A DNA stretch of 64,000 bases from Bdellovibrio sp. SKB1291214 (GTDB lineage: Bacteria > Bdellovibrionota > Bdellovibrionia > Bdellovibrionales > Bdellovibrionaceae), in NCBI RefSeq assembly GCF_002209355.2, contig NZ_CP106855.1, forward strand, positions 186,001-250,000. The letters run 5' to 3'. The notes under the pieces were generated by a model. The model was not told the DNA's origin, searched no databases, and saw only the letters and a program-made list of their open reading frames with translations. The stretch's first letter is position 1; each line of letters starts with the position of its first letter. Position numbers and translations under genes: made by a program. Below are positions 1 to 64,000 of this stretch, in pieces.

Positions 1-523
1 TTGTTACGTAAGTAGCACTTACGCCATTTCGCATCTGCAGATCACCCACGCGCCCGTTACGGTCATAGCTGATATATGGATTCTTTGCCTCGTAACGGCG
101 AGTTTCTTCATTGAATGGCGTCAGCATGTTTACGCCAGTCCCCAAAGACAATGCACTTTTAGAATCGAAACGGAAACGAGTTCCGAAAGAACCACCAAAA
201 GATGTATCGCAGGCGCACACGCTGCCATCTGGATTTGGTTGTTTGTCATCAGATAGTCTGCCCACCGGAGGACCTGAATAGCTTAGAGAGAATTTCAAAG
301 AATAGCGAGACAACGAACCTGAATCCGCTTTCATGCGTGCATCTGTGATGTCTTTATCGTCTTCAAATTTTTTATTTAAAACAGTTCCGGTTTTCAACGT
401 GGAGGTTTGAGTGCCTGACTCAGCTTCTGTTGCCACGGGGCTTGGCAAAGACAGTTTAGAGGTTTGTCCAAAGGCATTGATCGACAGTCCAAGAAGGGCC
501 GAGGCCAAAATTGCTTTGCGCAT
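1..523 (-). CDS. Exported beta-structure envelope protein (partial)
   Basis: The gene starts at the ATG at 523-521, eight bases after an AGGAG ribosome-binding site, and runs off the left edge, so the C-terminus is missing. The first about 20 residues form a signal peptide (basic MRK, a hydrophobic stretch, AFGQ), so the product is exported. After a Ser/Thr/Pro-rich linker, the visible part has alternating hydrophobic and polar segments (RYSLKFSLSYSGPP, FGGSFGTRFRFDSKSALSLG), which is typical of outer-membrane beta-barrel strands. A CACD motif lies in a loop. I do not recognise a named family. 'Outer-membrane barrel' is an inference from strand pattern only. Confidence 0.7.
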   Translation of the reverse strand, partial: MRKAILASALLGLSINAFGQTSKLSLPSPVATEAESGTQTSTLKTGTVLNKKFEDDKDITDARMKADSGSLSRYSLKFSLSYSGPPVGRLSDDKQPNPDGSVCACDTSFGGSFGTRFRFDSKSALSLGTGVNMLTPFNEETRRYEAKNPYISYDRNGRVGDLQMRNGVSATYVT

Positions 524-635
524 GAAATCTCCTGTGATTTTCAGCTTTTTAGCGGTTCCATTCGCAAAAAGATAGTTGGGTTTTTGTTAAGGATAAATTA
601 ATGGAAAAACTACCTGCTTTTTTCCAAGCAACATT

Positions 636-649
636 GCCCGAATTCGGGC
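636..649. repeat. 14-bp perfect palindrome in phoD-like leader
   Basis: GCCCGAATTCGGGC is self-complementary over all 14 bases and lies 40 bp upstream of the start codon of the PhoD-like gene. In RNA it would fold as a 5-bp GC stem with an AATT loop. No T-run follows, so it is more likely an operator or leader hairpin than a terminator. Confidence 0.5.
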
Positions 650-688
650 GGCCTGGGACGCTATCGGAACAAACAAAAGAGGCGTCCC

Positions 689-2005
689 ATGAAAACCTCA
701 CGACGAGGTTTCCTACAATTATCGGCCAGTTCGATTATAGGCTATTCTGCGCTCAATTCTCCCCTTTTTGCTGGGATCGCAGAGGCCGCAAGTGGATTCA
801 CGGGCAGAATTCCCATCTGTCAGCATATGACGAATTCTTATTCGACTCAGATCACGGTTTTGACTGAGCTTGGCAATCCTTATGCTTACAAAGTATGGGA
901 TTCACGAGGTCGCCCCGTTCCTTGCCAAGTATGGGACCACGATATGCGCAAAACCTATCATCAGGGCATCGATAAGATTTACGTGTCCGATCTTGAACCC
1001 GGGATGAAATACTATTTTCAGGTCATCGACAGGGACCGTGGAACCGTTTTAGACGAGCGGGTTTTTAAAAGTATTAAGCTTTCTTCCAAAAACAATATTC
1101 GCTTCGCAATGGCCAGTTGCGCTTGTGATTTTTATATCAGCCATTCACGTGTCATGTGGGACCTTCTTTTTGCACAAAAACCCGATTTTATATTTTTGGT
1201 GGGCGATGCGGTGTATGCCGATTTTCGATGTCCAACCACTGAAACCGATATCTGGCGACGCTATTGTGAAACGCGGTCTCGATTGCGGCATTTTCGGCAG
1301 CCCCATCTGATTCCAACCCTGGCTGTGTGGGACGATCATGATTACGGACGCGACAACATGTGCAAATCATTTAAATACAAAAATTCCTCAAAGCGAGTCT
1401 TTGATTTGTTCTTTGGAAGTCGCAACACCGATGGCTTTAAAAATACGATGGGTGTGGGCTCGCAATTCAATGCCTTCGGGCAAAGGTTCTTTTTCTTAGA
1501 TGACCGGTATTTTCGCGATGAAAAACAGTGTGGCGGCATGATGTGGGGTTATGACCAACAAGAACAATTTTTAGAAAATATTTGTCAGAATTCAAAACCC
1601 GCTTGGGTCTTTAACGGCAGTCAATTTTTTGGGAATTACATTAAGCAGGAATCTTTCCTGCAAGACTTTGGCAAAAATTTTACTGATGTGCTTAGCAAGC
1701 TTCGCAAGTGTCAGGCTCCTGTCGTTTTTGGTTCAGGGGACGTGCACTTTAGCGAAATTATGAGCGTAGATCCCAAGTATCTGGGCTATCGAACCTACGA
1801 ATACACATCCAGCGCCATACACAGCTTAAATCTTCCGCTAAAGTGGCTTTATAGAAATCCCCGTAGGGAGGCCTTTACTTGGCATCATAACTTTTTAATT
1901 ATCGACAGCACGACCACCGGTCATGGATTAAAAATTAAAGCCAAGTCGATTAATGCCAGAAACAAAGTTGCCTTTTCGCATGAAACCGTAGTTACCCGTT
2001 CTTAA
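689..2005 (+). CDS. Tat-exported PhoD-like metallophosphoesterase
   Basis: The 438-residue protein starts with a twin-arginine signal (SRRGFLQ, residues 4-10, then a hydrophobic segment and AEAA), so it should be exported already folded with its metals. Residues about 45-130 form a beta-rich N-terminal domain as in PhoD. The metallophosphoesterase domain follows, with GDAVYAD (172-178), WDDHDYG (214-220), VFNGSQFFG and GSGDVHFSE near 348-356, which are the PhoD-family metal-ligand motifs. Family members are phosphodiesterases or alkaline phosphatases in the periplasm. The substrate is not predictable here; prey-derived phosphodiesters are a guess. A GAGG ribosome-binding site precedes the ATG. 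The end overlaps the convergent nnrD by 14 bp. Confidence 0.88.
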   Translation: MKTSRRGFLQLSASSIIGYSALNSPLFAGIAEAASGFTGRIPICQHMTNSYSTQITVLTELGNPYAYKVWDSRGRPVPCQVWDHDMRKTYHQGIDKIYVSDLEPGMKYYFQVIDRDRGTVLDERVFKSIKLSSKNNIRFAMASCACDFYISHSRVMWDLLFAQKPDFIFLVGDAVYADFRCPTTETDIWRRYCETRSRLRHFRQPHLIPTLAVWDDHDYGRDNMCKSFKYKNSSKRVFDLFFGSRNTDGFKNTMGVGSQFNAFGQRFFFLDDRYFRDEKQCGGMMWGYDQQEQFLENICQNSKPAWVFNGSQFFGNYIKQESFLQDFGKNFTDVLSKLRKCQAPVVFGSGDVHFSEIMSVDPKYLGYRTYEYTSSAIHSLNLPLKWLYRNPRREAFTWHHNFLIIDSTTTGHGLKIKAKSINARNKVAFSHETVVTRS

Positions 2006-2846
2006 GTTTGCGCAGTTGGAACAAAACCTCTGGCACAAGCTCGATGACGTCAGATGCCATCATCGAGAGTGGATCCTTTCTTCGGGCCACCCATAGATTT
2101 GCTGTCGCTCCGTGGATATAAGCAGCCAGCAAAGCCGCATCCGCAGGATTCATATTCTGTGCGCGCAGTGCTGTCATGATTCCGGCTAAGACATCTCCAG
2201 TCCCCGCCTTAGCCAAGGCCGAATTTCCAGTGGCAATGGTGGCGAGGTCTTTTTTGGTGGCTATCAAAGTCTTGTGACCTTTTAGTAAAACCACACAGCC
2301 GAACTTTTTCTGAGCAAGTTTTGCAGCACTGATGCGATCGCGGTTGATTTCATCGGCAGGTTTCCCGATCAATCGTGACAGTTCCCCCGTATGCGGAGTG
2401 AGAATCCAACTGGCTGGCAAGGGATGTATTTTTTCTTGCGCCACTACGGTCAAAGCATCGGCATCCAAAATCACATGGGTTTCGCCAGCTGATTTCAATT
2501 CGCGAATGAGTTTGGCGGTGAAGTTGTTTACTCCAAAGCCCGGGCCTAACAATACGGCCTTGTGCTCAATCGACTTCCATGAGGTTACTGAAAGGTCCTT
2601 TAAAATAAAATCGGGATGATCCCAAGCAGAAACGGACAGATCAGGCTGAGCTAAAATCACGTAACCACTGCCCATTCTCAGAGCTGCTTTGGATGCTAAA
2701 ACACCAGCTCCAGGATACGAAGCGCTTCCGGCCATAATCAGACTCTTACCACGGCTGCTTTTATTATCAGCCGATGAAACTGCAGGTAAAAGATTCGCAG
2801 CGCCTTGTTTTCGCAGAATTCTGACAGAACTTGGTGTGGTTTTCAT
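1992..2846 (-). CDS. nnrD: ADP/ATP-dependent NAD(P)HX dehydratase
   Basis: The protein belongs to the YjeF C-terminal/ribokinase-like family, which repairs hydrated NADH and NADPH. Motifs are GKSLIMAGSASYPGAG near the N-terminus, the LTPHTGE segment, LLKGHKTLIA, and GNSALAKAGTGDVLAG with the catalytic-type Asp of the anion hole. I chose the start at 2846 (MKTTPSS, 284 residues) because longer versions would read 65 residues into the divergent map gene; the starts are then 25 bp apart. The NnrE epimerase domain, fused to NnrD in many bacteria, is absent, so it must be encoded elsewhere if present. Confidence 0.92.
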   Translation of the reverse strand: MKTTPSSVRILRKQGAANLLPAVSSADNKSSRGKSLIMAGSASYPGAGVLASKAALRMGSGYVILAQPDLSVSAWDHPDFILKDLSVTSWKSIEHKAVLLGPGFGVNNFTAKLIRELKSAGETHVILDADALTVVAQEKIHPLPASWILTPHTGELSRLIGKPADEINRDRISAAKLAQKKFGCVVLLKGHKTLIATKKDLATIATGNSALAKAGTGDVLAGIMTALRAQNMNPADAALLAAYIHGATANLWVARRKDPLSMMASDVIELVPEVLFQLRKLKNG

Positions 2847-2871
2847 AAAAATGAGTGTATAACTGAGGCCT

Positions 2872-3633
2872 ATGATCGTAAAGACGGAAGCGGAATTAGA
2901 AGGACTAAAAAAGATTGGTAAGGTCGTTGCCAATTGTCTTAAATACATGTCCCAAAAAATAGAACCCGGTATGACAACGAGAGAGTTGGATAATCTGGGT
3001 GGCGAGTATTTGGCAAAATATGGTGCTCGCTCCGGTCCCATCCTCGTTTATAATTTTCCAGGACATACATGCATCAGCTTGAATCATGAAGCGGCTCATG
3101 GCGTGCCTTCCGACAAGATCATCAAAGCGGGTGACTTGATTAATATCGACGTCTCTGCCGAGTTAAATGGTTTTTATGCGGATAACGGTGGCTCTTTCAT
3201 GGTTCCGCCTGAGCGTGCTGATTATGCACGATTACTTGAAGCAACTAAAAAAGCACTGAACCACGCTATCGCCGGAATTAAAGGTGGTGTGAAGATAAAC
3301 ACCATCGGTCAGCGAGTCGAAGAAATCGCTGATGAATATGGTTACTCGATCATTGAAAATTTAGGTAGCCATGGGGTTGGCAAATCTTTGCACGAGGCTC
3401 CCGAATTCATCCCAAGTTATTTTGATCGTAAAGACGATCGCCGCTTGAAAGAAGGCCACGTCATCACGATCGAACCGTTTTTATCAACGGGCGCGTTTTG
3501 TGTCGACAATGTTGCTGGTGACGAGTGGACTTTGGTAACTTCCCCTGAACATCGCACAGCTCAGTTCGAACACACGATGGTCGTTTTGAAAGATCGTGCT
3601 TTGCTCCTGACAATTCCTGACGAAACTGTTTAA
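2872..3633 (+). CDS. map: Methionine aminopeptidase type I
   Basis: The enzyme removes the initiator Met from new proteins in the cytoplasm. At 253 residues it matches the usual type I length without an N-terminal zinc-finger extension. Metal ligands expected for the pita-bread fold are visible: D93 (NIDVS), D104 (YADNGG), H167 (GSHGVGKSLHE), E201 (IEPFL) and E233 (QFEHTMVV), with the substrate-binding H76 in NHEAAHG. It is divergent from nnrD across a 25-bp gap, so the two promoters must overlap or lie inside the genes. Confidence 0.95.
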   Translation: MIVKTEAELEGLKKIGKVVANCLKYMSQKIEPGMTTRELDNLGGEYLAKYGARSGPILVYNFPGHTCISLNHEAAHGVPSDKIIKAGDLINIDVSAELNGFYADNGGSFMVPPERADYARLLEATKKALNHAIAGIKGGVKINTIGQRVEEIADEYGYSIIENLGSHGVGKSLHEAPEFIPSYFDRKDDRRLKEGHVITIEPFLSTGAFCVDNVAGDEWTLVTSPEHRTAQFEHTMVVLKDRALLLTIPDETV

Positions 3634-3711
3634 TCACAAGCCCGCGTCCAAATCCTTGCTGTGAACTTCTGTAAACCCTTAGCCTAAATGTTCTGGCCGA
3701 GAGGGGTAAAG

Positions 3712-3912
3712 ATGAAACGCGGGATTTTATTTGCAGTACTGATCACCTTTCACATCCTATGGATTGGAACCATGACCATGGCAGATGCCGCCGGTCCAAT
3801 GCGTATTGGTCTTCCTGACGAAGTTATGATGTCTTCCCTTTTGCTGCTGCTATGGGTGGGATATCAAGCCACCAGCTGGGCCCGCGGCGCGATCCAGGAA
3901 AAAATTAAATAG
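3712..3912 (+). CDS. Small two-segment membrane protein, unknown
   Basis: The 66-residue protein starts at the ATG at 3712, which follows a GAGGGGTAAAG ribosome-binding site; the longer reading from 3688 has none. One hydrophobic stretch (about residues 4-27, possibly an uncleaved or cleaved signal ending TMADAAG) and a second (about 42-56, MSSLLLLLWVGY) suggest two membrane passes or a signal peptide plus one pass. No family is recognised. Confidence 0.6.
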   Translation: MKRGILFAVLITFHILWIGTMTMADAAGPMRIGLPDEVMMSSLLLLLWVGYQATSWARGAIQEKIK

Positions 3913-3990
3913 CACACCGCCAAATCACTATAATGTTTCAATAAAAGGTGAAAGCCTATGAGGCGAAAAAAACAGCCATGGGAGGCTTTC

Positions 3991-4392
3991 GTGAAACTAT
4001 TTATCGCTATTTTGGCAACTTTGGTTGCGTTCTCTGCAAATGCAGCAGACCGCAAATTAGGCAACGTTATCTTGGTGGAAAGAGAAATTCCAAATCCTTA
4101 CGATCTTTGCGTTAAAAACGTGATCGATAAAAAAGACAAAAAACAGCAGATGTTTTACTGCGTGATCAAGTATACGAAAGCAAACATGGAAATTCCGGTT
4201 AACAGCAAAATCGCAGTTATCAACCAAAACTCTGAAGGTTGCGTAGTTCGGGGTGAAGTTGGCAACGGCAACATGATGATCGGTTTCGGTCCAAACAAAC
4301 AAGAAGTGGACTTCGAAACAGCGAAAGCTTGTTTGGCAAAAGGCCTTGCAGCACACGGTGCAGTTGTCGTTAACGTAATGACTCTTGAATAG
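3991..4392 (+). CDS. Secreted small Cys-containing protein, unknown
   Basis: I place the start at the GTG at 3991 because a strong GGGAGG ribosome-binding site lies 5 bases upstream and the product then opens with a normal signal peptide (KLFIAILATLVAFSANAA, cleavage before DRKL). An upstream ATG at 3958 would add 11 charged residues. The mature part is about 115 residues with four cysteines (DLCV, FYCVI, EGCVV, KACLA) that could form two disulfides in the periplasm. I know no family. The gene ends 8 bp before the long palindrome at 4401. Confidence 0.75.
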   Translation: MKLFIAILATLVAFSANAADRKLGNVILVEREIPNPYDLCVKNVIDKKDKKQQMFYCVIKYTKANMEIPVNSKIAVINQNSEGCVVRGEVGNGNMMIGFGPNKQEVDFETAKACLAKGLAAHGAVVVNVMTLE

Positions 4393-4400
4393 TTCCCCTC

Positions 4401-4456
4401 AGGTAACAGTTCCCTTTTTTAGGGCGGCGCAGCCCTAAAAAAGGGAACTGTTACCT
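4401..4456. repeat. 25-bp perfect inverted repeat with 6-nt loop
   Basis: Arms 4401-4425 and 4432-4456 are perfectly complementary; the loop is GGCGCA. The stem contains a T6 run in the left arm and A6 in the right arm. It sits just after the stop codon of the gene ending at 4392. It may be a bidirectional terminator, or a mobile palindrome, since its right arm resembles the end of the adjacent IS (GCCC, then an A-run, then GGGAAC). Confidence 0.85.
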
Positions 4457-4556
4457 CGGGATAAAAAAAGGGAAGCTTTTGATCTGGGCCCCTTAAAGTA
4501 GACAGATAGAAAAGGCCTCAACTATGATAAGTTGGGGCTTTTACATTTGGAGACTC

Positions 4557-4949
4557 ATGAGAAACAAAATAAGGGACAAGGCGAGATACGAGCGTAATCC
4601 CAACATCAAAAAGGTCACTGAATCCAACATTCAGTTCACCAAAGAATTCAAAATTAAGGCGATTAAGGATTTTCAAAACGGCCATTTGGCCGATGACATT
4701 TTCCTTAAGGCTGAAGTCGATATCTCGGAGTTTGAACCAGGATATCCACGTAAATCCATAGATCGCTGGATTAAAGCTTCTGATGAGTATGGGGTAAAGA
4801 ACTTAGATAATGAACGTCGAGGCAGATCTCGCTCGCAAAAGTTCAAGACGGTGGAAGAAGAGCTGCATTATCTGCGCACGGAAAATGAGTTTTTAAAAAA
4901 GCTCCACGCCTTGGAAGCCGTCTCAGCAAAAAAGAAAAATACGAAATAG
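4557..4949 (+). CDS. IS3-family transposase OrfA
   Basis: OrfA encodes the DNA-binding part of the transposase. From the ATG at 4557 it is 130 residues; an in-frame ATG at 4524 is also possible. It has a helix-turn-helix-like region (FTKEFKIKAIKDFQ to SIDRWIKASDEYG, about residues 28-75) and a C-terminal leucine-zipper-like helix (EEELHYLRTENEFLKKLHALE), the usual OrfA multimerisation element. The heptamer A AAA AAG at 4928-4934 lies in the correct phase for -1 slippage five codons before the stop. Confidence 0.85.
   Translation: MRNKIRDKARYERNPNIKKVTESNIQFTKEFKIKAIKDFQNGHLADDIFLKAEVDISEFEPGYPRKSIDRWIKASDEYGVKNLDNERRGRSRSQKFKTVEEELHYLRTENEFLKKLHALEAVSAKKKNTK
4928..4934 (+). promoter_or_regulatory. 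Programmed -1 frameshift slippery site
   Basis: A AAA AAG is in the orfA reading phase (codons AAA at 4929 and AAG at 4932). After a -1 slip, reading continues from 4934 as EKYEIVFKAKSECPS with no stop into orfB at 4979. This is the standard IS3-family device for making the OrfAB fusion. Confidence 0.88.
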
Positions 4950-4978
4950 TTTTCAAGGCGAAGTCTGAATGTCCATCA

Positions 4979-5797
4979 ATGTCTTTATCGAAGCTTTGCT
5001 CTTCAGCCAAGGTCTCTCGCGGAGGATATTATAAATGGCACAAGAAAAGATCTTTTCAGCTAAATGCAGATGAGCAGCTCATATTTGAGGTCTTTGCCCG
5101 AGGAAAAAGTAAATGGGGATCTCGACGTGTAAAGATGTATTTATTGAGAGAACATGGGTTGATCATGAACTTAAAGAAAGTCCGAAGAATTTTAAGATCG
5201 CTAGGTCTGAAAGCAACGGTTAGACGTAAAAGAAATTCTAAGTTTATTCTGGCTAAGGAAGTCCATCGCGTTTTACCCAATATTCTTCAGCAAAATTTTA
5301 AGGTCGAAGAGCCTGATCGAGTATATTCAACAGATGTGACACATTTATATTATGGAAGTTCCCAAAGAGCTTATCTGTCAGCGACAAAGGATCTTGCAAC
5401 TCGAGAGATCGTTTATCACAGCGTTTCTACAAACACTGACGTAGCATTAGTTACGCAAGGACTAAAAGAGCGACTTCAAAAAGTTTCTCCAGCAAAGCGC
5501 AAAAATTTGGTGATTCACTCAGATCAAGGTGCTGTTTATACGAGCAAAAGTTATCGTCGAATACTAAGCGTTCTAAATATTAAACAATCCATGTCACGCC
5601 GAGGAAATTGTTTGGATAATGCACCGATAGAAAGCTTCTTTGGCCACCTGAAAGACGAGCTGAACAGTTCTAGCTGTCTAACTATCAGAGAATTAAGCGC
5701 CGAAATTGACAGATATATTAAATATTACAATAGCCAACGACCGCAATGGGCATTAAAAGGAAAAACCCCGATTGAATATCGGGGTTCGATTAACTAA
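4979..5797 (+). CDS. IS3-family transposase OrfB (catalytic)
   Basis: OrfB is in the -1 frame relative to OrfA. From the ATG at 4979 it is 272 residues, but its open frame extends back to the slippery site. Residues 5-90 hold the HTH_21-type segment (YYKWHKKR to KKVRRILRSLGL). The integrase core follows with D119 (STDVTHL), D182 (HSDQGAVY) and E218 (NAPIESFFG). The D-62-D-35-E spacing is exactly that of the DDE retroviral-integrase superfamily. The end YYNSQRPQWALKGKTPIEY is the usual IS3 C-terminal motif. No disabling mutation is seen. Confidence 0.95.
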   Translation: MSLSKLCSSAKVSRGGYYKWHKKRSFQLNADEQLIFEVFARGKSKWGSRRVKMYLLREHGLIMNLKKVRRILRSLGLKATVRRKRNSKFILAKEVHRVLPNILQQNFKVEEPDRVYSTDVTHLYYGSSQRAYLSATKDLATREIVYHSVSTNTDVALVTQGLKERLQKVSPAKRKNLVIHSDQGAVYTSKSYRRILSVLNIKQSMSRRGNCLDNAPIESFFGHLKDELNSSSCLTIRELSAEIDRYIKYYNSQRPQWALKGKTPIEYRGSIN

Positions 5798-5879
5798 GCA
5801 GCCTTTTTTACCTGTTCCCTTTTTGGGGCCCAGATCATTTCGCTTCCCTTTTTTTTTACTCATTTTTTAGCTTTGATTC

Positions 5880-8120
5880 TTAGTTCGGAATTGTTTCATC
5901 CAACAAGAAGTTTTCCGTGCCCATTGGTTTCCAGCCGTCATCAAGAGCTTGCTGGTATTTAGAGCCTGTGTAATCACCACTTGTATTGTCGATCGTACCG
6001 TAGAAGTTCGAATCAACCAAACCGCATGGTGAGGCGACCGCCGGAGAAGCGCTAGAAACCTTTTTGTACATCAAAGTCACCGCAATGTGATAGCGAGGAC
6101 CTTGGAAGTATTCAAGTCTCGCAGGCATTCTGGAATTCGCATCCATATAGATCGCAGACGTTGAGCACTTCATGGTCGCACTATGAGCATTATCGTTGTC
6201 GATCACGGTCGCATATGTACCACCTGCTTTAGGCGCAATATACAACTTAGAACCGTCATCCGAAATCAAGGCGAATTGATAGTAACCCGCTGAATCTGTA
6301 GCACCCAGTTTCATGATCGTACCCAGTCTTAATGCAAACCATTCAACCAAGTTCGCACCGCCGTCAGCGGCTTTTTTCTTAACAAGGTCACCGTCAGTCG
6401 TTGGGAACCCGTTAGAGAATGTACGAACCGGAACAAAGATTTTAGACATATAAAGGATCACACCAGCATCAACACCTTCACTGAAGTATTTAGCCAATGA
6501 CGTCCAACCTGAAGTTGTACCAGGGAAATAGAAGATGTTGCCTTTCCAACCCTGTTTACAAGCGATACCACTTGCAGAGAATGGATCACATACGACTTTT
6601 TTAGCTGTGAAATTCACTACTTTAGAGGCAGAGTTGCCGGCCTTATCTTTCGCAGTCACTGTCAGGACATGGTCACCAGTCACAAGATTCGTGAAAGTGA
6701 TTTTTGTCAAAGTCTGACAGTTCGCAACAGCTTCAGATGTTGTACCGAAAGTACGGATACAGCTTGCCGTATCAATACCGGAGATAGAATCCACGATAGA
6801 GAATGGCGTGAACACAGCTGTTTTTTGGTCTTCAGAAATCGTAGGAGCACTGATCGTAATAACTGGCGCAGTTACATCCACCACAAACTTATAAGTCGGA
6901 GCAACTTTGATCGCATTTGCGCTTGTATAAGCTGCCACGCGAGCATAGTAAGTTTGTCCGTCTTTTAATGTACAAGAGCTCAAGGCCAATGAAGTTGCAG
7001 GTGTTTGCACCTCATCACACACTGCTGCAGTACCTGCCGCATCCGATGTGATTGAGACACGGTAAGCAACTGCACCGGCAGAAGCTGTCCAGTGTACTGT
7101 TGGTTGCAAGATGCTGCCAAGGTAACCGTCTTTCACGTTGTCGTTACCACCCGTGATACCAATAATAGAGAAGTCATTTGTAGAAGAACCTTGGCTTTTC
7201 CATGTGTAACTCATAGGAACAGATACGTTACCTACTTTATCGATAGATTGAACTGTGAATACGTGACCACCTTCTAGCAAGTTCGAATAAACTGCTGGAG
7301 AGGTACAAGCCACATAGTTACCGCCTTCGATAGCACATTGATAACCCGCGATACCAGAGCCACTGTCAGCACCTGTGAAATTAAATACGGCTTGGCTGGA
7401 AGCCGCAATAGCATCTGGTTTATTAGTAATTGTCACTGTTGGAGCAGTCGTGTCGACCAACCATCCGTATTCAACTGTCACTGAACGGTTGCCAGCACGG
7501 TCTACCGCACGAACTTGGAAACGATTTTGACCTTCAGAAACCTTAGAATAGTTTTTTACATCCCCACATTTACTGAAAGAAGCTTCACCAACTAGCAAAC
7601 ATTCAAAATGATCCAATCCCGACAAATCATCATCAATTCGCATACCGAAAGTAGCAGCTGGTGAAGCCACCATAGCACCTGGTTTTTGCGTGATCGACAC
7701 AGCCGGAGCAATATCGTCGTGCGTGATCGAAGCGTTCACACAGTCTGATTCAAATGTTGTTAATTGAGTTACTTTTTTGAATTTAGCGTAAACGCTGTTC
7801 AACGCGTTTTGGCTTTTCAATGGCCAAATTTTAGAGTTGGAGACTTTCTCCCACGAACCGCCCGAACTGCAAGTTGAGTCATTCGTGATATACATCTCTG
7901 TCGCGTTTTGTGAAGCGATGTTTACAGTCACGGCACTGTCAGTTGTAAAAAGAGCTCCCCCATTTAATTGAATGGAGTTAGCACCCATACCCGTTGACTG
8001 GCTGGCCATCTCATCTTGAGACAATCCGAAATTTACGTTCTCAGCACAGTTTTGATAACCAACGCTGAGCACAGCAAAAAGTGCAAAGGTAGATACCAAT
8101 CTATAAGTTCGGTTGTTCAT
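5880..8120 (-). CDS. Multi-Ig lipoprotein with C-terminal PA14-like domain
   Basis: The start at 8120 is preferred because the G-rich ribosome-binding site then lies 7 bases upstream; an ATG at 8126 would be too close. The product is 746 residues. A hydrophobic signal ends in SVGYQNC, the unusual lipobox ending I associate with Bdellovibrio-type lipoproteins. Residues about 125-510 contain repeated Ig/FN3-like modules with recurring phrases (VRAVDRAGNRSV, VQSIDKVGNVSV, VTAKDKAGNSAS) as in bacterial Ig-like and HYR-type surface proteins. The C-terminal third (GYYQFALISDDGSKLYI) matches the PA14/GLEYA carbohydrate-binding fold. It is probably a surface adhesin. Its stop lies just beyond the IS-interrupted terminator. 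Confidence 0.85.
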   Translation of the reverse strand: MNNRTYRLVSTFALFAVLSVGYQNCAENVNFGLSQDEMASQSTGMGANSIQLNGGALFTTDSAVTVNIASQNATEMYITNDSTCSSGGSWEKVSNSKIWPLKSQNALNSVYAKFKKVTQLTTFESDCVNASITHDDIAPAVSITQKPGAMVASPAATFGMRIDDDLSGLDHFECLLVGEASFSKCGDVKNYSKVSEGQNRFQVRAVDRAGNRSVTVEYGWLVDTTAPTVTITNKPDAIAASSQAVFNFTGADSGSGIAGYQCAIEGGNYVACTSPAVYSNLLEGGHVFTVQSIDKVGNVSVPMSYTWKSQGSSTNDFSIIGITGGNDNVKDGYLGSILQPTVHWTASAGAVAYRVSITSDAAGTAAVCDEVQTPATSLALSSCTLKDGQTYYARVAAYTSANAIKVAPTYKFVVDVTAPVITISAPTISEDQKTAVFTPFSIVDSISGIDTASCIRTFGTTSEAVANCQTLTKITFTNLVTGDHVLTVTAKDKAGNSASKVVNFTAKKVVCDPFSASGIACKQGWKGNIFYFPGTTSGWTSLAKYFSEGVDAGVILYMSKIFVPVRTFSNGFPTTDGDLVKKKAADGGANLVEWFALRLGTIMKLGATDSAGYYQFALISDDGSKLYIAPKAGGTYATVIDNDNAHSATMKCSTSAIYMDANSRMPARLEYFQGPRYHIAVTLMYKKVSSASPAVASPCGLVDSNFYGTIDNTSGDYTGSKYQQALDDGWKPMGTENFLLDETIPN

Positions 8121-8218
8121 GAACATTCCCCCCGGAGTGTTACCTTTAATCGGTAAATCAAGGAGACAACTTGATTTCATTGAAGAATAAGTGACTTCTT
8201 TTTAATTCCAGGAACTTC

Positions 8219-8258
8219 CGTGAGATCACTTTTGATACAAGGTATCTGTGATCTCACG
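8219..8258. promoter_or_regulatory. Long composite hairpin downstream of emrB
   Basis: CGTGAGATCAC (8219-8229) pairs with GTGATCTCACG (8248-8258), and the loop contains a second perfect stem GATAC-AAG-GTATC. It lies 10 bp after the emrB stop. There is no T-run on the transcribed strand, so it may be a rho-dependent end or 3'-stabilising hairpin, or an operator of the lipoprotein gene downstream. Confidence 0.7.
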
Positions 8259-8267
8259 CTAGATTGA

Positions 8268-9821
8268 TTAATGGGCGTCTACAACTTTGACGGCCTTGTT
8301 TTTGAACTTCAGAAGGTATAATGGGATGAAAGCTAATACGACCACCGTCATCATGATAAACATGATCTCTTGGAAGGTCAGCATAAAAACTTGTGCTTGC
8401 ACACGACCATACAAAGAACGAATCGCCATCTCGGCTTGCGTCGCCATACCCATGGACTGACTCATGTGGGCTCCTGACTTAGCAGAATTATAAGCTGTCC
8501 AAGTATTATGATCCAATAAAGTCACGTGTGGAGACATATCAGCATAGTGCTGTTTGCTGAATTTCGTCATCATCGTACCAACAAAAGCGATACCGATACT
8601 GCCACCAATTTGACGGAATAAATTCAAAATACCAGACACCTCACCCATCGTGATTCCACTAAATTGAGACAAGATCGACGAGTTAATTGGTACGAACAAG
8701 AAGGCCATGGCAAATCCACGAACATACAATCCTAAAAGCACATCACTTTTTGAAGACATCGACGAAAGCTGTGTGAACATGAGGATCGAAGTCATAACAC
8801 CTAAGAATCCAACCGAAATCAGAATCTTAGGATTAACTCCTTTACCTAACATTTTTCCGATGAACGGCATCATCAAAGCTGTACAAATCGAACCCGGGAT
8901 AAAAAGCATTCCCGTTTGAGTGGCGTCATAATGGAAAGCTTGGCCGACAAAAACTGGCAAGATAAATACCAATCCGTACAAAAAGAAACCCAAGATCATC
9001 TGCAAAGCGGCGCCATTCGCAACGATGCCATTTAAGAACAAGCGAACATTCATGATCGGAGCTTTAACTCTTGTTTCCCACCAAACGAACATCGGTAACG
9101 ACACAGCGGTCATGATTCCGCAAAACACTATCAGTTTCGAATCAAACCAGTCATTGGATTCACCGCGCTCTAGCATGTACTGCAAACAACCAATCCCCGT
9201 GACCAGAAAAACCAGGCCCCAAATGTCGAATGGTTTTTTACCTTCGCTAGCTCCGCTTGCAAAAGGCGGATTTTCAATCGCCATCAAACCAATTGCAATC
9301 GCGATCAGCCCCAATGGCAAATTCACGTTAAAGATAGATCTCCAACCGAAAGTATCTGTCAGCCAGCCACCTAATGTTGGGCCCAATGTGGGCCCAATCA
9401 TTACTGACATACCAAAGATCGCACCGGCAGTACCCGCTTTTTCTTTCGGGAATTGTTCGTAAATCAACGTTTGCGAAGTCGGAAGCAATGCTCCCCCTGC
9501 AAGACCCTGCAAAATACGGAAAAAGATCAACGTATAAAGATTAGGAGCAAAACCACACGCAACAGATGTAAGTGTGAAAAGCCCGATACAGCTTAAGAAA
9601 TATTTACGACGTCCAACACGATTTCCCAGCCACGCAGACACCGGCAGAACGATCGCGTTAGCAATCGCATAACCCGTGATGACCATACTGATATCTTCAA
9701 GTGTGGCACCCAAGTTCCCCATCATAGTTGGCAACGCCACATTTACGATGGAGCTATCGATAATCTCTAGCAAGGAGGCCATCACAGCAACAAGGATGAC
9801 CAGTCTAGATTTGGTATTCAT
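8268..9821 (-). CDS. emrB: EmrB/QacA-type MFS drug exporter (DHA2, 14-TM)
   Basis: The 517-residue inner-membrane antiporter expels hydrophobic drugs using the proton gradient. The N-terminus (LEIIDSSIVNVALPTM) carries the DHA2 family motif D1. GNRVGRRKYF corresponds to MFS motif A, and GPTLGPTLGGWL to motif C, the antiporter motif of TM5. About 14 hydrophobic segments can be counted. It is the last gene of a tolC-emrA-emrB operon, so it should work with the adaptor and outer-membrane channel as one tripartite pump. Regulation is probably by the divergent MarR protein. Confidence 0.93.
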   Translation of the reverse strand: MNTKSRLVILVAVMASLLEIIDSSIVNVALPTMMGNLGATLEDISMVITGYAIANAIVLPVSAWLGNRVGRRKYFLSCIGLFTLTSVACGFAPNLYTLIFFRILQGLAGGALLPTSQTLIYEQFPKEKAGTAGAIFGMSVMIGPTLGPTLGGWLTDTFGWRSIFNVNLPLGLIAIAIGLMAIENPPFASGASEGKKPFDIWGLVFLVTGIGCLQYMLERGESNDWFDSKLIVFCGIMTAVSLPMFVWWETRVKAPIMNVRLFLNGIVANGAALQMILGFFLYGLVFILPVFVGQAFHYDATQTGMLFIPGSICTALMMPFIGKMLGKGVNPKILISVGFLGVMTSILMFTQLSSMSSKSDVLLGLYVRGFAMAFLFVPINSSILSQFSGITMGEVSGILNLFRQIGGSIGIAFVGTMMTKFSKQHYADMSPHVTLLDHNTWTAYNSAKSGAHMSQSMGMATQAEMAIRSLYGRVQAQVFMLTFQEIMFIMMTVVVLAFIPLYLLKFKNKAVKVVDAH

Positions 9822-9898
9822 AAAACTAACAACCTCTCAGGTCTGTCTAAACTCCGTGGTTAGCGGAGAAGTGACCTATTTGGTATTTGCGTAACCTA

Positions 9899-10759
9899 TT
9901 AGTGCACTTTGATAGACACGTTTGCAGACAAACCTGCTTGTAGCTTTTCAATATCGTTCGGAGTCAGATCCAAAAGTTTGATCTTCACCGGAACACGCTG
10001 AACAACTTTCGTAAAGTTACCCGTCGCATTGTCCGGCGGCAGAAGAGAAAACACCGCACCCGTCGACGGGCTAAGACTTTCAACTTCACCTTTGAACTCT
10101 TGTCCAGGCAAAGCATCCACTTCAATTTTTACGGGTTTACCCTTTTCGATATGAGTGATTTCTGTCTCTTTAAAATTTGCCATCACCCAGCGAGAGCTGC
10201 TTTCCACAAAACCAAATAAAGGTTGTCCCGGAGGAATCACCATACCTGGTTCCACAGATTTACGCGCAATGCGACCATCCGTTGGAGCTTTGATTTCCGT
10301 GTAGCTTGCGTTCAATTGAGCGTTTGCAACTTGCGCTTGGATCGCTTGAACTTTTTTGCTTACTTCGCGGAAAGTGGCTTCTGCGTTGTCAAATTGAGAT
10401 CTAGAAATAACGTTTTGACGAAGAAGTTCACCCATACGTTTATAGTTGGCTTCCGCATCATGAAGTTTAGCTTTTACACCTTCAAGATCTGCTTCCGCTT
10501 GTTTTACCGAGTTCTTATAGTCTTGAGAATCGATGCGGGCCAGAACCTGACCTTCTTTAACAGGATCATTATCTTGCACCAAAACTTCGACGACGATGCC
10601 AGGAACTTTCGAAGAGAGCATCAAGGTGTGAGCCTGAATCTGAGCATTGTCTGTGGATACATGAGACCACTCATAGTAACCAAAGACCGCTGCTGCGATA
10701 ACCAACACAGGGACCGCGACCATCATCACTTTTTTCTTTTTATTATTAACGTTTGTCAT
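9899..10759 (-). CDS. emrA: EmrA/HlyD-type membrane fusion protein
   Basis: The 286-residue periplasmic adaptor is anchored by one N-terminal membrane segment (VMMVAVPVLVIAAAVFGYYEW). A biotinyl-lipoyl-like half motif (SSKVPGIVVEVLVQDNDPVK), a coiled-coil hairpin (about residues 75-145) and the second lipoyl half (YTEIKAPTDGRIARKSV) follow, then the beta-barrel domain. This is the canonical order for HlyD-family adaptors. It starts 4 bp after the tolC-like gene and is shorter than E. coli EmrA (about 390), with a short hairpin. Confidence 0.92.
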   Translation of the reverse strand: MTNVNNKKKKVMMVAVPVLVIAAAVFGYYEWSHVSTDNAQIQAHTLMLSSKVPGIVVEVLVQDNDPVKEGQVLARIDSQDYKNSVKQAEADLEGVKAKLHDAEANYKRMGELLRQNVISRSQFDNAEATFREVSKKVQAIQAQVANAQLNASYTEIKAPTDGRIARKSVEPGMVIPPGQPLFGFVESSSRWVMANFKETEITHIEKGKPVKIEVDALPGQEFKGEVESLSPSTGAVFSLLPPDNATGNFTKVVQRVPVKIKLLDLTPNDIEKLQAGLSANVSIKVH

Positions 10760-10763
10760 AAAA

Positions 10764-12062
10764 TTACAGTTCCTTCCCGAGGGACAATTCTAAACTAACC
10801 AATGCCTCTGCCGCATTTACTTGGGCATTCACAAGGCCTGCGCGCGCTCTGAACAAATCAAGTTCCGCATCCAAAACTTCTGAACTCGTGCGAGTTCCCG
10901 CTTTGAAGGATTGAGTTGCCAGACGAACACTTTCTTGCGCTTTTTCTACGTCAACGGTTTTTGCTTTGTACAAAGCCGCAGAATACAAGTAGCGACGCTT
11001 CCAAAAATCAAAATCATAACTGTCTTTAAGTTTGGCCTGACGAGTGACTTCTTTCGCTTGCACTTGGCGTGCGTCTGCTTGAGCTGATTGCGCCGTCGAA
11101 GCAAAACCATCAAAGATATTCCAAGTCATCGCAACACCCACAGAGTAAGCATTGTTAAAATCTTGGTCCGTCAAACCTTTACTAATATTGTTGTAGTAAT
11201 CCGCTTGCCCAAAAACCGAGAATCTTGGAACCCAATGCTTATAAGCGGCCAGCCAAGCTTTATGTGCAGCCAATTCACGATCTGTCAGGGCTTGATAATC
11301 AAGTCGCTCGATTTTCGCGGGCTTTTTTAGATTAGCGACTTTTTGAGCGTCCGGAATCGGCAAAGCCCCTGCCAGCGTTTGTCCACCGTCTTCCACTCCC
11401 AAACCCACCAAAAGATTTTGGCGCGACAAGATTGTGTTATCCTCTGCATTTAGTTTTTCAGATTGTGCTTCATTCAGCTGAACTTCGACACGAAGGACGT
11501 CAAAGTTTGTACCTGCACCACTTTTACGAAACGCTTTGGCGCGATCCAAGTGATCTTCCAAAGTTTTTACGTTCTGATTCGATACCTTTTCTAACTCGAT
11601 TGCCGCCAGCGCACGATAGAATTTCAACTTTGTTTCTTCATTAATCTGAAACTTGGCCCAGTCGGCTTCCTTTTCTGCAGCGTTCGCACCGTAAGTCATA
11701 GATCTGTAGCGATCATAGTTTGCGAGACCATCAAACACCAACCACTCTGCACGTGCTGACCAGATTGTATAAGGCTGAATAAGTTCGATCGTTGTCGGAT
11801 TACCGGCGAAGTTCAGTGTCTCCACCATAAATTTATTATCCAAAAGATGAGATCCGCTAACAGTTAAGCGCGGCAGAAATTGAGAGTATGCTTCAACTTT
11901 TCTCCAACTTGCCTCATCTTTAGCCGCTTCAGCGCGCTTCACCTGAGGTGAGTTGCCATTGGCGAGATTGAGCGAATCTGCGAGTGAAAGAGTTTCAGCC
12001 TGCACCGCCGCTGGAGCGCACAAGAGAGCTGTTATTGCGGCTGCGAATTTAATCTTTTTCAT
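10764..12062 (-). CDS. TolC-family outer-membrane efflux channel
   Basis: The 432-residue protein has a signal peptide (KIKFAAAITALLCAPAAVQA, cleaved before ETLSL) and the internal duplication of TolC-type proteins: two copies of coiled-coil helices and beta-strand regions. TLSLADSLNLANGNSPQVKRAEA marks the first repeat, and FKAGTRTSSEVLDAELDLFRARAGL the typical C-terminal one. It is first in the operon with emrA and emrB, directly behind a near-consensus promoter overlapped by two MarR-type operators. It is the only outer-membrane channel seen for the pump in this window. Confidence 0.93.
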   Translation of the reverse strand: MKKIKFAAAITALLCAPAAVQAETLSLADSLNLANGNSPQVKRAEAAKDEASWRKVEAYSQFLPRLTVSGSHLLDNKFMVETLNFAGNPTTIELIQPYTIWSARAEWLVFDGLANYDRYRSMTYGANAAEKEADWAKFQINEETKLKFYRALAAIELEKVSNQNVKTLEDHLDRAKAFRKSGAGTNFDVLRVEVQLNEAQSEKLNAEDNTILSRQNLLVGLGVEDGGQTLAGALPIPDAQKVANLKKPAKIERLDYQALTDRELAAHKAWLAAYKHWVPRFSVFGQADYYNNISKGLTDQDFNNAYSVGVAMTWNIFDGFASTAQSAQADARQVQAKEVTRQAKLKDSYDFDFWKRRYLYSAALYKAKTVDVEKAQESVRLATQSFKAGTRTSSEVLDAELDLFRARAGLVNAQVNAAEALVSLELSLGKEL

Positions 12063-12077
12063 TTTTCACCATTTTTG

Positions 12078-12130
12078 TTGATTTTCATTAGGTACCTAAT
12101 TAATATAGTTAGGTATCTAACTACTGTCAA
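12078..12130. promoter_or_regulatory. Overlapping divergent tolC and marR promoters
   Basis: On the minus strand TTGACA (12130-12125), a 17-bp spacer and TATATT (12107-12102) form a near-consensus sigma-70 promoter for the efflux operon. On the plus strand TTGATT (12078-12083), 17 bp and TAATAT (12101-12106) form a promoter for marR. The two -10 boxes occupy the same bases on opposite strands, so the promoters should exclude each other. Confidence 0.75.
12087..12123. promoter_or_regulatory. Twin MarR-type operator
   Basis: Two copies of TTAGGTAYCTAA, the first within the perfect palindrome 12087-12100 and the second within an 18-bp palindrome with one mismatch at 12106-12123. Their centres are 21 bp apart, two helical turns. 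Each lies in the spacer of one promoter and near the start site of the other, which would let one regulator shut both. Confidence 0.78.
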
Positions 12131-12185
12131 TGGGGTCCTAAAAAGTGTCTCATTGAATACGAACTTTGCTCGATTGGAGGCCTTG

Positions 12186-12701
12186 ATGGCTAAGCTATTC
12201 ATCCAAACAATTCCGTCCCAGGAAGAACTACAACAGAACGCGCGTGAACTTTGTCCGAATGCTGATATTGCTTCACTTTACTCTCATCTTCTTTTCAGAA
12301 AAGTCGCGACTGATCTTGAGACCAAGTATGATAACTTCTTCGCGCGTTGGAATTTATCTCCAGGCAGATATACTTTGCTGGTTATCCTTCGCAAAGCTCC
12401 TGCGGGTCTCATGCCTTCTGAGATTGCGCAAAAAGTTGGAGTAACACAAGCGACGATTTCCGGTCTAATCAATAGTCTTGAGAAAGCACAACTCGTAGAA
12501 CGTAAGACACACGAAAAAGATGGTCGCTCTTTCGTGATCAAATTGACTGGAAAAGGTGAAGAGACCCTCAAAGAAATTGCGCCTGAGTGGTACGGTGGGA
12601 TTGGAAACTTCTTTGGTCAGTTCAATGATGAAGAGAAGAAAGTTTTGAATGGTCTTCTAAGTCGTATGACTCAGAACTTGTCTCTTTTAGGAATGAAATA
12701 A
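12186..12701 (+). CDS. MarR-family transcriptional regulator of efflux operon
   Basis: I chose the ATG at 12186 (171 residues) because GGAGG ends 5 bases upstream; the longer reading from 12075 would cross the operators. The winged helix-turn-helix is clear: LSPGRYTLLVILRKAPAGLMPSEIAQ leads to VTQATISGLINSLEKAQLVER (recognition helix) and the wing KDGRSFVIKLTGKG. MarR proteins are dimeric repressors released by small lipophilic ligands. Position and operators make it the probable repressor of itself and tolC-emrAB. Confidence 0.92.
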   Translation: MAKLFIQTIPSQEELQQNARELCPNADIASLYSHLLFRKVATDLETKYDNFFARWNLSPGRYTLLVILRKAPAGLMPSEIAQKVGVTQATISGLINSLEKAQLVERKTHEKDGRSFVIKLTGKGEETLKEIAPEWYGGIGNFFGQFNDEEKKVLNGLLSRMTQNLSLLGMK

Positions 12702-12721
12702 AAATTATTCGACTTAATAAC

Positions 12722-12752
12722 AAAAAGCCCGATTTCCATCGGGCTTTTTTAT
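12722..12752. terminator. Bidirectional intrinsic terminator
   Basis: AAAAAGCCCGAT-TTCC-ATCGGGCTTTTTT forms a 12-bp stem with a 4-nt loop and a T-run. It lies between marR and the convergent gene ending at 12778, and has A-runs and T-runs on both sides, so it can work in both directions. Confidence 0.92.
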
Positions 12753-12777
12753 TTCTTAATTTTCTATCTTACTGGGC

Positions 12778-13977
12778 TTAGTAATCCCCATTCAAAGCGC
12801 AACTCATCACTTCATTCAAGTTTGAACCCGTTGAATTTTGCAACGGACCGAAGTGATTGTAGGACTTCCCTGCTGCAAAGTGCGGACTTACGCAACGATC
12901 TGTTGGAAGTTTCAAAGAACCATTCGACTGAAGATTCGATGGATGTGTGAAGCTGGACTTAGCAGTATTAACCTGTACAGAGAACATACCTGTGATCTTG
13001 GCAGCACCACAGAACGCATTGAAGCTTTGCATAGCACTACCCAACACGCGGATCATTTCTGCTTGAGATGCCGAAGTACTGATTGTGTTTTTAGGATAAA
13101 TCTTATTCCACTCACGGATACAAGCTTGAACATTGCCACTTGCTGTCGGAGTGAATTGGAATAAACCAATATTCAATTTGGAAGCAGCATCTTGATAAGG
13201 GTCTTCATAGAACAGCACACCTGCTGGACGACGGTAACCTGACGGAGCGTACTTAGTAGCAACTTTTCCAGATGTCGATGTATCAGCTGTCGTCAAAGAC
13301 TCAGTATATGACATGCACATCATCAATTTTGTCCAAAGCTTGGTAGCTTTAACAAACGAAGTGCGATCACCATTCAATGCACCACGACGGTATTCATTCA
13401 TTTTATTAGCAAAAGTATTTAGCTTAGTGATTGTCGAAGCTGATGGAACTTTTCCGCTGGACAAGGTCTTAGACAAACTTGTTGAGCTTACAGTACACAA
13501 AGGATGAGAGATCAAACTCGTCTCCAAATAAGAGCTTTCCGAGCTGCTCATACCATATGATGAACCTACATACCCCAAACCTGCTTTTGAAGGGTTCATT
13601 TTAAGTTCGATCGCGTAAGCGATTCGATCTGCAAAGCGGTAACGACTGTCGACATTCATATCTGTGTTGTCGGTTTTGTAAGCCAATGTTTGATCGCGCT
13701 CTGGGATCAACTCGCGGTATGTTTGATAGATACTGTCCACCAACTTACCCACTGGACCTGCCACCTCAGTGAAAACATCAAAGTCCGCGGGAACAATCGA
13801 ACCCGTCGTTGCAGGAGGTTCAGGATTTGTCGGAGTGGAAGGTGTCGAAGGTGTTGATGTCGACGTGTCGTCGTCACCAGAGTCAGCCGGCTTTTTTGCC
13901 ATTGCGAACGCTGTATTGCTAAGAGTAAGAGTTACCAAGGCAGCCAACAAGATTTTAGTAGTGTTTTGTTTTGTCAT
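12778..13977 (-). CDS. Secreted protein, possible lysozyme-like fold
   Basis: The 399-residue protein has a signal peptide ending TAFA-MAKK, then an acidic and Thr/Ser/Pro-rich linker (about residues 28-62) as in surface or wall-associated proteins. The mature domain contains MCMSYTES followed later by KLNIGLFQFTPT. An ES motif followed by GxFQ/GLMQ is the layout of the transglycosylase/lysozyme superfamily catalytic core, but the match is short and other SLT motifs are not evident. Six or more cysteines could form disulfides. A wall-active role in predation is speculation. It has a strong AGGAG ribosome-binding site and a GC-rich, probably structured leader. Confidence 0.7.
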   Translation of the reverse strand: MTKQNTTKILLAALVTLTLSNTAFAMAKKPADSGDDDTSTSTPSTPSTPTNPEPPATTGSIVPADFDVFTEVAGPVGKLVDSIYQTYRELIPERDQTLAYKTDNTDMNVDSRYRFADRIAYAIELKMNPSKAGLGYVGSSYGMSSSESSYLETSLISHPLCTVSSTSLSKTLSSGKVPSASTITKLNTFANKMNEYRRGALNGDRTSFVKATKLWTKLMMCMSYTESLTTADTSTSGKVATKYAPSGYRRPAGVLFYEDPYQDAASKLNIGLFQFTPTASGNVQACIREWNKIYPKNTISTSASQAEMIRVLGSAMQSFNAFCGAAKITGMFSVQVNTAKSSFTHPSNLQSNGSLKLPTDRCVSPHFAAGKSYNHFGPLQNSTGSNLNEVMSCALNGDY

Positions 13978-14134
13978 GGCTCCTAGATCGGAGTCGGGTC
14001 CTAAGACTTAAGGCGTCCTCGACGGGACTGGACCTTACCTAGACCTTTGCTGGACGAAGGTCCTCCGCAGGGGCTCAAGAACATGTATCAAATTCCGATA
14101 ATAGAGATGCAACCAAATAAAAGGGAGTATCAGA
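13978..14134. other. Divergent intergenic region, GC-rich structured leader
   Basis: On the minus strand the leader of the 12778-13977 gene holds repeated GGACC/GGTCC elements that could pair, including GGAC-CTTC-GTCC. No known riboswitch core was recognised. The plus-strand half presumably holds the promoter of the gene at 14135, but no clear boxes are seen. Confidence 0.35.
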
Positions 14135-14434
14135 ATGAGTCAGTACGACGTAGCCGGTCTTTATAACTTTTTAGCTCACACACCCGAATCAGGTCTTAGA
14201 AAAATGTTGGTGGATGCTAAGTCCTTCACAGAAACGCACTTCAATCTCATGATGAAGATCGTACGCGCCGGCGGCGAAGCTCAATTCGTAGAGCATTTTG
14301 AAAAGCAGGACTTCCCTAAAATTAAGATGGGACCTGCAGACGTGAAAATTAAGGAGAAATTTTGGGGTGAAGCCATGAATGTTTGGAACAGCCGTGGACT
14401 TCTTACTCCAGCTGTGGCAACTAAGGCGGCATGA
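14135..14434 (+). CDS. Small conserved-looking hypothetical protein
   Basis: The 99-residue cytoplasmic protein (no signal or membrane segment) is mixed helical with an even charge distribution, opening MSQYDVAGLYNFLAH. A GGGAG ribosome-binding site lies 8 bases upstream of the ATG. Its stop overlaps the start of the methyltransferase gene (ATGA at 14431-14434), so the two are translationally coupled and may work together. I do not recognise the family. Confidence 0.75.
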   Translation: MSQYDVAGLYNFLAHTPESGLRKMLVDAKSFTETHFNLMMKIVRAGGEAQFVEHFEKQDFPKIKMGPADVKIKEKFWGEAMNVWNSRGLLTPAVATKAA

Positions 14435-15333
14435 TCGCATATCTTGCTCCAGAAAAATTTTTGCCAGAACTCCAGGCGGAACTCAAGAATATCACCGCAG
14501 TCCATGGCAACCTGGTTCTTACCGATGGGCCCATCCAGACCTCTGTGTGGGCCCAACACATTTGGACGAATGCTGAAATCATTCAGTTCGAATCTATTTC
14601 ACAGGCCGTTAAAGCTTTAAAAAGCCGCGGGCTTTTGTGGGCATGTTATTCTTTCGATAATCATCGCCGTGCTCAACTTATTCAGGATCAGCTGCCAAAA
14701 CTTCGTCCGCGCGTGATGAACTTTTTAAGCGAGCTTCCCAAAGACCCATTGGGTGCCTGGACCCTGATCGATAAAAACACTATGGTCGTTTCCAGCACGA
14801 CAAATTCTCTGTTCCCGCTGGGCGAAGTCGCCTTTAACGAAGATAAAGAAAATCCTCCTTCCCGTGCCTATTTAAAATTGTGGGAGCTTTTCACAGTCTA
14901 TGGAGTAAAGCCTGAAAAGGGTCAACGCGTGGTCGACTTTGGAAGTTGTCCTGGTGGTTGGACATGGGTTTTACAGCAGATTGGTTGTGATGTGGTCAGT
15001 ATTGATCGCGCACCGTTGGACGAAAAAATCGCACGTTTGCCACGTATCGAATTTATTAAAACTAACGCCTTTACGGTTAAGCCCGCTAATATCGGAGCCA
15101 TCGATTGGTTCTTTTCCGATATTATCTGCTATCCGGCGAAGCTCTTGGAGCTAGTTTTAGAATGGCAGCGTTCAGGACTTTGCCAAAACTTCGTTTGCAC
15201 TATAAAATTTCAGGGTGGGACCGACTTTGAGACTCTTAGAAAGTTTCAAGAGTTGGAGAATGCACATGTCGTGCATCTTCATCACAATAAGCACGAGGTT
15301 ACTGTTTGGATCAGGAAATCTTCAAAAAACTGA
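14431..15333 (+). CDS. FtsJ/RlmM-like RNA 2'-O-methyltransferase
   Basis: The 300-residue protein has an N-terminal THUMP-like region (about 1-110) and a C-terminal Rossmann methyltransferase. SAM motif I is DFGSCPGGW (169-177). The four catalytic positions of FtsJ-type enzymes can be placed at K149 (YLKLWE), D230 (FSDIICYP), K259 (TIKFQGG) and E289 (KHEVTVW). RlmM methylates C2498 of 23S rRNA in E. coli, and this is the nearest named relative. The substrate in this organism is an inference. The gene overlaps its upstream neighbour by 4 bp and the PilZ gene by 28 bp. Confidence 0.85.
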   Translation: MIAYLAPEKFLPELQAELKNITAVHGNLVLTDGPIQTSVWAQHIWTNAEIIQFESISQAVKALKSRGLLWACYSFDNHRRAQLIQDQLPKLRPRVMNFLSELPKDPLGAWTLIDKNTMVVSSTTNSLFPLGEVAFNEDKENPPSRAYLKLWELFTVYGVKPEKGQRVVDFGSCPGGWTWVLQQIGCDVVSIDRAPLDEKIARLPRIEFIKTNAFTVKPANIGAIDWFFSDIICYPAKLLELVLEWQRSGLCQNFVCTIKFQGGTDFETLRKFQELENAHVVHLHHNKHEVTVWIRKSSKN

Positions 15334-15977
15334 GTCGTGATGACGAAAAGATAAAACTTTTCGTCGACCTGGCTTCGGCTCAAGGGGAAGTCCTCTGCAA
15401 AGGCAAAACTGAAAGTCTGGTAAAACTTAAAGCCGTGCACTGGCATTCAAAATCGATGCATTTAGAATGTCTTTTTAATTCCACTGAAATTCTGAACAAT
15501 GGCGAAGAATTCCTGGGATACTTTTTTCTAGGTGGCGAAAAATATTATTTCGAAGGCACGGCTACCGTTTATTCCAATCGTTGTCAGTTCTCGCTACCCA
15601 CAGAAATGTTTCACCTGCAACGCCGTCAAAATTATCGTGTTCGCATTCCGCAAAGCTATCAGGCTTTTTTCGATGTCACAGAAATCAATGGATCTGCGGC
15701 CAACATCCACTGCAAACTGGGTGATCTAAGCAGTCAAGGCTGTCGCCTGGTTGAAAAATTACCTGGCACTTCTTTTAAAAATAATGACGCGGTAAAAGGC
15801 AAACTTCTTATCAACAAGAACTCCCCGATCGAATTAGAGGCCGAAGTCCGTCACGTTAAAACCGAAGAAGGTTATCAATACATCGGCATAGAGTTCCAAA
15901 AGCTATCTGCAATTCAGGAAAACAATCTTTTTGCTCTAACAATGGAAATCCACAAAGAACTTTTCAAACGCCAATAG
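15306..15977 (+). CDS. PilZ-domain c-di-GMP receptor (YcgR-like)
   Basis: The 223-residue protein starts at a TTG (15306) with a GAGG ribosome-binding site 7 bases upstream, inside the end of the methyltransferase gene. Residues about 18-100 resemble the YcgR-type N-terminal flagellar-brake domain. The PilZ domain follows with the c-di-GMP motifs QRRQNYR (105-111) and DLSSQG (140-145), the RxxxR and (D/N)xSxxG signatures. Such proteins bind c-di-GMP and tune motility, pili or secretion. The stop codon lies in the base of a hairpin shared with the convergent gene. Confidence 0.92.
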   Translation: MDQEIFKKLSRDDEKIKLFVDLASAQGEVLCKGKTESLVKLKAVHWHSKSMHLECLFNSTEILNNGEEFLGYFFLGGEKYYFEGTATVYSNRCQFSLPTEMFHLQRRQNYRVRIPQSYQAFFDVTEINGSAANIHCKLGDLSSQGCRLVEKLPGTSFKNNDAVKGKLLINKNSPIELEAEVRHVKTEEGYQYIGIEFQKLSAIQENNLFALTMEIHKELFKRQ

Positions 15978-16051
15978 GCGGCCTTACCTTCACAAGTAAG
16001 CGCGTACCTTTTCAGGTAAGTAACTACTTATGGGGTACGGCCTTGCCTATT
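15973..16051. terminator. Convergent-gene hairpin containing both stop codons
   Basis: AATAGGC (15973-15979) pairs with GCCTATT (16045-16051), then GGCCTTACC (15980-15988) with GGTACGGCC (16034-16042) with one mismatch and a 2-nt bulge. The TAG of the PilZ gene and the TAG of the convergent gene are in opposite arms of the same stem. The inner loop contains more GTAAG/CTTAC pairs. No T-run is present. Confidence 0.75.
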
Positions 16052-16793
16052 CAGTGGTTAGATTTGTTGCTGGTTGTTTTTTGATGTTTTCGTATTCTTT
16101 TTCTAGGTCTTTCTCTAAGTTTCTCTTCTTCTCAGCGGCTTGTTTTTTTAGGTCTTCTTGAGCTTTTTTATTGTCTTGGTAGCGCTGAGTGTATTGGCGA
16201 TGTAATTGATTGAACTCATCGTTTTTACTACGAATATAGTCATCAAAGTCTTTGCGCTTATTCTTAGTTTCCTCCTCGAAGGCATCCCGTTTTTCTTTTT
16301 GCGCAGAATAGAACTCTTTTCGTTCGGCATCGAGCTTCGAATAGAATTCGGTACGCTCTGCGGATGTCACTTTGCCCTTGGCAAATTTCTCGCGACGTTC
16401 AGTTTGGGATCTTGTGAAAGCACTTCGCTCGTCAGATTGGGCTTTTGAAAAAGCTTCGCGGGTTTTTGTCATATCTTTACTGAAAAGATCCCGTTTTTTG
16501 TTCAAAATCGAACTGAACTTATTGCGCACATCCGCAGGAGATTTCGTCAGGTCCGACATCATTTGATCCATGAAAGCTTTTTCGTCATTATCTGCCTTTT
16601 TTTCTGCAGGGATATTTTGACGTAATTTATCCAAGGCTTCGCGATCTGCTTTCAAGGAGTACTTGTCATCAACCAATGGTGCGGTTTTATTCTGGGCCAC
16701 CGCAGGACTTGCCGCCTGCATAAGCAAGGCAATCAGGACCAATGTCCCTGAAAAACCGGACAGCCCAAGCTTATTTACGCATGTTATTCTCAT
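16047..16793 (-). CDS. Periplasmic hendecad-repeat coiled-coil protein
   Basis: From the ATG at 16793 (AGGAG ribosome-binding site; the longer reading lacks one) the product is 248 residues. A signal peptide ends SPAVAQ. Residues about 90-215 are a highly charged helix built of an 11-residue repeat beginning (R/K)xxF: RNKFSSILNKK, RDLFSKDMTKT, REAFSKAQSDE, RSAFTRSQTER and so on for about eleven units, one of them 13 residues long. Hendecads give a nearly straight or slightly right-handed coiled coil, so this is likely a rigid periplasmic rod. No family name is recognised. Confidence 0.8.
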   Translation of the reverse strand: MRITCVNKLGLSGFSGTLVLIALLMQAASPAVAQNKTAPLVDDKYSLKADREALDKLRQNIPAEKKADNDEKAFMDQMMSDLTKSPADVRNKFSSILNKKRDLFSKDMTKTREAFSKAQSDERSAFTRSQTERREKFAKGKVTSAERTEFYSKLDAERKEFYSAQKEKRDAFEEETKNKRKDFDDYIRSKNDEFNQLHRQYTQRYQDNKKAQEDLKKQAAEKKRNLEKDLEKEYENIKKQPATNLTTE

Positions 16794-16874
16794 AAAAGTT
16801 CTCCTCGGTGCGTTTTGTCTTTTTTTGAGAATAATTGGACTCGAAAGAAAACTCAACCCACCGATAAGGTGACT

Positions 16875-17534
16875 ATGCTATACGGAAGAAGAGTTATTGA
16901 ACCTCAACGAGTTCCCCACGGTAACGGACGTAAAAGGTTCATCTTAAATAAGGCGTTTCAGTACAAGTACTCTTGGTACATGATCACAGCATTTGCAGGT
17001 GGCGCGCTTTTATTCTTTATTCCCGCTTATTATTTCATCTCTCAAAACTATGAACTGTTCAAAACGTTGGCTTATGATACTCAACCCCGTCTAGTCGAGC
17101 ACCTTGAACGCGAGATGGTTTGGTTGCGTGTTTTCTTAGGTGCAAGTTTGATTGCGATCACTGGAGTGACATTATTCCTGAGTATCCGCATGACTAAAAA
17201 TCTTTTGGCTCCACTTATTAAAATGGAAAATCACATGCATCAACTTATGCTAGGACAATGGCATATTGAAGACTACGTGATTCCTCAAGAAGACGACTTC
17301 CGTGATCTTTCAATGACGTACGACTATTTTTATCGCGCCTTGAAAGCTAATACGGAAACCGAATTAAGACTGCTCGAAAAGCTTTCCATTGATCCCCAGA
17401 ACCGTGAAGCCTATGCCGCTTGGAAACATTTGTTGGCAGAAAAACGTGCGCGCTTAGGTATCAAAGAGGAATTCATCACGAACGAAACTTCCGCAGAGCT
17501 TGTTGAACTCAATACTCGTCGCCGGGTCTCTTAG
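16875..17534 (+). CDS. Two-pass membrane protein with HAMP-like segment
   Basis: The ATG at 16875 follows an AAGGTG ribosome-binding site and gives 219 residues. Two membrane helices (about 33-52 and 87-107) flank a short periplasmic part. After TM2, the sequence SIRMTKNLLAPLIKMENHMHQLMLGQW looks like a HAMP linker, then a cytoplasmic helical tail ends the protein without kinase, cyclase or chemotaxis output domain. It stands 83 bp upstream of a chemoreceptor gene and may modulate signalling, but that is a guess. Confidence 0.75.
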   Translation: MLYGRRVIEPQRVPHGNGRKRFILNKAFQYKYSWYMITAFAGGALLFFIPAYYFISQNYELFKTLAYDTQPRLVEHLEREMVWLRVFLGASLIAITGVTLFLSIRMTKNLLAPLIKMENHMHQLMLGQWHIEDYVIPQEDDFRDLSMTYDYFYRALKANTETELRLLEKLSIDPQNREAYAAWKHLLAEKRARLGIKEEFITNETSAELVELNTRRRVS

Positions 17535-17617
17535 TTTCCAGACTGGACCAATTCCAACTCATAAGTGAAGGCATTCTTAAATATACTGGTGTTTGTCGAA
17601 CGTGAGTTGGAGCCAGT

Positions 17618-19441
17618 ATGTTGCACAAATTGAAAAATCTCTCTTTAACTCAGAAAATCATCATCCCTATCACCTTAGTGGGCTTCACTGTGTTGGGTTC
17701 CATCAGTTGGTTTTCTACTCACAGTGATTTTGAAGACGCCAAGGCTGTCGCATTAAGTGATAGCTTAGAGGTCGCTAAAACATACTCTCATCAGATCAAA
17801 AATTATATTGATAAACCCTTTGCTCAAACTGAAATCTTAGGCCGAAACCTGAGCGCCCAAGTTGAAAAAGGCCTGCAGAGCCGCGAGCGATCCCGGTTAG
17901 AACTATTGGAAATGCTAAAAGGAGATCCACAGTATTTAGCAACTTGGTCTGCGTGGGAACCCAATGCTTTCGACGGACAGGACGCTAAATACGCAAACCA
18001 AGAATTTCATGAAAAATCAGGTCGCCACTATCCCTGGTGGATCCGTCAAAACGACAACATAATTTATAAAACACTTTTGAACGAGGAGACTCCGGATCTT
18101 GGTGATTGGTATTTCAAGCCTATCCAATCCAAGAAATCTGTTTTGGTTGAGCCCTATAGCGATGTCGTGAATGGCAAAAAAATTGTGATGACATCCGCCG
18201 TATACACGATCGTAAAGGACGATAAAGCATTAGGCATTGTGGGTGTCGACATCAGCCTTGATAAGGTCAAAAACTTAGTGGCGGAAGCCAAGCCCTATCC
18301 AGATTCAAAATCATATCTGATATCAGACTCTCTGATGATCGTCGCAGGTCCTTCTGAAGATGAGATGATGAAACCCTTGCAAACAGAATCACAAGTTGAA
18401 GCCCTGATTAAAAGTCACAAGGCAGGAAGTCTAGAGGTAAGCACCCCCACTGGGAATGAATTGGTCACAGTGATTCCATTTACCATCTATAACCTTGATC
18501 AGAAATGGACGCTGCTCATTCGAACGCCAGAAAAAACAATCCTAGCTAAAGCTTATACGATGCTTTGGCAACAAGGCCTTTTTGCTTTAGTCGGATTCGG
18601 GATCCTTTTAGGAACTGTTTATCTGGCCGCGCGCGGCTCGTCCCGACAAATTGGCAGCCTTTCTGAAAACTTAGCCAAGTCCTCAGTCGCTATCAGTAAA
18701 TCTGTTCAGGATTTGAACTCAACGGGATCGAATCTAGAAAACTCCTCCTCCCATGCATCAGAATCAATCATGGGCACAGCAGCTTCACTTGAGGAAATCA
18801 CTTCCAGGGTCTTACTGAACACTGAGAATGCTAAACAAGCTGCGACGCTATCGGTTGATTCCGCATCTTTATCCCAAACAGGCCGAATAAAAATCAACAA
18901 CTTGATCGAAACTTTGAACACAATCGAATCTTCATCGAAACGCATGGAAGAAATCATTGGCGTGATCGACGATATCGCCTTTCAAACAAACCTGTTGGCA
19001 TTAAATGCCTCGGTGGAAGCTGCTCGCGCTGGTGAACATGGCAAAGGCTTCGCCGTCGTTGCAGATGCCGTTCGCTCATTAGCACAAAGATCTGCGACAT
19101 CCGCAAAAGATATTTCAACATTGATCAACACCACCGTTAGACAAGTCAAAGATGGGGCGCAGGCGGGTAAGGAAAATGGTGAGGTGCTAGAGAAAATGTC
19201 TTTGAGTATCGAAAAAGTTGCGACACTCAATCAAGAAATTGCAGACGCGAGCGAGCAACAATCGTCAGGAATTACGGAGATCGGCTCTGCAGTAAATGAG
19301 CTCGATCGCCTGATCCAAACCAACGCGGCCCTAGCCAAACAGGTAGTCTTGAATGCATCGGAAATACATACTCAGTCCTCCGTAATGAGTTCCACGGTGC
19401 GAATATTGAGTGGAAATAAACAGGAAAATGTTAAGACTTAG
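17618..19441 (+). CDS. Methyl-accepting chemotaxis protein with dCache-like sensor
   Basis: The 607-residue receptor has TM1 (about 15-35), a periplasmic domain of about 270 residues containing the Cache signature ([39 protein letters not shown]-like), TM2 (about 315-335) and a cytoplasmic helical bundle. The conserved signalling tip is [19 protein letters not shown] followed by [17 protein letters not shown] clear HAMP domain after TM2 is not visible. It senses small molecules, amino or organic acids being usual for dCache, and signals to CheA/CheW. No CheA or CheW gene is in the window. Confidence 0.94.
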
Positions 19442-19493
19442 TTAAACCAAAATCCGAATAGTCTATTCGCGAAAGTCCATTCATTTTCTTTAG

Positions 19494-19520
19494 AGCCAGC
19501 ACAATGCTGGCTTTTGTTTT
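19494..19520 (+). terminator. Intrinsic terminator after the chemoreceptor gene
   Basis: AGCCAGCA-CAA-TGCTGGCT followed by TTTGTTTTA: an 8-bp GC-rich stem, 3-nt loop and a T-rich tail. It starts 53 bp after the stop codon. The remaining 165 bp up to the next gene presumably carry a promoter, but no convincing boxes are seen. Confidence 0.9.
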
Positions 19521-19685
19521 ATTCTGATACAAAAAATACCGCCTTCATAAAACTAAAGTCCTATTTCCTAAAATTCTGTAATGAATCGCCTAATTAACTC
19601 CATTTCCCTTCATGGATTCTCATGTTTAGCCGATGAATAAATTAACAGAACTTTTACAACGATCAAAATTGGGACGTGCCGGAAA

Positions 19686-20957
19686 ATGAAAAGACTCGAA
19701 CGTTTGTTATTCACAATTATCTTTTTGATCAGCAGTGTTTCAACTGCCGGTCCAGGGATTACATATCGTGAGTACATCGTTCAACCTGGTGATAGTCTTT
19801 CCGAAATCGCAGATCGCGTTCGTGGTGGTCACACCTATGGTAAAGGTGAAAATCTCGAGAAAATTTTAATTCTTAATCCAGGCATGGATGCACACCCTAT
19901 TTTCGTAGGCCAAAAACTTTTAGTTCCAGTCAATGATCTGCGTAGTGTCGCCAATGAATCTCCTAGTGCTCCAGCAGTGCGTATGGAAGTTGCAAAAGCA
20001 ACTTCAGTTGCCACGAAGGTTGCTCCAGTTGCAACACCGGTTCCAACTCCAAAACCGAAAGGTATTGAAGCGCCCGCACCTGTTGTGACAAAAACAGATG
20101 AGCAACCAAAAGCCCCTGTTGTGCCACCTGCACCAGCAATTGCTGAAACTCCGATGGCTAAGCCCGTTGCGACTCCGGTTAGTTCACCAGAGGAAGTAAA
20201 AAAAGCAGTCCCTGTCCAAGCTCAAGCTCCAGCGGCTATCGCGCCAATTTCATCTAAGCCAGTTGCTGCTGCTGAAGAAGAAGACGATATCAATCATCGC
20301 TTTGAAGTAAAAGCCGGTTATCAAATCTCGACGTTGTCGGCACAAGATAACACGACCAAATCAAAAGCAGAACTTAATACAGATCACGACATCACTGCTT
20401 CAGTTGGTTGGACTCAGCAGTGGAGTGAATCCTTTAAATCACTTTTTAATTTCTCTTTGCGCAATCTTGAATTTCAGCCGTCTACAAATGTGTCGAAAAC
20501 AATCGTCAAAGATTCAAAAACTTTGTACGGATTGGGTTTCAGTGGTCACTATCTGCTAAGCCCTAAACTTGGACTTGAAGTTGGCGCACGTTATGGCCAA
20601 GAGCTTTTCTTGCACGGCCTTTCAACAACAACAATTTCTATCGATTCAGCGAACATCTCTGCAGTCAGTGTAGGCTTGGACTATGAACTTTTTAAAAAGG
20701 GTTCGACATCCATCGGGGCTTCGATTTCCGGCAGCTATCTTGGCGGATCTTCAACTGACACTTATACAATCGATGCTGGTTCCGCCTACAAGGGCCTACT
20801 GTTCATCCGCCGGGATCGTCACGGAAAACTTTTGAAGTTCGAAGTGGGTGCTCAGCAAAGAAATCAAAACACTTCTGTTTCTGATCTTTCAGAAACCAGC
20901 GTCTTCGGGAATGTAATTTACGGCTTTGATTTATTCAGCGAGGAGAAGCGCAAATGA
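19686..20957 (+). CDS. LysM protein with C-terminal beta-barrel-like domain
   Basis: The 423-residue protein has a signal peptide (ends SSVSTAG) and a LysM peptidoglycan-binding module at about 27-80 (REYIVQPGDSLSEIADRV to FVGQKLLVPV). A Pro/Ala/Val-rich linker (about 85-200) comes next, then a C-terminal region of about 220 residues with alternating strands (HRFEVKAGYQIST, ITASVGWTQQW, LGLEVGARYG) ending near the C-terminus with a barrel-type strand pattern. This could link peptidoglycan to the outer membrane. Its stop overlaps the start of the giant lipoprotein gene by 4 bp, suggesting the two are made together. Confidence 0.82.
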   Translation: MKRLERLLFTIIFLISSVSTAGPGITYREYIVQPGDSLSEIADRVRGGHTYGKGENLEKILILNPGMDAHPIFVGQKLLVPVNDLRSVANESPSAPAVRMEVAKATSVATKVAPVATPVPTPKPKGIEAPAPVVTKTDEQPKAPVVPPAPAIAETPMAKPVATPVSSPEEVKKAVPVQAQAPAAIAPISSKPVAAAEEEDDINHRFEVKAGYQISTLSAQDNTTKSKAELNTDHDITASVGWTQQWSESFKSLFNFSLRNLEFQPSTNVSKTIVKDSKTLYGLGFSGHYLLSPKLGLEVGARYGQELFLHGLSTTTISIDSANISAVSVGLDYELFKKGSTSIGASISGSYLGGSSTDTYTIDAGSAYKGLLFIRRDRHGKLLKFEVGAQQRNQNTSVSDLSETSVFGNVIYGFDLFSEEKRK

Positions 20958-23900
20958 TGAAATGGCTTCTGATACTTACCACCGCCTTTACCTTCACAGC
21001 TTGTACCAAGAAAGGTTCAAGCATTGAGGATGGATTCTTAGCAGGGGTTTCAATCTCTGCAGGTGCGAGTACTATTGAAATCGCAACAAGTACGCTGATT
21101 TCTGGAAACTCCACAACAGTTACTCTGACGACCAGAGATTCTGAAGGAAATATTTTCCACGTTCCGGGCAGCAACCCTGACGTTCAATTCAAAACTTCTG
21201 GTGGTACGAGCACTGGTATTTTCAGCTCAGTTACTAATCATGGCGATGGCACTTATACAGCAACCTTTAGTGGAGCGGTCGCCGGTTCACAAACTACTAT
21301 TGGCGCCACAATCAACGGGCAAGGATTAAGCTCAACAAATGCGAAGGTAACAGTTCTTCCGGCTAACTATTCTGCGGCGAACTCTTATGTTTCTTTATCT
21401 GCAACTACGGTTGCATCACGTTCGACGATCACTGCGACTTTTTATGCAATGGATGCCACGAACACACAACTTCCTGGTGGCGGGTTAGCTGTTTCTTTTA
21501 ATATTGCCAGTGGGACAAGCACAGGTACTTTTGGTGCGACAACGGATAATGGGGACGGATCGTACACGGCCGTTTTCACGGGTAAGCTTGTTGGGACCGC
21601 AGCCTCTGTTTCTGCATCTGTTGCAGGAATCCCCATTTCAAGCACTCTGCCAACTGTAACAGTAACTCCCGGGACTGCTTCCGCTATTGCAGTCAATGCC
21701 GGTAATAACCAATCGGCTGTGGTAAATAACGCCTTAGGTTCATCGTTAAAAGTTAAAGTGACTGATGCTGAAGGTAACGTTGTTCCATCTGCGCAAATTG
21801 ATTGGACGACAACGGGCAACTCTTCACTTGGCTCCGCAACAGACAATACAGATTCTGCGGGTATCAGCGCAAATACATTAACAGTCGGAACGGTTACAGG
21901 AAGCTACACTGTCACTGCAAAGATTCATGGCACCACAACGACTGCAACATTCACGGCGACTGCGACTCCGGGTGCTATCAATAACTTCCTTCTTTCGGGT
22001 GTTCCATCCAGCGCAACGGCTGGTACAGCATTCACAACAACTATTACGGCACGCGATTCGTATAACAACGTTAAAACGGACTACACGGGTACGATTCAAT
22101 TCTCTTCGTCAGACTCAGGCTCTCCGACTCTTCCAGCAAACTATACTTATGTGGTTGGTGATGCGGGAGTCAAACAATTCTCTTTTAATTTAAAGACAAC
22201 AGGCAATCAAACCATCACGGCGACACAAAGTGGCGGTTCACCAACCGTGACTTCCTCGGCGATTGCTGTTTCTGCTGCAACGATCAGTCAGCTTGCGATT
22301 ATAACAGGACCAACAACAACTGTGGCAGGAAGCTCCATTTCCACGATTGTAGTTCGTGCACTTGATGCATATTCAAATACGGCAACTTCATTTACAGGTA
22401 ATATCACGCTGGCTATCGGAACAAATGCTGGCTCGGGTACTTTAAGTGGTACTAAAACAGTGGCAGCGACAGCAGGTTCAGCGTCGTTTTCAGCTGTTTC
22501 CATCGACAAAGTAGGTACAGGTTATACTCTGGTGGCAAGCGCATCAGGCGCCACTTCGGCAACATCACTCACTTTCAATATCACTCCTGCTGCAGGGTCA
22601 ACGATCGCGATTTCCTCTGGTAATAACCAATCCGCGGTGGTGAATACAGCACTCGGTACAATTCTTGTGGCTGTTGTTCGCGATGCTTATGGCAACTTAG
22701 CTCCCAATTCAGATGTGGATTGGACATCAAGTGCCGGTACTCTTGGCAGTGCAACAACAACTTCGAATTCTTCTGGTTTAGCTTCAAATTCCATTACCTT
22801 AGGAACAGTTACGGGTGCTCACACAATCACGGCAACTGTGAATGGTACTTCTTCAAGCGTCAATTTCACTGCCACTGCAACTCCGGGTGCAATCGATAAC
22901 TTTATTCTTTCTGGTGTGCCGACTTCGGCAACTGCTGGAACTAGCTTCACCACCACTGTCACGGCTCGCGATAGCTATAATAATGTTAAAACAGATTATA
23001 CGGGCGTTATTCAATTCACTTCTTCAGATCCAAACTCCCCGACTTTGCCTTCAAACTATACCTTCGTTTCGGGCGACGCTGGGACGAAGCAGTTTAGCTT
23101 CACTTTGAAAACCACAGGTGGGCATACGATCACAGCGACACAAGTTTCAGGTGGCTCGCCAACCGTGACTTCCTCCAACATCAGCGTTTCTGCAGCTGCG
23201 ATTTCTCAACTGTTATTTATCGCTGAGCCCTCAAACACAGTCGCTGGCAGTACAATTTCAACCGTAACGGTGCGCGCCCTTGATGCTTACGCTAATACGG
23301 CGTCATCATTCACTGGCAATATCACTTTGGCGATTGGTACAAATGCGGGATCTGGTACTTTAAGTGGTACAAAAACGGTTGCGGCGACGGCAGGCACTGC
23401 GAATTTCACCGATCTATCCATTGAAAAATCCGGCACAGGTTATACTTTATCAGCGACTGCTTCAGGTGCCTCTGCAAAAATATCCAGCACGTTCAATATC
23501 ACACCAGATGCACCAGCGAGCATTGCTGTTTCCAGCGGGAACAACCAATCTGGTACGATTAGCACAGCCTTGGGCTCAAGCTTGGTTGCAGTCGTTAAAG
23601 ATGCTTATGGTAATAACGTGCCAAGCACTACGGTTAACTGGAGTACGACAGCAGGTACCTTAGGCTCTGCTTCAAGCACTTCAAACTCGTCTGGTTTGGC
23701 ATCTAATACTTTAACACTCTCTTCGACAACCGGTGCGCACACTGTCACGGCCACTGTCGATGGCACAGCATTTTCCACGACATTTACAGAGACTGCAACA
23801 AATGGTCCTGCCAGCCAGTTAAGCTTTTCCACTCAGCCGGTTGGTGGAGTGACACCAGGGACAGCTCTTGCGACACAACCGGTGGTTCGCATTCTTGATG

Positions 23901-26900
23901 CTAGCGGAAATCTTGTAACAACCGGTGCAGACGCAACTGCAACTGTGTCGTTGTCTTTAACAACAGGCACGGGAGCATTGGGTGGGACGACATCACTTAG
24001 TGCGGTCGGCGGTGTTGCCACATTTACTAATGTGAACGCAACAGTTTATGGAACTGGCAAAGTCATGACAGCAACAAAATCGGGAACAATTATGTCCGGT
24101 GGTGTTGGTTCGTTGACTCAAACTTCGAACAGTTTTGATATCACGCAGGCCTCTCCAACAGCCTTCACAATTTCCAGCGTCAGTGTCGTTGAAGCCGATA
24201 AGCTTCGCGTATCCTGGGGCGCATCCACGAATGCCAACAGTTATACTGTGAAATACGGTACGAGTGCTGGTAACTATACAACGACGGCCTCTACTTCTGC
24301 GACTTCACCGTTTGATATTACTGGTCTAACTGGTGGCACCACGTACTACATCATGGTAACTGCTGTTAATTCGGCAACGTCTGTAGATGCGACATCTGAG
24401 GCGATGGGTATTCCAATCAGTGCATTCACCTTGACATCACTCACTCCGGGAACTGGAAGTTCGTCGCTGGCATTTGCCTCTGCTGCAGGCGCCACAACTT
24501 ATGACGTGCTTTACGATACGAGCTCACACACGGCCAGCCAAACTTACGCTTCAACAACTACGAGTGTGACGTCACCAGCAACAACTTCAAGTTTGTCAGC
24601 AGGAACGACTTATTATTACCGAGTTCGTGCTAACAACTCCTTCGGGTCGTTGGTTTCAACAAACGAACTTTCCGGTGCGGTTTACCAGAATTTTACGTTA
24701 AGCATTCCATTCACTGCTGGAACTGAATCGAGCTATTCGATCAGTAATACTACAGGTACTGCGCTGTCTGGTGGCTATGCTTTGCTAAAAAAATCTCCTC
24801 AAACAGATAGCAGTTCAACAGATTTCCCAGCATCCGGCATGACTTCGGTTCAATGGGATTCTACAAAAAATGTGGTGCGCTTAAGTGCAACAGCCAATAC
24901 AAGTTCGTTCGATAGCTCATGGACTCCAGCATGGAGCAACATGGTCGCCTACTACAAATTTGATGGAAATTTGAATGACTCTATTGGAAGTAATAATTTA
25001 ACCATGACGGGTACTGCCGCATATCCTACGGGAAAAGTTGGTTCAGCTTTGACGGTGGATGCCAGCAACTATGCGACAGTGAATAACATTAATCTATTCA
25101 ATAGCTCGTACTCAATTTCTTCTTGGGTTTATATTACAAGCACCGCAAACTCGAATCGCCCTATTGTTTCCTACGGAACTTCGGCTGCAAACGCCGGTTT
25201 CTTCTACGGGCCGTTCGGTTCACTTTACGAAAATTTTACGGTGAATGATAGTACGGGTAATACTGTTATCAGTCCGCTCACGTACGCCGTATCTGATAGA
25301 AATCGTTGGGTTCATTTTTTAGTAACCTATAATGCAAGCAATAAATTGAAAACCATGTATCGCGACGGCTTGTTTCTGAATCAAGCTTCTTCTTCTGCTG
25401 ATATCAGCACGACAAATGGTACGATGTACATCGGTCGCAACTACAATGGCGATGCGATGATTGGACAAATTGACGAGGTGGGTATTTGGAATACGGCTCT
25501 TACGCAAACTCAAGCGGCGGCTATCTATAATGCACAGGTCGGAAAGTACACTGGAAAATTCAACTCTCGCATCATGGACGCTCAAGCCTACGGTTCGACA
25601 GACACATCTTGGACAGCATTGACATTTAAAACGTCACTGCCATTTGGTAAAGAATTGTCCGAAGGTACAGAGAGCTCAACTTATTACCCGTCTGTTGCGA
25701 CCGCGCTGAATACTTCGTTGAAGGGCCTATGGCATTTCAATGAGGCCAGCTATAACGGTACCGCTGGAGAAGTAAAAGATGCCATGGGTATTAGTCATGG
25801 TACTCGTTCAGGATCAGGTACAGCGATTAATACAAACCGTTCTAAATTTAATTACTCTGTCGGTTTTGATAACCGTGATTCAACAACGAACTACAACAAC
25901 TATATATCTGCGGGTGCAAGTAATACATTTATCGCTTCCGATAACCAAGCTCTTACGATTTCCGGCTGGGTGTTTGCAAATTACCTGGACAATACAGGTG
26001 CCACGACGATCGACAATCGCCTTGTGACATTGCACCGTGGTTCTCCTGGAGAAACTCTAGGATTTGGTTTCGGTCAAAACGGAAAATTGATGGTTTACAG
26101 TTACAATGATGGAACACCTCTATATGTATCATCAAGTACAGCTATCTCAAAATACGTATGGACACATGTTGCAATGACATTCGATGGCACATGCTTCCAG
26201 CTTTATCTCAATGGTGAAGCGTCTGGAACTTGTATCAATGGTAAATTAAATGCCGCCAGCAGCACTCCTATCTATTTTGGTACAATCGACACGACGGTTG
26301 CCGGCAGATACAGAGGCTTATTGGATGAAGTGGGCATCTGGTCACGCGCACTGAGTGTGAATGAAATGCGTGAACTTTACAGACGTACCTCAAATCGTAT
26401 TAAATACCAAGTTCGTTCATGCAGCCAATCAGACTGTTCTGATCAAAATGCTGTGAGTGGCTTAGGTTGGAAAGGTCCCGATAACTCGGTAGACACTTAC
26501 TTCTCCGAGAACTACAACAAGGCTAATAACTCCTTGACCGGCGCAAACTTGGGAACTACGGCTTCAATGACATTCTCAAATTTTGCAGGATTCAGTGTAA
26601 CAAGTAACCGTTACTTCCAGTACCGCGCGTTCTTTGAAAGCGATGATGCAAGTACGAACTGTACTTACAACTCGACGGCGACTTACTGTTCGCCAGAACT
26701 GGTGAGTGTTACCGCAGGACCAGATCGTTATGACAACACGATACCAACATTCACGACCACGGGCGCTGGCGTAACATCTGCTTTCCAAACATTGGACAGC
26801 AATGGCTTCACGGAAACTTTGGGTACGAATGGATGTTCGGCGGGTGCGAAATACGCTCTAAGTTCAAACGGTACAAACTATTATTACTACAACGGTACTT

Positions 26901-27079
26901 CGTGGGCTGCGTCTTCGGATTATTCAACGGCAAGTACAGCGGCACAAATCAACGCGGGAATCAGCACATTCGTAGCGACGGCAGGTACAGGAACATTAAG
27001 AGTGAAATCATTCTTAAAATCCTCTGCAACTACTCAATGTGAAATTGATAACTTGCAAATCACGGGTAAGAAATACTAA
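20954..27079 (+). CDS. Giant lipoprotein adhesin: Big-type Ig repeats, FN3, two LamG-like domains
   Basis: The 2041-residue protein starts with a lipoprotein signal (FTAC, lipidated C17). Residues about 30-245 hold two invasin-type Ig domains. Residues about 250-1070 are a tandem array with a 306-residue (918-bp) super-repeat of three modules, which occurs twice plus one extra first module. FN3-like modules follow (about 1070-1240), then two LamG/concanavalin-like domains opening MVAYYKFDGNLNDSIGS (about 1330) and LKGLWHFNEAS (about 1590). LamG domains usually bind glycans, so a surface adhesin is likely. Composition is very rich in Thr/Ser/Ala/Gly. Its stop overlaps the smpB stop by 4 bp. 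Confidence 0.88.
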   Translation: MMKWLLILTTAFTFTACTKKGSSIEDGFLAGVSISAGASTIEIATSTLISGNSTTVTLTTRDSEGNIFHVPGSNPDVQFKTSGGTSTGIFSSVTNHGDGTYTATFSGAVAGSQTTIGATINGQGLSSTNAKVTVLPANYSAANSYVSLSATTVASRSTITATFYAMDATNTQLPGGGLAVSFNIASGTSTGTFGATTDNGDGSYTAVFTGKLVGTAASVSASVAGIPISSTLPTVTVTPGTASAIAVNAGNNQSAVVNNALGSSLKVKVTDAEGNVVPSAQIDWTTTGNSSLGSATDNTDSAGISANTLTVGTVTGSYTVTAKIHGTTTTATFTATATPGAINNFLLSGVPSSATAGTAFTTTITARDSYNNVKTDYTGTIQFSSSDSGSPTLPANYTYVVGDAGVKQFSFNLKTTGNQTITATQSGGSPTVTSSAIAVSAATISQLAIITGPTTTVAGSSISTIVVRALDAYSNTATSFTGNITLAIGTNAGSGTLSGTKTVAATAGSASFSAVSIDKVGTGYTLVASASGATSATSLTFNITPAAGSTIAISSGNNQSAVVNTALGTILVAVVRDAYGNLAPNSDVDWTSSAGTLGSATTTSNSSGLASNSITLGTVTGAHTITATVNGTSSSVNFTATATPGAIDNFILSGVPTSATAGTSFTTTVTARDSYNNVKTDYTGVIQFTSSDPNSPTLPSNYTFVSGDAGTKQFSFTLKTTGGHTITATQVSGGSPTVTSSNISVSAAAISQLLFIAEPSNTVAGSTISTVTVRALDAYANTASSFTGNITLAIGTNAGSGTLSGTKTVAATAGTANFTDLSIEKSGTGYTLSATASGASAKISSTFNITPDAPASIAVSSGNNQSGTISTALGSSLVAVVKDAYGNNVPSTTVNWSTTAGTLGSASSTSNSSGLASNTLTLSSTTGAHTVTATVDGTAFSTTFTETATNGPASQLSFSTQPVGGVTPGTALATQPVVRILDASGNLVTTGADATATVSLSLTTGTGALGGTTSLSAVGGVATFTNVNATVYGTGKVMTATKSGTIMSGGVGSLTQTSNSFDITQASPTAFTISSVSVVEADKLRVSWGASTNANSYTVKYGTSAGNYTTTASTSATSPFDITGLTGGTTYYIMVTAVNSATSVDATSEAMGIPISAFTLTSLTPGTGSSSLAFASAAGATTYDVLYDTSSHTASQTYASTTTSVTSPATTSSLSAGTTYYYRVRANNSFGSLVSTNELSGAVYQNFTLSIPFTAGTESSYSISNTTGTALSGGYALLKKSPQTDSSSTDFPASGMTSVQWDSTKNVVRLSATANTSSFDSSWTPAWSNMVAYYKFDGNLNDSIGSNNLTMTGTAAYPTGKVGSALTVDASNYATVNNINLFNSSYSISSWVYITSTANSNRPIVSYGTSAANAGFFYGPFGSLYENFTVNDSTGNTVISPLTYAVSDRNRWVHFLVTYNASNKLKTMYRDGLFLNQASSSADISTTNGTMYIGRNYNGDAMIGQIDEVGIWNTALTQTQAAAIYNAQVGKYTGKFNSRIMDAQAYGSTDTSWTALTFKTSLPFGKELSEGTESSTYYPSVATALNTSLKGLWHFNEASYNGTAGEVKDAMGISHGTRSGSGTAINTNRSKFNYSVGFDNRDSTTNYNNYISAGASNTFIASDNQALTISGWVFANYLDNTGATTIDNRLVTLHRGSPGETLGFGFGQNGKLMVYSYNDGTPLYVSSSTAISKYVWTHVAMTFDGTCFQLYLNGEASGTCINGKLNAASSTPIYFGTIDTTVAGRYRGLLDEVGIWSRALSVNEMRELYRRTSNRIKYQVRSCSQSDCSDQNAVSGLGWKGPDNSVDTYFSENYNKANNSLTGANLGTTASMTFSNFAGFSVTSNRYFQYRAFFESDDASTNCTYNSTATYCSPELVSVTAGPDRYDNTIPTFTTTGAGVTSAFQTLDSNGFTETLGTNGCSAGAKYALSSNGTNYYYYNGTSWAASSDYSTASTAAQINAGISTFVATAGTGTLRVKSFLKSSATTQCEIDNLQITGKKY
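21690..23795 (+). repeat. 918-bp in-frame tandem super-repeat
   Basis: The phrase GGTAATAACCAATC-type (Gly-Asn-Asn-Gln-Ser) recurs at 21701, 22619 and 23537, spaced exactly 918 bp each time. Within each unit the order of three modules (GNNQS Ig, LSGVP Ig, ISQL Ig) is the same. Third-position changes are frequent between copies, so the copies are not recent. Confidence 0.93.
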
Positions 27080-27534
27080 CGATCGCGGCGGATTGTTTGG
27101 CGTAGCTGGCTTTCAACGTCGCGCTTTTTGATGGACTCACGCTTGTCGTGGGTCTTTTTACCTTTTACTAAGGCGATTTCTAATTTTGCTCGTCCGTTTT
27201 TGAAATAGATTTTCAAAGGAACGCAGGAATAACCTTTTTCCGACAAAGCGCCTTGAATTTCATCAAGCTCTTTACGATTCATCAAAAGTTTACGAAGGCG
27301 TTCTGGGGCGTGATTATTATAGCTGGAGGCTTTGTATTCAGCGATATGGGCATTCTGCAGGAAAGCTTCATCGCCACGGAAAGAGATGTAGGAGTCCTTT
27401 AACTGCACGTCTTTTGCGCGCAGGGATTTTACTTCGCTTCCCATAAGCATAAGACCCGCCTCGAACGTTTCCACGATATGGAAATCGAAACGTGCCTTTT
27501 TATTTTCCTGAATGATCAGAATGTTACCGCTCAT
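27076..27534 (-). CDS. smpB: SsrA-binding protein SmpB
   Basis: The 152-residue protein binds tmRNA and delivers it to stalled ribosomes. Typical features are KKARFDFHIVETFEAGL, GSEVKSLRAKDVQLKDSYISF, the NNHAPERLRKLL loop, LKIYFKNGRAKLEIALVKGKK and a basic C-terminal tail (KRDVESQLRQTIRRDR) that enters the mRNA channel. It is the last gene of a tsaD-rsmA-smpB run. The gap to rsmA is 2 bp. The tmRNA gene itself was not seen in the window. Confidence 0.97.
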   Translation of the reverse strand: MSGNILIIQENKKARFDFHIVETFEAGLMLMGSEVKSLRAKDVQLKDSYISFRGDEAFLQNAHIAEYKASSYNNHAPERLRKLLMNRKELDEIQGALSEKGYSCVPLKIYFKNGRAKLEIALVKGKKTHDKRESIKKRDVESQLRQTIRRDR

Positions 27535-27536
27535 GC

Positions 27537-28361
27537 TTATTCAAATCCAAACTTGTGATACAGCTTAACAAATTGGGCAGGGCTCAATTCCTCGGCTCGG
27601 GCTGTTTCAGGGAAACCCATCTCTTTCAGCCAATCGATCACTTGCTCTGGAGTTACATTCCTTTGGGTTAAAATACCAGCCAAATTTTTCTTCAAGAGCT
27701 TGCGACGCTGAGCGAATGCCATTTTTACGAATGTCAGGAACGAATTATGGTTCTTTACATCACTTGTAATGCGGGTAAATCCTAAAACGCGGCTCGCAAC
27801 CTTAGGTGGCGGAGCAAAATCCCCGGGACCCGCATCCGACACTATTTCGATCTTCCAGAATGTCTGTGCGATCACACTTAGTAATCCATAATGTTCATCG
27901 CGTGCAGGGGCTTTGATCCTTTGCGCGACTTCCTTTTGGAACATCAACACCATGTGGGCGACGCCATGATTTTCCATAGAGCGATCTATTACGATGCTGG
28001 AAGAAATTTGGTACGGAAGATTTGAAACAAAAACCAATTTTTTGTCGCTAAAGAACTGAGACCAATCCAAACGCAAAGCATCTTGCTCGTGAACGGTTAA
28101 ACCTTTTGCACGCCAATAGGCTGCGATCTCGCGATCCAGCTCTATCACTTGCATCGGAACATTCATTTCCAACAAAAGATCCGTCAAAGCACCAGGCCCC
28201 GGTCCGACCTCAACCAATTGTTCTGGGTGAAAACCTTTAACCGCGTCGATGATACGACTAATGACGACATCACTGACTAGAAAATTTTGGCCCAAAGATT
28301 TTTTGGCTTCGATACCCAGTTGTTCCTGGGCTTTCTTTAAACGTTCGCGGGCATAACTCAT
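27537..28361 (-). CDS. rsmA: 16S rRNA dimethyladenosine transferase
   Basis: The 274-residue KsgA-family enzyme dimethylates two adjacent adenosines near the 3' end of 16S rRNA. Motifs: KKSLGQNFLVSDVVISRII, SAM motif I VEVGPGPGALTDLL, ELDREIAAYW, DALRLDWSQF, and the catalytic VSNLPYQISSSIV (N/D-L-P-Y). The C-terminal domain ends AEELSPAQFVKLY. The gene overlaps the tsaD stop by 4 bp, so translation is coupled. Confidence 0.96.
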   Translation of the reverse strand: MSYARERLKKAQEQLGIEAKKSLGQNFLVSDVVISRIIDAVKGFHPEQLVEVGPGPGALTDLLLEMNVPMQVIELDREIAAYWRAKGLTVHEQDALRLDWSQFFSDKKLVFVSNLPYQISSSIVIDRSMENHGVAHMVLMFQKEVAQRIKAPARDEHYGLLSVIAQTFWKIEIVSDAGPGDFAPPPKVASRVLGFTRITSDVKNHNSFLTFVKMAFAQRRKLLKKNLAGILTQRNVTPEQVIDWLKEMGFPETARAEELSPAQFVKLYHKFGFE

Positions 28362-29395
28362 TTGAAATCCGATTGAAGTGCGTGAGGAGAAGGACCCAAG
28401 TCAATTTGTGAAGTTTCACCACGAGCCATACGGAGCGCACCAACATAGCCGATCATAGCCGCGTTATCAGTGCAGTATCTGAGTGGTGGAACAACTAGGC
28501 GCAGACCCTTTTTTGCAGCCCATTCTTCGGCGCGCGCACGTAAGCGCGAATTCGCACTCACTCCGCCTGTTAGGATCACACGTTTAGCTTTGAAAACTTT
28601 AGCGGCGCGATCCAGTTTAGCAATAAGTACATCAACAATCGCTTCCTGAAAAGAAGCGCACAGATCCGGCAACTGAGCCTTCACTTGTTCAGGTCCTAAT
28701 TGCTGAATCATTCTTTGTCCCGAAGACTTCAAGCCAGAAAAACTCATGTCGAAGGTATCGTCGTGAATCATACTTCGTGGGAATTCAAACGCATGGGGGT
28801 TGCCTTGCTTTGCCATTTGATCAACCTTGACTCCACCTGGAAATCCAAGGCCTGCCATTTTAGCAAACTTATCAAAACACTCACCTGCAGCATCGTCTTT
28901 GGTTGCACCCAAGACGCGATATTCACCCAAAGCTGTGATGTGATAAAGTGACGTGTGACCACCACTGATCGCAAGGCCCACGTAAGGATAATCAAAGTCC
29001 TCTGGCGGAGCGTATTGAGCATCTTTTAAAAAAGGCGCCAACAAGTGACCTTCCAAATGGTTCACTCCTAAGAAAGGAATGTTTTTGGCTTGAGATAATG
29101 ATTTGGCCGTTACAAGTCCAACGATCAATGCGCCAACCAGTCCCGGGCGATTTGTGACCGAAATCCCTTGGATATCTGACCAGTTCATATTGGCTTTTTT
29201 GAAGGCTTCCTCGATCAAAGGAATCAGGGCAATCGAATGATTTCGGGCTGCGATTTCTGGAACCACTCCACCGTAAGCTTCATGTTCCAGATCTTGAGAA
29301 GCTGAAACCACAGAATGCACCCAACCGCTACGATCTACGATCGCAACTGAAGTGTCATCACAACTGGTTTCTATCGCTAATACTCTTTCAATCAC
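28358..29395 (-). CDS. tsaD: tRNA threonylcarbamoyladenosine transferase TsaD
   Basis: The 345-residue ASKHA-fold protein transfers threonylcarbamoyl to A37 of ANN-decoding tRNAs together with TsaB and TsaE. The N-terminal LAIETSCDDTSVAIVD, metal-binding histidines in VNHLEGHLLAPF, the HEAYGGVVPEIAARNH loop, LAISGGHTSLY and GGVSANSRLR with TDNAAMIGYVG are all diagnostic. TsaB and TsaE are not nearby. Confidence 0.97.
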   Translation of the reverse strand: MIERVLAIETSCDDTSVAIVDRSGWVHSVVSASQDLEHEAYGGVVPEIAARNHSIALIPLIEEAFKKANMNWSDIQGISVTNRPGLVGALIVGLVTAKSLSQAKNIPFLGVNHLEGHLLAPFLKDAQYAPPEDFDYPYVGLAISGGHTSLYHITALGEYRVLGATKDDAAGECFDKFAKMAGLGFPGGVKVDQMAKQGNPHAFEFPRSMIHDDTFDMSFSGLKSSGQRMIQQLGPEQVKAQLPDLCASFQEAIVDVLIAKLDRAAKVFKAKRVILTGGVSANSRLRARAEEWAAKKGLRLVVPPLRYCTDNAAMIGYVGALRMARGETSQIDLGPSPHALQSDFK

Positions 29396-29402
29396 TTGGC
29401 TC

Positions 29403-30098
29403 TTATTTTAAACCCTTCAAACGGATCTTAGCACGACGAGCTTCATCTGACTTAGGAAATTTGCTTAAAACCTCATCAAAAAAGGTTTTAGACTCCTCTT
29501 TCATGCCCAATTCCTGGAAGGAAACACCGATTTTATAGGTTGCATCGGCAAAGTGAGAACCCTTCGGAGATTCATCACGGTATTTTTGATAGCTTAAGAT
29601 AGCCTGTTTCCACTCTTTTTTATTGAAGTACTCCTGGCCAACTTCGTATTGATTCTTTTTAGATTTCTCAACGGCTTTTTCCGCAGCCGCTCTTTCAGCC
29701 GCAGCTTTTGCTTCGGCTTCGGCAGCCTGGCGATTTGCATTCAAGGCATTAACTTGCGCATTCAATGCGTAAACTTGTTTTTCAAGATTTGTAAAACCCT
29801 CTTGCAACAAATCCACTTTTTTATTCAAAGCTTCGTTTTGTTGTTGAGCGGCCTTTAATTGCTTATCAAGATTATTATTTTCAAGACGATTTTCCACAAC
29901 ATCAACACGGCCATTCATGGCGCGCATTTGCTCTTCAAGATCAGAAAAGCGATTGCCAGCATCCGCTGTCTGTCTTTGCATTGTGCTTACTTGTTGTTGG
30001 TATACTTGGCGTTGTTCATTGTCGCGAACATCATTACGAGTTTGCAGACAGCCGGTCATGAAAAGAGAAATAGTGGCCAAGGTTGCAAGTAACTTCAT
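29403..30098 (-). CDS. CpoB/YbgF-like Tol-Pal-associated lipoprotein
   Basis: The 231-residue protein is a lipoprotein (FMTGC, C17). Residues about 25-140 form a trimeric-type coiled coil rich in Gln/Asn/Ala. Residues about 145-231 hold TPR units (YEVGQEYFNKKEWKQAILSYQKY, ATYKIGVSFQELGMKEESKTFF). CpoB (YbgF) has this coiled-coil plus TPR order and coordinates cell-wall synthesis with Tol-Pal. Unlike E. coli CpoB it is lipidated. It overlaps the DUF4398 gene by 4 bp and lies two genes from pal. Confidence 0.88.
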   Translation of the reverse strand: MKLLATLATISLFMTGCLQTRNDVRDNEQRQVYQQQVSTMQRQTADAGNRFSDLEEQMRAMNGRVDVVENRLENNNLDKQLKAAQQQNEALNKKVDLLQEGFTNLEKQVYALNAQVNALNANRQAAEAEAKAAAERAAAEKAVEKSKKNQYEVGQEYFNKKEWKQAILSYQKYRDESPKGSHFADATYKIGVSFQELGMKEESKTFFDEVLSKFPKSDEARRAKIRLKGLK

Positions 30099-30406
30099 AG
30101 AATGTCTCCGGTCTTTTGACGAATCAAACGGGCTGAATTCTCTGCTTTTTCAGCAGCGAATTTAGCTCTTATAAATTGTTCTTTAGCGCGGGCAAAGTCA
30201 CGGTCATCGTAATAAATGCGGCCTTTGCGATAAGCTTCTTCAGCTTGATGCCAATAACCTGGCGAATGACGAGCAGCTTGAACAGAACGGGCCGCATCGA
30301 TAGCGGCCCGTGCAAGTGAGTAATCCTCAATGGGTGCAGGGACAGTTTGACAACCAACCATCACCGAAAAAAATAAGACTCCGATGAATAATCTGGCCAA
30401 AGTCAC
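30095..30406 (-). CDS. DUF4398-like lipoprotein
   Basis: The 103-residue protein has a lipoprotein signal ending VMVGC (C19), followed by an all-helical, Ala/Arg/Glu-rich domain: YSLARAAIDAARSVQAARHSP and WHQAEEAYRKGRIYYDDRDFARAKEQF. This is the pattern of DUF4398, a TPR-like domain often found near ompA/pal genes. It sits between pal (18 bp upstream stop-to-start) and the CpoB-like gene, with which it shares a 4-bp overlap. It is probably part of the same envelope module. Confidence 0.8.
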   Translation of the reverse strand: MTLARLFIGVLFFSVMVGCQTVPAPIEDYSLARAAIDAARSVQAARHSPGYWHQAEEAYRKGRIYYDDRDFARAKEQFIRAKFAAEKAENSARLIRQKTGDIL

Positions 30407-30423
30407 TCTACACCTTTTTCCTA

Positions 30424-30924
30424 CTACTGAGCAGGAACGAAGTTAGCACGGCGGTTTTTACCCCAAGCTTCTTCAGAATCACCGTTAGCAACTGGTTTTT
30501 CTTTACCGTAAGAGATTGTGCTCAAACGGTCCGCTGCGATACCCAAAGATACCATGTAAGCTTTAACCGCGTTTGCACGACGCTCACCAAGAGCTACGTT
30601 GTATTCGATAGTACCACGAGAGTCACAGTGACCTTCGATTTGTACTTTTACGTTACCGTTCTTTTTCATCCAGTCTACGTTAGTAGCGATGTCTTTTTTC
30701 GCACCAGCGTCCAAGCTAGATTTGTCGTAACCGAAATGAACAGTTACAAGACCAGCAATTTTACCAGAATCAGAACCTGCTGGATCAAAGCTCAACGGCG
30801 TTGATTCAAGTGCTGTGTTACCAGTTGGTGACGTTTGAATATTTGCATCTGAATTAGTTTGTTTACCTTTACAACCAACAACCATTGCACATGCAACAAG
30901 ACCTAGAGCCAATTTACGAATCAT
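30424..30924 (-). CDS. pal: Peptidoglycan-associated lipoprotein Pal
   Basis: The start at 30924 is chosen for its GGAGGAACATC ribosome-binding site; it gives 166 residues with the lipobox VVGC (C18). The linker is Ser/Thr-rich, and the OmpA-like domain (VTVHFGYDKSSLD, VQIEGHCDSRGTIEYN, LGERRANAVKAYMVSLGI, ISYGKEKPVANG) binds meso-diaminopimelate of peptidoglycan, tethering the outer membrane. TolB and TolQRA are not adjacent. A beta-propeller protease-barrel gene is divergently transcribed instead. Confidence 0.95.
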   Translation of the reverse strand: MIRKLALGLVACAMVVGCKGKQTNSDANIQTSPTGNTALESTPLSFDPAGSDSGKIAGLVTVHFGYDKSSLDAGAKKDIATNVDWMKKNGNVKVQIEGHCDSRGTIEYNVALGERRANAVKAYMVSLGIAADRLSTISYGKEKPVANGDSEEAWGKNRRANFVPAQ

Positions 30925-31056
30925 GATGTTCCTCCTGCGAACTTCGAATAGGTACAATTAACAGTAAAAACTTTAATTTATAGTGGCTTATTGTCAAACC
31001 TTTGCTTTCTTAAAGTGTGTTGCGTTGCTGTAAGCGGCAAGTTATGAGACGAAAAT

Positions 31057-34014
31057 ATGCAGGTTTTTTTAAATCGACTTCTTGTTTTGCTATGTTTGTT
31101 GGCGGGAATCACTGTGCATGCACAATGGGAAGTCCAACCTCGCATCAAATGGAAGACCCTCTCCACTCCCCATTTTGAAATTATCTATAATGCAGAGCAG
31201 CCGGACCTAGGTCGTTTGTATGCGGAGAAACTAGAGCGCGCTTATTACCAGTTACAAATTTACTTTAGTGAAGCCCCACCGAAAACGGTGGTGGTCATCA
31301 ACGACAAAACAGACGTTACCAATGGGTATGCGACGCGCTTACCTTATCCGCACATCATGGCCTATCCTGTCTTGCCGGGACCCGAAGAAAGCTTAGCCGA
31401 CACCGGTGATTGGGCCTTTGAGCTTTTGGCCCACGAGTACACCCACATTCTGAATTTCGAACCAGCGGGAGGAGTTATGACTCCGCTGCGCGCGATTTTT
31501 GGAACTGTGATTGCACCCAATCTAGTTCTTCCCAACTGGTGGAAAGAAGGCTTAGCCGTCGAGATGGAGACACGACTTGGAAACAAAGGCCGCCTGCGTT
31601 CTTCCTACCAAGACTCTGTGATTCGGGCTCTGGTTGAAGATCAGCGTCTTTTCCATTACACCATTGCAGAGATCAACGAAAACATTCCAAGCTGGCCTGA
31701 AGGCGCTCGTCCGTATATTTTTGGCTCCTTGATGTGGAGCCAAATCCTGGCCGATCAAGGCGCAAAAGTTGTCGATGCTTTAAACCAACGTCACGGTCGC
31801 CGCATTCCTTTCTTTATTGAAACACCTGCCAAAGAAAATTTAGGCATGGAGTATGCGGCTCAATATGCCAAGGCCTTGAACGAAACCGAAGTTCGCGCAC
31901 TCACTCAGCTAAAGACTTTGCGCGAAGTCTTGCCGACTCCATATATACCATTGAGAAATGCCTATTTATTTTTAACGGCTCCATCGATTTCACCTGACGG
32001 CAAACGTATGGCCGTCGTGACAGAAGATGATTCGAACAACCGTGCGATTAAAATCATCGTGCGTGAAAATCTGCAAACCAGTTTCATGGACGCCAAAGAA
32101 ACCGACACGATCGAAAAATTTGACCAAAACTTTTCACCGTCTTTAACAATGGACGAACCCCCGTCAGGGAGTATTCAAAGAGTCAGCTGGTTTCCTGATT
32201 CTGCAAAAATCGTTTACGACAAAATCGATGTTACCAACAAGGTTGAGCGTTTTTCCGATTTATTCCAATTTGATATCGTAACGCAAAAAACTTCATCACT
32301 AACCCGCGGGCTGCGCGCCCGTGAACCTGCCGTTTCCTTAGATGGGAAAAAGATAACTTTTGTTAAGCTTGAGGGTGGTAAAACCAGCCTGGCAACTTTG
32401 AATCTAGAGCAAGAAAGTAAAGAGGTAAAAATTCTATTCGATGCTCCGCTCATGGATCGCATTTCTTATCCCACGTTTTGGAATGACGATACGATCGTTT
32501 TCTCCCTACGTCGTGATGGCCAGGAAAACCTGCACACCTTTAGGTTTTCAACCGGCAAAGTCGAAAAAATTCTGGCGGAATATCCTGACGCTCGCTTTCC
32601 GCGAAAAACAATTGCTGGCCTGATCTTTACCTCCAGTAAAAACGGGGCACAGAACATTTATATTGCGGATCCGACGTTGCAGTCTGCTAAGCCAATGACT
32701 CATACCTTGACGTCTGTTTTTTCAGCTGACCTGGATCCGACACTGCAAGAGTTATTTGCGACTTCGATGACCTCTCAAGGTTTAAAAGTTGTCGCCTACA
32801 AAGCCAAAGACTGGAAAGAAACTCCTGAAGAGCTTCCACAGATTTCCCCCCTTTTGGGAGATCGCTATACATCTTTAAGTGAACAAGAAAAAACTGTTAA
32901 TCAAACCCGCGCTGAAGATGCCGTTCGCCACGGGACGATCGAAGATTATTCTGCCGCAGGATATCTATGGCCTCGTTTTTGGGTGCCATTTATTGCGGGC
33001 TCTTCCAGTGACACGGGTTTGATCTTGCAAGCTTTGACGACAGGCTTTGATCCCTTAAAAAAACATTCATATTCACTCACGGGAACCTGGGACACAGGTA
33101 TAAATCGCGGAGGGATCGATGGTTCCTATGTCAATCAAACAACAAATCTGCCTTTCATGCTAAGCGCGTATACGCGCAGTAGTTACTTGGGAACTATTGA
33201 TAACAAACTCACAGATAATTCAGTGGCTGGAGCCATTATTCCTGACATGTTCTGGCTTACTCGCTATGCAAGTTTGCAAGCAGGCTGGCAGTACTTCCAA
33301 CGTGAAGTCGAACTTGCTGCAAATCCTGTCACGAAACGCACGGGACCTTACGCTTTTTTTGCTTACACAAATTACAGCAAATCTGGTGCGCAAATATCCC
33401 CTGAATCCGGTGGCAGCTTTTACCTAGGAGCTTATAACTACATTCAATACGAAGATTATTTAAGTCACTCGCAATTCATCGCCGGTATCACCGCTTACAA
33501 TTCTCGCCTTCTGCCAAAGCATCATTCATTGTTGGTTCGCCTAAATGGTATGTACACGCCGGAAAAGATTTCTTCACTGTATGGAGCTTCTTCGCAAAAC
33601 TTAGTGTTGGCACAGGACAGTGCTTTGCCTCAATATATTCTGCGTGGATATTCACGAGGGCAGATTTACGGTCGCAACATGGCAAGTTTTACCTCTGAAT
33701 ATCGCTTTCCAGTGATGAATACTTATAAAGGCCCTGGAACATTGCCTCTATTTTTCCGTCGTATTTCAGGAGCTTTGACCCTAGATGGAATGGCAACAGA
33801 TGGTGTGCTGGTAAATGATGCCAATAATCGCGTGGTGTACAACGCCATCGATATGAAACGCAGTTTCTGGAGTGCTGGCATCGAAGGACACCTAGAAACG
33901 ACCTTAGGATACATTGCGCCGGTTCGCTTTATCGTGGGTGTTTATCAAGCCTTTAACGATCCCAAAGGTTCGCAAACAGCCCTTCAAACTTCCATTCAGC
34001 TGTCCGGTTTCTAA
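31057..34014 (+). CDS. Outer-membrane metalloprotease/TolB-like propeller/beta-barrel fusion
   Basis: The 985-residue protein has a signal peptide (GITVHAQ). Residues about 30-290 form a gluzincin-type peptidase domain with the zinc motif HEYTH (126-130) and a downstream glutamate in WWKEGLA (E164), as in the Peptidase_MA-like family. Residues about 300-600 are WD40-like/TolB-type propeller blades (ISPDGKRMAVV, VSWFPDSAKIVYD, VSLDGKKITFV). Residues about 640-985 are rich in amphipathic beta strands and end LQTSIQLSGF, a BAM-type C-terminal signal. It is predicted to be an outer-membrane protease. Its propeller may stand in for TolB next to pal, but that is an inference. Confidence 0.85.
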   Translation: MQVFLNRLLVLLCLLAGITVHAQWEVQPRIKWKTLSTPHFEIIYNAEQPDLGRLYAEKLERAYYQLQIYFSEAPPKTVVVINDKTDVTNGYATRLPYPHIMAYPVLPGPEESLADTGDWAFELLAHEYTHILNFEPAGGVMTPLRAIFGTVIAPNLVLPNWWKEGLAVEMETRLGNKGRLRSSYQDSVIRALVEDQRLFHYTIAEINENIPSWPEGARPYIFGSLMWSQILADQGAKVVDALNQRHGRRIPFFIETPAKENLGMEYAAQYAKALNETEVRALTQLKTLREVLPTPYIPLRNAYLFLTAPSISPDGKRMAVVTEDDSNNRAIKIIVRENLQTSFMDAKETDTIEKFDQNFSPSLTMDEPPSGSIQRVSWFPDSAKIVYDKIDVTNKVERFSDLFQFDIVTQKTSSLTRGLRAREPAVSLDGKKITFVKLEGGKTSLATLNLEQESKEVKILFDAPLMDRISYPTFWNDDTIVFSLRRDGQENLHTFRFSTGKVEKILAEYPDARFPRKTIAGLIFTSSKNGAQNIYIADPTLQSAKPMTHTLTSVFSADLDPTLQELFATSMTSQGLKVVAYKAKDWKETPEELPQISPLLGDRYTSLSEQEKTVNQTRAEDAVRHGTIEDYSAAGYLWPRFWVPFIAGSSSDTGLILQALTTGFDPLKKHSYSLTGTWDTGINRGGIDGSYVNQTTNLPFMLSAYTRSSYLGTIDNKLTDNSVAGAIIPDMFWLTRYASLQAGWQYFQREVELAANPVTKRTGPYAFFAYTNYSKSGAQISPESGGSFYLGAYNYIQYEDYLSHSQFIAGITAYNSRLLPKHHSLLVRLNGMYTPEKISSLYGASSQNLVLAQDSALPQYILRGYSRGQIYGRNMASFTSEYRFPVMNTYKGPGTLPLFFRRISGALTLDGMATDGVLVNDANNRVVYNAIDMKRSFWSAGIEGHLETTLGYIAPVRFIVGVYQAFNDPKGSQTALQTSIQLSGF

Positions 34015-34053
34015 GCCCCACTTGGCCCAATAGTTGAACTACTTAAGAGCAGG

Positions 34054-34890
34054 ATGTTGAAAGCAGCTTGCTCTCTTATTATTTGCTTTATGCGTGACCA
34101 CGTAGTGCCCTGTTTGGGTCTGTCCGGTCACAGTTCGACAGCGCGTCTCATTTTGAGACAGGTGCTCTTACTGACGATCGTAGTGGGAACGGGTTTTTCC
34201 GCATACGCCGAAGGAGTTGTTTGTACCAAGATTTTTTCCCAGGAAGCGGCTCCCTATATCACCGAACGTGTCGCGAAAAATAAATTCGTCACCGATCGCC
34301 ACTTGCTCGATTACTCCAAGGAGCTTCACCCTGATTTTAAAAACAAGGTGGAAAGCCTTCGTGCGGAACAGCACTGGGTGGACCTGGGTGCTGGCAAAGC
34401 GACGGCGCAAATCGACCTGATCAAGTCCTTTGATGATAAATCCCAAGCCCCTTTCGCAACGGCAGTCGCTTTTAAATTAGACCGCTGGTTTGCACCACGC
34501 TCTTATAATGGAAAATTGAAAGTTGCCGAGGGGGCTTACGAATTGCAACCCACGGCTGCATGGAAAAAGGCTGACTTAGTCACCGATGTTTATGGAGTTT
34601 TGTCCTATACGGGTGAACTTGGCGTTGCTTTACAAAAAACTTTCGACATGATGACCGTCGGAGGAGAACTTTATATTTTAACACTACCCTACGGCACACA
34701 AATCCAACGGGGTGAGAATAAATTAGTTCTGACCGAATTCCTAAAGACGGTGCCAGGAATCAAAGTTGACGGTGATAACATACAAATCAAAATCACTAAG
34801 ACTCACGAAAATATTTTCGTCCCATCGCTGCGCATGGTCCGCTATACAGACGGCGGACCACCCCTCAGATTGTTTGAAATCATCCCTTAA
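34054..34890 (+). CDS. Exported methyltransferase-like protein
   Basis: The 278-residue product starts at the ATG at 34054 (AGAG ribosome-binding site) and has a signal-peptide-like segment unusually far in, at about residues 34-54 (VLLLTIVVGTGFSAYAEG). A later start (such as GTG 34161) would give a short signal. The mature part looks like a class I SAM methyltransferase: WVDLGAGKATAQIDLI (motif I) and KADLVTDVYGVLSY plus MMTVGGELYILTLPYGT. Methyltransferases normally work in the cytoplasm where SAM is present, so an exported one is odd. The stop overlaps the convergent esterase stop by 4 bp. Confidence 0.72.
   Translation: MLKAACSLIICFMRDHVVPCLGLSGHSSTARLILRQVLLLTIVVGTGFSAYAEGVVCTKIFSQEAAPYITERVAKNKFVTDRHLLDYSKELHPDFKNKVESLRAEQHWVDLGAGKATAQIDLIKSFDDKSQAPFATAVAFKLDRWFAPRSYNGKLKVAEGAYELQPTAAWKKADLVTDVYGVLSYTGELGVALQKTFDMMTVGGELYILTLPYGTQIQRGENKLVLTEFLKTVPGIKVDGDNIQIKITKTHENIFVPSLRMVRYTDGGPPLRLFEIIP
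34145..34159. repeat. GTCTCA-N3-TGAGAC palindrome, copy 1
   Basis: GTCTCA-TTT-TGAGAC near the 5' end of the exported methyltransferase-like gene. The same 12 defined bases occur at 47197-47211 and 54340-54354. Copies 1 and 3 also share flanking bases and differ only at one central base. Confidence 0.8.
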
Positions 34891-35903
34891 AGACTTTTAA
34901 AGAAATCCCACATCACGTCATTTGCTGAAATCGCGTTGGATGGGGAACTTCCCATCAATCCAGCACGGGGTTTCGCGCCACCCGGCCAAGAATGCTTACC
35001 GGTCTCTGTCACACACAGTTGGACTGCACCCGCTTTGCATTGATAGCGATCGCAATAAGCGCCGGCTTTATCTAATATTCGGTGCGGCTTTGCCTCACAA
35101 GACTCTAATGCCACCCACTTTTCGATAGTTTTAGGGACAGATACGAACTCAGTCACTTGAGATTTATCCTTGAAAGCTTCGGCTCCAGCTCCGCCATTGA
35201 ACTGAACGTGGTCGTCATCTTTCGCATGGATATGCAGAATCGAAACCGGCTTTTTTGGAGAACAATCTTTAGTATTATCTGTTCCCGCCACCGCAGCTAT
35301 GGCTTTAAAAATATCAGAAGCCTCGCAGGCCAGACGATAAGACATCATCCCCCCATTCGACATACCTGCCGCAAAAACTTTTTGCGAATCAACATTCAAC
35401 TGCCCAGACACTTTTTTAAAAACTTCGCGGATAAAGCCCACATCATCGATATTGTTATCACGCCCTTTTCCACAACAATTCCCTGCGTTCCAAGTCGCAA
35501 ACTTTCCCGACTTAAACTGTGAAGACCCATTAGGAAAAACCGCAATAAACCCTTCAGATTCAGATTTAGAAATCTGCTTATAATATTTCTCGGTGGCCTG
35601 AATCTCCATATCACCGCCACCACCATGTAAAACAAAAAGCACCGGCATCGGCGTCGAAGCCTTATAAGAGTTCGGGACGTGAACCATATAAAAACGCTCC
35701 ATCCCCCCAAAAGAAAACGAAAACGTATGATTTCCCGATTTCAAAATCCGAAGCGAGGAATCGCCCGTCACCGCAGGTGCAGGCTTTGCCGCCTGTTTCT
35801 CAATAATTCTTTCCTTAATCTTATCGCGAAAATACCCAGCTCGGGCACTCCCACCCCAAAATCCAAAAACCAAAGCCAAAACAAAAACCACTTTTCTCTT
35901 CAT
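34887..35903 (-). CDS. Secreted PHB-depolymerase/LpqC-type esterase
   Basis: The 338-residue alpha/beta hydrolase has a signal peptide (cleaved near ARAG). The oxyanion-hole loop is LHGGGG (92-97), the nucleophile S182 lies in AAGMSNGGMMS, an acidic residue follows in HIHAKDDDH (about 225-231), and the His in GKHSWPGG. This set is typical of the family of PHB depolymerases and feruloyl or acetylxylan esterases. CCGKGRD and other cysteines suggest disulfides. The substrate may be prey storage polymer or ester-linked material, but cannot be set from sequence. Confidence 0.88.
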   Translation of the reverse strand: MKRKVVFVLALVFGFWGGSARAGYFRDKIKERIIEKQAAKPAPAVTGDSSLRILKSGNHTFSFSFGGMERFYMVHVPNSYKASTPMPVLFVLHGGGGDMEIQATEKYYKQISKSESEGFIAVFPNGSSQFKSGKFATWNAGNCCGKGRDNNIDDVGFIREVFKKVSGQLNVDSQKVFAAGMSNGGMMSYRLACEASDIFKAIAAVAGTDNTKDCSPKKPVSILHIHAKDDDHVQFNGGAGAEAFKDKSQVTEFVSVPKTIEKWVALESCEAKPHRILDKAGAYCDRYQCKAGAVQLCVTETGKHSWPGGAKPRAGLMGSSPSNAISANDVMWDFFKSL

Positions 35904-35936
35904 CCCTCAAGAATACGAAGCCGAGATCAGAGCGAT

Positions 35937-36015
35937 CAAGGTTTCAAAGGTCGAGCCGAGGGCACGCAGGCCGACGCAGAGGCCGCCTGGGATTTTTGCG
36001 ACCTTTGAAGCCTTG
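35937..36015. repeat. Long-loop inverted repeat in divergent intergenic region
   Basis: Arm 35937-35953 (CAAGGTTTCAAAGGTCG) pairs with 35999-36015 (CGACCTTTGAAGCCTTG), with one mismatch. The 45-nt loop is GC-rich with repeated GGCCGACGCAGAGGCC-like blocks. The outer flanks (CCGAG and CTCGG) can extend the stem. It lies between the divergent esterase and the gene at 36130 and is more GC-rich than its surroundings. Confidence 0.7.
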
Positions 36016-36129
36016 CGTCGCGGCGAGCCAAACCGCTCGGTCTTGACAAAGGTTGATGTGACCGAAATTATTGAAGATAATGACAACTAGTGCCGAGGAT
36101 CGGTGCTTATTGTATTTGGGGGGAAGTCG

Positions 36130-36636
36130 ATGGAAAAAATCAGCTGGATTAAAGAACTTGTGAAAGCTGAACAACAAATGGAAGAGTCCGGACTTATTGA
36201 TATGAGTTTCGGCTTTGACGCTGACAAGATTCTTGTGAGCGAAACTATCCAGTTCCTGTTGGCTCTAAAAACAGAATTTGTAGATTCATCTTCAGCATTT
36301 AACGAGCTTAAGCCTTCAGCTTTGGGTCGTATTAAAATCTACGGTATTGCAAAAACTCACGCAGACTTTATGTTGTTCCGTAACGGCTTCAAAATGATTT
36401 TCTCATTAAAAGGCCCAGGACAAATCAGCGTTCGCTTTAACTTCATCGGTACAAACTACATCCCAACTCCGGGTGCTGCGGAAGCGCAAGCTACCAACGT
36501 GATGGACGAACATATCGTTGAAGCCAAATGGGGTGCGTTTGGTGAGTTAGTATGGACTTACCAAAACCAACCAGTGAAGCTGGAATACATGGTTCGCCAC
36601 TACTTAACTTTGTTCATCAAAGAAAGTTCAAAATAA
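36130..36636 (+). CDS. Hypothetical cytoplasmic protein
   Basis: The ATG at 36130 follows a GGGGGGAAG ribosome-binding site and gives 168 residues. There is no signal or membrane segment. The sequence has a helical N-terminal part (ISWIKELVKAEQQMEESG) and a mixed part with aromatic-rich strands (IKIYGIAKTHADFMLF, ISVRFNFIGTNYIP, VWTYQNQPVKLEYMVRHYLTLFI). I recognise no family. Its own terminator follows, so it is probably a single-gene unit. Confidence 0.78.
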   Translation: MEKISWIKELVKAEQQMEESGLIDMSFGFDADKILVSETIQFLLALKTEFVDSSSAFNELKPSALGRIKIYGIAKTHADFMLFRNGFKMIFSLKGPGQISVRFNFIGTNYIPTPGAAEAQATNVMDEHIVEAKWGAFGELVWTYQNQPVKLEYMVRHYLTLFIKESSK

Positions 36637-36644
36637 ATTCAACT

Positions 36645-36673
36645 TAGAGGGAGCCACAAGCTCCCTTTTTTAT
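36645..36673 (+). terminator. Intrinsic terminator before the Flp pilin gene
   Basis: GGGAGC-CACAA-GCTCCC followed by TTTTTTATTTT: 6-bp stem extended by A/T pairs, 5-nt loop and T-run. It separates the gene ending at 36636 from the pilin operon, so pilin needs its own promoter in 36674-36753. Confidence 0.92.
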
Positions 36674-36697
36674 TTTCCGCCGTCGCTTTGTCCGCCA

Positions 36698-36771
36698 AAC
36701 GGGATGCAATCTCGTTTTTCTTCGATTATAGAACTGCTCCCGTTTTGCATTCCAACCTCCATCCGGAGGTT
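36698..36771 (+). promoter_or_regulatory. Flp pilin leader: alternative stems and SD-sequestering hairpin
   Basis: AACCTCC (36754-36760) pairs perfectly with GGAGGTT (36765-36771), burying the ribosome-binding site 2 bases before the ATG at 36774. Upstream, AACGGG (36698-36703) can pair with CCCGTT (36739-36744) and the adjacent ATGCAA (36704-36709) with TTGCAT (36745-36750). These two stems cross each other and so are mutually exclusive. Confidence 0.65.
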
Positions 36772-36773
36772 CT

Positions 36774-37049
36774 ATGAACACAAAAAGAATTTTAAAAAAC
36801 CAAAAGGGCCAAGGCCTGATCGAATATTTAATTATCGTAGCGATTGTAGCCGTGGGCAGTATCGCCGTCATCAAAGTCGTGGGCGCTAACATCGACGTTC
36901 AATTTGCCAATGTCGCAAAAGCCCTGGGTGGCGACTCTCAAAAAATTGCAGCCAAAGAAGTGACGGAAGGTATGTACAAAAAACGCGATTTCGGAAATTT
37001 CTTTGAGGACGCCGTCAATGACAAGTCCAACAAATCTAAAGGCAAATAA
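36774..37049 (+). CDS. flp: Flp/Tad-type major pilin
   Basis: The 91-residue prepilin has a short positive leader (MNTKRILKNQKG) and the Flp processing motif: after cleavage at KG, residues QGLIEY put Glu at +5 and Tyr at +6. The hydrophobic helix LIIVAIVAVGSIAVIKVVG follows, then a short charged tail. Flp pilins form thin bundled fibres for surface attachment. The gene's ribosome-binding site is inside a hairpin, and the next gene starts inside its 3' end (32-bp overlap). Confidence 0.93.
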   Translation: MNTKRILKNQKGQGLIEYLIIVAIVAVGSIAVIKVVGANIDVQFANVAKALGGDSQKIAAKEVTEGMYKKRDFGNFFEDAVNDKSNKSKGK

Positions 37050-37422
37050 GGGGCAAGGATTTATTGAGGCGGTGCTAGTGCTTCCTGTGGCACTAGCTTT
37101 TATCTCCGTTCTGATTTTTGCAAGCTACCGCTCGCTGGTTTATTTTTATGCGGATGCAGCTTTGCACGAAGCCATGATCTGCACCGATTCCACCGCCGCC
37201 TCTGAATGTGAACGAGAGTTTGAGGAACATATTCGAAAGATCCTTCTTAAAAACGAAACGGTTAAAATAAACCTTGGCAAATATGGCAGCGGAAAATCGT
37301 TCCGCGTTACCGGAAAAGCCCTCATTAACGTTCCCACCAAGCGTCAAGACACAACCAAGGCAAAGTTTTGGCAAACCAAAATGACGATTCAAAAAGAAAT
37401 GAAATTTCCTCTAAAGGGTTAA
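37018..37422 (+). CDS. TadE-like pseudopilin
   Basis: The 134-residue protein overlaps the pilin gene in another frame. Its leader ends ANKG, then QGFIEAVLVLPVALAFISVLIFASY: Glu at +5 of the cleaved form and the 'E-x-x-L-x-L-P' helix of TadE/TadF proteins. The remainder includes two Cys (MICTDSTAASECE) and a basic C-terminal half. TadE proteins are processed by the TadV peptidase and help start pilus assembly. Confidence 0.85.
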   Translation: MTSPTNLKANKGQGFIEAVLVLPVALAFISVLIFASYRSLVYFYADAALHEAMICTDSTAASECEREFEEHIRKILLKNETVKINLGKYGSGKSFRVTGKALINVPTKRQDTTKAKFWQTKMTIQKEMKFPLKG

Positions 37423-37424
37423 AC

Positions 37425-38144
37425 ATGCGAAAAATAAATCAAAAAGGTTTCGCGCTGGCGATGATGGTCCCGCTGCTGCCGGTCCTACTTGCAATGGGCT
37501 TAGCATCTTATGCGGCGATGACATTTCTTCAAATCGAACAACGGTTCAGCTACACCTGCCGCTCGGGCAATTTGTTAGGACAAACCAAAGCGGGAAAGCA
37601 GATTGATGCTCTTTTAAAACTCAATCCAAAAGCCTCAAAACTCATCTCTGACGAGAGAAAGGCCCAGGCTGAATTAGCACTGGCGATCTCTATAAAAGAC
37701 GTCCCTGGAGCAACCAAAGCGCAACTAAAAATCAACAGTATTCACGCCAAACAGGAAGTTTTGAACATCCGGCAAAAAGCGATCATCCAACAGGGTAATC
37801 TCGCTCTAACGAACGCCCAACAAAGTACCTCTCGAGAATTGGGTCTGATGACTACAAAAATTATTGATTATCGAAGCTTATTTGACACCTCGGCGCGGGT
37901 TACCAGTAGCTCTTATCCCAAGCTGTCCGTCTCTCCGGAAGGAACGGACATTGCTCCGATATACAGAACGGACTCTGACATCGAGCAAAAGCAAGTGTTG
38001 GTCCACCGATGGCAATATGAGCTTAGGGTAAATCGTCATCTGCAAAGTTTGATATCCGGAAGTTTCAAATTTCAAAAATCATGTGCGGTCACAGTCACAG
38101 AAAAAGGGCAATCATGGGTTCCAAAAATTCTAAGGGACAAATAA
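37425..38144 (+). CDS. TadG/minor-pilin-like protein without Glu+5
   Basis: The ATG at 37425 lies 2 bp after the TadE-like stop and gives 239 residues. The leader MRKINQKG is followed by FALAMMVPLLPVLLAMGLASYAAM, a class III-type signal and helix, but position +5 is Met rather than Glu. That is a trait of tip or initiator pseudopilins such as GspK in type II systems. A long helical middle (about 60-145, Lys/Ala/Gln-rich) and a beta-rich C-terminus follow. Assignment to the Tad locus rests on position and the leader. Confidence 0.75.
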   Translation: MRKINQKGFALAMMVPLLPVLLAMGLASYAAMTFLQIEQRFSYTCRSGNLLGQTKAGKQIDALLKLNPKASKLISDERKAQAELALAISIKDVPGATKAQLKINSIHAKQEVLNIRQKAIIQQGNLALTNAQQSTSRELGLMTTKIIDYRSLFDTSARVTSSSYPKLSVSPEGTDIAPIYRTDSDIEQKQVLVHRWQYELRVNRHLQSLISGSFKFQKSCAVTVTEKGQSWVPKILRDK

Positions 38145-38317
38145 TGATCGAAACGTCCCTGTTCATGTTTTTTATTCTACTGATTTTCTGTATCGGGTTT
38201 AGCAGGTTTCAAGAACACAAAGGTCAAGGTCGCTCGGGCTATCAAGGATTTAAAAGTTATGAAAATATTAAACAAAGAAATCAAAGCTTCCAGTTTTCTA
38301 AAGACGTCTCACGATAA
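38114..38317 (+). CDS. Tiny TadE-like pseudopilin
   Basis: The 67-residue protein starts at the ATG at 38114 inside the preceding gene. MGSKNSKG precedes QIMIETSLFMFFILLIFCIGF: cleavage after KG would leave Glu at +5 and a hydrophobic helix, exactly the Flp/TadE geometry. The rest is a short basic tail that reads HKGQGRSGYQGF. It overlaps the next gene by 59 bp in a different frame. The small size is unusual for TadE and closer to a pilin subunit. Confidence 0.75.
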   Translation: MGSKNSKGQIMIETSLFMFFILLIFCIGFSRFQEHKGQGRSGYQGFKSYENIKQRNQSFQFSKDVSR

Positions 38318-38789
38318 GTTCCAGAACTTAAAGTTCGAACATAAATTACTTATCGCAGGATTTATTGTCATCGGAGCGTTTGCTATTCTTCACAACAAAC
38401 CAGCCACGCCTGTTGTTGAAACACGTCAGGAAGTCGCTCCGGAATCCGTGGACACTTACATTCCCCATGGATTCACCTTGATTCCTTTAGAAATTTCCAA
38501 CTCCGATGCTCTCGCATCAATTATGGGAGACATGGGTGGAGTGGTGGACCTTTACCTTACACAAACTGACTCACGCAAGGGAGGAATCCGAGTTGCTTCC
38601 CGAGTAAAGCTATTACGGGCTCCACGCAACCCGGAGCAATTCGCTGTCTTGGTCAAAGAATCAGAAGGACAACGCATTCTGCAATACAGTGGCCCCTTTT
38701 TAGCTGTAGTTCAGAACCCTGACGTCCGTGGCGGAAAACTTGCCGCAGAAAAACAACAAAACTCTGTGCGCATCGACTACGCGAACTAG
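38259..38789 (+). CDS. CpaB/RcpC-like pilus assembly protein
   Basis: The 176-residue protein has one membrane segment (about 32-46, LLIAGFIVIGAFAIL) and a periplasmic domain. It opens VDTYIPHGFTLIPLEISNSDALASIMGDMGGVVDLYL, the SAF-like part of CpaB/RcpC in which the 'IP-G' phrase and DLYL strand are typical. A second strand region is KLLRAPRNPEQFAVLVKESEGQRILQY. RcpC proteins link the secretin and peptidoglycan. It is shorter than most CpaB proteins (about 260-300) and appears to have only one SAF unit. Confidence 0.78.
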   Translation: MKILNKEIKASSFLKTSHDKFQNLKFEHKLLIAGFIVIGAFAILHNKPATPVVETRQEVAPESVDTYIPHGFTLIPLEISNSDALASIMGDMGGVVDLYLTQTDSRKGGIRVASRVKLLRAPRNPEQFAVLVKESEGQRILQYSGPFLAVVQNPDVRGGKLAAEKQQNSVRIDYAN

Positions 38790-38797
38790 GAAATATT

Positions 38798-39667
38798 ATG
38801 AAACAGTTCTTCTTCGCCTTTTTTTCAGTTCTCTTAAGCATCGATACAATCGCCGCAGTTATTGTTCAGTCGCCGACTTCATCACGTGAAGAATACAATG
38901 CATTTATAAAGTCACACGCTGAAGCCGTATCCTACGTTCGATATTTTACAGACAAACTTCAAAGTAATTCTCATCAGGAGGACCTTCTTTACAAGATTGC
39001 GGAACGCTTAGATGCTTCACCCAAAGAAATTCTTTTACAGTTGCGCACTATCGAATCCGGTGCAGCTCTAAGCGCAACATCAATAAATTTCATCTATGAT
39101 TTATCAAATAAACTTCAAGAACGTAGCGAATTTAAAAACAATACAGAATTAAAGACCCTTCAATGCAAAGTGCGTGGCCTTTTAAGCGTGCCTTTAGAAA
39201 CATGTGCCAAGGTCAAAGTCGACATTCAAGCTATCACTCGTCAGTGGCCAACCACAGACACATTACTGATCGAATCTGTTCCGTATGACCTTACGACCGG
39301 GATATCTTTAGAGATCTCGTCGGAGGCCGCCTATCAATTCACATTGCTATCGAATACTCACAAGGCCATCCTTTTTAGGGGAACTTTTGTTCAACTGATG
39401 CAACAGCATTTCGTCCCCGAACCGATGGTATCAGGCACCTGCGACGCATTTTCAGCCGCCATCGATGATTTCACCATTGCCAGCAATGGACTGATTTTCT
39501 TTAATCCAAATTGCACAAAATCGATCAAGACTCCGCAAACAGAAAGCCATTTTATTCAGTGGGTGGAGAAAAATAAATATTGGGTTTACCCAGCGGGTGT
39601 CTTACTCATAGGTGGAGCTGGGGCATACGCTCTTAAAGATAAAAAAATCGTTGTGACGAAACCCTAG
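38798..39667 (+). CDS. Exported protein with C-terminal anchor, unknown
   Basis: The 289-residue protein follows the CpaB-like gene by 8 bp. It has a signal peptide (FFFAFFSVLLSIDTIAA) and a C-terminal hydrophobic segment (about 263-279, YPAGVLLIGGAGAYALKD). Between them is a helical half (about 30-130) and a beta-rich half with Cys residues (LQCKVRG, LETCAKV, SGTCDAF, NPNCTKS). Position suggests a role in the Tad pilus, but I cannot match it to a Tad component. Its stop overlaps the convergent amidohydrolase stop by 4 bp. Confidence 0.75.
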   Translation: MKQFFFAFFSVLLSIDTIAAVIVQSPTSSREEYNAFIKSHAEAVSYVRYFTDKLQSNSHQEDLLYKIAERLDASPKEILLQLRTIESGAALSATSINFIYDLSNKLQERSEFKNNTELKTLQCKVRGLLSVPLETCAKVKVDIQAITRQWPTTDTLLIESVPYDLTTGISLEISSEAAYQFTLLSNTHKAILFRGTFVQLMQQHFVPEPMVSGTCDAFSAAIDDFTIASNGLIFFNPNCTKSIKTPQTESHFIQWVEKNKYWVYPAGVLLIGGAGAYALKDKKIVVTKP

Positions 39668-40935
39668 GACTCTAAATCCAGAATTTGACCGTCAAAGAAA
39701 ACTTCCTGAATGCGATCGCCATCGATCACTGTCCACGAGTCGGTAAAAGTCGCATCAGGATGACCGTGATAAATCGCCAAATCACCAGTGAAACGTTTAA
39801 TACGATCTTTAGGGCTTTCTTCGAGAGCTTGTCTATTTGCGAAAAAAGATGAAGGTTCTATAGGGCTGTCGCAACCAAATGAAATTGGAATCTGCGCATT
39901 CTTCAAAGCTTCCCAGGGAAATGCATACGAATAAAGACCGCGCAGTTTTTGCTGCAACCACTTACGATCACTTAACCAGTGGCAAGGCTGCATATGGCAA
40001 CGTACGTGCAAGGGCTTCATCGCTTGAATTGTTTCTGGGCGCAGAACCTGTGCGTGCTCTAAATTCAAGCGTCCCACAAATCCCTGGGCAGAAATTTTGC
40101 GGGCTAACTTCACCATTTGATGAGCAGCTTCATCCCCAATCGTATGAACAGAAACTTCTAAACCGGCTGCCCAAGTCAATTTGAAAACTTCTTCGGCATC
40201 TTCTAATGACCACAGAGTTTTTCCAACGTTGTCACCTTCTCCATTGTATGGACGAGATAACAGAGCTGTTTCAGAGCCCAAAGATCCGTCATAGAAAAAT
40301 TTGATGCCTTTTGCTCGCAGTAAGCGACTCGGAGTTTTTCTGGCCATCAATACAGAGGCGATTGCACCGTCCAGCTGATTGAGCTCATGAACCGTATAGT
40401 TTTCCTCGATCGCCAGAGTCAGCTCGTTGGCCTCTTCCATTCCGACCAGTAGATTCCACAAAGAATCTGTGCAGGACATATCACGAATATGTGTAAAGCC
40501 CGCGCGGTTATACAGCTTGCAAGCAGCTAAGATTTGCTGACGCTGTTGAGCTTTTTCAAAGGGTGGAATCCTATCGAAACTTTGCAGATGATCCTTCTCG
40601 CTTAAAAGACCGGATTCGGATTGCAGTCCCAACTCTTTCAGGGCGGCAGAGTTCACCCAAGCCGTATGCCCATCTGCTCGCGCCAGATACACCGGATAGT
40701 TCGGGAAAATTTCATCTAATTGTTTTTTATTCGGAAGTCTTTTGTCGGGCCATTTGTTTTCGTCCCAGCCGAATCCCACGAGCCAACCACCTCGGAAAGC
40801 CGTCTTACCTTGAAGCTCCACATAGCGAATAGCCTCTGCACTGGGCAAATCAAACAGCATAAGACCCGTCGCAAATTCGCCGGTCGCCAAAAAGTGAGTA
40901 TGACTGTCATAAAGACGTGGGATCTTAAAAAGCAT
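39664..40935 (-). CDS. YtcJ-type metal-dependent amidohydrolase
   Basis: The 423-residue cytoplasmic enzyme belongs to the amidohydrolase_3 group. Metal-binding motifs are DSHTH (about 10-14), a second His in VSVHTIGDEAAH, NLEHAQVL, and a late Asp in ISFGCDSPIEPSS. The ADGHTAWVNSAALKELG phrase is typical of YtcJ. Substrates of this group are mostly unknown amides or imides. The start codon and its GAGGG ribosome-binding site lie inside the 3' arm of a terminator-like hairpin, so expression may depend on the upstream gene. Confidence 0.87.
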   Translation of the reverse strand: MLFKIPRLYDSHTHFLATGEFATGLMLFDLPSAEAIRYVELQGKTAFRGGWLVGFGWDENKWPDKRLPNKKQLDEIFPNYPVYLARADGHTAWVNSAALKELGLQSESGLLSEKDHLQSFDRIPPFEKAQQRQQILAACKLYNRAGFTHIRDMSCTDSLWNLLVGMEEANELTLAIEENYTVHELNQLDGAIASVLMARKTPSRLLRAKGIKFFYDGSLGSETALLSRPYNGEGDNVGKTLWSLEDAEEVFKLTWAAGLEVSVHTIGDEAAHQMVKLARKISAQGFVGRLNLEHAQVLRPETIQAMKPLHVRCHMQPCHWLSDRKWLQQKLRGLYSYAFPWEALKNAQIPISFGCDSPIEPSSFFANRQALEESPKDRIKRFTGDLAIYHGHPDATFTDSWTVIDGDRIQEVFFDGQILDLES

Positions 40936-40972
40936 AAGGCCCTCTGTTTTATCAGAAGGCCTTATGCTTTTT
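40927..40972 (-). terminator. Terminator hairpin overlapping next gene's SD and start
   Basis: Arms 40927-40946 and 40953-40972 pair over 20 bp with one G-U in the minus-strand RNA, with a 6-nt loop, and the 3' arm ends in TTTTT. It lies 17 bp after the stop of the Gly/Met-rich gene. The 3' arm holds the ribosome-binding site, ATG and first codons of the amidohydrolase gene. Confidence 0.88.
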
Positions 40973-40989
40973 AAGTTTTAATTTTTAAA

Positions 40990-42972
40990 TTATCGACCTG
41001 TACCAACACCTGTTGTTGTTCCAGTCCCAGTTGTAATAGGGACTGAACCTGGAACCGTTACTGAACCGGTACCCGATGATGCATAGCTACCGCCACCCAT
41101 GATCACGCCACCTGGATATGTCGTCGTACCAGTGCCATAGATCGTGTTACCGTAGTAACCAGAATTACCCGAACCACCGATGTAACCTGTGCTACCCGTG
41201 TAAGCGCCAGATTGGATGTAATACAGTTTTTGTTGCAACGTCATGATCTCTTGAACCACGCTCGAAGAAGCTTGTTGACGTTGGATTTGAGCTTGCATTT
41301 GAGCTTGGTACTGAGCCATTTGAGCTTGCATCATTTGCTGTTGCATTTGCATCATACCCAAATCGCCAGCGTAACCACTTGTCATAGCACCAGTGTAAGT
41401 GCCATATCCACCCATGCCGCCCATGTACATGCCGCCTGTATACGCACCGCCGCCCATATAAATGCCGCCACCTGCGATACCACCAAGATACATGCCGCCG
41501 ACCATGCTGCCAGCGTACATACCACCGGCATACATACCACCAGCATACATACCGCCCATATAGGAACCAGCCATACCGCCGGCTATACCACCCATGTACA
41601 TACCACCGACCATGCTGCCAGCGTACATGCCACCGGCATACATACCACCAGCATACATACCGCCCATGTATGAACCCATGTAACCATTCGCGATACCGTT
41701 AACGAAACTCATGCCGCCCGCACCGTATGGATTCATGCCCATACCCATCGGACCAGCCATCCCCCAAGGACCCATACCGTTAGCGTAGATACCGCCACCC
41801 ATTTGTCCAAAAGGATTCATACCTTGCATAGCATACGGGTTACCCCACATACCGGTACCATTTGCACCACCGTAAGGACCGTACATTCCGTACGCTCCAC
41901 CATTTTGACCAGCACATCCGAAACCGCCTGCACCGATACCACCAGACATCGCACCGTAAACACCACTACCACCGCCCAACGCTTGCGTCAGACCGGTTGC
42001 AAGGTACGGCATACCGAATGTCCATGCTGGATATGGATTTGAAGGATAACCAAGATTTGCATTGGCATCCGTCACATATTTATTTTGCTGATAACCTAGG
42101 TAAGTACCAAGAACACCCATACCGACGTTCGCGATCACGCTAGACCAGTCAGTTTGAGGTCTTTGATAAGTATAGCCATTTCCTGTAGTCGCACAGTCAG
42201 TACAGATGCCACCTTCAGTTTGCTCACGTTGAGCATCTTGTTTCGCTTGAAGAGCATCTTTACGAGCATCTTTCAAATCGTCTTTAGCATATTCTAAAGA
42301 GCGATCGATAGCTTCCATGTCGCTGCGAAGCTTGTTTGCTTTTTGTGTTGTTGAAGCGTAAGTCGAAAGAGCTTTTTTACATTTATCAGGATTTCCGATG
42401 CGGCGATCTTTAACCTGGAATTTAGATGTTATACAAACACCCGCATTAACCGCACCACGTTGGCTTTTGTTACAAACATAGTTTCTGCTAGATTCAGAAC
42501 CGTTCCATTCCGCAATTTCAAAATCACCAGCAGTTGGTTTTTCTGCTGCTGCTGCCTGACCTTCACTACCTTGTTGGCCTGTTGCTTCGAACTCGTCGTC
42601 TTTGTAACCACGATATTCGCTGCAGGAACGCGCATTATCCATATGATCATAAAGAGTTTGCGCATAATTATCCGCGATAACGTCATCGATATCACGTCTT
42701 GCGTACTTCAAATCTCTTTCAGCCTTAGTAAGCTCGCGCTTCTTTTCAGCTTTTTCTTTTTTCAATTGAGCGATTGAATTTTGAATGTCAGACACTGCAT
42801 CGTCTTCGCTTGTAGCAGCTTGACCAGCACCGTAATTATAAGGACATGCTTGCATACCGCCATACACACCAGTTCCGGCCATTCCATAACTAGCGGCGTA
42901 TTGCGCTTGAGCATTGATTGCAAAACCCAACACGATCGTCAGTGGAGTTGCAACGCGAATCCATAATTTCAT
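40990..42972 (-). CDS. Gly/Met/Tyr-rich repeat surface protein
   Basis: From the ATG at 42972 (AGGAG ribosome-binding site) the product is 660 residues with a signal peptide (TIVLGFAINAQA). Residues about 45-130 are a charged coiled coil (IAQLKKEKAEKKRELTKAE). A middle part has several Cys (RSCSEYR, NYVCNKS, GVCITS, GGICTDCATT). Residues about 330-540 are low complexity with units GGMYA repeated in runs and a 36-residue duplication. The C-terminus is Gln/Ala then Gly/Thr/Ser-rich. It is predicted to be a secreted, flexible, Met-rich polymer-like protein. I do not recognise a named family. Position between the two Tad gene groups suggests a surface role. Confidence 0.82.
   Translation of the reverse strand: MKLWIRVATPLTIVLGFAINAQAQYAASYGMAGTGVYGGMQACPYNYGAGQAATSEDDAVSDIQNSIAQLKKEKAEKKRELTKAERDLKYARRDIDDVIADNYAQTLYDHMDNARSCSEYRGYKDDEFEATGQQGSEGQAAAAEKPTAGDFEIAEWNGSESSRNYVCNKSQRGAVNAGVCITSKFQVKDRRIGNPDKCKKALSTYASTTQKANKLRSDMEAIDRSLEYAKDDLKDARKDALQAKQDAQREQTEGGICTDCATTGNGYTYQRPQTDWSSVIANVGMGVLGTYLGYQQNKYVTDANANLGYPSNPYPAWTFGMPYLATGLTQALGGGSGVYGAMSGGIGAGGFGCAGQNGGAYGMYGPYGGANGTGMWGNPYAMQGMNPFGQMGGGIYANGMGPWGMAGPMGMGMNPYGAGGMSFVNGIANGYMGSYMGGMYAGGMYAGGMYAGSMVGGMYMGGIAGGMAGSYMGGMYAGGMYAGGMYAGSMVGGMYLGGIAGGGIYMGGGAYTGGMYMGGMGGYGTYTGAMTSGYAGDLGMMQMQQQMMQAQMAQYQAQMQAQIQRQQASSSVVQEIMTLQQKLYYIQSGAYTGSTGYIGGSGNSGYYGNTIYGTGTTTYPGGVIMGGGSYASSGTGSVTVPGSVPITTGTGTTTGVGTGR
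41470..41690 (-). repeat. 108-bp tandem duplication with 15-bp subrepeats
   Basis: The block containing CCGACCATGCTGCCAGCGTACAT ends at 41520 and again at 41628, a 108-bp period (36 residues). Within each copy the Gly-Gly-Met-Tyr-Ala codons repeat every 15 bp. Such repeats are prone to length change by slippage. Confidence 0.88.
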
Positions 42973-43064
42973 ACTCGATCTCCTGAAATAAAAAAGCACT
43001 TCTTCGTTTCACTAATCGTCAGGATAAGAGAGAGACTTGACTCAATACTGATCAATCCAGACCA

Positions 43065-43079
43065 AGATAAGAGTTATCT
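43065..43079. promoter_or_regulatory. Inverted repeat between divergent genes
   Basis: AGATAA-GAG-TTATCT, 6-bp perfect arms with a 3-nt centre, flanked by direct repeats of GACCAAG (43060-43066 and 43081-43087). It lies in the 192-bp gap between the Gly/Met-rich gene and the kinase gene. It is a candidate operator. No clear promoter boxes are seen in the rest of the gap. Confidence 0.5.
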
Positions 43080-43164
43080 GGACCAAGCTCGTCGTCCTCC
43101 ATGACAACATAAAGTATCTAAAATACTTTGCACTCGTACTCTTCAAATCCTACACTACCTTCAT

Positions 43165-44274
43165 ATGAGCAAGCACACAATTCTTTGTGTTGACGATGAA
43201 ATAGATAACGTCGAGGCTTTAGAACGGTTATTTCGTAAGAAATATACTGTACTAAAGGCTACGTCTGGAAAGCAGGCCCTGGAGGTTCTTGACCAACATC
43301 CAGGACCGTTGGCTTTGATCATCACCGATCAACGTATGCCGGAAATGACTGGATCGGAGTTTTTAGAAAAAACTCTGCATTCTCATCCTGAAACAGTTCG
43401 CATTCTTTTGACGGGTTATACCGATTTAGAATCTGTGATCGAAGCCGTGAATAAAGGTCAGATCTTCCGTTACGTCACGAAACCCTGGGATCCAGTAGAT
43501 CTAGCGAACACTGTGGATCACGCAGTGGACAGATTTGCACTTGGCCAAGAGTTAAAAACTAAAAACGTGGAGCTGGCAAAAGCACTCGAGGAATTAAAAA
43601 GTCTCGATGTCGCAAAATCTAATTTCATGATCTTAATCAATCACGAGTTGAAAACACCACTGACGTCAATTCTAAGCTTTTCCCAACTTTTGAGTGAGTC
43701 TTCATTACCTGATGAGGACAAGCTTATGGTAAATCGCATCTCTCGCAGTGCTGAGAGGCTGAAAAGTTTGGTTGATGATGTTTTGTTGATTGTTCGTGCA
43801 GAAACAAATCAGCTTAAAATCGATGTGCAAAATGTTGCTTTTTCTGAGTTCACAGATCTTCCAAAAGAGGTCGTAAACCTTTTGAATCAGAAACACATCA
43901 ATGTTGTTCAAAACATCGCCCCCACAGGAGTTTTAGCGGACGTGCGCCTGGTAAAACAAATTGTTCAGCGCTTGATTCATAATGCTGCAAAGTTTTGCCA
44001 AGACGCGACTGATATCGAAGTCAAAGTTGCTACCGAAGGCACAGTGGCCAGATTTTCGGTTTCCAATCGCGGTCCGCACTTGTCCAGCAAAGTTGTCGAT
44101 AAAATCATGAAGCCCTTTTATATCGATGAAGATGTTATGCACCATTCAACGGGAACGGGCCTAGGTCTTACGATTTGTCAGGCGATTCTGAAAGCCCATA
44201 ACTCCCACTTGCAGTTTAAAAATACTGATCAAGGTGTGATGGTCTTCTTTGAGCTGCCGCTAGCTCATCCGTAG
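43165..44274 (+). CDS. Receiver-histidine kinase hybrid
   Basis: The 369-residue cytoplasmic protein has an N-terminal receiver domain (CVDDE, phosphoacceptor D55 in IITDQRMPE, K106 in YVTKPW) and a short coiled coil. The HisKA domain has the phospho-His H160 in INHELKTPLTS, and the HATPase domain has HNAAKF (N-box), SNRGP (G1) and GTGLGLTI (G2). It has no sensor or membrane region, so it is activated by another kinase through its receiver. Its place directly upstream of the secretin and ATPase genes suggests control of the pilus or of the divergent Gly/Met-rich protein. Confidence 0.92.
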   Translation: MSKHTILCVDDEIDNVEALERLFRKKYTVLKATSGKQALEVLDQHPGPLALIITDQRMPEMTGSEFLEKTLHSHPETVRILLTGYTDLESVIEAVNKGQIFRYVTKPWDPVDLANTVDHAVDRFALGQELKTKNVELAKALEELKSLDVAKSNFMILINHELKTPLTSILSFSQLLSESSLPDEDKLMVNRISRSAERLKSLVDDVLLIVRAETNQLKIDVQNVAFSEFTDLPKEVVNLLNQKHINVVQNIAPTGVLADVRLVKQIVQRLIHNAAKFCQDATDIEVKVATEGTVARFSVSNRGPHLSSKVVDKIMKPFYIDEDVMHHSTGTGLGLTICQAILKAHNSHLQFKNTDQGVMVFFELPLAHP

Positions 44275-44284
44275 ATGTCCGAAG

Positions 44285-44316
44285 CTCGCAGGTTTACCTT
44301 GTTGTGAACTTGCGAG
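44285..44316 (+). other. Hairpin in leader of the secretin gene
   Basis: CTCGCAGGTT (44285-44294) pairs with AACTTGCGAG (44307-44316) in 9 of 10 positions plus a G-U, with a 12-nt loop. No T-run follows. It lies 11 bp after the kinase stop and 33 bp before the secretin ATG, so it may control passage from one to the next. Confidence 0.5.
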
Positions 44317-44349
44317 AGGCGCGCCTTAAGCTTGCTCCAGCAGGCTTTC

Positions 44350-45651
44350 ATGAAAAACCTTATCTGCCTTTTCATTATTCTTTATTCGCTGACTGCATTC
44401 TCCGCCCCTTCTGAGATTATTCTTTCTTTGGGTGAAAGCTCCCTTCTGCCCGTTCATCCGAAATCTTCCGTCTGGATTCAAGACCGAACAATTCTGAAAG
44501 CGGAGGCTCTGGGAGGACGTTTGAATATCAAAGGCCTGACAGAGGGGCTGACCAACGTTCGTATCGATGACAATCTTTACCGAGTGCAAGTGATTCACCC
44601 GGGGAAGCGGGCCGCATTCTCTGATCTAAAAAAGCAATTATCTAAAATAATTGGACTGTCCGTGGAAGTAGGTGATGGCGACCTGTTGGTGACTGGCAGG
44701 TTATATCGACTGCAAGACTGGATTCGCTTAGCCGAGCTTCTGACTGATTCGGGCGTCTCCTATCAAATGCGCGCAGCCCTTTCGCCCGCTTTACAAAGTG
44801 AAAGCCAGCAGCATTTTACTGATTTATTAAGCAAAGCGAAAGTTCCCCCGCAATCGATCATCTTTGTGCCGTCTCCTGAAATCCGAGTTTCTGGAAATGA
44901 TATCATTTTACGCAAATATCAAAAAATTTTGCGTCCATACGGAATCAATATTATCAAAGACCAAAGCAGCCTTGAAATTGCTCCCACCGTAAAGGTACAG
45001 ATCACCGTAGCAGAGGTACGGCACGAAAGCGCACTTTTATATGGTATAAAATGGCCGGCGGCGTACCGGGCTGCCATTTTAGGGGAAGGTGCCATCGAGT
45101 TCGACAAAACTCTTTTAGATGTTCAAGCATTTGAAAAAAAAGGTTACGGCAAAATATTAGCAAGTCCGAACCTTGTTTGCCGAAGTGGTTCCGAGGCGGA
45201 GTTCCTGGCGGGCGGTGAGTTTCCAATCAAAATTGCGAATTACAAAGTTCAAGATGTTGTCTGGAAACGTTATGGTATTTTATTACGAGTCAAACCCAAG
45301 GCCGATGCCTCTGGCAGAATGAGCCTTTCTATCGATACCGAAATCTCAACATTAGACAAGGGAAGTGGAATTGACAATGTGCCCGGCATTCTTACCAACC
45401 GAGTTTCCAGCCATTTCGACCTGACACGCACTCAGACAATCGCTCTTTCCGGATTGCTAAAAAAAGAAGGGGGCGACACTTCGGAAGGACTACCGATGCT
45501 GTCAAGAATTCCTATATTAGGACCCCTATTCTCCAGCAAAGATTACAGCGAGAGAAGATCCGAGCTGGTGATCTTCGTTCGTCCGTCAATTATGAGCGAA
45601 AACGAAGAAAGCGAAAGCTCACTTCAGCACATTGGACAGGTAGGAAACTAA
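44350..45651 (+). CDS. Tad/Flp pilus secretin (CpaC/RcpA-like)
   Basis: From the ATG at 44350 the product is 433 residues; a TTG at 44332 is possible but less likely. It has a signal peptide (LICLFIILYSLTAFSA) and an N-terminal pilus-formation domain (ILSLGESSLLPVHPKSSVWIQD). A BON-like section (VEVGDGDLLVTGRLYRLQDW) comes next, then the secretin domain: VQITVAEVRHES, ILASPNLVCRSGSEAEFLAGGEFPI, the canonical VPGILTNR and LPMLSRIPILGPLFSS with RRSELVIFVRP. It forms the outer-membrane pore of the Tad machine. It is 1 bp from cpaF. Confidence 0.92.
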   Translation: MKNLICLFIILYSLTAFSAPSEIILSLGESSLLPVHPKSSVWIQDRTILKAEALGGRLNIKGLTEGLTNVRIDDNLYRVQVIHPGKRAAFSDLKKQLSKIIGLSVEVGDGDLLVTGRLYRLQDWIRLAELLTDSGVSYQMRAALSPALQSESQQHFTDLLSKAKVPPQSIIFVPSPEIRVSGNDIILRKYQKILRPYGINIIKDQSSLEIAPTVKVQITVAEVRHESALLYGIKWPAAYRAAILGEGAIEFDKTLLDVQAFEKKGYGKILASPNLVCRSGSEAEFLAGGEFPIKIANYKVQDVVWKRYGILLRVKPKADASGRMSLSIDTEISTLDKGSGIDNVPGILTNRVSSHFDLTRTQTIALSGLLKKEGGDTSEGLPMLSRIPILGPLFSSKDYSERRSELVIFVRPSIMSENEESESSLQHIGQVGN

Positions 45652-45652
45652 A

Positions 45653-46795
45653 ATGATCAAAGAAATATTAATGCACTACGAACGGATTCAGGAAAAGATT
45701 CAGACCTTGCCGCTGAACGAGTTGTTGCTGTCGCCGGATGAAGAAACGCAACTGCGCTCGAAAAAGATTGATCAACTGATTGAAAGCGAAACTGCTCTGC
45801 TTGATTTTAAAACAGGGAACAGAATTAAAGACGAGTTTTATAAATGGGGTCCGCTATGTCAGTTGATGGAGGACGAAGAGATCACCGAGATCTTAGTGAA
45901 CGGTCCGACGAATATTTGGTTTGAGAAAAGAGGTTGCCTGCAACAACATCAAGATTCCTTTTTGTCGGAACTTAGTTATCGCAACTGTATTGAAAGACTG
46001 TCACAAGCAGCAAAGTGCTACATAACGGTCGAACACCCCTCGGCTGACAGCAGCTTCGGGGATTTCCGACTAAGTCTGATTGGTGCTGATCTAACACAGT
46101 CGCATCCACACCTTTCGCTTCGACGTCACCCCAGAAATCCTTGGACTTTCGAAAAGCTTCAGGCGCAAAGCTGGTGCTCTGAAGCAGATCTGCTTTTTTT
46201 CAGGCAACTTATCGCGCACCGGAAAAACTTTTTGGTAGTGGGTTCGACAGGCTCTGGAAAAACATCAGTTCTGAATTCACTATTGAATTTGCTTCCCGAA
46301 AATGAGCGTGTCGTGGTTATCGAAGACACGTCAGAGATTGCACTTTCAAATAGTGCCAGCATGAAGCTGCTGACTCGGGAAGATCCTCAGGGAATTTTAC
46401 CCAGCATTGATCAAACACTATTAGTAAAACGCTCGTTGCGTTTAAGACCAGATCGATTGGTTATGGGTGAAGTACGCGGGGCAGAAGCGAAGGACTTTTT
46501 GATGGCCCTGGCCACAGGACACGCAGGAAGTTTTGGAACGCTTCACGCTCAAGATGCGGCGCAAGCTTTGATACGCTTGGAAATGCTGATTCAAATGGGG
46601 GCTCCCCAATGGAATCTAACGGCGATTCGTCGCCTGATTCAGCTCTCTCTGGACTACATCCTCGTGGTCGGTCGAGAGCCTTCAGGTTTAAGAGTTTTTA
46701 AAGGGGCTTATCGACTGTGCTCGCTGGAAGACCATGGCTTCCTGGTTGAGTTGACGAATTCGATCGAGTCGGAAAAAATTCTTGAGCATTCGTAG
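45653..46795 (+). CDS. cpaF: Tad pilus assembly ATPase CpaF/TadA
   Basis: The 380-residue hexameric secretion ATPase has an N-terminal domain (about 1-170) and a RecA-like core with Walker A GSTGSGKT (197-204), the Asp box VVIEDTSEI, Walker B RLVMGEVRGAEAKD and the His box GHAGSFGTLHA. CpaF powers both extension and retraction of Flp pili. Its last 98 bp are antisense to the C-terminal coding end of the next gene on the other strand. No TadB/TadC membrane protein follows. Confidence 0.94.
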   Translation: MIKEILMHYERIQEKIQTLPLNELLLSPDEETQLRSKKIDQLIESETALLDFKTGNRIKDEFYKWGPLCQLMEDEEITEILVNGPTNIWFEKRGCLQQHQDSFLSELSYRNCIERLSQAAKCYITVEHPSADSSFGDFRLSLIGADLTQSHPHLSLRRHPRNPWTFEKLQAQSWCSEADLLFFRQLIAHRKNFLVVGSTGSGKTSVLNSLLNLLPENERVVVIEDTSEIALSNSASMKLLTREDPQGILPSIDQTLLVKRSLRLRPDRLVMGEVRGAEAKDFLMALATGHAGSFGTLHAQDAAQALIRLEMLIQMGAPQWNLTAIRRLIQLSLDYILVVGREPSGLRVFKGAYRLCSLEDHGFLVELTNSIESEKILEHS

Positions 46796-47126
46796 TGTTC
46801 TCAAGAGCTTCTTCCGAGCGAGTCACATCAGCATTTTCCCTAGCGATTGTTTTCGGATTTGTGAAGAATGCCTTATTCAGATCTTCGATCACTTTCTTTT
46901 TGCTCATCTCAGGAGTTTTATAAGAGATCGGAGCTTCTGGCTGAGGCAACTGACCTGATTGGCGCATCTCTTCCATTTGCTTACTAAGTTGAATTCTGTC
47001 GCCCAAAGAATTTTTACCTTGAGGACGACCGAACTCAGGGGCTCCTGGGCGCGCTGGTTGCGCAGCAGCAGTTTCTGCCATCCTTGTTCGTGGGCTTGCA
47101 GGAAGAATTCCGCTGATTTTATCCAT
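46698..47126 (-). CDS. Pro/Gln/Ser-rich hypothetical protein antisense to cpaF end
   Basis: The ATG at 47126 follows GGAGGTG, a strong ribosome-binding site held in the loop of a small CACAC/GTGTG hairpin. The 142-residue product has no signal peptide and looks disordered, rich in Pro, Arg, Gln, Ser and Thr (RMAETAAAQPARPGAPEFGRP). The central part (MSKKKVIEDLNKAFFTNPKTIAREN) could be helical. Its last 33 codons overlap cpaF. No family is recognised. The upstream ribosome-binding site makes the gene likely real, though the stop position might differ. Confidence 0.6.
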   Translation of the reverse strand: MDKISGILPASPRTRMAETAAAQPARPGAPEFGRPQGKNSLGDRIQLSKQMEEMRQSGQLPQPEAPISYKTPEMSKKKVIEDLNKAFFTNPKTIARENADVTRSEEALENTTNAQEFFPTRSNSSTQPGSHGLPASTVDKPL

Positions 47127-47256
47127 TCCACACCTCCGTGTGTGTTTTAAGAAAAACCATCCATGGTTTCCCTTATACTTCGTATCGGAATAAGACGTCT
47201 CAGCTTGAGACCCCCTTAACGAATCTGGACTAAAGTGAGAAATTTTTGAAGGTCAG
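47127..47256. other. Upstream region of the 47126 gene with two palindromes
   Basis: Contains AACCAT-CC-ATGGTT (about 47149-47168), a possible -10 TATAAG on the minus strand near 47172-47177, and the palindrome GTCTCA-GCT-TGAGAC at 47197-47211, which overlaps where the -35 would be. The last motif occurs at two other places in the window. Confidence 0.5.
47197..47211. repeat. GTCTCA-N3-TGAGAC palindrome, copy 2
   Basis: GTCTCA-GCT-TGAGAC in the upstream region of the gene starting at 47126 (minus strand). It is the only copy in non-coding DNA and lies 19 bp before a possible -10 box. Confidence 0.8.
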
Positions 47257-48027
47257 TTATGAAAGAGTATAGAAATTCCAAGGGCTTGCGGGATGTCCTA
47301 AAAGTCGTTCGCAGATCTTTTTGACCACCGGGTCCTCGCTGCCTGACCAGAATGTCCGGCCGATCAGAAAGCTTTGTGAAAACTCCATCCAGTTATCGAA
47401 TTTTCCATCTGCTATCGGAGCCATCTTCAAAATTTCTGCCCAAGCTTCATTGTCGTCCATATAACCCGCTACAAAACTTAAGCGAGCCAAATGAACAAAA
47501 CGAGCAGCATCCCATCCCAGGATACCTGGCTCCTTTAGAAACCTCAGTGTACGTTGAAACCATTGCGCCAGTTTTTTAAAATCTTCATCAGTAAGCTCGA
47601 TCGGTTTGTCGTCAGCAAAATCGAAAGTAAATATCTGTTTGAACTTTTCCATATTGTGAGCACTTAGATCCCCGTCTGCTGGAACCAAATCACGAAGGAC
47701 ATTGAATTTGACTCGGTGACCTTGTTGACGAATTTGCTCCAATGCTTGGAAAGCTTGTTCGCGACTTTTAACACCCCAATATTCTTGCAGGATCTCGATG
47801 CAATCAGCTTTGATTTCATGGCCCCAGTTCAAGTCCAAACGAAAGAAATACTCGCCCACCTCATCAAGAACTTGATCTTTGGCGTCACCGGTCAACTCCT
47901 GACCTTCTACCAAATCGGATCCGATAATTTCATACAAATCATCCAAAAGATGATTTTCCTCAATAAAAACAGCACCCATGCACATCATGTTTTTTTCTAA
48001 TGTCGTTTCTGGCAAAACTCTTTGCAT
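47257..48027 (-). CDS. DUF1266-like protein
   Basis: From the ATG at 48027 (AGGAG ribosome-binding site 7 bases upstream) the product is 256 residues, with no signal peptide. The C-terminal half reads GILGWDAARFVHLARLSFVAGYMDDNEAWAEI and then FDNWMEFSQSFLIGRTFWSG, the W/D/R pattern that defines DUF1266. The N-terminal half is acidic and helical. Proteins of this family are of unknown function, some being found near toxin-immunity loci. Nothing here shows a toxin partner. Confidence 0.8.
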   Translation of the reverse strand: MQRVLPETTLEKNMMCMGAVFIEENHLLDDLYEIIGSDLVEGQELTGDAKDQVLDEVGEYFFRLDLNWGHEIKADCIEILQEYWGVKSREQAFQALEQIRQQGHRVKFNVLRDLVPADGDLSAHNMEKFKQIFTFDFADDKPIELTDEDFKKLAQWFQRTLRFLKEPGILGWDAARFVHLARLSFVAGYMDDNEAWAEILKMAPIADGKFDNWMEFSQSFLIGRTFWSGSEDPVVKKICERLLGHPASPWNFYTLS

Positions 48028-48101
48028 GGGAACTCCTTCTAAGATCTGTCTCTTATTCAATTACGTTTCTTTGTGATTTTCAATGTGATAAATATGAGCG
48101 C

Positions 48102-48755
48102 ATGTTGAAGAAGCTGATCATGGGCGCGATCGCCCTCTTTTTTATTTTTGTCGGCGCGATGATTATTTTAATCGGATACACGGTTTACAATCCGGATTCG
48201 ATCTTTACGGCTTTCAACAAAGTTTCGCAGCATTTCACTCGTGGTGAAGATTATCAAGAGCAGGAAGAGTACTTCTTGCAAGGAATTAAAAACATAAATA
48301 TCAAAAGCAACCGGATGCCTATTCATGTGCGCACCTACAATGGCTCGACATTGAAAGTCTCTTTAGAAGGCAAAGCTCCCCGCTTTGAAAAAGGTCCTTA
48401 CCTGAGTCAACTTTCAGATCAGTCCAGCATTAATATTGTTTTGAATGAGCCCATGTCGACCCACTGGATCCACTTAAGCGTGAATGGTGAAGAATACACG
48501 GAAGAGTCTGACGCTAAGCTGGTGGCCGCCGTTTACTTACCCGAAAAATATGCGGCCACTTTGAATCTGCACTCAGAAACTGGCGACATCGAATTTGTGG
48601 TGGATAAAAATCAGATTTTCGAATTTGAATTGAAATCAGAACTCGGCAAGATCGACAATCATGCGCAGATGAATCCTGCGGCTGCCACCTCTGCAGATCA
48701 AGTGGCCAAGATTCACATCCAGACCACTTCTGGCAATATCACAGTAACAAACTAA
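48102..48755 (+). CDS. DUF4097-like membrane-anchored protein
   Basis: The ATG at 48102 is preferred because it opens directly with the membrane segment (KKLIMGAIALFFIFVGAMIILIGYTVY). The longer reading overlaps the divergent gene. The product is 217 residues with an extracytoplasmic beta-rich region: INIKSNRMPIHVRTYNGSTLKVSLEGK, AAVYLPEKYAATLNLHSETGDIEFV, ELKSELGKIDNHAQ and IQTTSGNITVTN. Alternating 'S-x-x-G-x-I' turns match the right-handed beta-helix style of DUF4097 putative adhesins. The function is unknown. Confidence 0.78.
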   Translation: MLKKLIMGAIALFFIFVGAMIILIGYTVYNPDSIFTAFNKVSQHFTRGEDYQEQEEYFLQGIKNINIKSNRMPIHVRTYNGSTLKVSLEGKAPRFEKGPYLSQLSDQSSINIVLNEPMSTHWIHLSVNGEEYTEESDAKLVAAVYLPEKYAATLNLHSETGDIEFVVDKNQIFEFELKSELGKIDNHAQMNPAAATSADQVAKIHIQTTSGNITVTN

Positions 48756-48805
48756 CTCGCCCCCGCTGTAGTTTCCATTCCCGTCACCGAGCCCCGAGCG
48801 CGAAA

Positions 48806-48887
48806 TAAGTGGTCGCAGCCAAGGCGCAAGGAGGAAGGCCTACTATTAGTACGCCGACGACGAAGCAACGAAGGATCCGCCCGCTTA
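48806..48887. repeat. Structured intergenic element at convergent gene ends
   Basis: ATAAGTGGTCG pairs with CGCCCGCTTAT (right arm ends at the aspS stop codon, 48885-48887) with G-U pairs, and GGCCTACT-ATT-AGTACGCC forms the apex. The sides are purine-rich (GGCGCAAGGAGGAAGGC) and CGA-rich (CGACGACGAAGCAACG). It resembles an intergenic repeat type seen in several genomes. It lies between two convergent genes and may end both transcripts. Confidence 0.6.
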
Positions 48888-50717
48888 TGTCGTGCTCTCT
48901 TTTCCTTCTTTAGCTTTGTCGGCTAGAACCTTCTCAGCCATTGCACTCAGGCGTATACCCACTTCAGCTAGCTGATCGTTTTTCACTTCACTTGGGCAGT
49001 CTGCCATCAAGTCAGTTGCTTTCGCCGTCTTAGGGAAAGCGATCACTTCACGAATAGCGTCTGTTTCACACAGTAGCATCACCAAGCGGTCCAAGCCCCA
49101 TGCAATACCACCATGCGGAGGAGTTCCGTATTTCAAAGCCTCTAAGAAGAAACCGAATTTATGCTCTGTCTCTTCTTTGCTCATGCCAAGCAGGCGGAAC
49201 ATTGCTTGTTGAATTTCGTTACGATAGATACGGATGGATCCGCCACCCATTTCATAACCGTTACAAACAAGATCGTAAGCTTTTGCCAAGATCTTACCGT
49301 AAGCTTCTTCGTTCGTACCCAACAAGTCGTCAAACGACTCATCCTTAGGCGACGTGAATGGATGATGACGAGCTACCCAACGTTTTTCATCTGGAGAGTA
49401 CTCAAGCAATGGGAAGTCCACGACCCACAAGAATTTATATGATTTTGTATCGATCAGGTTTAATTCTTTACCCAAGTGCAAACGAAGCGTTGAAAGAGCT
49501 GCACAAGCGATGTCGAATTCATCACCCACGATCAAAGCACAATCACCTTTTTGTGCACCTGTTGCTGCAAAGATCTCTGCCAATTTTTCTGGTGTAAAGA
49601 ATTTAGAAACTGGAGAGCTCAATGTGCCGTCAGCTTCAGATTTGATCCACACCAAACCTTTTGCACCTGCACGTTTTGCCATATCAGTCAGTTTATCAAA
49701 CTGACCACGAGAGTATGCGCCACCTTTAGGAACCGCGATACCACGAACGATGCCACCGCGGGCAATGCAATCATCGAAAACTTTAAATCCTGAATTTGTG
49801 ACGATGGATTTCAAATCTTTGATTTCCATTCCGAAACGAGTGTCAGGCTTATCAATACCGTAACGATCCATGGCTTCCTGATAAGTCATACGAGGAATTT
49901 CGCCGACGTCGATACCTTTGATTTCTTTCCAGATCGTGCGAAGCATTTTTTCATTCATCGCCATGATGTCTTCTTGGTCAATGAAAGACATTTCCATATC
50001 GATTTGCGAAAACTCCGGCTGGCGGTCGGCACGCAAATCTTCGTCACGGAAGCAACGAGCGATTTGGAAGTAACGGTCATAACCTGCGATCATCAAAAGT
50101 TGTTTCAAAGTTTGCGGAGACTGTGGCAACGCATAGAACGTTCCTTGATTCACACGGGAAGGAACCAAATAGTCACGGGCACCCTCGGGAGTTGATTTAT
50201 AAAGAATCGGAGTTTCCACTTCAAGGAAGCCGTTATCAGACAGGAATCTGCGAACGACTTGAGCCACTTTGTGACGAGTGATCAAGTGAGATTGCAAACG
50301 CTCTGTACGTAAATCCAAGTAACGATATTTCAAACGAAGCATTTCATTGACGTTGTTATCACCCGCTTGGAACGGAGGCACTGCAGACTCATTCAAAATT
50401 TCACAACGAGTTGCTTCAATCTCGACTTCACCCGTTTTGATTTTAGTGTTTTTCATGCCATCTGGACGCGCACGAACGATACCTTCAACCGCGATAACAA
50501 ATTCACCACGCAGGTTTTTTGAAGCTGCAGTTTCAGCTTTATTCGGATCCAGAACTACTTGCACAATGCCTTCACGATCGCGCAAATCGATGAACACCAA
50601 ATTTCCGTGATCGCGGCGCACGTCAACCCACCCCATCACAACAACTTTTTGTCCAACATTCGCAGCAGTCATTTTGCCGCAATAATCAGTTCTCTTCAGA
50701 TCCTTAACAAATTTCAT
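48885..50717 (-). CDS. aspS: Aspartyl-tRNA synthetase
   Basis: The 610-residue class II synthetase has the N-terminal OB-fold anticodon domain ([26 protein letters not shown]), motif 1, motif 2 ([30 protein letters not shown]) and motif 3 ([14 protein letters not shown]), plus the bacterial GAD insertion domain between motifs 2 and 3. The length is that of bacterial-type AspRS. Whether it is discriminating or also charges Asn-tRNA cannot be told from these motifs alone. Confidence 0.97.
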
Positions 50718-51001
50718 GGGTAACCCTTATCAAAGGTAAGAACGCCCGGAACTATCCCAAGCATCCAAAAATACTCCCATTTTTTGAAACGAACGTCAAA
50801 ACCCAACGCACCCAGAAAACTCGAGGACATGAGTCAGATAAAAGCCTGTTCGCGAGTTTCACAGCGAGCCAAAAGCCTAGGTGAGGTCACAAATCACATC
50901 TGGCGCCGACTGTCTGAAGCGAGAAGGGTTTCCTTAAAGCTTCCCCTTAGCCGCCACGAAGCGATATACTCTTCAAACCGAGCGTTTGAAAGGACCTAAA
51001 A
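50718..51001. other. Intergenic region between aspS and the PHA-type gene
   Basis: This 284-bp gap has no convincing gene. A 71-codon open frame at 50784-50999 has no ribosome-binding site and a composition unlike its neighbours. No stable long hairpin with a T-run was seen. It should hold divergent promoters. AAAGGACCTAAAA before 51002 is the ribosome-binding region of the next gene. Confidence 0.5.
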
Positions 51002-51307
51002 ATGCCTAAGTTCACGATCAATCATGATTCCAGTCAGCCAGCTTCAGAAGCTTATAAGAAAATTAAAGAATTTTTGGCCAACGACCTTGATATTCGTAAA
51101 TTCGATCCCAAGTTAAAGTGCGATTTTAGCGATGGAACGATGAGTTGCAAGCTGAACGGTTCCCAGTTCAAAGCTGATATGAATGTTGCCGCTGCGGGCA
51201 ATGGAAGTAAGGTGTCAGTGGTCGTTGATCTGCCGTTGATGCTGACTCCGTTCAAAGGTAAGGTGCAGGAAACTTTGGAGCGAAAGCTAGCGAAGTACCT
51301 GGCTTAA
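51002..51307 (+). CDS. PHA granule-region-type small protein
   Basis: The 101-residue cytoplasmic protein matches the 'putative polyhydroxyalkanoic acid system protein' family in length and pattern: an N-terminal helix after a short strand (EAYKKIKEFLANDL), then strands KLKCDFSDGTMSCKLNGSQFKADM and SKVSVVVDLPLMLTPFKGKVQETLERKLAKYL. Functions are unproven. The fold is START-like. It lies 10 bp upstream of the sigma factor gene and may be co-transcribed with it. Confidence 0.8.
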   Translation: MPKFTINHDSSQPASEAYKKIKEFLANDLDIRKFDPKLKCDFSDGTMSCKLNGSQFKADMNVAAAGNGSKVSVVVDLPLMLTPFKGKVQETLERKLAKYLA

Positions 51308-51317
51308 AAAAGGTAGT

Positions 51318-52448
51318 ATGGCAAAAACCAAGGCGAAAACCTCAAGTACGTCGAAAGACACTAAAAAGGTAGCGGCTGCTTCGAAAGAAGCCAGCCCGAA
51401 AAAACCTGCGCCTAAAAAGTCCCCTACAAAAGAAAAAGTACAACCGAAGAAAGTTGTGGCGGAAATCGTCGACGAAGATGAGTCTTCCGATGCTTCGATG
51501 GAACACGCCGAAGCAGACAAAGCCTATGCAGTTCCATCATCCAATGACGAGCCTGAATTCGAAGATGTCGAGATTGAAGACGCTAAAAATCTTCCATCCC
51601 TAGATTCTTCCAAAGCCCTTACATCGACTGACCCCTTGGTGATGTATTTAAACGAAATTCGTCGTTACAAAGTTTTGACCAAAGAGGAAGAAACCGCCCT
51701 AGCTAAGAAATATTTTGAAACCAAAGATCCCGAAGCTGCACAGGCCTTGGTGAAATCTAATTTGCGCTTCGTGGTCAAGGTGGCTGCAGAGTATTCTAAA
51801 TTCGGCGCCAAGATGATCGACCTGATTCAAGAGGGTAATGTCGGTTTGATGCATGCCGTGCGCGAGTACAATCCCTACAAGGGCGCCCGCTTGATCACTT
51901 ATGCGGTATGGTGGATCAAAGGATATATACAAGAGTACTTGATGCGCCAATACTCCATGGTGCGCATTGGAACCACTCAGAACCAAAGAAAACTTTTCTA
52001 TCAACTTCAGAAAGAAAAGAACGCCTTAGATGCGATGGGCGTTGAACCGACAACGGCACTCATCAGCTCTCGCTTGGGAATTCCAGAGGACGAAGTTCGG
52101 GATATGGCAATGCGTATGTCAGGCCGTGACGTCAGCTTGGACAAGCCTGTCGATGACGATTCCAGTACTAGCATCGGTGATTTACAACGAAACGTCAGTG
52201 ATCAACCGCTGGACGAGCAATTAGCTCGTGAAGAGCAATTGGAAATTTTAAAACAAAAAATCGAAGCCATCCGCCCTGAACTTTCTGAGCGTGAAAAAAT
52301 CATTTTGGATGAACGTATTTTGAACGACGAGCCACTTACTTTACAAGAGATCGGTGAAAAGCACGGAATCACTCGTGAGGCTGTTCGCCAGATGGAAGCT
52401 CGTTTGATGAAAAAGATTAAATCCAAGATGGAAGAGGATGAAGAGTAA
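51318..52448 (+). CDS. rpoH: RpoH-like sigma factor with long charged N-tail
   Basis: The 376-residue sigma-70-family protein has region 1.2 (DPLVMYLNEIRRYKVLTKEEE), region 2 (LVKSNLRFVVKVAAEYSKFGAKMIDLIQEGNVGL, AVREYNPYKGARLITYAVWWIKGYI), the RpoH box NQRKLFYQLQ, region 3, and region 4 (RILNDEPLTLQEIGEKHGITREAVRQMEARLM). The RpoH box marks it as a heat-shock type sigma. The first about 95 residues are a Lys/Ala/Pro-rich stretch followed by an acidic one and are absent from E. coli RpoH (284 residues). Confidence 0.88.
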   Translation: MAKTKAKTSSTSKDTKKVAAASKEASPKKPAPKKSPTKEKVQPKKVVAEIVDEDESSDASMEHAEADKAYAVPSSNDEPEFEDVEIEDAKNLPSLDSSKALTSTDPLVMYLNEIRRYKVLTKEEETALAKKYFETKDPEAAQALVKSNLRFVVKVAAEYSKFGAKMIDLIQEGNVGLMHAVREYNPYKGARLITYAVWWIKGYIQEYLMRQYSMVRIGTTQNQRKLFYQLQKEKNALDAMGVEPTTALISSRLGIPEDEVRDMAMRMSGRDVSLDKPVDDDSSTSIGDLQRNVSDQPLDEQLAREEQLEILKQKIEAIRPELSEREKIILDERILNDEPLTLQEIGEKHGITREAVRQMEARLMKKIKSKMEEDEE

Positions 52449-52451
52449 CAA

Positions 52452-52724
52452 TTAAAATTGCCACTCTATGCTTGCGACAGCCTTCATTTTATTTGTTGCA
52501 CGCCCTGTAAAATCATCTACCGCCAAGTGACTCTTTAATTTACACTTCAAGGATCTGATGGGCTCTTCCCAAGCAACCTGCACTTCATGATCATTCAAAT
52601 TCGCACTTAATTTTTCAAGACCAGCGGTTCTAAGTTGAACCATACCTGCTTGTGCTGCTGTCGCTTGGAATATTAAGAAAAAACCAAATAAGACTGTCAT
52701 GATTTGTATGATGATAGTTTTCAT
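52452..52724 (-). CDS. Small exported protein, unknown
   Basis: From the ATG at 52724 the product is 90 residues: a signal peptide (TIIIQIMTVLFGFFLIFQATAAQA) and a mature part of about 62 residues with strand-like segments (VQLRTAGLEKLSANL, VQVAWEEPIRSLKCKL). There is no clear ribosome-binding site. It is convergent with the sigma factor gene with 3 bp between stops. No family is recognised. Confidence 0.6.
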   Translation of the reverse strand: MKTIIIQIMTVLFGFFLIFQATAAQAGMVQLRTAGLEKLSANLNDHEVQVAWEEPIRSLKCKLKSHLAVDDFTGRATNKMKAVASIEWQF

Positions 52725-52836
52725 AGATTTTATATTACAAGAGACAGTGTGAGATCTCTCACTCACATTCGAGAAGTTTCAAGACAAACTCCGAGTTCCT
52801 TGCACAAGAAAAATCAAACGACACTCGCCGATCCGA

Positions 52837-53169
52837 TTATTCGAATTGACTAGGAATTTCTGAGCCACGCACCTCGCCCTCAGGTCGGTTGGGTTGACTT
52901 TGTAAAGCCCCACCCGTCGAAGGATGGCAATCGCGGCTATGATTTTCTAATCGTGCCAAATCATTCATCTTGGTTATTCGTGATTCATCAGGGCACGGCA
53001 AGATGCCGGGACGCTGAAATGACGAAGCGGGCGTACGAACAGATTGTTGCGTCTGTGTCGACGAGCTGTAGTCATTAATAAGGGCGTCGCTTAAAGTGGG
53101 ACCTGGAGCGGCAACAGCGGAACCTGAATAAATAAATAGACTTGCTAGAAGTACCTGTAGAACTCTCAT
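52837..53169 (-). CDS. Small exported Ser/Pro-rich protein, unknown
   Basis: The ATG at 53169 follows GGAGG and gives 110 residues. The signal peptide ends SAVAAPG. The mature part is rich in Ser, Pro, Gln and Arg and looks disordered, with two Cys (LPCPDES, RDCHPST). It is between the RpoH region and the fliA terminator. No family is recognised. Confidence 0.65.
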   Translation of the reverse strand: MRVLQVLLASLFIYSGSAVAAPGPTLSDALINDYSSSTQTQQSVRTPASSFQRPGILPCPDESRITKMNDLARLENHSRDCHPSTGGALQSQPNRPEGEVRGSEIPSQFE

Positions 53170-53291
53170 AAAGGCCTCCTCCATTGAATTATATCACAAG
53201 GAGTCCTAGCAAGGCGGAGGTCTGTTGAAGATCATAGACAAGAGCGCCAATCCCGACTTTGGAATGGCATCTGATTCCTGCAAGCGAAATG

Positions 53292-53323
53292 AAAAACGCC
53301 ATGGATACTTCCATGGCGTTTTA
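53292..53323 (-). terminator. Intrinsic terminator after fliA
   Basis: AAAACGCCATGG-ATACTT-CCATGGCGTTTT: 12-bp perfect stem, 6-nt loop, with A- and T-rich ends. It lies 24 bp after the fliA stop and ends the flagellar operon. It can act on either strand. Confidence 0.9.
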
Positions 53324-53346
53324 ATTATTCAAATACAAATGGAGTT

Positions 53347-54132
53347 CTATGCGACTTCCAATTCTCCTGCACCAATAGTTGCAGCAAGTTTCGCGCGAAG
53401 GCGAGTCACCGCTTGAGCGTGCAATTGAGAAACGCGGGATTCAGTCACGCGCAACACTTGACCGATCTCTTTCAAGTTCAGATCTTCATAATAATACAAA
53501 GAAAGAACCAAACGTTGTCTTTCAGGAAGCTCTTCGATAGCAGTAGCCACAACTTCTTTGATGTTTTTAACATTCAATTGATTGAAAGGGCTGTTCGTAC
53601 GAGAACCTTCCAAAATATCCATAATAGATTTTTTGTCTGTATTACTGAACGTCGTCGCTTGATCGATTGGCAACAAGCTCACAGGGCGAACTTGGTTAAC
53701 CATGTCGTGGAACTCATCAATGCTGATGTTAAGTGCTTTCGCAACTTCTTCATCTGTCGCTGCACGACCCAAATCAGCTTCCAATTGAACCATTGTGCGA
53801 TCCAAAAGTTTTGCTTTATCACGAATAGAACGTGGCACCCAGTCTTGAGCACGAAGTTCATCCAAGATAGCACCGCGAATACGGAATTCAGCGTAAGTTT
53901 TAAATTTATTATCACGTGTGGAATCGTATTTCTCGATGGCATCCATCAAGCCGATAACACCCGCAGAAATCAAGTCATCCAATTCGATGTTAGAGGGAAG
54001 TCTAACGGCGATCTTCTGAGCGATAAATTTAATGAGTGGAGCGTATTCTTTAATTAGATCGTCTTTTTTAGTCGGCGCGAGCTGACGTGGCTCATCCTTG
54101 TACTTCTTCAACAATGCCGCATTTTTCCCCAT
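53347..54132 (-). CDS. fliA: Flagellar sigma factor FliA (sigma-28)
   Basis: The 261-residue sigma factor has region 2 (IELDDLISAGVIGLMDAIEKYD, FKTYAEFRIRGAILDELRAQDWVPRSIRDKA, the FliA-type 'LDELR-DWVPR' phrase), region 3 and region 4 (LPERQRLVLSLYYYEDLNLKEIGQVLRVTESRVSQLHAQA). It directs late flagellar and chemotaxis genes. It is the last gene of the operon, 79 bp after the MinD-like gene. An anti-sigma factor FlgM is not in the window. Confidence 0.95.
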   Translation of the reverse strand: MGKNAALLKKYKDEPRQLAPTKKDDLIKEYAPLIKFIAQKIAVRLPSNIELDDLISAGVIGLMDAIEKYDSTRDNKFKTYAEFRIRGAILDELRAQDWVPRSIRDKAKLLDRTMVQLEADLGRAATDEEVAKALNISIDEFHDMVNQVRPVSLLPIDQATTFSNTDKKSIMDILEGSRTNSPFNQLNVKNIKEVVATAIEELPERQRLVLSLYYYEDLNLKEIGQVLRVTESRVSQLHAQAVTRLRAKLAATIGAGELEVA

Positions 54133-54211
54133 ATTTATCCCTCTTGAAGTCTATGTTAGCAAACAGCCCTGTGCGCTGAAAGTCCAATTCTGTAACGGCC
54201 TAGGAGTCACC

Positions 54212-55042
54212 TTAGGCGATACCCACCACTTGGTCCCAAAACATCTGCATTCCCCCATTAGCTTCAATTAACTTAGAGGATTTCTCGATCTGCGCAGAAA
54301 TTTGACGAATTGCCTTAGAAGATTCTGCTCCAATATCATGTCTCACAATGAGACGCTGCATTTGAGTTGCTTTTCTCAACACAGCATCATTTGGAACTGA
54401 TCCCCAGTAATCAAGACCAATGTACAGGAAACGACTTACAACATCGTTGAAACGCTTGTACAAATTGATGCCGTCTTCTTCATCACGCACTTGATTGCAC
54501 ACGATGGAGAAGTGATTCACCTTGTAGTGTTTGTTTAGAACTTTAATAAGCGCATAAGCATCGGCGAAGCTTGATGGATCAGGAGTGATAACCACACTCA
54601 CTGACTGCGCCGCAGAGTTAAGGAACAAAACATTTTCCGCAATGCCCGGAGCCGTATCGATCAATAGGAAATCAAATCCCATCGGCAAAGTACTAACAGC
54701 TTCTACCATCGCACGTCTTTCAAAGTGGTTCATGTTGTTAAATTCAACAACACCGCTGCCACCCGGAATTAAATAAACATCTTTAGACACTTCCAACAAA
54801 ATGTCTTTCATTTCCTTGCGACCCGCGATGATATCGTGAATCGTACCTTGGCTTTTGGCACCGAACATGATGTCCACGTTCGCCATTCCCAAGTCACCGT
54901 CAAGGATTAGAACCTTCTTCCCTTTTTGCGCAAGGCTCAAGGCAAGATTGGCTACCAACGTTGTTTTACCAACACCACCCTTTCCAGAAGTAATGCTGAT
55001 CGTTCTTGTGCGATATAAATCGAATGTATTTAAACGGCTCAT
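54212..55042 (-). CDS. flhG: MinD-like ATPase FlhG
   Basis: The 276-residue ParA/MinD-type ATPase has the deviant Walker A SGKGGVGKTTLVANLA near the N-terminus, DGDLGMANVDIMFG (Walker A' region) and LLIDTAPGIAENVL (Walker B). FlhG limits flagellar number and works against FlhF. Its start overlaps the flhF stop by 4 bp. The coding region contains one copy of the GTCTCA-N3-TGAGAC palindrome at 54340-54354. The N-terminal DQAxxLR helix seen in many FlhG proteins is not evident. Confidence 0.93.
   Translation of the reverse strand: MSRLNTFDLYRTRTISITSGKGGVGKTTLVANLALSLAQKGKKVLILDGDLGMANVDIMFGAKSQGTIHDIIAGRKEMKDILLEVSKDVYLIPGGSGVVEFNNMNHFERRAMVEAVSTLPMGFDFLLIDTAPGIAENVLFLNSAAQSVSVVITPDPSSFADAYALIKVLNKHYKVNHFSIVCNQVRDEEDGINLYKRFNDVVSRFLYIGLDYWGSVPNDAVLRKATQMQRLIVRHDIGAESSKAIRQISAQIEKSSKLIEANGGMQMFWDQVVGIA
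54340..54354. repeat. GTCTCA-N3-TGAGAC palindrome, copy 3
   Basis: GTCTCA-CAA-TGAGAC inside the flhG coding region, in codons for RLIVR. On the minus strand it reads with the same flanks as copy 1 (CGTCTCATT, any base, TGAGACA). Confidence 0.8.
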
Positions 55043-56469
55043 ACGGCTTCAGAATCCTGTTGTTTAAATTTCGTAATTTTGAACATCAAATCCAACAAAC
55101 GCTCTTTCGTTGCAAATTCAAAGTCCTCTGGAACTCTGGAACCGATACCAAAAGAGTGAAGTGGGATATCAAAACGTTTCATGAAATTGTAAATCGTGCC
55201 GTGCTGGGTGGATTCATCCAAACCGGTGAACACCACATCTTTATAACCAAGCACCGAGTATCGACGTCCCAACTCGATTGCGTCAGCATCTTTTGTATTT
55301 GTGGACATCGTCAAATGCACGTTTGCATTCAAAGCTTGTGGCGGTAAAAGACTGCGTAACAAATTGATTTCCTCGTTATTTTTCAAACTCAAACCAGCGA
55401 AATCCACTAACACGCAATCAACGTTTGCCAGATAGCGCATCAAATTGTGCCAGTCATTTTGCGTGCGGATCACAGAGAATGGAACATTCAAAATCTGCGC
55501 ATAGATCTTCATCTGATCAGCCGCGCCTACTTTAAAAGTATCCGTCGTAAAAATCGCCACTTTTTTGCGCTCACGAACGACCATGTGACTTGCCATTTTA
55601 ATTAAAGCAGATGTTTTACCACTGCCCGCTGGGCCCACGAAGCAATGAATTTTTCCAGCTGTCGGGTTTTGAGCAATTTTGATTGCATCTAAAACATGGC
55701 GAGCAACGAAGGCCTCAGCCAACGCTTTGTTCTTAAGTTTCAATGCAGGCAAAGTCTCTTGAGCTTGGGTCAAGATATCCGCCGCGATTTCTGGGGCCAT
55801 ACCAGAGCGAGTTAACTTTTCAAAGATGGAGCTCAGATCATAGTTGATCCCGTAGTCAGCACCCGGATGCGCACCAACAAAAGATTGCGGCATCGTTTGG
55901 AACTGAGTGATCACATTTTTTAAGCTAGCGATCTCGTTTTTCAAGGCGATGATTTCAGCAGACTCCGCAGCTGATTTTACAACCGGAGCTGGCGCCGCTT
56001 TCACGGGCGCAACAGCTTTTTTAGGAGCAAAATTCTGCTCCTGTTCCTGGAAAGCATGAAGCGCACGTTGTGCCGCATTTTTCACTCTTTCCTCTGACAA
56101 CTGCTGTTGGCGAGCATAATTATTTTCATCATCGATATCGATATAACGACGTTGTGTAATAGCTGGAGGAGGCTGGCTTTTTTGCACATGCTTATCCACC
56201 ATCTTTTGGATCAACTCTTTTTGTTGTTTTGCGGAGCTTTGCGCGAATCTTTCGCGATCTTGCTCGCGCAAACGTGACTCTGCAAATTTCTTTTTTTGCA
56301 AAGTCTCTTCGGAGACGGCGGCGGTGATTTCAACACTGCCTTCGCCCACCAGCCCGAAGCTTTTGTTGTTGTCGCGTGCAGAAAGGATAATGGCATCAGG
56401 ACCCAATTGGGTCTTCACCATCTCCAGAGCTTCCTTCATTGTACGTGCTTCAAATTTCTTAACCTGCAT
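55039..56469 (-). CDS. flhF: SRP-type GTPase FlhF with altered motifs
   Basis: The 476-residue protein has the FlhF N-domain start (KKFEARTMKEALEMVKTQLGPDAIILSARD), a Lys/Gln/Ala-rich linker, an N-domain helix set (about 200-265) and the G domain. G1 is GPAGSGKTS and G2 is TTDTFKVGAADQM, both canonical. The G3 loop reads DFAGLS instead of DTAGRx, and G4 reads TGLDES instead of TK-DE. FlhF sets the polar place of the flagellum. These changes may weaken GTP hydrolysis or binding. The start overlaps flhA by 11 bp. Confidence 0.93.
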   Translation of the reverse strand: MQVKKFEARTMKEALEMVKTQLGPDAIILSARDNNKSFGLVGEGSVEITAAVSEETLQKKKFAESRLREQDRERFAQSSAKQQKELIQKMVDKHVQKSQPPPAITQRRYIDIDDENNYARQQQLSEERVKNAAQRALHAFQEQEQNFAPKKAVAPVKAAPAPVVKSAAESAEIIALKNEIASLKNVITQFQTMPQSFVGAHPGADYGINYDLSSIFEKLTRSGMAPEIAADILTQAQETLPALKLKNKALAEAFVARHVLDAIKIAQNPTAGKIHCFVGPAGSGKTSALIKMASHMVVRERKKVAIFTTDTFKVGAADQMKIYAQILNVPFSVIRTQNDWHNLMRYLANVDCVLVDFAGLSLKNNEEINLLRSLLPPQALNANVHLTMSTNTKDADAIELGRRYSVLGYKDVVFTGLDESTQHGTIYNFMKRFDIPLHSFGIGSRVPEDFEFATKERLLDLMFKITKFKQQDSEAV

Positions 56470-58558
56470 GGCTCATCTCCACAAGGGCAACCGCTTGAAC
56501 ATCCGCATCCGACGTCAACTCGTTATGCGAAAGCACAACTAGTTGAGGAATAAAACGCGAAGTCAGTTTGTAAATATGTCGACGAGAAGTCGGGCTGGTC
56601 AGCAGGATCGGCTGACTTGCGACTTCTGGGTGATTTTCCACAGCCCGCGCGATCTCGTTGATCAAGCGGTGTGCTGTATTTGGATCCATCACCAATTGCA
56701 CACCTTGCTCTGTTTGCAGGAGTGAGTTGGCAATGAGTTCCTCGATCACAGGATGCAACGTCATCACTGGAATGTTGCCCTGGTCAGTTGTATATTTTGC
56801 CGTAATACCGCGAGCCAGAGATCTGCGAACAGCCTCTGTCAACACTTCGATGTCTTTTGTACGTGGAGCTTCATCAGCCAACGTTTCAAAGATCGTCAAT
56901 AGGTTACGAATTGACACTTGTTCCTTAAGGAGGGTTTGCATAACGCGAACCACAGAACCCAATGACATAAGATCTGGGATAAGTTCTTCCACCACTTTCG
57001 GATGAGATTTTTTGAAGTTCTCAACCAAGGAGGCAGCTTCTTGACGACCCAACAACTCATGAGCGTGGGAGCGAATGATCTCGGTTAAGTGAGTTGCCAT
57101 CACAGTTGGCAAGTCAACAACCGTGTATCCAGCGATCTCTGCATCTTCCTTACGGTTTGGAGAAATCCAAAGAGCATCAAGACCGAACGCTGGCTCTTTC
57201 GTTTTAATGCCATCTATATTTTCAGTGACATTGCCCGGATCCATCGCCAAGACAGATTCAGGACGAAGTGTACCGCCGCCGACTTTGTTACCTTTGATCA
57301 TCACGCGGTACTCACCTGGAGCCAATTGCAAGTTGTCGCGGATATGGATACTTGGGACCACGATCCCCAAATCCAAAGCGAATTGCTTACGGATACTGAC
57401 GATACGTTCAAGCAAGTCACCCGATTGGTCAGATTCTACGATACTGATCAGGCCGTAACCAACTTCCAATTCCACCATATCGACTGGAAGCATGCTTTCG
57501 ATGTTTTCCTTTTTCGGCGCCGTAGCTTGAGTTTCCAAAGCTTTCTTTTCTGCTGCAGCATGCTCGGCTTTGAATTTTTTGAGTGCCCATGATGTTGCAC
57601 ACAAGATACCACCCATAATTAAGAATGGAACTGTCGGCAATCCAGGTACAACTCCCATCAAGAGCAATACCCCGCCCGAAATCATAACAGCACGTGGATT
57701 GATCAAAAGTTGGCCCGTAACCTCTTGCCCCATGTTCTTATCAGAGTTCGAAGTACGAGTTACAATCATACCGGCTGCAGTAGAGATGATCAGAGCTGGA
57801 ATTTGCGCAAGCAAACCGTCACCAATCGTCAACATCGTGTAGTACTTGGCAGCGGTGCCAACATCCAAACCTTTCTGGATCACACCAATTCCCAAACCAC
57901 CAATGACATTAATGAGTGTAATGATGATCCCGGCAATTGCATCACCACGAACGAATTTAGAAGCACCGTCCATCGCTCCGTAAAAGTCAGCTTCCTGCTC
58001 GATTTGACGACGACGCTTACGCGCTTCAGCTTCGGTAATGTGACCGGCATTCAATTCGGCATCGATCGACATTTGCTTACCTGGCATTGCATCTAAAGTA
58101 AAACGAGCTGCGACTTCGGCCACGCGCCCAGAACCCTTCGTGATAACCATGAAGTTGATGACGATCAAAATCGCAAACATGATGAAACCGATAACGTAGT
58201 TACCGCCGACAACGAAGTTCGCGAACGAAGCGATCACATCGCCGGCCGCCTTTTCACCTTCATGTCCGTGAGTCAGGATCAAACGAGTTGTCGCAACGTT
58301 GAGCGCTAGACGGAACAATGTGGTTATCAATAACAGGGACGGGAAAGATGTAAAATCAAGAGCTCTTTCTGTATAGATGCTCACAAGCAAGATCAAGATA
58401 CTGATCGCCAAAGAAAACGTAAGCGAGATGTCTAACATCAAAGGTGGCAATGGAATGATCATCACCGCCAAGATAGCTAGAATACCAAACGCAATAAAAA
58501 GATCCGTATTTTTCGTATACTTTTCGAATCTTTTTAAAAACTGAAAAACATCTTCCAT
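56459..58558 (-). CDS. flhA: Flagellar export gate protein FlhA
   Basis: The 699-residue protein has about eight N-terminal membrane helices (1-330) and the conserved cytoplasmic FHIPEP loop region (GSGRVAEVAARFTLDAMPGKQMSIDAELNAG). A large C-terminal ring domain follows (from about 355: VDMVELEVGYGLISIV), binding chaperone-substrate complexes. It forms the nonameric gate of the export apparatus. Its start codon shares one base with the flhB stop. Confidence 0.97.
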   Translation of the reverse strand: MEDVFQFLKRFEKYTKNTDLFIAFGILAILAVMIIPLPPLMLDISLTFSLAISILILLVSIYTERALDFTSFPSLLLITTLFRLALNVATTRLILTHGHEGEKAAGDVIASFANFVVGGNYVIGFIMFAILIVINFMVITKGSGRVAEVAARFTLDAMPGKQMSIDAELNAGHITEAEARKRRRQIEQEADFYGAMDGASKFVRGDAIAGIIITLINVIGGLGIGVIQKGLDVGTAAKYYTMLTIGDGLLAQIPALIISTAAGMIVTRTSNSDKNMGQEVTGQLLINPRAVMISGGVLLLMGVVPGLPTVPFLIMGGILCATSWALKKFKAEHAAAEKKALETQATAPKKENIESMLPVDMVELEVGYGLISIVESDQSGDLLERIVSIRKQFALDLGIVVPSIHIRDNLQLAPGEYRVMIKGNKVGGGTLRPESVLAMDPGNVTENIDGIKTKEPAFGLDALWISPNRKEDAEIAGYTVVDLPTVMATHLTEIIRSHAHELLGRQEAASLVENFKKSHPKVVEELIPDLMSLGSVVRVMQTLLKEQVSIRNLLTIFETLADEAPRTKDIEVLTEAVRRSLARGITAKYTTDQGNIPVMTLHPVIEELIANSLLQTEQGVQLVMDPNTAHRLINEIARAVENHPEVASQPILLTSPTSRRHIYKLTSRFIPQLVVLSHNELTSDADVQAVALVEMSHAG

Positions 58559-59619
58559 TATCTTTTCTTCCTACGTAAACGGTAAACATATGAAAGTACT
58601 TCGGCCACCGCGACAAACAAATCTCTGGGAATCACCTGCCCGATTTTCATCGTTTTAAAGATCGTTCGTGCCAGAGGTTTATTCTCAACAATCGGAATAT
58701 TATGCTCTCTAGCTAGAGCTTTAATATTCTCCGCTACGACATCCGCTCCCATCGCAACCACCTGGGGTGCTGGCAAATTGTCTGAATACTTCAAAACAAC
58801 TGCGATGTGGGTCGGGTTCGTGATCACAACGTCGGCCTTAGGCACTTCTGACATCATTCGTTTTGATGCCATCTCCCTTTGGATACGACGAATGCGCGAT
58901 TTGATCATAGGATCACCCTCGCGCTGCTTGTGTTCTTCCTTAACTTCCTGTTTGGTCATCATCATCTTTTTTTCAAGATCCCAACGCTGATAGAAATAGT
59001 CGGCTGCCGCAAGAACCAACATAACTCCACCAACTCCGCCCAATAGTTTCGAGACGATGTTGCCAATGTAGCTGCAAATTTGTTCAATCGAGAAGCTCAT
59101 CAAATACGGAATTTGATGAACTTCTCCACGTAACAAGAAATACAAAACCATGCCGATTGCGCACATTTTCAGAATGCCTTTTACAGCTTCCATCACGGCG
59201 CGAAGACTCATCACACGTTTCATGCCTTCAACGGGATTTAACTTGTTGGGATCTGGAGTTAATGCATCTTCAACTTGCAAAAATCCAATTTGCGCAACCG
59301 TAGCAGCAGCACCCAGCAAACCCGCGATTCCCATTACAGGAGCAATTAAAATAAGGGCTTTCTCTCCGTTCATGCGAAGAGCTTCCGTGAAGTTTCCGGT
59401 GCGAATCATGGCAACCATGTCCGGACCCAAGGAATAGTGGAACAGGTCATAGAAGTTTTTGAAGAAGAAACGACCCAAGGCATAGATACCCCCTGAAGCT
59501 GCCAACAACAATACTGCTGTCGCCAACTCTTTGGATTGAGCCACATTACCTTGTTTGCGAAACTCTTCCCGCCTGGCATCCGTTGCCGATTCGGTTTTTT
59601 CGCTGTCTTCTCCCGACAC
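58558..59619 (-). CDS. flhB: Flagellar export switch protein FlhB
   Basis: The 353-residue protein has four membrane helices (about 30-215) and a cytoplasmic C-terminal domain with the self-cleavage motif NPTH (VITNPTHIAVVLKY). Cleavage between Asn and Pro switches the apparatus from rod/hook to filament secretion. The start EDSEKTESATDARREEFRKQG is typical. It follows fliR by 38 bp. Confidence 0.97.
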   Translation of the reverse strand: MSGEDSEKTESATDARREEFRKQGNVAQSKELATAVLLLAASGGIYALGRFFFKNFYDLFHYSLGPDMVAMIRTGNFTEALRMNGEKALILIAPVMGIAGLLGAAATVAQIGFLQVEDALTPDPNKLNPVEGMKRVMSLRAVMEAVKGILKMCAIGMVLYFLLRGEVHQIPYLMSFSIEQICSYIGNIVSKLLGGVGGVMLVLAAADYFYQRWDLEKKMMMTKQEVKEEHKQREGDPMIKSRIRRIQREMASKRMMSEVPKADVVITNPTHIAVVLKYSDNLPAPQVVAMGADVVAENIKALAREHNIPIVENKPLARTIFKTMKIGQVIPRDLFVAVAEVLSYVYRLRRKKR

Positions 59620-59657
59620 TTAGTTCCTTCCTAGAACTTCATTTCTCTCTCTAAATT

Positions 59658-60437
59658 CTACATCGCCTTCATAACTTTGAACAGATTGCTAGCCGTGATT
59701 TCGACCAGACCATGCATCTCTGAGATCATCAAAGGCAGGCAGATGAAAACCACTGTCATGCCGATCATAATGGTGACTGGCATGCTCGTAACCAAGACGT
59801 TAATCTGAGGAACCGCACGCCCCAGAATACCCATTGCAAGATTGACTAAAATAATCGTAACCAGAACTGGTGCGCACATCTTAATTGTGAGGATCATCGC
59901 TGTTTGACCAAACATTGCCATCTCTGCAAATGGTCCCACATTAAGGCTCATCGAGCTTACAGATACCAAAGTATAGCTTTCCAAAATTGCACGGATCAAA
60001 ATGTGATGACCGTTAATTGCGAGGAAAACCAAGGTTCCCAAGGAAGTATAGAAAGACTCCATCGCATTACCAGACGTCCCAAGCAATGGATTGAACATCT
60101 GACCGGCAGATAAACCCACGCTCATAGCGATAAGATCCCCCACCATAGAGACAACGAAAAAGAAGATGCGGGTTAAAAATCCCAAGGACAATCCGACAAT
60201 GATCTCCCTGGCAGCTAATGACACGATTTCATTGGAAATTACCAAGTAATCGACGTTGCCAATTTTAACCAACGGATACATTAAAACGCTTAAAATAAGG
60301 GATAGCAAAATTTTAACAGGAGTCGGAATGGTACCTGCACCAAAGAATGCAGACGCCACCACAAAAGCAATCATTCGCAAAAAAATCAATGCGAACAATA
60401 AAAGTTGTGCTTCGGTGAAGGCCGTCCAATTCAACAT
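59658..60437 (-). CDS. fliR: Flagellar export protein FliR
   Basis: The 259-residue membrane protein has about six hydrophobic segments. Family phrases include FALIFLRMIAFVVASAFFG, REIIVGLSLGFLTRIFFFVVSMVGDLIAMSVGLSAGQMFNP and the C-terminal ILGRAVPQINVLVTSMPVTI. FliR is the single-copy part of the FliPQR helical export gate. It lies 5 bp downstream of fliQ. Confidence 0.96.
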   Translation of the reverse strand: MLNWTAFTEAQLLLFALIFLRMIAFVVASAFFGAGTIPTPVKILLSLILSVLMYPLVKIGNVDYLVISNEIVSLAAREIIVGLSLGFLTRIFFFVVSMVGDLIAMSVGLSAGQMFNPLLGTSGNAMESFYTSLGTLVFLAINGHHILIRAILESYTLVSVSSMSLNVGPFAEMAMFGQTAMILTIKMCAPVLVTIILVNLAMGILGRAVPQINVLVTSMPVTIMIGMTVVFICLPLMISEMHGLVEITASNLFKVMKAM

Positions 60438-60442
60438 CTAAA

Positions 60443-60715
60443 CTATTCCCTGACCATCGCTGGAATATTATCAATCAGCGTGGCTGTGTAAGTCGTCATC
60501 ACATCCATCATCCACGGCCCCGCCAGAACAATCACAACCGCAACCACGATCATTTTTGGAATGAACGTCAAAGTCGCCTCGTTGATCTGAGTCAAAGCTT
60601 GGAAAATGGAAACCGCTAAACCCACTACCAGCGTGCTGATCAAAAGAGGTGCCGACAACATAGCTGTTGTACGTAAAGCATCCTGACCAAGTTTAATCAC
60701 TAATTCTTCAGTCAC
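60443..60715 (-). CDS. fliQ: Flagellar export protein FliQ
   Basis: The 90-residue protein has two membrane helices and the family phrases LISTLVVGLAVSIFQALTQINEATLTFIPKMI. Four copies join the FliPQR gate. The length matches the family. It lies 8 bp downstream of fliP. Confidence 0.96.
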   Translation of the reverse strand: MTEELVIKLGQDALRTTAMLSAPLLISTLVVGLAVSIFQALTQINEATLTFIPKMIVVAVVIVLAGPWMMDVMTTYTATLIDNIPAMVRE

Positions 60716-60723
60716 TATTCACC

Positions 60724-61482
60724 TCAACCGAAACTTTTAACCATCGAACCGATTAAGAGTCCCCAACCGTCGACAAGTACAAAAAGCATAATTTTAAATG
60801 GAAGCGAGATCACAATTGGCGGAAGCATCATCATACCCATGGCCATCAGTACGCTGGATGCCACGATGTCGATCACCAGAAACGGAAGAAAGATAATGAA
60901 ACCAATTTGGAACGCTGTTTTAAGTTCAGAAACAACGAACGCCGGCACCAGAACCATCGTTGGAACTTCAGCGCGCGTTTTTGGTTTTTCTACTTTTGAA
61001 AGTCTGACGAACAATGCCAAGTCAGAATCACGCGTCTGATTGAACATAAACTTACGTAGTGGAGCCAGAGAACTTTCAAGAGCTTGCTCTTGAGTAATGG
61101 CACCTTTCAAATAAGGCTGAACACCTTTGGTGTTGATCTCATTGAATGCCGGCTGCATCACAAAGAACGTGAGGAATAAAGACAAACCCACCAATAACTG
61201 ATTGGGTGGCATTTGCTGCACACCCATGGCCTGTCTTAAAAAAGACAACACGATAATAATACGAGTAAAGCCCGTCATCATGATCAAGATGCCCGGTGCT
61301 AAAGTCAGCACCGTCATGATCATCACAAGTTTAATCGCATTAACCACTTCATTTGGGTTTTCCGAAGTTTTAAAACCTAGGTTTACTGTCGGCAAAGTCA
61401 CTTGCGCAAAGGCATGTGAACTTGTTAGCAAAACAAGTGGCAGCAGAATCAAACTCCAAAGAGTCAGTTTCTTAAAGTTCAC
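60724..61482 (-). CDS. fliP: Flagellar export protein FliP
   Basis: The 252-residue protein has a cleavable signal ([18 protein letters not shown]) followed by the FliP core: [47 protein letters not shown] and the C-terminal [11 protein letters not shown]. Five copies form the export gate with FliQ and FliR. Its start overlaps the fliO stop by 4 bp. Confidence 0.97.
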
Positions 61483-62195
61483 TGAAAATTCCTCATGCCT
61501 TTCAAACGTTTTGAAACAATGTCTTTGATCCCGCTGATCGCGAACTCCTCATCAGCATCCATCGCTGGCGTTTCTTTCTGGCGAGTTTTGAATGTGACAC
61601 GCTCTCTGGGCTCCGACGAGGCTTCAAACTGATCTTCATCTTCGTCAAAAGTAGCCATTGTTTTCCCAAAGCTTTTTGGAGCTTCTTCTGGAATTTCATC
61701 ATCAAGCAAAGACAAGGACTTGATCATTGAAATATTGTGATCGGTCACGCCGATCAGTATCGACTCACCAGCAACGCGAATGATTGCCAAACTTTTCTTA
61801 GGACCCAAGTAATGCTGTTGCAACACTTTGATCTGAGTCTGGTGTTTTCTTTCTTTAGGCACTGAATACTTGCGCAAGAAGATAAATGCACCGCAACCCA
61901 CAAGGCCCAAGATTGAAAGAGTCATTAGAATACGGAACCAGCTTGAGCCTTCAGTTCCCGCATTTTTTTTGTTTTCTAAATTAAGTGGAATTTCAGATTC
62001 CTTGCGATTATCGATCTTTGGCAAATCTTTAGAAACAACAGCCTCTTGAGTTGTTGTTTCCGCAGGAACTGCCGCAGTTTCATTATTAGCTTCCGCAGCC
62101 ACAGCTGCTGGAGCTGTGTTAGAGGTAGGGGCCTCTTTGTCTGCTGCGTGAGCAGAAACGGAAATCATAAAAAGTACCGCAAAAATCCACTTCAT
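61479..62195 (-). CDS. fliO: FliO-like flagellar assembly protein with signal peptide
   Basis: The 238-residue protein has a signal peptide ([15 protein letters not shown]) and an Ala/Thr/Glu-rich periplasmic part (about 20-85). One membrane helix (about 88-108, [19 protein letters not shown]) leads to a cytoplasmic SH3-like FliO domain ([36 protein letters not shown]). A disordered acidic tail completes it. FliO helps FliP assemble. It is longer than E. coli FliO (121) because of the N- and C-terminal extensions. Confidence 0.85.
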
Positions 62196-62205
62196 AACAA
62201 ACCTC

Positions 62206-62583
62206 TTACTTAAGCTGCTCTACGCGCTCAGCTGGAGAAATGATATCTGTCAAACGTACACCGAATTTCTCATTCACTACCACGGCCTCACCGCGAGCAA
62301 TCAACTTGTCATTCACATATACTTCCATTGGCTCACCAGCCAATTTATTCAATTCAATAACGCTACCTTGAGTCAGATTCAAAAGCTCACTCACTGGCAT
62401 TTTCGTACGACCCAATTCCACTGTAACTTTCAATGGAATGTCTAAAATCAGATTCAAATTTCTGTCCTTAGCACCTGATAAGCCGTTCGTTTCTTTTTTC
62501 GGAGCTGCGCTGCCTTCAGCGGCCATTCCCGAAGCTTCTGCCATTAACTGATCTGCCAAGTCGTCCAATTTATCGTCTGTCAT
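62206..62583 (-). CDS. fliN: Flagellar motor switch protein FliN
   Basis: The 125-residue protein has a variable acidic N-terminal part and the SpoA domain: LNLILDIPLKVTVELGRTKMPVSELLNLTQGSVIELNKLAGEPMEVYVNDKLIARGEAVVVNEKFGVRLTDI in pieces. This is the full family signature. FliN forms the bottom of the C-ring with FliM. It is 8 bp from fliM. Confidence 0.97.
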   Translation of the reverse strand: MTDDKLDDLADQLMAEASGMAAEGSAAPKKETNGLSGAKDRNLNLILDIPLKVTVELGRTKMPVSELLNLTQGSVIELNKLAGEPMEVYVNDKLIARGEAVVVNEKFGVRLTDIISPAERVEQLK

Positions 62584-62591
62584 TTATCCCC

Positions 62592-63623
62592 CTACTTGAT
62601 TACCGGACGAGTCACTTGGACAGCCACGGTTCCATGATGTATTCCGTAATAACCTAAAAACTTTTTGATACCTTCAATTTCAACTTCGAATTCGCCAGTA
62701 GCGTCTTGATCCAGTGGAATAACATCGCCCACTTTCAAGCTCATCATGTCGCGAAGTTTGATCTCGGTTTCACCCAAGTTCACTTTGATTTCTAAATCTG
62801 TTTCCAAAAGCTGTTCTTGGATTGTGGAGGTCCACAACTTCTTATCCGTTTGATCAGATTCAACTTGGAAACCAGTGGAAAGTTTCTGTTTAATAGGCTC
62901 GATCGTTGCGTAAGGGATTACGATTGAAACCGTACCCGACGCGTTTTCAAGCTCAACGTCAAAAGTGGAAGCGATAACCACGTCGGTCGGAGGAACGATA
63001 CCTACGAACTGTGGATTGACTTCCGTACGAACAAATGAACATCCGATTTTTTCAACAGATGCCCATGCGGATTCAAGATCGTTGATTGCAAGGCCCACAA
63101 CTTTTTGCACAATCTGAAGTTCGATCGGAGTAAAATCTTTACCGTCAATTTTAGTATAAGGACGATCAGCTCCACCAAAGAAGCTGTCCACCAATGCGTA
63201 AGCCAGTTTACTTTCGATGACGAAAAGAGCTGAACCACGCAAGTTACCGAAACGCAGAACACACATGCAAGTCGGCATCGGCAAAGTGTTAATGAACTCC
63301 CCGAATTTTAAAAATTCCGTACCTGTCAAAGTGATCGAAGCGATTTTACGAAGAGCCGAAGACAAAGAAACACGAAAAGCTCGCATGAACTTTTCGTAAA
63401 TAACTTCAAGCTGTGGCAAGCGCCCACGAATGATACGGTCCTGGCTGGTTAAGTCGTAAGAAATGATTTTACGTTCTTCAACCTTGCCATGGCCGCCTCC
63501 GCTGCCACCGCCCCCACCACTGGAGGAATCATCTGACTTTGGAGCATCAGAAGAGGCAACATCTCCGTCGGAGACCGCGGCTAGTAGCGCATCAACTTCA
63601 CTTTGAGAAAGTACCTGATTCAT
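62592..63623 (-). CDS. fliM: Flagellar motor switch protein FliM
   Basis: The 343-residue protein starts with the CheY-binding motif LSQSEVDALLAAV, followed by an unusual Gly/Ser/Asp-rich linker (about 18-45, including a run of Gly and His). The middle domain carries TGTEFLKFGEFINTLPMPTC and VDSFFGG. The C-terminal SpoA domain (LETDLEIKVNLGETEIKLRDMMSLKVGDVIPLD in pieces) binds FliN. It controls rotation sense. It lies 9 bp from fliL. Confidence 0.97.
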   Translation of the reverse strand: MNQVLSQSEVDALLAAVSDGDVASSDAPKSDDSSSGGGGGSGGGHGKVEERKIISYDLTSQDRIIRGRLPQLEVIYEKFMRAFRVSLSSALRKIASITLTGTEFLKFGEFINTLPMPTCMCVLRFGNLRGSALFVIESKLAYALVDSFFGGADRPYTKIDGKDFTPIELQIVQKVVGLAINDLESAWASVEKIGCSFVRTEVNPQFVGIVPPTDVVIASTFDVELENASGTVSIVIPYATIEPIKQKLSTGFQVESDQTDKKLWTSTIQEQLLETDLEIKVNLGETEIKLRDMMSLKVGDVIPLDQDATGEFEVEIEGIKKFLGYYGIHHGTVAVQVTRPVIK

Positions 63624-63632
63624 AGCCCTGCC

Positions 63633-64000
63633 TTAGTTATAAAGGAACTCAGTAAACAGCACGTTTGCAATCTTCCCTTGCACCAGGAAGGAGTTGATCG
63701 TGTCTTTAATTTCGTTTTTCAAACTGTCCCGACCTTCACGAGTAGAAACTTCCTCGTAAGTTTTAGAAGACAGAATAATGATAATGATGTCGCGGATTTG
63801 TGCTTTACGTTTGTCGATCTCTTCAGCGGCTTTTTCGCCCTTCAGTTCAAGCTCGATATTGACCTTCGCCACACGACGACCTTTAGAACCCGCAAGATTC
63901 ACGATGAAAGTTTCCAAAGGAACCACTTTACCGACGATTTCTTTTTCTTCGGCTTCTTCCTTGTGTTGGGCTTCGGCTTCACCTTTAATGACGTTTTCGA
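63633..64000 (-). CDS. fliL: FliL, stator-associated protein (partial)
   Basis: The open frame continues through the right edge; visible residues upstream read ENVIKGEAEAQHKEEAEEKEIVGKVVPL. The C-terminal domain then follows: ETFIVNLAGSKGRRVAKVNIELELKGEK, IRDIIIIILSSKTYEEVSTREGRDSLKNEI and INSFLVQGKIANVLFTEFLYN, the FliL pattern with 'Y/F-T-F' end. FliL is a membrane protein next to the stator. The N-terminal membrane helix must lie beyond the window. The GTG at 63926 is internal, not a start. Confidence 0.94.
   Translation of the reverse strand, partial: ENVIKGEAEAQHKEEAEEKEIVGKVVPLETFIVNLAGSKGRRVAKVNIELELKGEKAAEEIDKRKAQIRDIIIIILSSKTYEEVSTREGRDSLKNEIKDTINSFLVQGKIANVLFTEFLYN

Follow-up and report, generated by a model that had tools for sequence, protein, structure and literature searches.

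An IS150-subgroup element in the loop of a Bdellovibrio terminator and the hairpin-centered insertion sites of its relatives

Introduction

IS elements are commonly regarded as near-random mutagens. A transposase that seeks the terminator loops of any sequence would land downstream of genes and leave them unbroken. Among the closest described systems, IS1397, ISKpn1, and ISPsy8 are IS3-family elements that enter REP or palindromic units, with target choice credited to the transposase (PMC1525189). IS1272 and TnSha1 of the IS1182 family use hairpin targets with little primary-sequence preference, several of which are proven terminators (PMC4923244, PMC5678879). Group IIC introns are described as using intrinsic terminators as low-cost insertion targets (PMC3522654, citing Robart 2007). 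IS3 is also among the families overrepresented between convergent genes (PMC9208149), and a mutation-accumulation study in Escherichia coli reported a hotspot of new IS150 insertions between trg and mokB, a hok-family locus (PMC5289635). In the open papers searched, we found no report of terminator-loop targeting by IS3 elements or across the IS150 subgroup.

Here we analyze an element in a 64,000-nucleotide stretch of the Bdellovibrio sp. SKB1291214 genome (the window; contig NZ_CP106855.1, positions 186,001 to 250,000). IS1397, ISKpn1, and ISPsy8 resemble it in being IS3-family elements that enter extragenic palindromes, and the parallel with IS1397 and ISKpn1 drawn in an earlier note on the window is apt, since all of these elements enter hairpins. 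The window element likewise lies in the loop region of its palindrome. Those elements, however, are described as using one repeated host family (REP/PU), whereas the targets here are single-copy terminators whose sequence varies between copies. IS1272 and TnSha1 share the choice of terminator hairpins but have a different transposase family, delete or replace part of the hairpin, and make no target duplication; in the window, the hairpin is kept intact, split at the loop, and accompanied by a duplication of the 3–4-bp kind. Group IIC introns are retroelements whose insertion point lies downstream of the stem-loop, in contrast to the insertion within the loop described below.

Results

The features of the element and the terminator that it interrupts are as follows (coordinates are those of the window).

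4463 to 4476, no strand assigned: left part of the interrupted host terminator, with A7 at 4463-4469 and the stem arm GGGAAGC at 4470-4476
4477 to 4479, no strand assigned: left copy of the target duplication TTT, derived from the 4-nt loop TTTC
4480 to 5837, plus strand: IS3-family element of the IS150 subgroup, 1358 bp, with ends TGATCTGGGCCCC / GGGGCCCAGATCA
4510 to 4542, plus strand: predicted left-end inward-facing terminator hairpin, AAAAGGCCTCAAC...GTTGGGGCTTTT, with its T-run inward
4557 to 4949, plus strand: orfA, encoding 130 aa if read from its ATG at 4557; matches NCBIfam transpos_IS3 over 60-121 (E 1.9e-5)
4895 to 4901, plus strand: slippery heptamer A_AAA_AAG in the orfA frame, the expected -1 frameshift site
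4979 to 5797, plus strand: orfB, DDE integrase, first ATG at 4979, frame open from 4889
5761 to 5787, minus strand: predicted terminator hairpin of the right end, inward-facing and antisense, GAACCCCGATATTCAATCGGGGTTT|TT, which overlaps the orfB end
5838 to 5840, no strand assigned: right copy of the target duplication TTT, flanking the right end of the element
5841 to 5857, no strand assigned: right part of the interrupted host terminator, with the loop C at 5841, the arm GCTTCCC at 5842-5848, and T9 at 5849-5857

The element looks intact and has the hallmarks of the IS3 family. OrfB contains the Pfam domains rve, rve_2, and HTH_21 and matches the NCBIfam transpos_IS3 model (NF033516) at E 8.6e-79 and 265 bits against a cut-off of 160. 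The two reading frames overlap at a slippery heptamer predicted to serve -1 frameshifting, the ends are of the TG...CA type with imperfect inverted repeats, and the TTT duplication falls within the 3–5 bp of the family. A quick OrfB tree, the support values of which are SH-aLRT only, places the element in the same 45-row clade as IS150, ISKpn8, and ISEnfa3 (support 91) and thereby in the IS150 subgroup; IS600, ISAba21, and ISEc31 fall outside this clade. The nearest named transposases, those of IS150 and ISKpn8, are about 39% identical to that of the window element, and these two elements share with it their length, ends, right-end antisense hairpin, and clade.

The earlier note had placed an IS3-family element exactly in the 4-nt loop of an intrinsic terminator, and the sequence bears out this reading. 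Deletion of the element and one TTT restores AAAAAAA-GGGAAGC-TTTC-GCTTCCC-TTTTTTTTT, an uninterrupted hairpin with a predicted folding energy of −18.7 kcal/mol. The left neighboring gene (3958-4392) has counterparts in 20 further species of the genus, and the comparison with relatives that the note called for finds the hairpin at the orthologous place. Two sister species that lack the element have an intact terminator between the same two convergent genes as in the window: G022 carries GGGAAGC-TTTC-GCTTCCC, identical to the reconstructed site, and G012 carries GGGAAGC-TTTTC-GCTTCCC. A third species, G011, has GGGAAGC-TGAT-GCTTCCC after the same upstream gene, with a different right neighbor. 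Because sister species keep this uninterrupted terminator, we conclude that a real, conserved, two-way terminator has been split in its loop and that the TTT repeat is a target duplication.

The genome holds two relatives of the window element, for three copies altogether. Copy 3 fits, as it lies in the terminator loop AAAAAGCCGGGT[TTGA]TCCCGGCTTTTT, the right arm of which is also written TCCCGGCTTTTTTTTT. Copy 2 (L035; G000:C1:2947980-2949334) does not fit cleanly: only a half-terminator, CACCGGCTTTTTTT, is found on its right side, the DNA on the left is unrelated, and a target duplication is absent. Its left flank was likely exchanged by a rearrangement after insertion. A cousin of the element in a sister species (G013), with 53% OrfB identity to the window element, is present in eight copies, seven of which sit in the loops of terminators, each with a stem of its own; the duplications at this family's sites include CTT, TTTT, GAA, GAG, CACA, and TA. 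Together with copy 3, these insertions uphold the suggestion that the element may select terminator hairpins. Neither of the two outcomes that the note would have counted as refutation, randomly placed copies and a hairpin missing from relatives that lack the IS, was observed.

To extend the comparison, relatives were gathered from genome collections by transposase similarity alone, and element ends were placed by inverted repeats or at the points where multiple copies diverge. The survey yielded 94 empty sites from about 40 genomes, with hosts among the Bacilli, Clostridia, Bacteroidota, and gamma- and betaproteobacteria, among others. An earlier statistic, any 6 bp of pairing across the site, was uninformative (null 0.69) because A/T tracts pair regardless; we therefore used a dyad score with a threshold exceeded by 0.5% of 40,000 positions drawn from 11 random 20-kb host stretches. 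A strong dyad centered on the target duplication exceeds this threshold at 53 of the 94 sites, compared with 1/27 sites of six other IS3 families (Fisher 3e-7); 21 of these control sites come from three of the same genomes (G154, G157, and G013), and the remaining six come from the sister species G002. By family, the sites above threshold number 7/8 in G013, 8/9 in G154, 5/5 in G163, 6/9 in G153, and 4/9 in G145a, counts in which the insertions are independent but the lineages are not, as copies within one genome share a transposase. Dyad-bearing sites are scattered through the IS150 clade of the quick tree.

Empty sites fold at a mean of −15.6 kcal/mol, as opposed to −7.3 kcal/mol for controls that join the left flank of one site to the right flank of another, and the complementarity is therefore site-specific rather than a matter of composition. 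A search for the dyad axis limited to 2.5 nt could create an apparent centering, so the search was repeated with a 12-nt limit. In this wider search, 43 of 54 strong dyads have their axis within 1 nt of the center of the target duplication, and 51 lie within 2.5 nt, where about 5.5 would be expected if positions were uniform. The duplication measures 3 or 4 bp at 88 of the 94 sites. Loops range from 3 to 9 nt, and stem sequence and stem length vary widely; because stems, loops, and duplicated triplets differ between sites, it is the axis that is followed and not a sequence. AAAA is found on the left in 43 and TTTT on the right in 42 of the 53 dyad-positive sites, and at 43 of the 47 sites classified as terminator loops, at least one flanking reading frame is directed at the site. 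About 40% of the family's sites fall below the strict score; some of these are gapped terminators, to which the simple scorer is blind, and L146, L153, L121, and L133 have no hairpin.

Some relatives appear to use other kinds of target. A Pseudomonas relative (L123) uses a REP-like palindrome that lacks A/T tracts. In the Bacillus genome G145, a more distant IS3 subfamily (G145c; L232-L238) has repeatedly entered the target TTCGACAAA.ACCGGGG.GTGCCTG[T/G]CAC and duplicates CTG, the center of the short, near-constant palindrome GTGC-CTG-GCAC, making this a sequence-constant target. L162 and L173, from candidate-phyla (CPR-like) genomes, adjoin apparent tRNA 3' ends (..GTAGGGTCACAA| and ..CTCCGCCAA|), which suggests yet another target choice for that branch.

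Named members of the clade show related sites. On an Enterococcus plasmid, ISEnfa3 occupies TAGCCC-tcTTGTat-GGGCTA, and IS150 on an E. coli plasmid occupies GTTAAT-TTTC-ATTAAC. The chromosomal E. coli IS150 copies sampled lie in structured hok/ibs hairpin regions, namely at hokE, mokC, ibs, and, in either orientation, hokA. Two hokA copies, L293 and L297, face opposite ways at a shared duplicated triplet (CTT, or AAG on the complementary strand) and therefore represent two independent insertion events at one point of a hok-family hairpin. Unlike the window element, IS150 at hokA and hokE sits off the axis in a hairpin arm; because the hokA point falls in an arm, IS150 itself is the less strict about the axis.

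The element also brings terminator-like hairpins of its own. The left-end hairpin folds at −21 kcal/mol (4500-4550), with 0/30 shuffled sequences scoring as high. Among 28 IS150-group elements, inward terminator hairpins are predicted at the right end in 25 and at the left end in 11; the right-end antisense hairpin is present in IS150 itself, whereas most other IS3 families lack it or have only a weak form, with G145c as an exception. In an alignment of 23 right-end sequences, two of which are overlapping cuts of the window element (effective number 22), both partners vary in 13 of the 16 pairs, and pairing holds in 91% of cells. Covariation scores 0.68, against 0.27 for shuffled and at most 0.18 for slid alignments; coding constraint was weighed here because the hairpin overlaps the end of orfB. 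Although earlier work describes terminators that precede transposase genes (PMC2965389), we found no report in the open papers searched of an antisense 3'-end terminator kept across the IS150 subgroup. The earlier note had expected the two convergent genes to lose their shared terminator unless something replaced it. This concern is partly answered by the inward terminator hairpins predicted at both ends of the element.

Discussion

The comparison of occupied and empty sites shows insertion at the dyad axis of terminator hairpins. Judged by sequence, the elements carry inward terminator hairpins of their own, which the window element has at both ends and almost all of its relatives have at the right end. 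Very probably, the IS150-subgroup transposase directs insertion to the dyad axis, or loop, of a terminator hairpin, and the element would supply replacement terminators. Integration at the hairpin loop would duplicate 3–4 bp of loop sequence. The transposase may sense its target as an extruded cruciform, as a single-stranded hairpin, or as two symmetrical half-sites, and the end hairpins would stop transcripts arriving from both sides, whose shared terminator was split. If the element's hairpins replace the split terminator in this way, insertion would cost the host little.

That a single insertion merely happened to fall in a single loop can hardly be credited. The window alone offers just such a single case, but the G013 copies, the empty terminators of the sister species, and the 53 of 94 sites in relatives argue strongly against it. 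It is also very improbable that the element inserts anywhere, with purifying selection clearing the genic copies and leaving those at gene ends. Many insertions have surely been purged by selection, and the terminator-loop sites are indeed intergenic and mostly downstream of genes. Selection, however, leaves the centering within 1 nt of the dyad axis unexplained, landing beside a terminator should harm less than splitting one, and other IS3 families, sampled mostly from these genomes and facing the same selection, have dyads at 1 of 27 sites. We drop both chance and selection without targeting as main explanations. An attraction of the transposase to gene ends by paused or releasing RNA polymerase, or by the nascent RNA hairpin, would account for the fact that nearly all loop sites lie downstream of at least one gene. 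Coupling to transcription alone does not explain a cut at the dyad axis of the DNA, though, and relatives also use REP-like palindromes; moreover, the occurrence of both orientations and the A/T symmetry, with left A-runs about as frequent as right T-runs, show no transcript polarity. We consider such coupling improbable.

A closer contender, possible but in our view rather unlikely, is that a transposase dimer reads mirrored half-sites on the duplex, each an A-tract with a G+C-rich arm, and that the hairpin never forms. Because terminators are palindromes, the outcome would look loop-directed. The A- and T-tracts at most dyad-positive sites are in keeping with such reading, the near-constant palindrome of G145c resembles the target of a sequence reader, and extrusion is unnecessary for terminators between convergent genes. 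Against this stand the wide variation in stem sequence, stem length, and loop size and the use by the Pseudomonas relative of a palindrome devoid of A/T tracts. Furthermore, insertion points scatter less around the dyad axis (SD 0.9 nt, in a search confined to 2.5 nt on each side) than around the A-run (SD 2.5) or the T-run (SD 3.5). Because the axis is tighter than either run, stems are unlike, and A/T-less palindromes are used, we favor recognition of symmetry or structure over that of a fixed motif. In a comparison of sites, an extruded hairpin and two mirrored half-sites on the duplex would look alike.

Recognition of the terminator's dyad axis by the IS150-subgroup transposase would give a large, well-known IS subgroup a structural rule to obey. 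Such a rule would explain the persistence of these elements at moderate copy number in small genomes, the IS150 hotspots at hok-type loci, and the abundance of IS3 elements between convergent genes. Insertion in terminator loops is apparently a means of jumping that spares genes, and the kept antisense terminator provides a second prediction on how such elements stay harmless. More tentatively, the IS150 subgroup might be a phylum-spanning, structure-guided lineage that reads a hairpin or dyad of any sequence and carries a covarying antisense terminator in replacement of the one it splits. If so, this exchange of terminator for terminator would keep insertions near-neutral.

The DNA beside the split terminator has a palindrome of its own. 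Between the stop codon and the terminator, positions 4394-4461 form a 68-bp near-perfect palindrome (AGGTAACAGTTCCCTTTTTTAGGGC...; −51.5 kcal/mol), which is absent from the orthologous place in the sister species and present in full or half copies at about 20 or more loci of the genome. It is a REP- or MITE-like repeat; Rfam matches to miRNA families all fall below the gathering cut-off and reflect only the perfect hairpin. This palindromic repeat of the genome itself adjoins the element yet escaped insertion. Part of the palindrome, GTTCCCTTTTTTAGGGC (4400-4425), resembles the right end of the element, GTTCCCTTTTTGGGGC (5810-5830); the two may be unrelated, or the palindrome may be a derivative.
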